A stretch of DNA of 39,879 nucleotides from an uncultured Marixanthomonas sp. (lineage in GTDB: Bacteria > Bacteroidota > Bacteroidia > Flavobacteriales > Flavobacteriaceae): contig CAJXPE010000002.1 in the NCBI GenBank assembly GCA_913057965.1, positions 1 to 39,879 on the forward strand, read 5' to 3'. The position numbers and the translations under genes were made by a program. Positions within the stretch are counted from its first letter, which is position 1. Every line of letters starts with the position of its first letter. Of this stretch, positions 1 through 39,879 are shown one piece after another. The notes beneath the pieces are model-generated. The model was given only the letters and a program-made list of their open reading frames with translations. It made no database searches and was not told the origin of the DNA.

Positions 1-81
1 TCAGCATCCTTTAAAGATGATGTGGCTAAACTTGAAAAACTTACAGATATCCCTTTTCTAAAAAAATGGGGGTACAAATAA
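1..81 (+). CDS. C-terminal fragment of an upstream protein (possibly a sulfotransferase), truncated by window start
   Basis: Frame 1 reads SASFKDDVAKLEKLTDIPFLKKWGYK* with stop TAA at 79-81; the WGY-type C-terminus and the neighbouring sulfotransferase suggest the family, weakly. Confidence 0.45.
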   Translation, partial: SASFKDDVAKLEKLTDIPFLKKWGYK

Positions 82-102
82 AGATAGTAAAGCATAAAGT
101 TA

Positions 103-795
103 ATGATAAGCAAAAAGCATAAAACCATATTTGTTCATATCCCGAAAGTTGCAGGTCAAAGTATTGAGACAATGTTTCTAGAAAATGAAGGCTTAGACTG
201 GAACAATCGCGCTAGCTTATTATTGAGGCCTAAAAAAAATCATGAAAAAGGACCAGCACGACTGGCTCATCTACGGGCAAGAGACTATGTTGATTATGGA
301 TATATTGATAAAAACGACTTTGATGAATACTATAAATTTTCTTTTGTAAGAAATCCATATAAGCGGGTTTTTTCCTTTTACAATTTTCTTGGGTATAATC
401 GAATTATTAGTGTAGATACATTTGTAACAAAAGTACTTCCTAAAAAAATTGAAGACGGTAACTTTTTCTTTTTATCACAATACGATTATTTATATAATAC
501 CAACGGAAATTTATTAGTTGACTTTGTTGGTAAACTAGAAACAATCAATAAAGATATTAGTAAAGTCATACAAGATATAGGTATAGAAAATGCGACGCTT
601 CCTCACGTAAACAAAGCTGTTGGAGAATGGCACCGAAGTGTGAGTCATGTAGTAAAAACCCCTTATTTATTATGGCATTTAAACTTTAATAAGAAACAAA
701 AAACCAACTTTGAAAAAATATTTACAAAAGAAATAAAGGATAAGGTGTTTCAGCTTTATAAAAAAGATTTTGAAGTATTTGACTATCAAAAATAA
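103..795 (+). CDS. Sulfotransferase family 2-like protein
   Basis: N-terminal KTIFVHIPKVAGQSIE (PAPS 5'-phosphosulfate loop-like) and FSFVRNPYKRVFSFYNF (3'-phosphate motif-like). Confidence 0.8.
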   Translation: MISKKHKTIFVHIPKVAGQSIETMFLENEGLDWNNRASLLLRPKKNHEKGPARLAHLRARDYVDYGYIDKNDFDEYYKFSFVRNPYKRVFSFYNFLGYNRIISVDTFVTKVLPKKIEDGNFFFLSQYDYLYNTNGNLLVDFVGKLETINKDISKVIQDIGIENATLPHVNKAVGEWHRSVSHVVKTPYLLWHLNFNKKQKTNFEKIFTKEIKDKVFQLYKKDFEVFDYQK

Positions 796-2057
796 TGAAC
801 CAATTAATCTATAAAATACTATTTGTTGTCTTGATCATTTCATTGTGGTCATCCAGTTTAGAGCTTTCGTTCTTAACATCTGTATTGGTGCTATTTGTTG
901 GACTTCGGAGTAAAATTTCTAGGGCAACATCGTCATTTATAGTCGGGCTTTTAATCCTTTTATTAATTGGGTGTGTAAGTATTTTTACATATGATGAAAG
1001 TTGGTATGGATTTTTAAAGGACTTTATTTACTTTCTACGTCCAATCACTGTTTTGTTAGCGGCATATTTTACTGTGGTAAACTTAAAAGAAAAGCGCGCT
1101 TTTTTTGACTTACTGGTGTTAACAGGTTTTGGGTTTGCGGGTATTCATTTACTTGAAATTGCAATAAATATCGTTAGTATTGGTCCCGATATTAGTAAAC
1201 TAAGGGGAGAATACGGTCGTACCAACCACGTAGAAATGATTGCTCTTTTTATTGTTATCTGCATTAAAAACATTCCTATAAAAAAAACGCGATATAAAAT
1301 TGTATACCAAGTATTTGTGGTCTGCTTATTTGTATCGTTTATCCTGTATTTTTCAAGAACCATGTTTTTGGTTTTATTTTTAATGGTTTTGGCCTATAAA
1401 GGATTTTTAAAGCTTAACGGGCGCGGAATCGTTGCTTTAATTTTACTAGCTATTTTAGGGGGAATAGCGATGTTTTTTATAAATCAATATGAACCTAAAA
1501 CTGAAGACCCTGGGATATTAGGTGCATTCGCTCTTAAAATTAAAAACTCTTATACCGAAGCCTTTAAACCTATAGATATAGATCCTACGAAAAATGATAA
1601 AAGAGAACTTTGGGATCATTGGCGCGCCTTTGAAGCAAACCTTGTTTATGACAAAATAGAAGATGAAAAAGCTTGGGTTCTGGGAGCAGGTTTTGGTTCA
1701 ACAGTTGATGTAGGGTTTGAAATTAGACTGCAAGGAGAATTTATTAGGTACCTACCTACTACTCACAATGGTTTAGCATATGTCTATTTAAAAACTGGTA
1801 TTTTAGGATTGTTACTATATTTGTTTCTTATAGCAACCCTTTATTTATATTATTACTCTAAAAGAGATTCCGAAGGAGAAATTTCATATAATAATTTATT
1901 AGCCGCCTGTGCCTTTTACATGTTTATTTCAAGTGTTGTAGTGACGGGTATTTTTAAACCTTATGACATGGTAACATTACTCATAGGGGGGACATTTGCA
2001 TTAAAACAACATTTTTATTTTGAAGATAGGAATATTAGGAACGAGGGGGATACCTAA
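795..2057 (+). CDS. O-antigen ligase/polymerase (Wzy/WaaL)-like multi-TM protein
   Basis: Hydrophobic multi-TM protein with a large periplasmic loop before a THNGLAYVYLKTGILGLLLYL motif typical of the O-antigen ligase family. Confidence 0.75.
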   Translation: MNQLIYKILFVVLIISLWSSSLELSFLTSVLVLFVGLRSKISRATSSFIVGLLILLLIGCVSIFTYDESWYGFLKDFIYFLRPITVLLAAYFTVVNLKEKRAFFDLLVLTGFGFAGIHLLEIAINIVSIGPDISKLRGEYGRTNHVEMIALFIVICIKNIPIKKTRYKIVYQVFVVCLFVSFILYFSRTMFLVLFLMVLAYKGFLKLNGRGIVALILLAILGGIAMFFINQYEPKTEDPGILGAFALKIKNSYTEAFKPIDIDPTKNDKRELWDHWRAFEANLVYDKIEDEKAWVLGAGFGSTVDVGFEIRLQGEFIRYLPTTHNGLAYVYLKTGILGLLLYLFLIATLYLYYYSKRDSEGEISYNNLLAACAFYMFISSVVVTGIFKPYDMVTLLIGGTFALKQHFYFEDRNIRNEGDT

Positions 2058-3120
2058 CCACCACGGAGGTTTTGAACAGTTTGCAGAATTCTTTGCTGTT
2101 TTTTTAGCAGAACAAGGACACGAAACCTATGTCTATAATTCAAGTTTACATCCATATAAAAAAACTGAGTATAAAGGTGTGCATATTATACACTGCACGG
2201 ACCCAGAGGACAAATTAGGAACTGTAGGTCAATTTATTTATGATCTAAACTGCATAAAAGATTCAAAAAAGAGAAATTTTGATATTCTACTTCAATTAGG
2301 GTACACTAGTAATTCGATATGGCACCGAAGACTGCCAAATAATGCCATTATAATCACCAATATGGATGGCTTGGAATGGAAACGCTCTAAATATAAAAAG
2401 CCCGTAAGACGGTTTTTAAAATACGCCGAAAAACTAGCCGTAAAAAGTAGTGATTATTTAATAGCCGATTCTAAAGGGATTCAAAATTATCTTCAGAAGA
2501 AATATAAAGAAACCTCAACCTATATTCCCTACGGTGCCGTGCCATTTAAATTACCAGAACCTGAAATTTTAGACACTTTTAATCTTACACCGTTTAAGTA
2601 CAATATGCTTATTGCTCGTATGGAGCCAGAAAATAATATTGAAGTAATTCTTGATGGTATTGTACACTCGGACAACAATGATCCTTTTATCGTGGTGGGC
2701 AAACAGGATGCAACAAAGTTTGGCCGTTATTTGGTAAATAAGTTCAAGGGAAATGAGCAAATACGCTTTGTGGGAGGTATTTATAACCTAGAAGACCTTA
2801 ACAATTTACGGTATTACTCTAATCTTTACTTTCACGGGCACAGCGTTGGCGGTACAAATCCATCACTTTTGGAAGCGATGGCAAGTCAAACTTTGATAAT
2901 CGCTCATAAAAATGAATTTAATAGTGCTATTTTAGGGCGAGATGCGCTGTATTTTTCTTCTGAAAACGATATTGTCAGTATCCTGAATCAGAAAAAAGAA
3001 AAAAACCATTATGAAAACTTTGTAACGAATAACATGGATAAAGTAGAGAAGCTTTATAGCTGGTCTGCTATTAATAATGCGTATTTAAATTTTTTCAAAG
3101 AAGTATATGGAAAAACATAA
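2020..3120 (+). CDS. Glycosyltransferase, DUF1972/GT4-like
   Basis: MKIGILGTRGIPNHHGGFEQFAEFFA N-terminus and HGHSVGGTNPSLLEAMA C-terminal motif; TTG start at 2020. Confidence 0.85.
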   Translation: MKIGILGTRGIPNHHGGFEQFAEFFAVFLAEQGHETYVYNSSLHPYKKTEYKGVHIIHCTDPEDKLGTVGQFIYDLNCIKDSKKRNFDILLQLGYTSNSIWHRRLPNNAIIITNMDGLEWKRSKYKKPVRRFLKYAEKLAVKSSDYLIADSKGIQNYLQKKYKETSTYIPYGAVPFKLPEPEILDTFNLTPFKYNMLIARMEPENNIEVILDGIVHSDNNDPFIVVGKQDATKFGRYLVNKFKGNEQIRFVGGIYNLEDLNNLRYYSNLYFHGHSVGGTNPSLLEAMASQTLIIAHKNEFNSAILGRDALYFSSENDIVSILNQKKEKNHYENFVTNNMDKVEKLYSWSAINNAYLNFFKEVYGKT

Positions 3121-4339
3121 AGCATACTTAACTTCAGAAAAAACCTTTGTCGTTATTTTGTCGGCGCTTCTTATTAGTTTGCCGCTACCCTATGCTTTTA
3201 GTACTACTTTCCTTATTGTTTTTGTTGTGGCAGCACTTGCTTCAACATTGTATCACCAGATAACGTTTAGTAAGAAACAGCTAATTCCTATTTTCTTTTA
3301 TGGGTTACTTGTTTTATCGCTATCCTGGAGTGTAAATTTTGATGATTCCTTAAGAGGTTTAGAGCGGCAATTGCCTTTTTTATTGCTTCCTATTGCGTTT
3401 ATCACCATGCCGGTACTCTCCAAAAAAGGCTTCCAAACCATATTACATTCTTTCGCTGTGTTTTTGAGCCTCCTTGCATTGTTTTTTATCGCAAATGCCT
3501 TCGTGCAGTATCTATCGACTGGAAATAAGGATGTTTTCTTTTACCATGCGCTCGTATCTCCTTTAAATCTTAATGCTATTTATGCTTCAGTGATGGCCTC
3601 TTTAAGTTTTTTGTATGTTCTTTTTTACAGTAAAAGGAAGTTTTTTAATTATTTGGTGGCTTTTGTATTGTTCCTGTTTTTGATTTTACTTGCTTCAAAA
3701 AATATAATAGCCGTTACCTTTTTAGCGGTTATCATAGGTTTTTTCTTCACCAAAAAAATAAACCGAAAACGGCTGTTATTGATTGCGTTCGTTGGTTTTG
3801 GTATTGCAGCGGTTTTGTTTTACAGCCCCGTTAAGGAACGAGTGGAAGAAGAACTAACCTCTAATGTAAAAGAAGTGCTAACTTGTGATAAATTTAACCG
3901 GGTTTATCCATGGACGGGTACGACTATCCGTTTGTTTCAAGCGCGGGTATTTTATGAGCTTTTTGAAGAAAACAACAAGTTTTTAAGTGGTTTCGGCATT
4001 AATGCTTCTCAAGAAAAAATTGTAGAAAAGCAGAATACATACAATCTTTATTGGGGCTATAATAATTACAATTTTCACAATCAATATATACAGGCTTTTG
4101 CTGAGCTGGGTTTTTTCGGGTTTATAGGAATATTAGCATTACTTATCGTCATTTTTGGAAAGTATATAAGCTCTAAAGAACTAATAGCCTTATTCTTTGT
4201 GTTGATTATGGGCTCTGTATTTTTAACCGAATCTTACGTATGGAGACAGCGTGGTATGTTGCATTTTTTAGTACTGTATGGATTGTTATTCAGGGTTTTT
4301 TCAGTAAAATTGAATAACAGCCATAAAAGATTTATTTAA
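3107..4339 (+). CDS. O-antigen ligase family (Wzy/WaaL-like) membrane protein
   Basis: Multi-TM; FHNQYIQAFAELGFFGFIGILALL motif; 14-nt overlap with preceding CDS. Confidence 0.75.
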   Translation: MEKHKAYLTSEKTFVVILSALLISLPLPYAFSTTFLIVFVVAALASTLYHQITFSKKQLIPIFFYGLLVLSLSWSVNFDDSLRGLERQLPFLLLPIAFITMPVLSKKGFQTILHSFAVFLSLLALFFIANAFVQYLSTGNKDVFFYHALVSPLNLNAIYASVMASLSFLYVLFYSKRKFFNYLVAFVLFLFLILLASKNIIAVTFLAVIIGFFFTKKINRKRLLLIAFVGFGIAAVLFYSPVKERVEEELTSNVKEVLTCDKFNRVYPWTGTTIRLFQARVFYELFEENNKFLSGFGINASQEKIVEKQNTYNLYWGYNNYNFHNQYIQAFAELGFFGFIGILALLIVIFGKYISSKELIALFFVLIMGSVFLTESYVWRQRGMLHFLVLYGLLFRVFSVKLNNSHKRFI

Positions 4340-4359
4340 AAATAGAATCGAAAATCTCA

Positions 4360-6453
4360 ATGCAAAAAACAATAATATACAGCTATCTATTTGTTTTGTT
4401 AGTAATTTTGGGTGCTATTGCGTATTCAGGGTGTTATTCGCTTGATTTAATTGGAGATTCCTTAATGTATGGCCATGGTAAATCAGGAATCGATTATGCT
4501 ATTGACAACTTTTTAAACATTAATGGTAGATGGGCACAGGGCTTAACAAATGATTACCGACTGTATACATTTAGAGGGCTTTCTACAGTACTTTCTTTTT
4601 CCTTTTTTCTCGCGTCTGCCTTTATTTTCATCAAGTTTCTTGTTAAGAAAAATATTTCCGCACTCATAGTAACCTTATCTTTTTACTTTGCCGTAGTTTT
4701 TTCTTTAAAAGGATTTTACGATTTCACCTTCAATCTAAGCGTTGTACTCTCTTACACTACAGGTTTAGGGTTAGTATTATTATTGATTCCGTCTATTTAT
4801 AAATACAATCTAACAAACTCGAAAAAATATTTATGGTTGATACTTTTTATACTTGTTTTTACATCAGGTTTACTAGAGATTTATGGAATAACAACTCTTT
4901 TAATGCTAGGCCTACTTTTAGTTTTAGAAGTTATTCAGAAAAAGAAAATAAAGTTAACAACGGGACTATTTTTTCTAATTTCATTGGCTTTTAACCTACT
5001 AACTTTTTTCTCTCCAGGGAACATGGCAAGACGTGCGGATAGTGACACAACCTTGGCCTTTGACTTTTCTGTGATAACAGATTTATATGTAAGAAACCTT
5101 AGTAACCTCATAAACTTAAACACGCTTACATTTTTTTTAATAACGGTCTTGGTTGGCATAACAAGTAAGTCCGTTTATGATAAGAATTTATCAAAACCAA
5201 TTTCGGTATTTCTTTTTCTCACATTTTTTCTTTTATTGACCATTTTGCCTATCGCCCTGATCACTATAGCATCACCAGATAGGGCCATGCAGTTGGTAAG
5301 AGTAGAGAATATTTCAGTCATTTTTATGTTGATTTTTATATTTCTCCTTGCTTTTCTTATCGGAAATAAAATAGGGCTATCTATCCCCAAAAACATAGTG
5401 TATCTGTTATTTTTTCTGCCGCTACTTACTTTTTGTACGACGTATTTTTCTGAAGAAAACGATAACGGATCTAAAAAAATATATACTCAATTGATAACGG
5501 GGGACCTAAAAAAATATCACGATCATGAAATGGCAATTCGCGATTTTTTATCAAGTACACCCAAAGGAAAAGTAAAGAGCATACCAATACTTTTAAAGGA
5601 GGACTACGCTTATACAGTAATAGGACTTCCTAATGGGTTTACCTTTAAAAATAGGAAAACTGCTCATAGATCGTATGAAGAGGTGTTTAATAATGGTGAA
5701 ATAATCAACTTAAAAAGAGATTATCCAAATCCTTTACTTTTTTCCTCTATTTATTTTTTTGAAAAAGGGGAAAGAGAACAAGTGGAAAAGGTATTTTCAA
5801 ATGATTTTTTTCAGGTTTACTTAAATAAAAAGTACAATACATTTATCCTAAAAAAAGTAAAACCTTCAGATAACACTATATTTTCTTTTAAATTTAGAAA
5901 TCACAATATTGAAGTTAATTGGGATAAAGAGGTTACCAAATATCCAGAATACTATAAGGAGCATCCAAATATCATTGGAATGTTAGCGCGTAAAAGTATT
6001 AAAGAGGCTGAAAACCTGGCGGATAAATTAAAAATTAGTTTTAAAATCTCTTTAAAAAAGGAAGATATACTTACCCTCTATTATAAACAAGGTCGAAAAC
6101 CTTACAGTGAGGAAGGTTCAATTCGTAAGTCAATACCTTCGCATAGAGACCAATATGTTGATTTTATAATTCCTATTGATGAAGGCTTTCCACAAAATAT
6201 ACGATTTGATTTTGGTTCTAAAAAAAACCAAGAAATAACAATACAGCAAATACACTTTAACACAAAAAAGAATACAAAAATTATAAAGCAGAGTGAAGTA
6301 AAAGATTATTTTAATTCCCCTGAAAAATGGAATCGGGTATTAAATGCAGATTCTGCAAAGTATGGGGTAAAAGAGGTGAATAACTTTGTAGATGCTAAGC
6401 TGATAGGAAACAAAAAGCTATATTCATTATTACGAACTTTAAAAAATAAATAA
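4360..6453 (+). CDS. Large multi-TM protein with soluble C-terminal domain; putative GtrII/GT-C-like glycosyltransferase (DUF6056-like)
   Basis: Many TM segments followed by about 250 soluble residues; immediately upstream of a GtrB-like glycosyltransferase. Confidence 0.5.
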   Translation: MQKTIIYSYLFVLLVILGAIAYSGCYSLDLIGDSLMYGHGKSGIDYAIDNFLNINGRWAQGLTNDYRLYTFRGLSTVLSFSFFLASAFIFIKFLVKKNISALIVTLSFYFAVVFSLKGFYDFTFNLSVVLSYTTGLGLVLLLIPSIYKYNLTNSKKYLWLILFILVFTSGLLEIYGITTLLMLGLLLVLEVIQKKKIKLTTGLFFLISLAFNLLTFFSPGNMARRADSDTTLAFDFSVITDLYVRNLSNLINLNTLTFFLITVLVGITSKSVYDKNLSKPISVFLFLTFFLLLTILPIALITIASPDRAMQLVRVENISVIFMLIFIFLLAFLIGNKIGLSIPKNIVYLLFFLPLLTFCTTYFSEENDNGSKKIYTQLITGDLKKYHDHEMAIRDFLSSTPKGKVKSIPILLKEDYAYTVIGLPNGFTFKNRKTAHRSYEEVFNNGEIINLKRDYPNPLLFSSIYFFEKGEREQVEKVFSNDFFQVYLNKKYNTFILKKVKPSDNTIFSFKFRNHNIEVNWDKEVTKYPEYYKEHPNIIGMLARKSIKEAENLADKLKISFKISLKKEDILTLYYKQGRKPYSEEGSIRKSIPSHRDQYVDFIIPIDEGFPQNIRFDFGSKKNQEITIQQIHFNTKKNTKIIKQSEVKDYFNSPEKWNRVLNADSAKYGVKEVNNFVDAKLIGNKKLYSLLRTLKNK

Positions 6454-6459
6454 AGCAAT

Positions 6460-7407
6460 TTGAAAAAACGTGTAAGTATTATTGTATCACTTTATAATGA
6501 AGCGTTAGCTATCCCAGATTTTTGGAATAGTTTAAACAATGCTATTTTACAACTTGAAGAGGTTGATGCCATTGAAATACTATGGGTAAATGACGGGAGC
6601 AATGATGACACGTCAAAAAAAATCAATGAAATCATTACTGTAAAAGATGATAAAATTGAGCACGTTTTAATCGAGTTTTCAAGAAATTATGGGCACGAAG
6701 CGGCAATGATTGCAGGTATTGATTATGCTACGGGTGATGCTCTTATTTGTATGGATGCCGATTTACAACATCCCCCCGAAAAAATTTCTACGATGCTGTC
6801 CGTTTATTCTAGTGGGTTTGACGTGGTTTTGGCACATAGAAAAGAACGAGAGGATAGTAGCCTCTTTAAAAAAGCTTTATCTACATTTTTTTACACTTTT
6901 TTAAACGCGATATCAACTTTTAAATTTAATAAAAACGCATCCGATTTTTTTCTTATTTCAAAAAGAGTACAGCAAATACTAAAAGACAATTACAGGGAAC
7001 GTAACCGGTTTTTAAGAGGGTATGCACAGATAGTAGGATTTAATGCAACACATATTGAATACAATGCTCCAAAACGAATTGCCGGTAAAAGTAATTACTC
7101 TTATAAAAAACTAGTTAAATTAAGTTTTGATGCCGTATTCTCGTTTTCAAACAAACCATTGCAGGTAGCGTCTTATATTTCAATATTGTTTGTGTTCTTT
7201 ACAGTTTCAATAGGGGTGTATAGCTTCGTCACCTATTTTATAGGCGATAAACCCCCTTCTGGATACACAACATTAATTATTTTCACTTCTATCTGTTTTT
7301 CTTTTTTGTTTATCATATTAGCTATCTTGTCCATATATTTTTCAAAAGCCCTAGACGAGATAAGGGAAAGACCTATATATATTATAAAAAAATTAGTGAA
7401 GGGGTAG
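6460..7407 (+). CDS. GT2 polyprenyl-phosphate glycosyltransferase (GtrB/YfdH-like)
   Basis: SIIVSLYNEALAIPDF, NDGSNDDT, MDADLQHPPE and two C-terminal TM helices ending in ERPIYIIKK; TTG start. Confidence 0.88.
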   Translation: MKKRVSIIVSLYNEALAIPDFWNSLNNAILQLEEVDAIEILWVNDGSNDDTSKKINEIITVKDDKIEHVLIEFSRNYGHEAAMIAGIDYATGDALICMDADLQHPPEKISTMLSVYSSGFDVVLAHRKEREDSSLFKKALSTFFYTFLNAISTFKFNKNASDFFLISKRVQQILKDNYRERNRFLRGYAQIVGFNATHIEYNAPKRIAGKSNYSYKKLVKLSFDAVFSFSNKPLQVASYISILFVFFTVSIGVYSFVTYFIGDKPPSGYTTLIIFTSICFSFLFIILAILSIYFSKALDEIRERPIYIIKKLVKG

Positions 7408-7460
7408 CCATTTTAGGATAATCAAGAACTCTTTAATAGAGGCGGAAATCTACGATACAA

Positions 7461-8558
7461 ATGAACATACTTATAGACGCCCATGTTTTTGATGGAAAGT
7501 TTCAAGGATCCAGAACCTATATTAAGGGACTTTATTCTGAAATGATCAAAAAAAAAAGTGACTGGCATTTTTATTTTGCCGGAAGCAATGTGGATACTTT
7601 ACAGGAGGAATTTGGTAGTAAAAAAAACATAACGTACTTAAAATTACGTGCTACAAACAAATATATCCGCTTGCTTTTTGAGCTTCCATACTTGAGTTAT
7701 AAGCACAAGATAGATTTTTCACATTTTCAGTATGTTTCACCGCCTATAAAAATTGGAAAATATATTGTCACCAATCATGATATTTTATTTGAAGAAGAAC
7801 GCTTTAAACAGTATTTTCCCAATAAGTACCGATGGGTTAATAGCTTCCTTTTTAAATACGCTGCCCGAAAAGCAAATATATTACTAACCGTTTCAGATTA
7901 TTCAAAAAATAAAATAAACGAGTTCTATAACATTCCTAAGGAGCAAATTCACGTAACGCCCAATGCTATTCAATTAAATACTGAAACCACTAAAACCAAC
8001 CTTATAAAAAAGAAGTATGGGTGTGAAAAGTATTTACTGTATGTAAGTCGTGTGGAGCCTAGAAAGAACCATATTTCCGTAGTAAAAGCTTTTATAAACC
8101 TAAAATTATATGAACATGGGTATCAACTTGTTTTTATAGGAAATCGGGATATGGAAGATAAGGAGCTAACTAATTATATAACTGAAAACAGAAAGTATTT
8201 ACAAGATAATTTGCGCTTCTTTTCAAATGTACCAGATACCGATTTAAAACAATTTTACTTAAACGCTGAGGTAGTTGTATACCCTTCTTTTGCCGAAGGA
8301 TTTGGCATTCCTCCGCTAGAAGGAGCTGTTTATAAAAGGAAAGTGGTTTGTTCCTCTTCCACGGCGATGGCTGAATTTACCTTTTTTAAGTACTTAGTAA
8401 ACCCAAACAATCAAAAAGAGATAGAAGAAGCGATTTCAAAAGCTCTTAAAGACGATGAAAAAGGGTTAGATAAAATTCAGGAATTTGTGTTACAAACCTA
8501 TACGTGGTCGAGAGGAGCTGATGTTTTAGAGAAAGAAATTGAAAAACATTATAAATAG
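7461..8558 (+). CDS. Glycosyltransferase family 4
   Basis: YVSRVEPRKNHISVVKAF and PSFAEGFGIPPLEG motifs. Confidence 0.9.
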   Translation: MNILIDAHVFDGKFQGSRTYIKGLYSEMIKKKSDWHFYFAGSNVDTLQEEFGSKKNITYLKLRATNKYIRLLFELPYLSYKHKIDFSHFQYVSPPIKIGKYIVTNHDILFEEERFKQYFPNKYRWVNSFLFKYAARKANILLTVSDYSKNKINEFYNIPKEQIHVTPNAIQLNTETTKTNLIKKKYGCEKYLLYVSRVEPRKNHISVVKAFINLKLYEHGYQLVFIGNRDMEDKELTNYITENRKYLQDNLRFFSNVPDTDLKQFYLNAEVVVYPSFAEGFGIPPLEGAVYKRKVVCSSSTAMAEFTFFKYLVNPNNQKEIEEAISKALKDDEKGLDKIQEFVLQTYTWSRGADVLEKEIEKHYK

Positions 8559-8619
8559 ATTTTAATTATTATTGTAAATAAGTAATTCATAATAAACTGT
8601 TTAAAAAACCCAGGATCTT

Positions 8620-10101
8620 TTGAAATTAAATATTAAAACGAAATATATAGTATACTTTGGGCTTTTAGTGGCTTTCCTTTTTCGAATGTTTAATTTCAAT
8701 TATGAAGGGCTTTGGAACGATGAGCTATTTACTGTTTCGTCTGCCCACCCAAATTTATCTATAATTGAGGTTATAAACTACCTAAAAAAGGATATTCACC
8801 CTCCATTGCATAATATACTTTGTAATATCTGGATCAAGATATTTGATTATAATGACAAATCATTTCGACTGTTAAATATATTATTTGGGGTTGTTGGTGT
8901 GTATTCAGTATATGCCTTGGCAAAACTCTTGTTTAATAAAAGAGTTGGACTATATGCAATGGTTTTTGCAGTCTTAAACCGTTATTTGATAATGTACAGT
9001 CAGGAAGTGCGATCGTATGGGTTGCTATTTTTATTGGCTAATTTTTCATTTTACTTCTTTATAAAATTGATTAGGGATGGGTTTAATTTTAAAAATGCGA
9101 GCTGGTACATAGTAGTAACAACGGCTATGCTCTACACACATTATTTTGCATTGTTTGTAATTGCCTCGCAGTTTTTCTGTTTCCTATTTTTAATAGATTG
9201 GAAAGCGTTCAAAAAAAGAGCACTTAAGTATATAGTTACTTTTCTTTTGCCAAATTTACTATTCCTTTTTTGGGTTCCTATAATATTTAAGCATCTTGAT
9301 AAGCCAAGAGGTGGTTGGAGAGATGAAGCTAGTCTATCGCTCTTGTTTGAATATTCACATGATTTTTTTAATGATCAGATTTTATCAGTAGTTTCAATAT
9401 GTTTAGTCATTATTACTTTTTTGTATTTAATAGCTAGAAAGCTTATTCAGTTTAAAGAAATTAAAGTTTTTTTTAATAAATCAAACTATGGTTTAGTTGT
9501 ATTAATTACTTGGTTTGTGGTTTTCTTTTTTATTCCTTTTATAAAATCAAGTTTTTCTGATACGATGATGTTTAATAGGTATTTTGTACCCCTTATTACT
9601 CCTATTATAATAATTCTGGCATTTTATGTAAGCAAAATAAAATCAAAAAATTTGAGAGAAATTGTTTTAATATCAATTATAGGATATAGCATATTGGTAC
9701 TTTTTTTAAATGACAGCCCTTATTTTGAAAAAGCTACAACATTTAGAGAAACAGTAGAAAATTTAAAAGAAAAAAGTGATGACCCGTATGTTTTACACAT
9801 TGCTAATAATTGGCGCTTTTTTGATTATTACCTTAGGCAATATAAAATTAGAAAGATAAAAAGTAATTATAAGGCTTTTAGAAAAATGATTGATAAGGAA
9901 CAACCCGATGAATATTATGTTCTTTTAAATTTAAAGCAAATACCCGAACAATTTAAAAAAGGAGTTCCTTCTTTAAAAGGGTATAAAGAAGCAAATTCGA
10001 AAATCTTTAACAACTCAAATAATATTAATGGAAATAAACTCATTAAATATACAAAGACTAATAATTTACACCAGGTAATTAAACCAGAAAAAGATGATTG
10101 A
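8620..10101 (+). CDS. GT39/ArnT-like (GT-C) membrane glycosyltransferase
   Basis: LWNDELFT and DIHPPLHN motifs, YSQEVRSYG, multi-TM; TTG start. Confidence 0.78.
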   Translation: MKLNIKTKYIVYFGLLVAFLFRMFNFNYEGLWNDELFTVSSAHPNLSIIEVINYLKKDIHPPLHNILCNIWIKIFDYNDKSFRLLNILFGVVGVYSVYALAKLLFNKRVGLYAMVFAVLNRYLIMYSQEVRSYGLLFLLANFSFYFFIKLIRDGFNFKNASWYIVVTTAMLYTHYFALFVIASQFFCFLFLIDWKAFKKRALKYIVTFLLPNLLFLFWVPIIFKHLDKPRGGWRDEASLSLLFEYSHDFFNDQILSVVSICLVIITFLYLIARKLIQFKEIKVFFNKSNYGLVVLITWFVVFFFIPFIKSSFSDTMMFNRYFVPLITPIIIILAFYVSKIKSKNLREIVLISIIGYSILVLFLNDSPYFEKATTFRETVENLKEKSDDPYVLHIANNWRFFDYYLRQYKIRKIKSNYKAFRKMIDKEQPDEYYVLLNLKQIPEQFKKGVPSLKGYKEANSKIFNNSNNINGNKLIKYTKTNNLHQVIKPEKDD

Positions 10102-10843
10102 TACCTGTATTGTTATTCCTTGTTATAATGAGGAAAAACGAATGGAAACTTTAAAAGAAGAGTATGTATCGTTTTTAGAAAATAATAGCGAAACAACTAT
10201 TTGTTTTGTGGATGATGGATCAAAAGATAATACCTTAAATGTATTACTTGATTTTAAAAACAAACAGCCAAATAACATTAAAATAATACCATTAAAAAAC
10301 AATCAAGGAAAAGCCGAAGCGGTAAGGAGAGGAATGGTATATTGTAGTGAAAACGTAAACTCAAAATATATTTCTTTTTTAGATGCAGACTTATCAACTA
10401 GTCTTCAAGAGTGTTTAAGGCTTAAACAAATTCTTATAAACAATATAGATGTGTGTTTTGTTTTTGGATCTAGGATAGCCAAAGTAGGCTCTACCATTGA
10501 GATAGACTATTTCAGGTTTCTAGTAGGAAGAATAATCGCAACTTTTATATCGAAAATATTACAACTCAAAGTATATGATACCCAATGCGGCTGTAAGGTG
10601 TTTAAAGGGGATATTGTTCCTCAGTTATTTAAAGAATCATTTACCTCAAAATGGTTGTTTGATGTAGAACTTTTTTTTAGAATGTATAAATTATACGGAA
10701 AAAAAGAGGCTGTTGCAAAAATGAAAGAAGTTCCCTTAGATTCTTGGATTGATCCAGGCGGATCAAAAGTTAGTTTCACATATTTTTTTAGACTTTGGAT
10801 CGATTTATACAAAATTAAGAGTAGATATTTACAGTATAGATAA
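10094..10843 (+). CDS. GT2, dolichyl-phosphate sugar synthase-like
   Basis: CIVIPCYNEEKRMET, VDDGSKDNT, FLDADLST, DTQCGCKVFKGD; 8-nt overlap with upstream GT-C gene. Confidence 0.85.
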   Translation: MIDTCIVIPCYNEEKRMETLKEEYVSFLENNSETTICFVDDGSKDNTLNVLLDFKNKQPNNIKIIPLKNNQGKAEAVRRGMVYCSENVNSKYISFLDADLSTSLQECLRLKQILINNIDVCFVFGSRIAKVGSTIEIDYFRFLVGRIIATFISKILQLKVYDTQCGCKVFKGDIVPQLFKESFTSKWLFDVELFFRMYKLYGKKEAVAKMKEVPLDSWIDPGGSKVSFTYFFRLWIDLYKIKSRYLQYR

Positions 10844-10912
10844 TATGCTTTTAGCTTATACACTTTTGTCATATTTTTAAGTATCTTCAACTCATAAAAA
10901 GGATTACTTTGT

Positions 10913-12124
10913 ATGAAAGTTCTACTTAGTGCTATTTACCCGTATATCTATCTGTTATTGTTTTTTACAATACCTTTTGATGAGTACACTCGGGCATTGC
11001 CCAATATATTACTACTCATTTTAGTTTTAACCTTTCCTTTTATTGTAAAAAAAGAAGACTTTAAAAAAATTAAAAGCATTGCAATATTAATTTTCTTTGG
11101 GTTTTGTCTCTATCTTTTATTTAATTCACTTTTAAAGACTAGCCTACAAGAAGACTTTACAGTTATAAAAAAAGTGCTTTTAAGCTTAGGGCTTGTCATA
11201 CTTTATATTCCGGTTCAAGATTTTGAAAAAATAAAAAAAGCAATAGTACTCTCTTCGTTGGCCGCCATTGTGTTTTCGGTGATTAATATTGTTGTGTTAA
11301 CCAATACGATAAACGATTTCCATTTTGGGAGCTCTCCTATAGTTATCGAAGCTTTGCTTATAGACAGGCTGTATTTAGGGTTTTTATGTGTATTGAGTAT
11401 TTTGGTGTCTTATAGTTTATTAAAAGAAAACTACCATCCTGTAAACCGATATTATCTGGCCAACATTATTATAAACAGCTTATTTTTATTTTTAATAGCT
11501 TCAAAAGTTTCCATATTACTCCTTGCTTTATTAATACTGCTTAGGCAGTTGTATAGAAAAAATAAAAAAGTCGGCATCTCGATTGTCATACTTACGGTAT
11601 TGATTATTTCTTCTCTCTTTATTTTGGCAATAAAAAGCAATGAAGACAAAAAGGAGTCAGCATTTTTACAGAACTTTATTACAAATACAACCACATGGGA
11701 AGTTCGCTCCATAACGTGGCAATGTGCGTTTAATGTTATCGAAAACCATACGGTTAATTGGAAAGGGTTTGGTTTTTATGGTACTAAAAACCAAATGGTT
11801 TCGTGTTATCAAGACACGATACAAAACGAGTATAAAAAAAATCAATTTATATCAAAACGGTACAATACCCATAATCAATTTCTAGACTTTTATTTAAGCA
11901 CAGGAATACTTGGGTTTTTATTATTTGGTGCTCTCATTCTAGTCCTTTTTATTAAAAATAGAAAAAGCTTTTTTTACACCGCCCTTTTAGCCTCTTTAGT
12001 ACTGTATTGTATGGTCGAAAATGTATTTCAAAGACAAATGGGTGCTTATTATATTGGGTTTATCCTCATCATATTATTGTCTAATAAAAGTGTTGTACAA
12101 AACAAAATTATAAATGAGGAGTAA
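10913..12124 (+). CDS. O-antigen ligase family (Wzy/WaaL-like) membrane protein
   Basis: Multi-TM, THNQFLDFYLSTGILGFLLFGALI motif. Confidence 0.78.
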   Translation: MKVLLSAIYPYIYLLLFFTIPFDEYTRALPNILLLILVLTFPFIVKKEDFKKIKSIAILIFFGFCLYLLFNSLLKTSLQEDFTVIKKVLLSLGLVILYIPVQDFEKIKKAIVLSSLAAIVFSVINIVVLTNTINDFHFGSSPIVIEALLIDRLYLGFLCVLSILVSYSLLKENYHPVNRYYLANIIINSLFLFLIASKVSILLLALLILLRQLYRKNKKVGISIVILTVLIISSLFILAIKSNEDKKESAFLQNFITNTTTWEVRSITWQCAFNVIENHTVNWKGFGFYGTKNQMVSCYQDTIQNEYKKNQFISKRYNTHNQFLDFYLSTGILGFLLFGALILVLFIKNRKSFFYTALLASLVLYCMVENVFQRQMGAYYIGFILIILLSNKSVVQNKIINEE

Positions 12125-12139
12125 AATGCTAGCAAATTG

Positions 12140-12147
12140 TATTTTTG
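12140..12147 (+). promoter_or_regulatory. Candidate Bacteroidota -7 promoter element (TATTTTTG) for ugd
   Basis: Perfect TAnnTTTG; 26 nt upstream of ATG at 12174. Confidence 0.5.
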
Positions 12148-12173
12148 CTTTCTTAAAATTAAGCTATTAAAAC

Positions 12174-13475
12174 ATGAAAATAACAGTTGTAGGAACAGGT
12201 TATGTAGGTCTCGTGACCGGAACATGCCTTGCCGAAACCGGAAATGAAGTAATATGTGTTGATATTGACAAGGAAAAGGTCAATGCTATGCGAAACGGTA
12301 CGGTTCCTATCTACGAACCGCATTTAGATGTTCTTTTTGAACGTAATATAGAAGCCAACCGCCTTCAATTTACCACGTCTTTAGATGAAGGGCTGGAACA
12401 CGGTGAGATTGTATTTTTAGCATTACCTACTCCCGAAGATGAAGATGGCTCTGCGGACCTTTCATATGTATTAAATGTTGCTGAAGAAATAGGACAGAAA
12501 ATAAAAACCTATAAAGTAATCGTCGATAAAAGCACGGTACCCGTTGGGACAGCCGAAAAAGTACAGGCGATCATTGCCAAAAATGCTAGTTGCGATTTCG
12601 ATGTGGTTTCAAATCCAGAATTTTTGAGAGAAGGCTTTGCCGTGGACGACTTTTTAAAACCCGAACGTATTGTTATTGGTTCAAGTAGTGAAAGAGCGAC
12701 AGCGTTAATGCAAAAATTATATGCGCCCTTTGTTCGTTCTGGAAATCCAATTATTGTCATGGATGAAAAATCGGCAGAATTGACCAAATACGCCGCCAAT
12801 TCTTTTTTAGCAACCAAGATTACGTTTATGAACGAGATTGCTAATTACTGTGAAAAAGTAGGTGCAGACGTCGATAAAGTTCGCGCTGGTATGGGAACCG
12901 ATTCCCGAATAGGAAAACGATTTCTATTTCCTGGGATTGGCTATGGTGGCTCATGTTTTCCTAAAGATGTAAAAGCCCTTCAAAAAGCAGGAAAGAATGA
13001 AAACTATGATTTTAAGATATTAAATTCCGTTATTGAAGTAAATAAAAATCAAAAAACAATCCTACTTCCAAAAATTGAAGCACATTTTAATGGAGACCTA
13101 AACGGAAAACAAATTGCCATTTGGGGACTGGCTTTTAAACCTGAAACCGATGATGTGCGCGAAGCACCAGCTATCGACATGATGAATGGACTGCTTGAAA
13201 AAGGGGCGAAACTGACTGTTTTTGATCCTGAGGCAATGCCGAATATAAAAAAACAATTTGGTGATAAACTAAAGTATGCAGACTCCATGTACCAAGCCTT
13301 AGAAGGGGCTGAGGTATTATTAATTTGTACAGAGTGGAGTATTTTCAGAACACCCAATTTCAGTAAAATAAAAGAACAATTAAAGAGTCCAGTTATTTTT
13401 GACGGAAGGAATTTGTATCATGTTGAAGATGTTAAAAATGAAGGCTTTACCTATATTTCCATAGGAAGAAACTAA
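12174..13475 (+). CDS. ugd: UDP-glucose 6-dehydrogenase
   Basis: [57 protein letters not shown]. Confidence 0.96.
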
Positions 13476-13481
13476 AACGAG

Positions 13482-14468
13482 ATGAAAAAGATATTAATTA
13501 CTGGTGCCGCAGGTTTTTTGGGATCCCATCTATGCGATCGATTCATCGCAGAAGGATTTAAAGTAATAGGGATGGACAACCTTATTACGGGTGACCTAAA
13601 AAACATTGAACATCTTTTTCAAAATAAAAACTTCCATTTTTATCATCACGACGTTACTACATTTGTTCACGTGCCTGGCGATGTAGATTATATTTTACAT
13701 TTTGCTTCACCAGCTAGTCCTATTGATTATTTAAAAATCCCGATTCAAACCCTTAAAGTAGGCTCTTTGGGCACACATAACCTGCTTGGGTTAGCAAAAG
13801 AGAAAAACGCCAGAATTCTTATTGCCTCTACTTCCGAAGTTTATGGAGATCCGTTGGTGCATCCACAAAATGAGGAATACTACGGAAATGTCAACACCAT
13901 TGGCCCCAGAGGCGTGTACGATGAAGCAAAGCGGTTTCAGGAGTCTATAACGATGGCATATCACCGTTTTCACGGCTTAGAGACTAGAATTGCCCGAATT
14001 TTTAATACCTACGGCCCTAGAATGCGATTAAACGACGGTCGCGTAATACCGGCGTTTATAGGACAGGCGCTACGAGGTGAAGATTTAACGGTATTTGGAG
14101 ACGGTTCTCAAACACGCTCTTTTTGCTACGTAGATGATCAAGTTGAAGGTCTTTATAGGTTGTTAATGAGTGATTACGCATTACCGGTTAATATTGGTAA
14201 CCCCCATGAGATAAGTATTTTAGACTTTGCCGAAGAAATAATTAAGCTAACTGGAACCCAACAAAAAATTATTAATAAACCGTTGCCGAAAGACGATCCC
14301 ATGCAACGGCAACCAGATATTACAAAAGCACAAGAAATATTGGGATGGCAACCTAAAGTTTCTAGAGAAGAAGGATTAAAAACCACCTTTAAATATTTCA
14401 AGGGATTTTCAAAAGAAGAACTGTTTAAAAGCGAACACAAAAACTTTTCAAAGCATATTAGAAAATAA
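13482..14468 (+). CDS. UDP-glucuronate decarboxylase (UXS; SDR family)
   Basis: [53 protein letters not shown]; adjacent to ugd. Confidence 0.93.
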
Positions 14469-14470
14469 AA

Positions 14471-15826
14471 ATGATTTTTAAAAGTGGAAGATATTCAGGC
14501 TATTTAAGGCCTATAACCTATGTGATTGATCTATTGATCATTCACCTATGGGCGTATTGTTTTTTCTCTGAAACATACGATATCATCAACTTTATAGCTT
14601 TTGTTACATTAGGATGGATTATACTTTCCTTAAAATCAAGTTTTTATGAAATCTATCGCTTTACCCATGTTGCAAAAATCATGTCGCTCATAGGCAAGCA
14701 ATCCATTATTTTCTTCTTAATCGTATTTTCTTATTTCGGAATTTTTATTGAAGAAAACCAAAACACATTTGTAGCATTAAATTATGTGCTTTTAGCAATG
14801 ACCTGTATTACCATTGTAAAATTCACCATATATTTTCTACTTAAAAAATATCGGTTATTAACAGGGGGTAATTACAGAAAAGTGGTAATCATCGGCTTAA
14901 ATAAGAAAACAGATCTGCTGCGAAAATTTTTCTCCGATAACCCAGAGTATGGCTATCATCTTGAAAAATCGTTTAACCTCAAAGGGCCTAATAAAAGCTC
15001 TATTGAAGAATGTATAGAATTTATAAACGCTAATAATATTGATGAGATTTACTCCTCTGTTGCAGAAGTAAATAATAAAGAGCTTATTCAACTAATTGAT
15101 TTTGTAGATAACAACCTAAAAACCTTAAAATTTCTTCCAGATAATAAGGAAATTTATAGTAAAAAATTAGATTTTAGTTATTACGGCGTGTTACCCATTT
15201 TATCATTGCGTAAAATTCCAATCGACGAGCCATTTAATCAATTTATAAAAAGGGGTTTTGATATCCTTTTATCTATTCTTGTAATTGTTGGCATCTTATC
15301 TTGGCTTACACCAATTTTGGCTATTTTCATTAAATTAGGGTCAAAAGGCCCCGTTTTTTTCAAGCAAAAGCGGAATGGATTGGACTATGAGGAGTTTTTT
15401 TGTTACAAGTTTCGGTCTATGAAACCAAACCCTATGGCGCATTTGCATCAAATTAAAAAAGGGGATAAAAGGGTTACTTGGATTGGTAGAATACTCCGTA
15501 AAACCAGTATAGACGAGATGCCGCAATTTATTAATGTCCTTAAAGGCGAAATGTCTGTCGTGGGTCCACGTCCCCACATGGTTAGTCACACGCATATGTA
15601 TGCTGGGCGTATTGACAAATTTATGGTTCGTCATTTTATAAAACCTGGAATCACTGGTTTAGCTCAAGTAAGCGGATATCGTGGAGAAGTGGAAAATGAG
15701 AATGACATTATTAATCGAGTTAAATACGATATTTTTTATCTAGAAAACTGGTCGTTATTCTTAGATCTTAAAATTGTTTTTCAAACCATCTACAATGCCA
15801 TAAAGGGCGACAAAAAAGCATATTAA
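14471..15826 (+). CDS. Undecaprenyl-phosphate sugar phosphotransferase (WcaJ/bacterial sugar transferase family)
   Basis: N-terminal TM region and CoA-binding-like domain; KRGFDILLS, FFKQKRNGLDYEEFFCYKFRSMK, TSIDEMPQFINVLKGEMSVVGPRPHM. Confidence 0.93.
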   Translation: MIFKSGRYSGYLRPITYVIDLLIIHLWAYCFFSETYDIINFIAFVTLGWIILSLKSSFYEIYRFTHVAKIMSLIGKQSIIFFLIVFSYFGIFIEENQNTFVALNYVLLAMTCITIVKFTIYFLLKKYRLLTGGNYRKVVIIGLNKKTDLLRKFFSDNPEYGYHLEKSFNLKGPNKSSIEECIEFINANNIDEIYSSVAEVNNKELIQLIDFVDNNLKTLKFLPDNKEIYSKKLDFSYYGVLPILSLRKIPIDEPFNQFIKRGFDILLSILVIVGILSWLTPILAIFIKLGSKGPVFFKQKRNGLDYEEFFCYKFRSMKPNPMAHLHQIKKGDKRVTWIGRILRKTSIDEMPQFINVLKGEMSVVGPRPHMVSHTHMYAGRIDKFMVRHFIKPGITGLAQVSGYRGEVENENDIINRVKYDIFYLENWSLFLDLKIVFQTIYNAIKGDKKAY

Positions 15827-16986
15827 AGCTTTTCTATTACTTTAATAAAAATATCAAATTGAGTTTCAAAGTTAAATGCTTTTATGGCTTCTTCTTGCAC
15901 TCTTTTTTTCTGAAAAGTTTTCAGCTGAACTTCTGATAATTCTAAAATAAACTGCTGTAAAGCATTAAAATCTGAAACAGGAATGTTCCACCCTAACTGA
16001 TGTTTTTCAACAAGCTCCCCACCTTCTCCACCTGCAAAATAAAGAACAGGCAGTCCCAAACGAGTATATTCAAAAACTTTTGAAGGAACCGAGCCGTAAA
16101 TTCTATTGGTCAGCGGAATAAAAGCAAGGTCATACTGCTGTAGAGCTTTATGCAAATCATTTCGGTTTAATTCGCCGTGATAAAAAATATTCTTCTTTTG
16201 TACCCGTGAAATTTCTTCCGCTTCTGGTCCGGCTCCATACAGATGAAGTTCAACATGACTTGGCAGTTCTATTTTATTACGAATTTTAGTCAGTCCTTGT
16301 GCCACGCCTAATAATCCAGCATAAACAAGGGTAATGGGTTTTTTAATAGGTTTTTCAGGAACGGAAGGAGGCGTAAAATCTGGAATATTTCGGTATAAAA
16401 AAGTGGGGGTATTAGTAAGATTTTTTGCGTGTGTTAGAATTTCTTCAGATTGACCCACTAAAAGATTTGATTTCTGGTAGCAAAATCGCTCCATTTTCTC
16501 CAACATTGAATAATAGAATCCTTTTTGTAGTAAACCCATTTCCAACCCAGCCAGCGGCCAAAGATCTGAAACGTTTAAAATTCGTTTTTTGTCAAATAAC
16601 CAACTCCAAATAACAGCGGTAAAGCCAACAAAAACTGGAGAATATTGTATAAAAACCTTTTTTGGGGTTCTTTTAAATAAAAAAAAGAAAGACAAAGCAA
16701 TCGAAAATGAAACCATAGAAACCAAACGCAAAAACTTGTTTGAAGAGTTACTAGCCCATAACCACAGGCGATGTATTATCAAGCCTTCATCATTTTCTTT
16801 TTTATAGAGACTGTTTTTGTAGCCTTTAAATTTTTTTCCAGTTGGATAATTCGGCATTGGACAAACGATATGAACGGTAAAGCCCGATTTGTGTAGTGAC
16901 GTGGCCAATGTATGCATACGGTTAGATGCAGCTCCTTTTTCTGGAGGAAAGTAATTGGTAATCAGTAAAATTTCCTTAGTGTTCAT
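15823..16986 (-). CDS. Glycosyltransferase family 4 (WcaI/WbuB-like)
   Basis: MNTKEILLITNYFPPEKGAASNRMHTLA, PSKVFEYTRLGLPVLYFAGGEGGELVE; start taken at internal ATG (16986) rather than the ORF-track start. Confidence 0.87.
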   Translation of the reverse strand: MNTKEILLITNYFPPEKGAASNRMHTLATSLHKSGFTVHIVCPMPNYPTGKKFKGYKNSLYKKENDEGLIIHRLWLWASNSSNKFLRLVSMVSFSIALSFFFLFKRTPKKVFIQYSPVFVGFTAVIWSWLFDKKRILNVSDLWPLAGLEMGLLQKGFYYSMLEKMERFCYQKSNLLVGQSEEILTHAKNLTNTPTFLYRNIPDFTPPSVPEKPIKKPITLVYAGLLGVAQGLTKIRNKIELPSHVELHLYGAGPEAEEISRVQKKNIFYHGELNRNDLHKALQQYDLAFIPLTNRIYGSVPSKVFEYTRLGLPVLYFAGGEGGELVEKHQLGWNIPVSDFNALQQFILELSEVQLKTFQKKRVQEEAIKAFNFETQFDIFIKVIEKL

Positions 16987-18061
16987 AGCGACTGGCAATG
17001 ATTTCTACAATACGCTCTGCCGCGTGACCGTCCCATTTTGGAATTGGTTTATATTGAGGCCACTTTTTAGTTTTTAAATCTTTAAAAGCAGTATCAATTT
17101 TTTTGAAGTCATTCCCCACCAATCTATTTGTGCCCAATTCACAAGTTTCCGGTCGTTCGGTTGAATCTCTAAACGTCATACAAGGTACATTTAAAACGGA
17201 AGCTTCTTCCGTAATCCCACCCGAATCTGTTAGCACGGCTTTGGCATGTTTTATAAGGTATATAAATGATAAGTAGCTTTGTGGCTCTACACAATGTAGG
17301 TTTTTAAACGTAAGATTGGCAGCGTCTAACATATTTTGCGTGCGAGGATGTACCGGAAAAATAATCGGTATTCCATCAGATTTGGATACGATTTCTTTTA
17401 ATAAATCAGAAAAAGACCCCTTTGCATCCACATTAGAAGGTCTGTGTAATGTTAACACATAATATTGCTTTTCTTTAAGCTTTATATCATCCCAAAAATT
17501 TGGTTTTTTAATGTTGGGCAAATTTTTCTTCAGGGTATCTATCATGACATTTCCCACAAAAAAAATTCGGTTTTCAGGTACACCGGCGTGTCGTAAATTG
17601 CTATTGGCAGTTTCTGAGGTTGTAAAAAAATAATCGGTAATACTATCGGTGACCATTCTATTTATTTCTTCAGGCATTTTAAGGTCACCAGAGCGTATTC
17701 CAGCTTCAATATGAGCCACTTTTACATGCGCTTTTTTGGCAACAATAGCGCAGGCCATAGTTGAAGTTACATCACCTACAACCATTACAAGATCGCTTTT
17801 ATTTTCTGCTAATTCCTTTTCAAAACCAATCATTATTGCAGCCGTTTGGCTTGCTTGCGAACCACTTTTAACGTTGAGGTTTACATTGGGTTCAGGGATG
17901 TTTAATTCGTTAAAAAATGTTTCGCTCAGATTTTTGTTATAATGTTGGCCTGTATGTATAAGCCGGTATTGAAGAGCTTCATGATTTTCAATGGCGTGAA
18001 TTATAGGAGCTATTTTCATAAAGTTAGGTCGCGCTCCCGCTACAATGGTTATTTTCATCAT
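16976..18061 (-). CDS. wecB: UDP-N-acetylglucosamine 2-epimerase (non-hydrolysing)
   Basis: GARPNFMKIAPI, HTGQHY, VVGDVTSTMACAIVAKK, HIEAGIRSGD, LTDSGGITEEA. Confidence 0.93.
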   Translation of the reverse strand: MMKITIVAGARPNFMKIAPIIHAIENHEALQYRLIHTGQHYNKNLSETFFNELNIPEPNVNLNVKSGSQASQTAAIMIGFEKELAENKSDLVMVVGDVTSTMACAIVAKKAHVKVAHIEAGIRSGDLKMPEEINRMVTDSITDYFFTTSETANSNLRHAGVPENRIFFVGNVMIDTLKKNLPNIKKPNFWDDIKLKEKQYYVLTLHRPSNVDAKGSFSDLLKEIVSKSDGIPIIFPVHPRTQNMLDAANLTFKNLHCVEPQSYLSFIYLIKHAKAVLTDSGGITEEASVLNVPCMTFRDSTERPETCELGTNRLVGNDFKKIDTAFKDLKTKKWPQYKPIPKWDGHAAERIVEIIASRYEH

Positions 18062-18084
18062 GATATATTTCTAAGCAAGTAATT

Positions 18085-18092
18085 CAAAAGTA
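18085..18092 (-). promoter_or_regulatory. Candidate -7 element (TACTTTTG on minus strand) for the wecB-like gene
   Basis: Perfect TAnnTTTG on minus strand, 23 nt from start; half of a perfect inverted repeat (18085-18105). Confidence 0.4.
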
Positions 18093-18132
18093 CAAATTAC
18101 TTTTGCGCCTCTCTTAATTAATAGAAAACCTT

Positions 18133-19443
18133 TCAACTAAGTTTTGAAACAAACTGCTTTAATTTCCCACTTTGGCTACGTTTTAATGTTTTCACTCGTT
18201 TGTAAGTAATGTTGAGAGTGCTTTCAACGTATTTTGAGAGTGCTTTCTCGATGTTTTTAAGATTATCTGTGGTTAGTGCTTTCTCTGCAACATATACAAT
18301 TGTAAACGCATCTAAAGCAGTTTGTTCTATTACAAATTCTTTTACATTTCCATCTTCTTCAATTACGCTTTTTGTTACGTAATAAAAGGTATGACCAGGA
18401 ACTGTTTTTCCATCTTTTAAAATGGCATTATCGTTAGACCGCCCTATTAATCGCTTTAAAACAGGCTTTTTAGCAGTGGCATTTTCATCTAAAACTCCAA
18501 CGTCACCCACATCATACCGTATAAATGGATGGGCCTTGTTGTAAAGTGAGGTAACGACAATACGACCGCTTTCCCCCTTTTTAACAGGTTGGTTGCTTTC
18601 ATCTACAATTTCAATAAAAAGGGTTTCATTGTTTGCTTGAAATTCCCCGTCAGTATTGGTAAAAGCCAATAAATCAAGTTCGCTAGCACCATATTCGTTT
18701 ACAACTGGAACACCAAATTGTTTTTCTAACAATTTTTTATCGCTATCATACAGCATTTCGCTGGTAACAATACACGTTTTTAAGGTAGGGCAAATCGATT
18801 TTAATAGTACGTTTTTTTTCTGAAGGTATTTGGCGAATAAAACAATAGAACTTGTATGACCATTGATGTAATCAAACTTTTTTCTTCGGAAAACATTTAA
18901 AAATTCTTCCAGTTTTTCGTCGGAAAGATCAAAAATCGGAAACCGGTACCGGTTGCTCAACCTATCTTTTAACCGCTCTTTTTGATAGCCTTTTAAATCT
19001 AATGGGATACCATAAAAACGGGCTTGGAAAGAAGAGTCAAGATCAATTCCGTGCCAACCAAAACGATTTATAATTACGGCCCATGTCATGGCATGGCAAA
19101 ATTTGTCCTTTGCAAAAAACAACGGTGTTCCGCTAGAACCAGAGGTGTAACTGGTATAACTATTATGCTTTGAAAAACCGTGAGAAAGCCTTTTTTTTAT
19201 GGGAATTTGTATATCACTTTTCGTTAAAATGGGGATATCTTCCCATTTTTTAATAGCAGTATCGCCAATAAAAGATTGATAAAATGAATTTTCCCGCATA
19301 TGATAATCAAACATCTTTTGCCGGCTGTCTTTTACATAGGTTTCGTAGTCGGTTTCTGAAATCTGCTGAATCTCTCGTAACCGTTTTTTTGCTTCCCGAA
19401 TAGGAAACCCCTTTAACCGTAATGTAGTTTCAAATAAATTCAA
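18133..19443 (-). CDS. Phenylacetate-CoA ligase/CapK-like adenylate-forming enzyme
   Basis: SYTSYTSGSSGTPLFFAKD adenylation P-loop, NEYGASELDLLAF, FIRYDVGDVG, RLIGRSND. Confidence 0.85.
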   Translation of the reverse strand: MNLFETTLRLKGFPIREAKKRLREIQQISETDYETYVKDSRQKMFDYHMRENSFYQSFIGDTAIKKWEDIPILTKSDIQIPIKKRLSHGFSKHNSYTSYTSGSSGTPLFFAKDKFCHAMTWAVIINRFGWHGIDLDSSFQARFYGIPLDLKGYQKERLKDRLSNRYRFPIFDLSDEKLEEFLNVFRRKKFDYINGHTSSIVLFAKYLQKKNVLLKSICPTLKTCIVTSEMLYDSDKKLLEKQFGVPVVNEYGASELDLLAFTNTDGEFQANNETLFIEIVDESNQPVKKGESGRIVVTSLYNKAHPFIRYDVGDVGVLDENATAKKPVLKRLIGRSNDNAILKDGKTVPGHTFYYVTKSVIEEDGNVKEFVIEQTALDAFTIVYVAEKALTTDNLKNIEKALSKYVESTLNITYKRVKTLKRSQSGKLKQFVSKLS

Positions 19444-19476
19444 CCTAAAAAATTAGGGCTTCAAGTTACAAACAAT

Positions 19477-19484
19477 TATTTTTG
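19477..19484 (+). promoter_or_regulatory. Candidate -7 element (TATTTTTG) for purD
   Basis: Perfect TAnnTTTG 21 nt upstream of ATG 19506; overlaps the TTG start proposed by the ORF track. Confidence 0.5.
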
Positions 19485-19505
19485 AAGTCGAAAAAATTCC
19501 TTCCT

Positions 19506-20777
19506 ATGAACATCTTAATATTAGGCTCTGGTGGCCGCGAACATACATTTGCATATCAAATTGCAAAAAGTGAATTATGTGACTCATTATTTGTAGCACC
19601 CGGAAATGCCGGTACCGAATCCATCGCTACCAATCTAGCTCTTAAAGTAACCGACTTTAAAGCTATTGAAGCCGCTGTTGTAAAACACGAAATAAAGATG
19701 GTGATTGTAGGACCAGAAGATCCTTTGGTGCAAGGAATAGCCGACTATTTCTCTTCTTCAGAAACATTAAAAAACGTTATGCTTATTGGCCCTTCAGAAA
19801 GAGGTGCTTTATTGGAAGGAAGTAAAGAACGCGCCAAAGAGTTTATGGCGATGCACAATATCCCAACCGCAGCGTATGAAAGTTTCACCAAAGAATCATT
19901 GGAAGCAGGAAAAGCATTTCTGGAAACACTGCAACCACCTTATGTGTTAAAAGCTGATGGACTAGCCGCCGGAAAAGGCGTTTTAATATTAGAAGATATT
20001 GAAGAAGCAAAAGCTGAACTCGAAAGTATGCTAGGTGGAAAATTCGGTGATGCGAGTAATACTGTTGTTATTGAAGAGTTTTTAGATGGAATAGAATTAA
20101 GTGTTTTTGTATTAACAGATGGTAAAAACTACAAAATATTACCAACCGCAAAAGACTACAAACGTATTGGTGAAGGGGACACAGGTTTAAATACAGGTGG
20201 AATGGGCGCCATTTCCCCAGTTCCATTTGTAGATAAAACGTTGATGGAAAAAATTGAAGACCGAATTGTAAAACCGACGGTGGAAGGCCTTCAGAAAGAA
20301 GAGATTGATTATAAAGGATTTGTTTTTATAGGATTGATTAAGGTGAATAACGAACCCTATGTAATAGAATACAATGTGCGAATGGGCGATCCAGAAACCG
20401 AAGTCGTGCTACCAAGAATTAAAACCGATTTAGGGAAATTATTGCAAGCAACTTTTCAGCAAAAATTAAATACGATAGATTTAGAAATAGACAATCGTGC
20501 CGCTACGACGGTCATGTTGGTTTCGGGTGGGTATCCTGAAGGGTATGAAAAAGGAAAAGAAATTAAAGGTGTTGAATCGATTGAAGGTTCCATTGTTTTT
20601 CATGCAGGAACGACAACAAAAGAAGGAAAATTGGTTACGAATGGCGGAAGAGTAATGGCCGTTACTTCATTAGATGAAGATTACAAAAAAGCACTAAAAA
20701 AATCCTACCAAAACATAGAAAAACTATCTTTTGACAGGATGGAATACCGTACCGATATAGGGTTTGACTTAGTCTAA
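19506..20777 (+). CDS. purD: Phosphoribosylamine--glycine ligase
   Basis: MNILILGSGGREHTFAYQIAKS, GPEDPLVQGI, KADGLAAGKGV, NVRMGDPETEVVLPR. Confidence 0.97.
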   Translation: MNILILGSGGREHTFAYQIAKSELCDSLFVAPGNAGTESIATNLALKVTDFKAIEAAVVKHEIKMVIVGPEDPLVQGIADYFSSSETLKNVMLIGPSERGALLEGSKERAKEFMAMHNIPTAAYESFTKESLEAGKAFLETLQPPYVLKADGLAAGKGVLILEDIEEAKAELESMLGGKFGDASNTVVIEEFLDGIELSVFVLTDGKNYKILPTAKDYKRIGEGDTGLNTGGMGAISPVPFVDKTLMEKIEDRIVKPTVEGLQKEEIDYKGFVFIGLIKVNNEPYVIEYNVRMGDPETEVVLPRIKTDLGKLLQATFQQKLNTIDLEIDNRAATTVMLVSGGYPEGYEKGKEIKGVESIEGSIVFHAGTTTKEGKLVTNGGRVMAVTSLDEDYKKALKKSYQNIEKLSFDRMEYRTDIGFDLV

Positions 20778-21002
20778 GTTCCCTTCTTCGTATGTATATG
20801 TGTTTTCGGTACTTTCGTCAAATTGTTTTAATTGCAACATCCAATAAACAAAAGCGACTGTCCCTATGATAATGAATATCCATGAGAATATATTTGCTAA
20901 CCACCAGCTGTCTAATTCTAAGTTACGTAAGGCATCGTAAGGTATAAAAAGTACATTCTCAAATAAATCTTCAATACCGTAAAACAAATCTTTCAATTCC
21001 AT
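20769..21002 (-). CDS. Small membrane protein, DUF6341-like
   Basis: MELKDLFYGIEDLFENVLFIPYDALRNLELDSWWLANIFSWIFIIIGTVAFVYWMLQLKQFDES; ATG at 21002 preceded by -7 motif at 21021-21028. Confidence 0.75.
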   Translation of the reverse strand: MELKDLFYGIEDLFENVLFIPYDALRNLELDSWWLANIFSWIFIIIGTVAFVYWMLQLKQFDESTENTYTYEEGNLD

Positions 21003-21020
21003 ATCTGTATATTTATGGTG

Positions 21021-21028
21021 CAAAAATA
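21021..21028 (-). promoter_or_regulatory. Candidate -7 element (TATTTTTG on minus strand)
   Basis: CAAAAATA on + strand; 18 nt upstream of minus-strand ATG at 21002. Confidence 0.5.
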
Positions 21029-21041
21029 GAAAATACCCACT

Positions 21042-21968
21042 ATGCTTACAAGCTTTTTCGGAAAATCTAAACCAATTAATTTCGTCGTCTTTGGGGCGGT
21101 CATCTTTCTTGGTTATGTTTTTGGTGCGTTGATACAAGTTGACAATGCACTGAATATATCACAACTACTTATAAATTTCTTTTTTATTGGCTGGTCTGTG
21201 TTTGCGGTATTCTTATTAGATTTTATTGTCCGAAAGAATGATCTTACCTATAAAAACACCTTTACAGTATTATTATTTACTTTCTTTTTAATCACGTTGC
21301 CTGTTATTTTTTTAGATCGGAATATACTCTTTGCCAATGTGTTTCTGTTAATGGCTTTTAGAAGGCTAGTCAGTCTTTCTTCAGAAAAAAACAGTGAACG
21401 AAAAATTTTCGATGCTTCCTTATGGATTGCAGTCGCTGCACTCTTCTACTTTTGGAGCCTGCTGTTTTTTGTATTATTATTTTTTTCCATACTTCAAAAA
21501 CCGGAAACCAACCACAAACAACTCATTATTCCTTTTATAGGTTTTGCTACAATATTAATGTTAGCAACCACCTATCATTTACTCATTAACGACTCGTTTG
21601 CTTGGTTAATAGAATGGATAAAACCTGTTGTAAGTTTTGATTTTTCAGCGTATCATTCTATAAAAATTCTCGTTCCTGCTGCTATTATGGCTACATTTTT
21701 AATTTGGTCATTGCCCTTTAGAATTATCAAAATTGCTTCTTTATCAAAAAAGGAAAAACCGAATGCTGTTTTATTACTGATTACTTTGGGAGTTTGTGTT
21801 TTTATAGCCCTTCTTAGCCCTCAAAAAACAGGGGCAGAATTATTTTTTATCATAGCACCCCTGTCGGTGATTGTGGCAAATTATATTGAAAACATTCAAG
21901 AAGCTCGATTTAAGGAAGGATTACTCTGGTTAATTGTTTTGTTGCCAGTTGTATTGTTGTTTATATGA
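21042..21968 (+). CDS. Multi-TM protein, DUF6427-like
   Basis: MLTSFFGKSKPINFVVFGAVIFLGYVFGAL; conserved flavobacterial membrane protein near purD/DUF6341, from memory. Confidence 0.7.
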   Translation: MLTSFFGKSKPINFVVFGAVIFLGYVFGALIQVDNALNISQLLINFFFIGWSVFAVFLLDFIVRKNDLTYKNTFTVLLFTFFLITLPVIFLDRNILFANVFLLMAFRRLVSLSSEKNSERKIFDASLWIAVAALFYFWSLLFFVLLFFSILQKPETNHKQLIIPFIGFATILMLATTYHLLINDSFAWLIEWIKPVVSFDFSAYHSIKILVPAAIMATFLIWSLPFRIIKIASLSKKEKPNAVLLLITLGVCVFIALLSPQKTGAELFFIIAPLSVIVANYIENIQEARFKEGLLWLIVLLPVVLLFI

Positions 21969-22609
21969 AAGCTCTTGACCTAAAAATTTTAGAAACCGAA
22001 TTGCAAAAACGCCTACAGTATCCATATCTCTGGGGCCGCAAGCAAAATGATTTTTGGGATGGCTACACAAACTTTATTTATACCACTCCAACTTGGGAAG
22101 ACCTTATGCCAAAAATGGCTGAGGTTGTTGAAGCATATAACTTGAACAAACGCGACCTATTCAATTACACCATAAACCGCTGGTACAACTTTTGGAGCGC
22201 AACAGCTGTGGAACACATTTTTACAAGCTTGCCCAAAGTGACACCTTCAAAAAACCAAAAAGATCGTTTGGTCGATTTCACAATTCACGGTATTCCGTTT
22301 GACCATAAAACCACTATTTTCCCCAAACAATTTAAAAAATCAATCGATTATGCAAAAAATAATGAAAAAGAACTGATTGCATGGTTGTACGATAATCAAA
22401 GTACCCAACAACGACATCACTTAAAAAACCGGCTGTTTATTGTGGTGTTTGATGAAAAAGGAGAACATTGGAAATTGAAAGCTAATCTTTCATTACTTCA
22501 AATTGAAATAGAAAAATATGTTTCAAATTACAATCCTAACACCCTACATTCCCTTACTTTTGCAGACAATTCAAAAGCGTTAAGCGCAATTATTTGGGTA
22601 ACAAAATGA
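21965..22609 (+). CDS. Putative type II restriction endonuclease (PD-(D/E)XK-like), methyltransferase-linked
   Basis: RLVDFTIHGIPFDHKTTIFPKQF resembles a D...(D/E)XK catalytic core; ATGA overlaps with both neighbours; immediately upstream of a DNA adenine methyltransferase. Confidence 0.55.
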   Translation: MKALDLKILETELQKRLQYPYLWGRKQNDFWDGYTNFIYTTPTWEDLMPKMAEVVEAYNLNKRDLFNYTINRWYNFWSATAVEHIFTSLPKVTPSKNQKDRLVDFTIHGIPFDHKTTIFPKQFKKSIDYAKNNEKELIAWLYDNQSTQQRHHLKNRLFIVVFDEKGEHWKLKANLSLLQIEIEKYVSNYNPNTLHSLTFADNSKALSAIIWVTK

Positions 22610-23604
22610 ATTACATAGGCTCCAAACACAAACTTTCTTCTTTTATTTTCGATACCGTTACTTCGGTCTGCGGAAACGATTTATCGCAAAATATCTTTTG
22701 CGATCTTTTCGCTGGGACCGGAATTGTAGGCAGGACGTTTAAACCTCATGTAAAACAAGTAATAGCAAATGATGTAGAGTTTTACAGCTATGTGTTAAAT
22801 AGAAACTATATTGGAAATTATACTGAAATAACTTCCGAAAATTTGCTATCTCAATTAAACGATTTAGAAGGAGAAAAAGGGTTTATTTTTAATAATTATT
22901 CTGAAGATGGAGAAGCCGGTCGATTGTATTTTACTTCAGAAAACGGACAAAAAATTGACGCTGCCCGCCAACAAATTGAAACGTGGCAAAAAAATGCAGC
23001 AATTGACGAGAATCAGTATTATTTTTTACTGGCTTCTTTATTAGAAAGTGCCGACAAAGTGGCGAATACCGCTTCGGTGTACGGTGCATTCTTGAAAAAA
23101 ATAAAAACTTCTGCAGCAAAAAAAATAGTGATTTGTCCTGCAACATTTCAGAAAACAGACCATTCGCATCACGTGTTTCAAAAAGACAGTAATATATTAA
23201 TCAAGAAAATTGAAGGCGATATTTTGTATTTAGATCCGCCGTACAATGCCCGTCAATACGGCGCAAACTATCATCTACTCAATACTATTGCAAAAAAGGA
23301 TACCTTTATACCGAAAGGTAAAACGGGTTTACGCACGTACTATAAAAGCGATTATTGTAAAAAAGGCGAAGTGTTGCAATCGTTTACTGAGTTGATTGAA
23401 AATGCACAATTTAAATACATCTTTTTAAGTTACAATAACGAAGGATTAATGAGCCGCGATGAGGTGAAAACTGTAATGAAGCGGTTTGGCAAGTACAGCT
23501 TAGAAACTAAAAAATACCAACGTTTTAAGGCCGATAAAACCGAAAGCAGAAACCATAAAGCAGATGCAACGGTTGAGTATTTGCATATTTTGGAAAAAAA
23601 ATAG
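22606..23604 (+). CDS. D12-class N6-adenine DNA methyltransferase
   Basis: MNYIGSKHKLSSFI, FCDLFAGTGIVGRTF (AdoMet motif I), DILYLDPPYNARQYGANYHLLNTIA (motif IV DPPY). ATG at 22606 in an ATGA overlap is preferred over the ORF-track TTG at 22594. Confidence 0.9.
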   Translation: MNYIGSKHKLSSFIFDTVTSVCGNDLSQNIFCDLFAGTGIVGRTFKPHVKQVIANDVEFYSYVLNRNYIGNYTEITSENLLSQLNDLEGEKGFIFNNYSEDGEAGRLYFTSENGQKIDAARQQIETWQKNAAIDENQYYFLLASLLESADKVANTASVYGAFLKKIKTSAAKKIVICPATFQKTDHSHHVFQKDSNILIKKIEGDILYLDPPYNARQYGANYHLLNTIAKKDTFIPKGKTGLRTYYKSDYCKKGEVLQSFTELIENAQFKYIFLSYNNEGLMSRDEVKTVMKRFGKYSLETKKYQRFKADKTESRNHKADATVEYLHILEKK

Positions 23605-23657
23605 GGTTTCGATACGATTTCAAAATCCTTTAGATTTTGAAATCACTCAACCACCCT
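23603..23657 (+). repeat. REP-like palindromic element A (conserved arms plus 12-bp perfect inner hairpin)
   Basis: AGGGTTTCGATAC-GATTTCAAAATC-CTTTA-GATTTTGAAATC-ACTCAACCACCCT; arms shared with element B in opposite orientation. Confidence 0.8.
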
Positions 23658-23753
23658 TATACATTAATTTTAAAAGATAGTAATAAACAAAATAATAATA
23701 AAAGACCAATTGTAAGACGGTTTAATGGATTTATGAAATGCCTCAGCATTTTG

Positions 23754-23761
23754 TAAATTTG
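23754..23761 (+). promoter_or_regulatory. Candidate -7 element (TAAATTTG) for the DUF4254-like gene
   Basis: Perfect TAnnTTTG 31 nt upstream of ATG at 23793. Confidence 0.45.
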
Positions 23762-23792
23762 TACCGAAACCACCGATTTAAAAATAAAACTT

Positions 23793-24401
23793 ATGTTTAG
23801 CGATAAAGCCAACGGAATATTTCAAGAAGTAATCAATAAGTATCATGAAATTGATACAGTAAATCAACCCTTTACGAATCCATATGATAAAGATTCAGAG
23901 TTAATTGAACATTTATTGTATAGAAAATGTTGGATTGATACCGTACAATGGCATTATGAAGATATTATACGCGACCCGAACATCGATCCTGCTGGAGCGT
24001 TATTGTTAAAGCGTAAAATTGACGCCTCTAATCAAGACCGTACAGATACAGTAGAGTACATTGATAGTTATTTTCTTGAAAAATTTAAGGACGTACAAGT
24101 AAAAGACAATGCTAACATTAATACCGAAAGCCCAGCTTGGGGTATAGACCGTTTGTCTATCTTGGCATTGAAAGTTTACCATATGAACGAAGAGGCCAAT
24201 AGAAAAGATGCTTCTCAAAAACACCAAATGGCCTGTAAAGCAAAGCTGAATGTATTGCTAGAGCAGCGTGTGGATTTAAGTACGGCAATCAATCAATTGT
24301 TGGACGATATTGCCAATGGCGATAAGTATATGAAAGTATACAAACAGATGAAAATGTACAACGACGATGAGTTGAACCCGGTACTTCGAGGTGAAAAATA
24401 A
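23793..24401 (+). CDS. DUF4254-like conserved protein
   Basis: Sequence pattern (LIEHLLYRKCWIDTVQWHYEDIIRDPNIDP) and adjacency to a GT9 heptosyltransferase-like gene. Confidence 0.75.
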   Translation: MFSDKANGIFQEVINKYHEIDTVNQPFTNPYDKDSELIEHLLYRKCWIDTVQWHYEDIIRDPNIDPAGALLLKRKIDASNQDRTDTVEYIDSYFLEKFKDVQVKDNANINTESPAWGIDRLSILALKVYHMNEEANRKDASQKHQMACKAKLNVLLEQRVDLSTAINQLLDDIANGDKYMKVYKQMKMYNDDELNPVLRGEK

Positions 24402-24404
24402 TTT

Positions 24405-24467
24405 AAGGTGGCTGAGTAATTTAATTCCGTGATGGCACATCACGGAATTAAATTATATCGAAGCCCC
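24405..24467 (-). repeat. REP-like palindromic element B (conserved arms plus 18-bp perfect inner hairpin)
   Basis: + strand AAGGTGGCTGAG-TAATTTAATTCCGTGATG-GCA-CATCACGGAATTAAATTA-TATCGAAGCCCC; reverse complement aligns with the arms of element A. Confidence 0.8.
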
Positions 24468-24489
24468 GGTATCAAATTAAGAGCTTATC

Positions 24490-25521
24490 ATGCCCAAGCC
24501 TTCTCACATTCTTGTAATCCGTCTCTCTGCAATGGGTGATGTAGCGATGACTGTTCCAGTGTTGCAGGTTTTTGCTAAAATGTATCCGGAAGTTAAGTTA
24601 ACCGTTGTTTCAAAAAAACATTTTAAGCCTTTTTTCAAGTCCATTCCAACAGTTGATTTTATTGAGGCAGATGTATATGGAGATCATAAAGGCTTTGGAT
24701 TACTTAAATTGGCTAATGAAGCAAAATCGAAAGGAATAGATGCTGTTGCCGATTTGCACAATGTAATTCGTTCAAAAATAATATCAAATTACCTGCGAGT
24801 ACGAGGCCTACAAACTGCAACGATTGATAAGGGAAGGGAAGAAAAACGACAACTAACCGCTTCAGAAAACAAAAAATTTGCACAACTAAAAACCACACAC
24901 CAACGATACGCCGATGTTTTTGAAAAACTAGGGTTCCCGTTAAAACTTTCCAATCATACGTTTCCTGAAAGACAACCTCTTAATAAAAGATTACACAGTT
25001 TAATTGGGCAGCACACCAAAAAAGCAATTGGGATCGCTCCTTTTGCAGCTCATGACAGTAAAATGTATCCGCTGGAATTAATAAAAAAGGTGATTTCAGA
25101 AATACATAAAACTGAAAAGTTTAAAATATTCCTATTTGGTGGTGGAAAAGAAGAGGAAGAGACCTTAAAAGACATCGCTTCCAATTTTGAAAATGTGGAA
25201 AATGTAGCCGGACAATTGACTTTTGAAGAAGAATTAGCATTGATATCAAACTTAGACGGTATGCTCTCCATGGATAGTGGTAACGGACATCTTGCTGCTA
25301 TGTTTGGTATTCCAGTTATTACACTTTGGGGCGTAACACATCCATTTGCTGGTTTTGTTCCGTTTAATCAGCCAATGGCTAATCAGCTAACAGCGGATAG
25401 AGAACAATACCCATTGATTCCTACTTCTGTTTATGGGAATAAATTTCCGGAAGGGTATAACAACGCGATACAGAGTATTAAACCTGAAAAAGTGGTGAAC
25501 GCAGTTTTAAAAACGTTCTAG
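24490..25521 (+). CDS. Glycosyltransferase family 9 (heptosyltransferase-like)
   Basis: ILVIRLSAMGDVAMTVPVL, GIAPFAAHDSKMYP, MLSMDSGNGHLAAMFGIPVITLWGVTHP. Confidence 0.92.
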   Translation: MPKPSHILVIRLSAMGDVAMTVPVLQVFAKMYPEVKLTVVSKKHFKPFFKSIPTVDFIEADVYGDHKGFGLLKLANEAKSKGIDAVADLHNVIRSKIISNYLRVRGLQTATIDKGREEKRQLTASENKKFAQLKTTHQRYADVFEKLGFPLKLSNHTFPERQPLNKRLHSLIGQHTKKAIGIAPFAAHDSKMYPLELIKKVISEIHKTEKFKIFLFGGGKEEEETLKDIASNFENVENVAGQLTFEEELALISNLDGMLSMDSGNGHLAAMFGIPVITLWGVTHPFAGFVPFNQPMANQLTADREQYPLIPTSVYGNKFPEGYNNAIQSIKPEKVVNAVLKTF

Positions 25522-25524
25522 TTT

Positions 25525-26586
25525 TTAAACATCATCATAATCTATAGACAACGTCGCAGTAGTAGGATGCGCTTGACACGTTAATATCAAACCGTCTGCA
25601 ATTTCATCATCAGTTAAAATTTGATTTTTGCGCATTTCGGCTTTACCTTCGGTAATTCGAGCGATACACGTACTGCAAATTCCACCTTGGCATGAATACG
25701 GAGGATCTAAATCGTGATCTAACGCTGCTTCTAGCACCGATTTTTTCTGAGGCATCGTAAAGGATTCCTCTTCGTCATCTAGCGTAATAGTTACTTTTGT
25801 ATCGCCATCATGAGCTTTAGTCAAGAGGCCTTTTTCTGCAGTGTTGAACAATTCAAAAAGAATCTGTTTTTCGTTGATTCCGTTTTCTTTTAAAGTTGAA
25901 GAAACTTCATCAATCATCGGTTCCGGGCCGCATAAATAAAAGGAATTAAAGGTGGTGTCTTTAAATTTATTCTTCAGCAAAAGATTAATTGTAGAACGCT
26001 CTATTCTACCAAAAAGAGAGTCACTTTCTAGTTTTCTACTGTAAATAAATTCAACAAATAAGCGGTCTTTATACTTTTTAAGAAGGTCGAGAATCTCAGA
26101 ATGAAACATCGTTTCGGATAGCGATTGATTTCCGTAGACTAATAAAAAGGTACTGTCGGGAACTTCTTTTAAAACAGTTTTTACAATAGAAAGCACGGGT
26201 GTAATTCCGCTTCCGGCCACAAATGCGGCATAATTATTAGAGATGTTTCCAGCTTCTTCATCTGTAGGGTCAAAAACAAACTTTCCCTCAGGTGGGAATA
26301 CTTCTAACGTATCACCTACTTTTAATTTCGTGTTGGCAAAGACCGAAAATAGGCCTTTTTCCACTTTTTTCACTCCTACTTTTAATTGTCCAGTATTAGG
26401 GGCACAACAAATAGAATAAGCGCGTCGTAATTCGGTATCACCAAACGTATGTTTTATAGTAATATATTGGCCGGCTTTAAAAGAAAAGGTTTCTTTTAAT
26501 TCATCGGGAATCGTAAAGGTAATCGATACAGCGTTAGGGGTTTCCTTGTTTACTTCGGAAACGGGTAGCGAATAAAAGCCACTCAT
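25525..26586 (-). CDS. Ferredoxin--NADP reductase with C-terminal 2Fe-2S domain (PaaE/Hmp-like oxidoreductase)
   Basis: RRAYSICCAP (FAD), GSGITPVLSIVKTVL (NAD), YSCQGGICSTCIARITEG plus LTCQAHP (2Fe-2S). Confidence 0.93.
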   Translation of the reverse strand: MSGFYSLPVSEVNKETPNAVSITFTIPDELKETFSFKAGQYITIKHTFGDTELRRAYSICCAPNTGQLKVGVKKVEKGLFSVFANTKLKVGDTLEVFPPEGKFVFDPTDEEAGNISNNYAAFVAGSGITPVLSIVKTVLKEVPDSTFLLVYGNQSLSETMFHSEILDLLKKYKDRLFVEFIYSRKLESDSLFGRIERSTINLLLKNKFKDTTFNSFYLCGPEPMIDEVSSTLKENGINEKQILFELFNTAEKGLLTKAHDGDTKVTITLDDEEESFTMPQKKSVLEAALDHDLDPPYSCQGGICSTCIARITEGKAEMRKNQILTDDEIADGLILTCQAHPTTATLSIDYDDV

Positions 26587-26603
26587 AGTTTTCAATTTTT
26601 TTG

Positions 26604-26611
26604 CAAACTTA
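26604..26611 (-). promoter_or_regulatory. Candidate -7 element (TAAGTTTG on minus strand)
   Basis: CAAACTTA on + strand; 17 nt upstream of ATG 26586. Confidence 0.45.
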
Positions 26612-26777
26612 CAAAGGAAAATGATTTCGGTAATGGAAATCTGTCAATTACAACCAATTTTTAACGTTATAACCCTAAAGAAACCAAAAAGAACCTTATT
26701 TTTACAGCTTATTTATTGCTTTTATATACTAAAAGCAACGCTTTTAAGTTACAGTATTATACTAAATTAACACAATT

Positions 26778-29336
26778 TTGAAAGGCATATATAAAACTAC
26801 TCTCTTTTTGTTGGCTGTTGTTCTTTTAGCAGCTTGTTCACGAAAAAAAAATACCTTTTTAAGCCGTAATTTCCATGCGGTAACAGCAGAATACAATACG
26901 TTGTACAATGGAAATTTAGCGTTTGAAGACGGAAAAGAGCAATTGGCGGCTAGCTATCGTGATAACTTTTGGGAAATTCTTCCCGTGGAGCGCATCGATC
27001 TAGATGAAAATGCCACGTTACCAGGAGAATCTAAAAACCCTAACTTTAACCGAGCCGAAGAAAAAGCAGCAAAAGCCATTCAAAAGCATTCGGTGTATGT
27101 AAATAATAAAGAACACAATCCACAAGTTGACGAAGCCTATATGTTATTGGGTAAAGCGCGTTATTATGACGGACGTTTCATTCCTTCGTTAGATGCTTTT
27201 AACTTTATTCTAGATCGATACCCTACAAGTAACAACATCACCAATGCGAACGTATGGAAGGCAAAAGCCAACATTCGGTTAAACAACGAAGAAGTAGCGT
27301 TAGAAAACCTGCAAGAACTTTTAGAAGATGTAGAGCGTGAAAAAATTGAAATGGATGAAGAAGAATTGTCTGACGTAGCTGCGATTATGGCCGAAGCGTA
27401 TGTTAATATGGATTCCATTCCTGAAGCATTACCTTTTATGAAAATAGCTTCGGAAAACGTAAAAGACAACGAACTTAAAGGTCGTTATAATTACATTAAA
27501 GGGCAGTTGTACAATCGGGTAGGCGAACGCGACAGTGCCAATATGGCTTTCGATCAAGTGATTGAGTTAAACCGAAAAGCACCACGGGTGTATATGATTA
27601 ATGCATATATCGCCAAAGCGAGGAATTTTGATTACGATAACGAAGATAAAACAGCATTTTTAGAGCTATTAAATGAATTGGCGGAAGATCGAGAAAATCG
27701 TCCATATTTGGATAAAATTTACAACCAGATTGGTGAGTACTATTACAATTTAGATAGTATAAACACGGCCGTTAAATTTTACAATAAATCTATTCAAGAG
27801 CAATCACAAGATAGAACGTTGCAATCTAAAAATTATGAAACGCTGGCCATCATAAATTTTGATGCTACCGAATACAAAAATGCCGGAGCGTATTATGACA
27901 GTACATTGACAAATTTAGAGGTAAACACAAAAAAGCATCGACGTATTAAGAAGAAACGTGAAAACCTGGACGATGTCATAAAATACGAAGATATTGCTAT
28001 TAAAAACGATAGTATTTTACGTTTTGTAAATATGAGCGAAGCCGAGCAATTAGCTTATTTTACTAATTACACCACAAAGCTGAAAGAAAAAGCCGTTGCC
28101 GATTCCATCGCGAGGGTAAAAGAGCAACAAAGTATTGCCAACAATGAATTTTACCAGAAAAATACAAATTCTGGGGGTCCAGCGGCGAGTGGAGGCACGT
28201 TCTATTTTTACAACCCAACCACTGTAGCCTATGGAAAACAAGAGTTTAGTAAAGTTTGGGGAGACCGTAAATTAGAAGATAACTGGAGGCGTTCAGACAA
28301 GCAAACTTCGTTGATTGAGGAAGAAGATGCTTTTGCGGAAGAAGAAATTTCAGATAATGAGCGTTTTGATCCGCAAACCTACATTGCAAAAATCCCAACC
28401 GATCAAAAAGTGATCGACAGTTTAACTGGCGACCGGAATTTTGCCTATTATCAATTAGGACTGATTTACAAAGAAAAATTCAAAGAATACGACCTTGCAA
28501 CAAACCGACTTGAAAAAGTGTTGACTTTCAACCCAGAAGAGCGGTTAATCCTTCCGTCTAAATACAATTTGTATAAAATATATGACTTGAATGAAAATGA
28601 GGCACTGGCAAATCAGTATAAAAATGATATTATAACCAATCATCCAGATTCGCGGTACGCTGAAATATTACGCAATCCAAACACTGCTTTAGCAACCGAC
28701 GAGTCGAGCCCAGAATTTAAATACAAACAACTGTACAAAGATTTTGAAGCGTCTAAATATCAACATGTTATTGAGCAAAGCGATGCGTATATTTCACAAT
28801 ATACCGGAACAGACATCGTTCCAAAGTTTGAACTTTTAAAGGCTACAGCAATTGCACGTCAACAAGGATTTGAAGCCTATAAAAAAGCATTGAATTTTAT
28901 AGCGTTGAATTATCCAAATTCCGAAGAAGGACAGCAAGCTGAATTTATTTATGGCAAGACACTACGCACTATTGAGTCTAGTGACTTTGTTCCCGACGAA
29001 GAAGCCAAAAGCTGGAAAGTAGTTTATAAATTTGACAGCACCGACGAAGAAGCCGCACAGGCCTTAAAAGAAAAATTATTAGAAGCAATTGATGCATATC
29101 GATATACAAATATTAGTGCATCACTGGATTATTATTCCCCACAAACCAAATTGGTTGTAATCCATGGTTTAAATACCAAAACAGGCGGACGCAATTTTGC
29201 ACAAGCTTTAAAAGAAAACAAAGACTTTAAAATAAAGAAACCTTCTTTTGAAATTTCAACGCCTAATTATAAAATTATTCAGATTCATAAAAATTTAGAT
29301 GATTATCTAAATATTGAAAATGAACCTGTAAACTAA
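26778..29336 (+). CDS. PorW/SprE-like TPR lipoprotein (type IX secretion/gliding-associated)
   Basis: Lipobox LLAACSRKKNTFLSRNFHAVTAEYNTLYNGNLAFEDG, TPR-rich, 852 aa, upstream of bactofilin and atp genes; TTG start. Confidence 0.82.
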   Translation: MKGIYKTTLFLLAVVLLAACSRKKNTFLSRNFHAVTAEYNTLYNGNLAFEDGKEQLAASYRDNFWEILPVERIDLDENATLPGESKNPNFNRAEEKAAKAIQKHSVYVNNKEHNPQVDEAYMLLGKARYYDGRFIPSLDAFNFILDRYPTSNNITNANVWKAKANIRLNNEEVALENLQELLEDVEREKIEMDEEELSDVAAIMAEAYVNMDSIPEALPFMKIASENVKDNELKGRYNYIKGQLYNRVGERDSANMAFDQVIELNRKAPRVYMINAYIAKARNFDYDNEDKTAFLELLNELAEDRENRPYLDKIYNQIGEYYYNLDSINTAVKFYNKSIQEQSQDRTLQSKNYETLAIINFDATEYKNAGAYYDSTLTNLEVNTKKHRRIKKKRENLDDVIKYEDIAIKNDSILRFVNMSEAEQLAYFTNYTTKLKEKAVADSIARVKEQQSIANNEFYQKNTNSGGPAASGGTFYFYNPTTVAYGKQEFSKVWGDRKLEDNWRRSDKQTSLIEEEDAFAEEEISDNERFDPQTYIAKIPTDQKVIDSLTGDRNFAYYQLGLIYKEKFKEYDLATNRLEKVLTFNPEERLILPSKYNLYKIYDLNENEALANQYKNDIITNHPDSRYAEILRNPNTALATDESSPEFKYKQLYKDFEASKYQHVIEQSDAYISQYTGTDIVPKFELLKATAIARQQGFEAYKKALNFIALNYPNSEEGQQAEFIYGKTLRTIESSDFVPDEEAKSWKVVYKFDSTDEEAAQALKEKLLEAIDAYRYTNISASLDYYSPQTKLVVIHGLNTKTGGRNFAQALKENKDFKIKKPSFEISTPNYKIIQIHKNLDDYLNIENEPVN

Positions 29337-29364
29337 CAAAGACAAACCTTTAAATCTTAAACGT

Positions 29365-29835
29365 ATGTTTTCAGAAAAAAAAGAAAGAACCGGACAAGAA
29401 CCTAGTAGCGGACAAAATCGAATTAATGAAGGTACAACACTAGAAGGTGATGTGGTTTCAAAAGGATTTTTTAGAATAGACGGAACTGTAAAAGGAAATA
29501 TAAAAACCCCTTCAAAAGTTGTATTGGGTAAAACCGGCTACATTAACGGCACGCTTACATGTGAAAATGCAGATATTGAAGGCAAATTTGAAGGAAATCT
29601 AGACGTTTCTGGAACATTATCCTTAAAATCTACGGCTAATATTGAAGGCGAAGTAGTTGCTGGAAAATTAGCTGTAGAGCCTGGAGCTACTTTTAATGCT
29701 TCGTGTGTTATGAAAGGCACTCAAAAAGAAGCAAAACCCAAAAGCGAAACAAAGCTTAAAGAAGCTGAAGCAACTAAGGCGAGCCCCTATGATAGGCAAC
29801 AGCGCGCTAAAAAATCAACTGAACCTCTTAAATAA
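29365..29835 (+). CDS. Bactofilin (polymer-forming cytoskeletal protein)
   Basis: EGTTLEGDVVSKGFFRIDGTVKGNIKTPSKVVLGKTGYINGTLTCENADIEGKFEGNL beta-helix repeats. Confidence 0.93.
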   Translation: MFSEKKERTGQEPSSGQNRINEGTTLEGDVVSKGFFRIDGTVKGNIKTPSKVVLGKTGYINGTLTCENADIEGKFEGNLDVSGTLSLKSTANIEGEVVAGKLAVEPGATFNASCVMKGTQKEAKPKSETKLKEAEATKASPYDRQQRAKKSTEPLK

Positions 29836-29837
29836 CG

Positions 29838-30056
29838 GTGGCTAACGATAAAAATAATAGTTTAAAACGATGGGCAGCACTTAGTGCTATAGCCATTGAA
29901 ATGGCTGTAGTGATCTATCTTTTCGTCCGTGGTGGCCAATGGTTAGACACCGAGTATAATGACGGCGGAAAGCTCTATGTAATTTTCGGAACACTTTTAG
30001 GTGTAGGCCTCTCTCTTTACTTGGTAATAAAACAAACCAACCGGTTGAATAAGTAA
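29838..30056 (+). CDS. AtpZ/AtpI family protein
   Basis: Two TM helices, GGQWLDTEY motif, position upstream of atpB; GTG start. Confidence 0.85.
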   Translation: MANDKNNSLKRWAALSAIAIEMAVVIYLFVRGGQWLDTEYNDGGKLYVIFGTLLGVGLSLYLVIKQTNRLNK

Positions 30057-30058
30057 AA

Positions 30059-30445
30059 ATGGCCAAAAGTTTTAAATTTTTAGCTGTTCTGGGAGGTGTA
30101 TTGATAGTAATATTCATAATACATTTAACCTCATTATATTATTTAAATTTTCCTCTTTTTAAAAATCAAATTGTACTTTCTTACCTAGTTAATTTTATCC
30201 TCGCTGGGATTATTTTGTTGGTAATTCAGCGTTCGCTAAATAAAAAATCTTCTCAAGCGGGATTTATTTTTATGGCTGGTAGTGGGTTAAAATTTCTTTT
30301 TTTCTTTCTTATTTTCTACCCGGCATATAGAGCTGACGGTAGCATGCAGACCATTGAATTTGTTACTTTTTTCATTCCGTACGCCGTCTGTCTTACCTTA
30401 GAAGTTGTGTATCTTTCCAAAAGGCTTAATAATCAAGTATATTGA
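30059..30445 (+). CDS. Small membrane protein (four predicted TM) in the atp locus, AtpI-like position
   Basis: Hydrophobic 128-aa ORF 2 nt after the AtpZ/AtpI-like gene. Confidence 0.6.
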   Translation: MAKSFKFLAVLGGVLIVIFIIHLTSLYYLNFPLFKNQIVLSYLVNFILAGIILLVIQRSLNKKSSQAGFIFMAGSGLKFLFFFLIFYPAYRADGSMQTIEFVTFFIPYAVCLTLEVVYLSKRLNNQVY

Positions 30446-30501
30446 CCTTTTTAGTAATAAAAAAAAGACGCAAAATTGTTTTTACAATAAAATATATAAC
30501 T

Positions 30502-30509
30502 GTATTTTT
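30502..30509 (+). promoter_or_regulatory. Candidate -7 element (TATTTTTG) for atpB
   Basis: Perfect TAnnTTTG 35 nt upstream of ATG 30545; a TTG lies at 30475-30477 (24-nt spacing, slightly long). Confidence 0.5.
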
Positions 30510-30544
30510 GCACCGATTTTTAAGGACATCACTATTTGTGTACT

Positions 30545-31636
30545 ATGCAAAAGCCATTTATAGCTAAGATTTTATTTTTAATAGTTATTTTATCAGGAGT
30601 AACTACAGCCTATGCTCAAGAGGTTGAAAAAAACCCTCAAACACATGAGCTAACTGAACAAGAAGACAGTGAGAAAAAATCTAAGATACAGGAGTATATT
30701 AATCATCACCTGTTAGACTCTTATGATTTTACATTTTTCTCAGACGAAGAAGCAGGAAAGCATTATGGTTTCCCGTTGCCCGTGATTATTTTCGATGACG
30801 GTTTAAAAGTATTTTCTTCTTCAAAATTTCACCACGGTGAAACAGTAGCTGAGGTAGATGGTAATCACTACAAATTATACCATTCAAAAATATACAAAAC
30901 TAACGCTGCCGGCGATATAAACTACGATGAGGAAGGTCACGCTACAAACGACAAACCGTTAGATTTTTCTATCACCAAAAACGTAGTAACTATGGTGTTG
31001 GTGTCAATTCTTATGTTTTTCTTATTCCGTGCGCTTGCAACATCGTATAAGAAAAATAAAAGCATTCCAAAAGGAGTAGGTCGTTTCCTTGAGCCTCTTG
31101 TACTATTTGTTAGAGACGAAATAGCAATACCTAATATAGGGGAAAATAAGTATAAAAAATATATGAGTTTCTTATTGACCATATTCTTCTTTATATGGTT
31201 TTTAAACTTGCTAGGGATGACTCCACTAGGTGTAAATGTTACTGGTAACATTGCAGTAACCTTTGGGTTGGCTTTAATTACATTTTTAATTACCACATTT
31301 ACGGCTAATAAAAATTACTGGGCGCACATTTTTTGGATGCCTGGAGTGCCTAAATTAATGCGAATTGTATTGGCACCAATCGAACTACTTGGAATGTTTA
31401 TTAAGCCATTCTCATTAATGATTCGATTGTATGCAAACATGACAGCCGGTCACGTTGTATTAATGAGTATCATCGCGTTAATGTTTATATTTAAAAACTG
31501 GTTAGGAAGTTCACTTTCTTTCGGGTTAGCATTTGGATTGGCAATATTAGAGTTGTTAGTAGCAGCTTTACAGGCTTATATATTTACTATGTTATCGGCG
31601 TTATACTTCGGTATGGCAAATGAGGAATCACATTAA
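30545..31636 (+). CDS. atpB: F-type ATP synthase subunit a
   Basis: IKPFSLMIRLYANMTAGHVVLMSIIAL with essential Arg; start set to ATG 30545. Confidence 0.95.
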   Translation: MQKPFIAKILFLIVILSGVTTAYAQEVEKNPQTHELTEQEDSEKKSKIQEYINHHLLDSYDFTFFSDEEAGKHYGFPLPVIIFDDGLKVFSSSKFHHGETVAEVDGNHYKLYHSKIYKTNAAGDINYDEEGHATNDKPLDFSITKNVVTMVLVSILMFFLFRALATSYKKNKSIPKGVGRFLEPLVLFVRDEIAIPNIGENKYKKYMSFLLTIFFFIWFLNLLGMTPLGVNVTGNIAVTFGLALITFLITTFTANKNYWAHIFWMPGVPKLMRIVLAPIELLGMFIKPFSLMIRLYANMTAGHVVLMSIIALMFIFKNWLGSSLSFGLAFGLAILELLVAALQAYIFTMLSALYFGMANEESH

Positions 31637-31667
31637 TTTGAACGTTTAATTTTTAATTATATATATT

Positions 31668-31859
31668 ATGGAAATCCCAACAATTGTAGGAGCAGGTTTA
31701 ATTGTAATCGGAGCTGGTCTTGGTATCGGTAGAATCGGTGGTCAAGCTATGGAAGCGATTGCACGTCAGCCAGAAGCTTCTGGTAAAATTCAAACAGCAA
31801 TGCTTATTGCAGCGGCGCTTATTGAAGGTATTGGATTTGCTGCTTTATTTGCAGCATAA
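31668..31859 (+). CDS. atpE: F-type ATP synthase subunit c
   Basis: GAGLGIGRIGGQAMEAIARQPEASGKIQTAMLIAAALIEGIGFAALF. Confidence 0.97.
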   Translation: MEIPTIVGAGLIVIGAGLGIGRIGGQAMEAIARQPEASGKIQTAMLIAAALIEGIGFAALFAA

Positions 31860-31866
31860 ATTACAT

Positions 31867-31903
31867 ACACAGTGGCTATAACGGTTGGTTATAGCTACTG
31901 TGT
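31867..31903 (+). other. Intercistronic hairpin after atpE (16-bp stem, one G-U, 5-nt loop)
   Basis: ACACAGTGGCTATAAC-GGTTG-GTTATAGCTACTGTGT. Confidence 0.85.
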
Positions 31904-31941
31904 TATTAAAAATTAAAAATTATTTTTTGAAATTTTAGATA

Positions 31942-32442
31942 ATGGAAAAATTATTAGAACAATTTTCATTTGGACTGTTTTTTTGGCAAATACTAATCTT
32001 TGTAGCATTAGTGCTTTTACTTAGAAAGTTTGCTTGGAGACCTATATTAAACGCAGTTAATGATCGTGAAGAAGGTATAAAAGACGCATTAGATTCTGCT
32101 GAGAAAGCCAAATTAGAAATGGCAAACTTGAAGGCAGACAATGAAAAATTGCTTCAAGAAGCAAGAAATGAGCGTGATAGTATGATGAAAGAAGCACGGG
32201 AAATCAAAACAAAGATGATCGCTGATGCTAAGGAGGAAGCTCAAACAGAAGCAAATAAAATGATTACGCAAGCTCAAACTGCAATAGAAAGCGAAAAGAA
32301 AGCTGCGATGACTGAGTTAAAAAGTCATGTCGCTGAGCTTTCAGTACAAATCGCTGAAAAAGTAGTAAAGCAAGAATTATCTACAGATAAAAAGCAACTA
32401 GAATTGGTAGACACAATGTTAGCCGATGCTAAATTGAATTAG
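31942..32442 (+). CDS. atpF: F-type ATP synthase subunit b
   Basis: Single N-terminal TM followed by long coiled-coil; operon position. Confidence 0.95.
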   Translation: MEKLLEQFSFGLFFWQILIFVALVLLLRKFAWRPILNAVNDREEGIKDALDSAEKAKLEMANLKADNEKLLQEARNERDSMMKEAREIKTKMIADAKEEAQTEANKMITQAQTAIESEKKAAMTELKSHVAELSVQIAEKVVKQELSTDKKQLELVDTMLADAKLN

Positions 32443-32483
32443 TAGAAAAAATTAAACGAACCCGCTAATCTTAGGGCAAAACT

Positions 32484-33020
32484 ATGAGCAAAAGAGCAGC
32501 TATACGATATGCAAAAGCAGTTTTACAGAAAGCTGAAGAAGACAATACGCAAAACGTAATGTTTGGCGATATGCAATCTGTAAAAGCTACTATAGATGGT
32601 AGTAAAGAGCTTCGTAATATGTTACAAAGTCCAATTATTAAAGCTGAAGATAAAAAAGAAGCTTTGCTTAAAATTTTTAGTAATCAATCAGATCTTACTA
32701 AAAACCTAATACGTGTATTAGTAGTTAATCAACGGTTGGCCATATTAGGTGGCGTAGCGGAAAGTTATGTTAATCTTTATAACGAAGCACAAGGAGTTAA
32801 AGTAGCAGAAGTAACTACTGCAATTCCACTTACTTCAGAATTAAAAGATACGGTATTAGCTAAAGTTAAAGAATTAACCGGAAGTACTTCGGTTACGTTA
32901 AACAATATTATAGATACCACTATAATAGGAGGTTTCATTTTACGAGTAGGAGACCTTCAATACAATGCAAGTATTGCAAATAAATTAAATAGAATTAAAA
33001 GAGAGTTTACATTAAATTAA
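32484..33020 (+). CDS. atpH: F-type ATP synthase subunit delta
   Basis: RYAKAVLQKAEE, LTGSTSVTLNNIIDTTIIGGFILRVGDLQYNASIANKLNRIKREF. Confidence 0.95.
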   Translation: MSKRAAIRYAKAVLQKAEEDNTQNVMFGDMQSVKATIDGSKELRNMLQSPIIKAEDKKEALLKIFSNQSDLTKNLIRVLVVNQRLAILGGVAESYVNLYNEAQGVKVAEVTTAIPLTSELKDTVLAKVKELTGSTSVTLNNIIDTTIIGGFILRVGDLQYNASIANKLNRIKREFTLN

Positions 33021-33056
33021 GGATTGAAATAAAACTCAATCTAAAATCTAAATAAG

Positions 33057-34637
33057 ATGGCAGAAGTAAAACCAGCTGAAGTTTCAGCAATTTTAAAGGA
33101 ACAACTTTCAGGTTTTGAAGCATCAGCTTCACTTGACGAAGTAGGAACTGTTTTAACCGTAGGTGATGGTATTGCACGTGTATATGGGCTTGCTAACGCA
33201 GAATACGGTGAATTGGTAGAGTTTGAAGACGGTCTAGAAGGAATCGTTTTGAACCTTGAAGAAGATAATGTTGGTGTTGTATTATTAGGACCTTCAAAAG
33301 AAATAAGTGAAGGATCTACAGTAAAGCGTACACAACGTATTGCATCTATTAAAGTAGGTGAAGGTATTGTTGGTCGTGTAGTTAATACACTTGGTCAGCC
33401 AATCGACGGAAAAGGACCTATTGAAGGTGAAACTTACGAAATGCCACTAGAGCGTAAAGCTCCTGGTGTTATTTATCGTGAGCCGGTAACTGAGCCATTA
33501 CAAACAGGTATTAAATCTATTGATGCGATGATCCCGGTAGGTCGTGGACAGCGTGAATTGGTGATTGGTGACCGTCAAACAGGGAAATCTACTGTTACTA
33601 TTGATACCATCTTAAACCAAAAAGAATTTTATGATGCTGGTAATCCGGTTTACTGTATCTATGTTGCCATAGGACAAAAAGCCTCTACCGTTGCAAACAT
33701 TGCACAAGTTTTAGAAGATGCTGGTGCAATGGCATATACAACAATTGTTGCAGCAAACGCATCAGATCCTGCACCTATGCAGGTGTATGCTCCTTTCGCA
33801 GGTGCTGCGATTGGTGAGTACTTCCGTGATACGGGCCGTCCTGCTTTAATTGTTTTTGATGATTTATCAAAACAAGCAGTTGCATACCGTGAGGTATCGT
33901 TATTACTTCGTCGTCCACCAGGACGTGAAGCATACCCTGGGGATGTTTTCTTCTTGCACTCAAGATTATTGGAGCGTGCGTCAAAAGTAATTAATGACGA
34001 TAAAATTGCTTCTGAAATGAACGACCTTCCCGATGTATTGAAACCAATGGTAAAAGGTGGTGGATCATTAACTGCATTGCCAATTATTGAAACACAAGCG
34101 GGTGACGTTTCTGCATATATTCCAACCAACGTAATTTCGATTACCGATGGTCAGATTTTCTTAGATGGTGATTTATTTAACTCGGGTGTTCGTCCTGCAA
34201 TTAACGTAGGTATTTCGGTATCGCGTGTGGGTGGTAATGCTCAGATTAAATCAATGAAAAAAGTATCAGGTACTTTAAAACTGGATCAAGCGGCTTTCCG
34301 TGAATTGGAAGCATTTGCTAAGTTTGGTTCTGACCTTGATACCGCTACTAAGAATGTAATTGAAAAAGGAAAACGTAATGTTGAGATCTTAAAACAAGCG
34401 GAAAATACACCGTTTACAGTGGAAGATCAAATTGCAATTATCTATGCAGGTTCTAAAAACTTGTTACGTGATGTTCCTGTAGAAAAAGTAAAAGAATTTG
34501 AAAGAGACTATCTTGAATTGCTTAATGCAAAGCATAGAGATGCGCTAGACACGTTAAAATCTGGTAAGTTAACTGATGAAGTGACTGATACCTTAACGGC
34601 TGTAGCAAAAGATCTTTCAGCAAAGTATAAAAAGTAG
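33057..34637 (+). CDS. atpA: F-type ATP synthase subunit alpha
   Basis: GDRQTGKS Walker [61 protein letters not shown]. Confidence 0.98.
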
Positions 34638-34646
34638 TTAGATTTT

Positions 34647-34687
34647 AGTATTGCGCATTGAGATTAGATTTCTCAGTGCTCAATACT
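34647..34687 (+). other. Intercistronic hairpin after atpA (17-nt arms: 15 Watson-Crick, one G-U, one mismatch; 7-nt loop)
   Basis: AGTATTGCGCATTGAGA-TTAGATT-TCTCAGTGCTCAATACT. Confidence 0.8.
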
Positions 34688-34709
34688 CAATAGTTAATTC
34701 TATAAAAGA

Positions 34710-35582
34710 ATGGCAAATCTTAAGGAAATACGAAGTAGAATCACCTCTGTTGGGTCAACCATGCAGATTACGAGTGCCATGAAAATGGTATCGGCTGCAA
34801 AGTTGAAAAAAGCACAGGATGCCATCACAGCGATGCGTCCATATGCCGATAAACTAACCGAGTTGCTTCAAAATTTAAGTGCAACACTGGATGCTGATAG
34901 TGGAAGCAAATTTTCAGATCAGCGCGAAGTAAATAAAGTGTTAGTGGTAACTATTACTTCTAACCGTGGTTTGGCCGGTGCGTTTAATAGTAACATTATT
35001 AAAGGGTCAAAACGTATCGCTTCAGAAAACTATGCTGGAAAACAAGTAGATTACGTAACCATTGGTAAAAAAGGAAACGATATTTTAAAGAAGACTGAAA
35101 CGGTTATTAGTAATAACAATGAAATTTTTGATGATCTAACGTTTGATAATGTTTCAGAAATAGCTGAAATGTTAATGCAGAAATTTGCCGATGGAGACTA
35201 TGATAAAATCATATTAGTTTACAACAAGTTTAAAAATGCAGCGACCCAATTAGTGATGAATGAGCAATTTTTGCCTATTCTTCCACCTGAATTGGATGAA
35301 ACTGAAGTTCAAAAAGCAACACCAAACTATATTTTTGAGCCAAATAAAGAGGATATTGTTGAAGAATTGATTCCGAAGAGTTTAAAAACACAATTGTTTA
35401 AAGCCATTCGCGATAGTGTAGCTAGTGAACATGGTGCCCGTATGACAGCGATGCACAAAGCAACAGACAATGCGAAAGACCTTCGTGATGATCTTAAGTT
35501 ACAATACAACAAAGCGCGACAAGCTTCTATTACCAACGAAATTTTAGAGATTGTTGGTGGTGCCGAAGCTTTAGCAGGATAA
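34710..35582 (+). CDS. atpG: F-type ATP synthase subunit gamma
   Basis: MANLKEIRSRITSVGSTMQITSAMKMVSAAKLKKAQ; C-terminal MTAMHKATDNAKDLRDDLKLQYNKARQASITNEILEIVGGAEAL. Confidence 0.97.
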   Translation: MANLKEIRSRITSVGSTMQITSAMKMVSAAKLKKAQDAITAMRPYADKLTELLQNLSATLDADSGSKFSDQREVNKVLVVTITSNRGLAGAFNSNIIKGSKRIASENYAGKQVDYVTIGKKGNDILKKTETVISNNNEIFDDLTFDNVSEIAEMLMQKFADGDYDKIILVYNKFKNAATQLVMNEQFLPILPPELDETEVQKATPNYIFEPNKEDIVEELIPKSLKTQLFKAIRDSVASEHGARMTAMHKATDNAKDLRDDLKLQYNKARQASITNEILEIVGGAEALAG

Positions 35583-35607
35583 AATATAATACCTACTTAG
35601 TGCAGAA

Positions 35608-35639
35608 AAGTCTTCCGTTTATTTCGGAAGGCTTTTTTT
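35608..35639 (+). terminator. Rho-independent-like terminator after atpG
   Basis: AGTCTTCCG-tttattt-CGGAAGGCT followed by TTTTTT. Confidence 0.85.
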
Positions 35640-35675
35640 GTTAGGGTCATTTCCTAGTATTGGAATACTATTTGA

Positions 35676-35683
35676 TAGTTTTG
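35676..35683 (+). promoter_or_regulatory. Candidate -7 element (TAGTTTTG) for the outer-membrane beta-barrel gene
   Basis: Perfect TAnnTTTG just after the atpG terminator and 23 nt before ATG 35707. Confidence 0.45.
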
Positions 35684-35706
35684 AGAGAACAACTAAGCCA
35701 AAATAT

Positions 35707-36246
35707 ATGAAATCTCAAAAACTATTTTTTAGCATTCTATTTTTAATTACTTTCAGTTCAGCCTATTCTCAGTATGAAAAAGGGGATATATTGCTTTCTT
35801 TACAAGGAGCTCCATTTATTACGCAAAATGGCCCTGACGATTTAGGGTTGATGGGATTGGCTACGGCCGAGTTCTTTATCATTCCAAAGCTTTCTGCAGG
35901 AGTTAGCTTCTTTACAACTAACAATACAGCCTTAGAAAACAAAAGTGGGACAACGATACATTCTTACGGGGTAATTCCTTCGCTGCAATACTATGCTTTT
36001 AATAAAAATAAGTTTAATGTGTTTGCACAAATAGGTTATGGCTATGGTTTTGAAGATTTAACTCGTGGCTATATCGAAAACAGCGCGTTGACGGTTTTTA
36101 ATGTTGGTGTTGGAGGCAACTATGTTTTTTCTGAAAACTGGATGATAAAACTCACCATTCCGTATTTTAAAGCCCAAAATGTAACCGTAGATGCTACAGC
36201 AGCAGACGGAGCAACAGCGTTTATAGGGATAGGGTATAAACTATAA
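35707..36246 (+). CDS. Outer-membrane beta-barrel-like protein
   Basis: Signal peptide MKSQKLFFSILFLITFSSAYSQ, alternating beta pattern, ends in FIGIGYKL. Confidence 0.7.
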   Translation: MKSQKLFFSILFLITFSSAYSQYEKGDILLSLQGAPFITQNGPDDLGLMGLATAEFFIIPKLSAGVSFFTTNNTALENKSGTTIHSYGVIPSLQYYAFNKNKFNVFAQIGYGYGFEDLTRGYIENSALTVFNVGVGGNYVFSENWMIKLTIPYFKAQNVTVDATAADGATAFIGIGYKL

Positions 36247-36276
36247 TTTTCCTATCTTCACATTAAAAATATCCAG

Positions 36277-36792
36277 ATGCTTTTCTTTAAAAATATAATT
36301 GCTTTTTGCACTGTTTCCCTGTTACTATTCAGTTTTTTTAATTGTGGTAGCGGTCATACAAGTTCCTATAAACTAACGCAAGACCCTCCGTTTACTATTG
36401 ACGATGTGTTTTATCAAGATTGGGTAGCCGGTGTGCAAGATGGAGGTTCGGGTACTAATCTGCATATTACCTTTAAAGATTTCACAAAAGACGTGAGGAT
36501 TGATAGTATTTTTTTCAGAAATAAAACTTCGAAAGCTAAAAATTCGCCACAAGCTAGAAAGCAATACATTGGGTATTTTAAAAATAAAACAAACCGTGAT
36601 ATGGTGATGGACATCGATTCTAAAAAAGAAGCTAAAAACACGCCACCGAAACCGTTTCCGTTTGAGTTAGCAGACAATGAGACCGTTGTAAGCTATGTGC
36701 ATAATGGGACAACCCATTATTATAAAATAGCCAATATCCGCCAAAAAGAAATGCTTGCCTATCCTGAAAGCAAGCCGCAAGACGATAATTAA
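36277..36792 (+). CDS. Putative lipoprotein, conserved hypothetical
   Basis: Signal peptide with lipobox-like LFSFFNCGSG. Confidence 0.65.
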   Translation: MLFFKNIIAFCTVSLLLFSFFNCGSGHTSSYKLTQDPPFTIDDVFYQDWVAGVQDGGSGTNLHITFKDFTKDVRIDSIFFRNKTSKAKNSPQARKQYIGYFKNKTNRDMVMDIDSKKEAKNTPPKPFPFELADNETVVSYVHNGTTHYYKIANIRQKEMLAYPESKPQDDN

Positions 36793-36860
36793 GGAATGAC
36801 ATATTGTTTCGCTGAAAGCGGTAATAATTTCAATACTTTTACGCTTCAAAACAGAATAGA

Positions 36861-38321
36861 TTGAGCGTTTTTAAAAAACTATTTAAGCAAACTTTTGTTT
36901 ACGGCCTTGCCACCGTCCTTCCAAGGGCGTTGGCGATCGTTTTGGTGCCGTTGTATGTTTCTGTGCTGGGAAAAGAACAATACGGCGTCTACGCCTCTTT
37001 AATGGCCTTTTTAATTTTAGGGAACGTCTTGCTTTCTTACGGAATGGAAACCGCTTTTTTCCGGTTTATCAATAAACACGTCGAGCAGAAAAAGTTAGTT
37101 CAGTCCACAGCGCTAACGTCGCTTACTGTTTCCACCGTTCTGTTTCTGACAATCACCTTGCTTGCTAATGATTCGCTGGCGACTTTTCTAGAGTTTAAAG
37201 CAGAATACGTAACCTACGGCCTGCTTATTTTAGCGTTAGATGCGTTAGCGGTTTTGCCTTTTGTTTGGTATCGTGCCAACGAAAAACCGATGAAGTATGC
37301 GGTCATTAAAATTTTCAATGTCTGCGTCAATTTAGGGTTTAATCTGTTTTTCTTTTTAGTGCTTCCCGGTTGGGCAGAAAATGCTCCTGATTCTTTTTGG
37401 AGTAGTATTTATTCTGAAGAAAATAAAGTAGCCTATGTGTTTGTCGCCAATTTAATTGCTAGTGCCATTACATTGGTGGTGTTACTTCCGTTGTATATTA
37501 AAATAGGGTTTGGTTTTAGTAAAACCATTTGGAAAGGCATGTTTAAGTACGCTTTTCCAGTATTAATTGCAGGGATTGCCTTTTCAATTAACGAAGCATT
37601 TGATAAAATTTTGCTGAAATATCTATTGCCTGAAAATATCGCAGAAGCCAAAGTGGGTGTGTACGCCGCTTGTTACAAATTAGGTGTTTTTATGACGCTT
37701 TTTGCTACCGCCTTCCGCTTGGGAATTGAACCATTTTTTTTCAACCATGCCCAAAGTAAAAACGCCAAACAGACCTACGCCACTATCACAAAGTATTTCA
37801 CCATTTTCGGAAGTATTATTTTGCAATTCGTTATTGTATATATCGATGTTTTTAAGCGGATTTTAATTCCGAAGTCTGAATATTGGGAAGCACTTTCCAT
37901 CGTACCGCTTATTTTGTTGGCTAATTTGTTTTTAGGTATTTATCACAACCTCTCCGTTTGGTACAAAGTGACCGACCGCACTAAGTTTGGAGCCTATATT
38001 TCAGTGTTTGGCGCAATAGTTACCTTGGGGTTGAACTTTTTGTTAATTCCGATAATTAGTTATCAAGGCTCGGCCATTGCGACGTTAGCTGCGTATGGAA
38101 GTATGATGTTACTTTCGTATTATTTCGGACAACGAAACTACGCCGTCCCCTACGATGTGAAGCGAATCGGAGGATATTTGTTGCTTGCTACCGGATTTTC
38201 GGTGATTTCGTTCTATATTTTTGAAAGCAATTTAGCGATAGGTACTGCATTATTATTGGTATTTTTGCTGTTAGTTTTCTTTTCAGAAAAGAGAGAAATG
38301 AGCAGCATTCTAAAACGATAG
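36861..38321 (+). CDS. Polysaccharide flippase (Wzx/MATE-like)
   Basis: FKQTFVYGLATVLPRALAIVLVPLYVSVLGKEQYGVYASL N-terminus, multi-TM; TTG start. Confidence 0.9.
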   Translation: MSVFKKLFKQTFVYGLATVLPRALAIVLVPLYVSVLGKEQYGVYASLMAFLILGNVLLSYGMETAFFRFINKHVEQKKLVQSTALTSLTVSTVLFLTITLLANDSLATFLEFKAEYVTYGLLILALDALAVLPFVWYRANEKPMKYAVIKIFNVCVNLGFNLFFFLVLPGWAENAPDSFWSSIYSEENKVAYVFVANLIASAITLVVLLPLYIKIGFGFSKTIWKGMFKYAFPVLIAGIAFSINEAFDKILLKYLLPENIAEAKVGVYAACYKLGVFMTLFATAFRLGIEPFFFNHAQSKNAKQTYATITKYFTIFGSIILQFVIVYIDVFKRILIPKSEYWEALSIVPLILLANLFLGIYHNLSVWYKVTDRTKFGAYISVFGAIVTLGLNFLLIPIISYQGSAIATLAAYGSMMLLSYYFGQRNYAVPYDVKRIGGYLLLATGFSVISFYIFESNLAIGTALLLVFLLLVFFSEKREMSSILKR

Positions 38322-38330
38322 TAACCTTAC

Positions 38331-39242
38331 ATGAAAAAGGAGTTTTTAATATCTATAATCATTGGTTTAACCTTTTTGTCATTAGGCTTTCTTCTGCTTC
38401 ATTATGAGTTAATAGGATATGGATTGTCCTTTTTTGTTTTTTTACCATTTGCACTTGGTTATATTTTAGGGAAATCGACAATTAAATCTATAAGCTTATG
38501 GGGTTTGATTGTTTCAATCGCTATTTTCTTTATTTTACTTTTTGTAGGTAATCTTGAAGGAATGGTGTGTATTTTAATGGCAATGCCCATCATAATTCTA
38601 GCTGTTGCAATTGGGTTTTTGGTTAAATATATTGTTGGTAAATACCGTAAAGCTGATAAAAAAGAGAATTTATTCAAAAGTTCGATTCTACCATTTTGCT
38701 TGTTTATATTTTTTGGGTTTGCAGAGGTTGAATTGGCCAAAAACGATAATAATGTAATTGAAGTGAAATCTGAAATAATTTTGCCTTATTCAACCATCGA
38801 AGTATTTGAAGCGATAAAATCAGTTGATACACTTGATGCTGAAAAACCATTTCTAATGAAACTTGACTTACCAATTCCTCAAAAATGTATTCTTGAAGAA
38901 GAAAGAATTGGAGGAATAAGAACATGTTATTTTGAAGGAGGAAAAATAGTTGAAAAAATAACGGAACTGGAAAGAGGCAAAGTTTTAAAAATGGACGTTA
39001 TTGATTATCAGTTAACAGGAAGAAAATGGCTCGGGTTTAAAGAAGCGGTATATTTGTTTGACGAAATGGAGAACGGAAAATCAAAACTAACGAGAATAAC
39101 CACCTATACCTCTGAGCTTTATCCAAGATTTTATTGGGAACCCTTAGAGAAAATTGGAATTGAACAAGAGCACGCCTATGTGTTCAAAAATTTAGAAAAA
39201 GACTTAAAAGCTAAAATACATAACAAACAAACCCACGATTGA
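38331..39242 (+). CDS. Membrane protein with C-terminal SRPBCC/polyketide-cyclase-like domain
   Basis: About four TM helices, then EVKSEIILPYSTIEVFEAIKSVD...TRITTYTSELYPRFYWEPLEKIGIEQEHAYVFKNLEKDL. Confidence 0.6.
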   Translation: MKKEFLISIIIGLTFLSLGFLLLHYELIGYGLSFFVFLPFALGYILGKSTIKSISLWGLIVSIAIFFILLFVGNLEGMVCILMAMPIIILAVAIGFLVKYIVGKYRKADKKENLFKSSILPFCLFIFFGFAEVELAKNDNNVIEVKSEIILPYSTIEVFEAIKSVDTLDAEKPFLMKLDLPIPQKCILEEERIGGIRTCYFEGGKIVEKITELERGKVLKMDVIDYQLTGRKWLGFKEAVYLFDEMENGKSKLTRITTYTSELYPRFYWEPLEKIGIEQEHAYVFKNLEKDLKAKIHNKQTHD

Positions 39243-39245
39243 AAT

Positions 39246-39839
39246 ATGTACCCACTACGAAGAAATCGACGATTACGAACCACTGAGTCCATTAGAAATC
39301 TAGTACAGGAAACCACGCTTTCTCCAAACGATTTTCTAGTTCCCCTTTTTGTAGTTGAAGGAAAAGGAGTTAAAGAAGAAATCGCTTCAATGCCCAACTA
39401 TTATCGCTATAGCCTAGATTTATTAGCCAAAGAAGTTAAAGAATTATGGAGCATGGGGTTGAAGTCGGTGTTACTTTTTGTAAAAGTACCCGAAAACTTA
39501 AAAGATAACAGCGGAACAGAAGCGTTGAATACAGAAGGCTTAATGCAACGGGCTATTAAAACGGTAAAAGACACAGTGCCAAATATGTTGGTGATGACCG
39601 ATGTCGCTTTAGATCCGTATTCAATTTTTGGCCACGATGGTATTGTTTCCGAAGGAAAAATTCTTAACGACGATTCTTCAGCAGTATTAGCTGAAATGGC
39701 TTTGTCACACGCCAAAGCAGGTGCCGATTTTGTAGCGCCAAGCGATATGATGGACGGTCGTATTTTTGAAATGCGTACGCTACTAGAAGATGAAGGATTC
39801 CACGAAACTGGAATTATGAGTTACAGCGCCAAATACGCC
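39246..39839 (+). CDS. hemB: Delta-aminolevulinic acid dehydratase (porphobilinogen synthase), 3'-truncated
   Basis: YPLRRNRRLRTTESIRNLVQETTLSPNDFLVPLFV, VMTDVALDPYSIFGHDGI, GADFVAPSDMMDGRI; genuine sequence ends at about 39839 where adapter begins. Confidence 0.95.
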
Positions 39840-39879
39840 CTGTCTCTTATACACATCTGACGCTGCCGACGACTCCTTA
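39840..39879 (+). other. Illumina Nextera/Tn5 adapter contamination
   Basis: CTGTCTCTTATACACATCT (Tn5 mosaic end) + GACGCTGCCGACGA (Nextera i5-side tail) + CTCCTTA (start of reverse-complemented i5 index). Confidence 0.97.

Follow-up and report, generated by a model that had tools for sequence, protein, structure and literature searches.

The window (the whole stretch of DNA analyzed, 39,879 bases) closes with an open reading frame of 204 residues that resembles hemB, the haem-synthesis gene for porphobilinogen synthase, and the question that this locus raises is how that reading frame came to its end. The gene may be truncated in the organism, it may be interrupted by a transposon, or its last codons may lie in bases that do not belong to the genome. 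The window is the complete contig C2 of a draft genome of 355 contigs and 3,052,781 bases (3.05 Mb; 90.7% complete), and its final base, 39879, is the true end of that contig.

Identity of the terminal bases

The features at the end of the window, all on the plus strand, are as follows.
39246 to 39839, plus strand: true 5' portion of the porphobilinogen synthase gene hemB, coding for residues 1–198 (NCBIfam NF006762, E = 2.3e-76)
39821 to 39839, plus strand: 19 genomic bases, TTACAGCGCCAAATACGCC, in common with the start of contig C95 (C95:50–68), based on identity with C95
39840 to 39858, plus strand: Nextera/Tn5 mosaic end (ME, 19 nt), CTGTCTCTTATACACATCT, exact match; artefact
39840 to 39860, plus strand: false C-terminus LSLIHI and stop of the 204-residue reading frame, from the ORF listing; the true continuation, SAFYGPF..., is on C95
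39859 to 39872, plus strand: part of the Nextera i5-side (Read 1) adapter, GACGCTGCCGACGA (PMC3906532); artefact
39873 to 39879, plus strand: CTCCTTA, i5 index S505 (GTAAGGAG) in reverse complement, present for its first 7 of 8 nt; artefact

Bases 39840–39879 are thus accounted for in full by CTGTCTCTTATACACATCT, GACGCTGCCGACGA and CTCCTTA. The ME was found without a mismatch and as a single copy in the window, where 0 copies were expected based on 100 shuffles, and with the bases that follow it makes up an i5-side adapter of 33 nt ending at 39872. It was an exact ME joined to GACGCTGCCGACGA that we took as the mark of Nextera i5-side contamination, and both are present at the window end. A search of the whole window against Rfam gave no match. 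The original prediction had described these 40 bases as a non-genomic Nextera i5-side adapter, and it was correct to the base.

The same prediction had derived CTCCTTA from index S505, an assignment now supported from two sides. In the literature, GTAAGGAG is listed as S505 (PMC7589761) and as 505 (PMC4712552). In other contig tails of the same assembly the i5 index is completed to CTCCTTAC and is followed by the P5 primer bases GTGTAGAT; CTCCTTACGTGTAGAT is present in such tails, and CTCCTTA in the window. The tail at 39840–39879 is a confirmed artefact and has no biological novelty.

That the first 19 nt of the tail are the Tn5 mosaic end could also be read as the border of a natural Tn5/IS50-like element, or of a transposon mutant, in hemB. 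However, the ME gives way to Illumina i5 sequence with a sample barcode rather than to transposon DNA, the rest of hemB is found directly on C95, and the assembly holds 444 copies of the ME at contig ends, in both i5 and i7 variants. A Tn5/IS50 insertion would be expected to show further transposon sequence past the ME, its other end and a duplication of 9 bp; the window instead has i5 adapter and index after the ME, and C2 and C95 overlap by 19 bp. We regard such an insertion as practically impossible. The warning that a Tn5 element called here would be an artefact was therefore well founded, given the barcode after the ME and the continuity with C95.

hemB is divided between two contigs

The reading frame at 39246–39860 ends in AKYA followed by LSLIHI and a stop, and those final six residues and the stop are coded beyond base 39839. 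In a profile search, the match to NF006762 (E = 2.3e-76) spanned residues 2–198. Being incomplete, this 5' part scored under the cut-off set for whole proteins. DNA alignments of hemB with close relatives stop at about 39838/39839, and the final genomic base is 39839. Among 20 other genomes searched, hemB was uninterrupted across the break in 14, with open frames of 325–359 residues, and in relatives of the same genus the gene is continuous at the break point.

The missing part of the gene was located with the C-terminal 131 HemB residues of a relative as the query. These matched a single place in the genome, C95:69–461, at 97% identity and with no stop. The first 49 bases of contig C95 are i7-side adapter; after them come TTACAGCGCCAAATACGCC and then TCAGCCTTTTATGG..., which codes for SAFYG..., the same residues as those found in relatives at that position. 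Across both contigs HemB amounts to 198 + 131 residues, compared with a 331-residue reading frame in a relative, so that C2 and C95 combined give a HemB of full length as well as a profile match.

The only feature in keeping with a hemB that is truly truncated in the organism, with adapter at the break by coincidence, is the stop that the contig presents after residue 204. Against this, C95 supplies the other 131 residues in frame, without a stop and with a 19-base overlap, and relatives have the gene at full length; true truncation is exceedingly unlikely. Since relatives and C95 carry the gene onward, LSLIHI and the stop are a translation of adapter, and hemB is intact in the organism. The 204-residue reading frame is made up of 198 genuine residues and LSLIHI from the adapter, and the intact HemB of ~329 residues is merely divided between C2 and C95. 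These data bear out two further points of the original prediction: that the terminal LSLIHI is adapter-encoded and that an annotated 204-residue hemB would be an artefact.

Adapter tails across the assembly and their proposed origin

Similar adapter tails are present on most contig ends of the assembly. Exact copies of the ME number 444 in the genome (231 on the forward and 213 on the reverse strand), whereas the control, the ME read backward, had 0 occurrences in the same genome. Among the ME places listed, reverse copies all sit within ~50 nt of where a contig starts and forward copies, on contigs of known length, all within ~50 nt of where it ends, so that every copy that could be placed faces outward. 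The i5-side form was present in 159 exact copies and the i7-side form in 218. To these counts we added a sample of 120 ends chosen regardless of adapter (both ends of C1–C40 and the left ends of C41–C80). Adapter was found at 89 of them: 85 had a recognizable i5 or i7 tail, two a shorter piece of the ME and two an imperfect tail.

All of the full tails fetched had either a single i5 index, CTCCTTAC, with the P5 bases GTGTAGAT, or a single i7 index, CTCTCTAC, with ATCTCGT (P7). In the index table of PMC7589761, CTCTCTAC is N707. Outward-facing adapters thus occur at the ends of many contigs with one index pair, and the library is therefore S505 x N707.

It is virtually certain that the tail in the window is untrimmed Nextera i5-side adapter, including the greater part of the S505 barcode, on the end of genuine hemB sequence; the likely cause is read-through. 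A chimeric ligation or mis-scaffolding could in principle have joined the adapter instead, and adapter inside some public phage records indicates that assemblies do join over adapter. However, the tail here is terminal and has the order of read-through (ME, i5, index), and the identical pattern is seen at several hundred other ends, which makes a chimeric join very unlikely.

In the read-through that we favor, DNA would have been fragmented in vitro by Tn5 (tagmentation), and reads longer than their inserts would have continued into the adapter on the far side. Without adapter trimming, these reads would have led a de Bruijn assembler, for which k = 55 fits, to extend contigs into adapter. Contigs would then stop in one of two ways. 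At most ends, those with 46–50 nt of adapter, adapter k-mers from many fragments would have merged; at others the reads would have been exhausted, leaving shorter tails, and the 40-nt tail of the window fits such a dead end. In the 120-end sample, tail length peaked at 46–50 nt with a maximum of 50. The longest suffix shared among ~130 ends was 55 bases, with no pair above this, and C1L and C5L had exactly 55 bases in common (9 genomic and 46 adapter). This one exact pair and the peak in tail length are what an assembly k of 55 fits.

C2 and C95 would have been left unjoined because their 19-bp overlap is below k. A single Tn5 insertion produces a duplication of 9 bp. The expected 9-bp duplication between neighboring contigs was not seen for C2 and C95, and since their overlap of 19 bp exceeds it, the two ends represent separate Tn5 cuts, ~10 bp apart, rather than the two sides of one cut. 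One candidate 9-bp overlap, of C1L or C5L with C60R, was set aside as too short to be trusted. Elsewhere in the assembly, trimmed ends C13R and C46R overlapped by 17 bases and C10R and C46L by 14, with no overlap reaching 8 bases in the reversed control; C13, C46 and C10 are probably neighbors, in that order, that were split by the same artefact.

These results remove a false gene end (the 204-residue hemB ending in LSLIHI) and a false transposon lead. As most contig ends in the assembly have about 20–50 nt of adapter, their practical value is in cleaning this genome: genes at affected ends may be called truncated or be given false termini, and short similarities between the contig ends of unrelated genomes may be adapter. 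On balance, we think that what the locus offers is not new biology; rather, a draft genome can probably be traced to its sequencing library through leftover barcodes, and neighboring contigs can probably be recognized by sub-k overlaps of their ends once adapter is trimmed off (e.g., C2–C95).

Adapter remnants in other public genomes

Adapter remnants in public genome sets are uncommon but recurrent. Of 396 genomes sampled evenly from the same phylum, this one included, 7 had the exact ME (6 of the 395 genomes of other species); only two of those six have it in multiple copies (8 and 21). When public species genomes were scanned, at least 117 adapter stretches came up, and many of those listed are in MAGs from SRR3933xxx runs. 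The Rhodopirellula MAG SRR3933181_bin.31 has 1366 exact copies of the ME, three times the count in the window's genome.

Phage records were also affected. The "complete genome" of Escherichia phage vB_EcoM_WFK has an internal Nextera adapter (MK373775.1, 149747–149782) where the gene for a long tail fibre is divided among separate CDSs, and the site is probably a false join over adapter. In Peduovirus P22H1 (LR595870.1, 1293–1330), adapter at 97% identity lies within an annotated terminase ATPase gene, and in the "complete genome" of Acinetobacter phage TAC1 (MK170160.1, 22697–22735) an adapter-like stretch (95%) separates two tail fibre genes.

Two runs were considered as the source library of the window's genome and rejected. 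SRR3933181 shares its i5, but N707 is absent from bin.31, where the i7 is CGAGGCTG; our literature search found no paper naming this run. The tails read in SRR9109402_bin.20 had one pair, S505 x AAGAGGCA, and that i7 excluded it as well.

The closest counterparts of the window's genome are SRR3933181_bin.31 and SRR3933287_bin.9, which likewise have the ME at contig ends, the S505 i5 and hundreds of copies per genome. In the tails read, each of the two showed a single index pair, in which the i7 is CGAGGCTG (N710 in the table of PMC7589761) rather than N707, and so they represent other libraries. Read-through into the adapters of Nextera and Nextera XT libraries with short inserts has been described (PMC3906532); in that case it was seen in raw reads, whereas here it has been carried over into assembled contigs.
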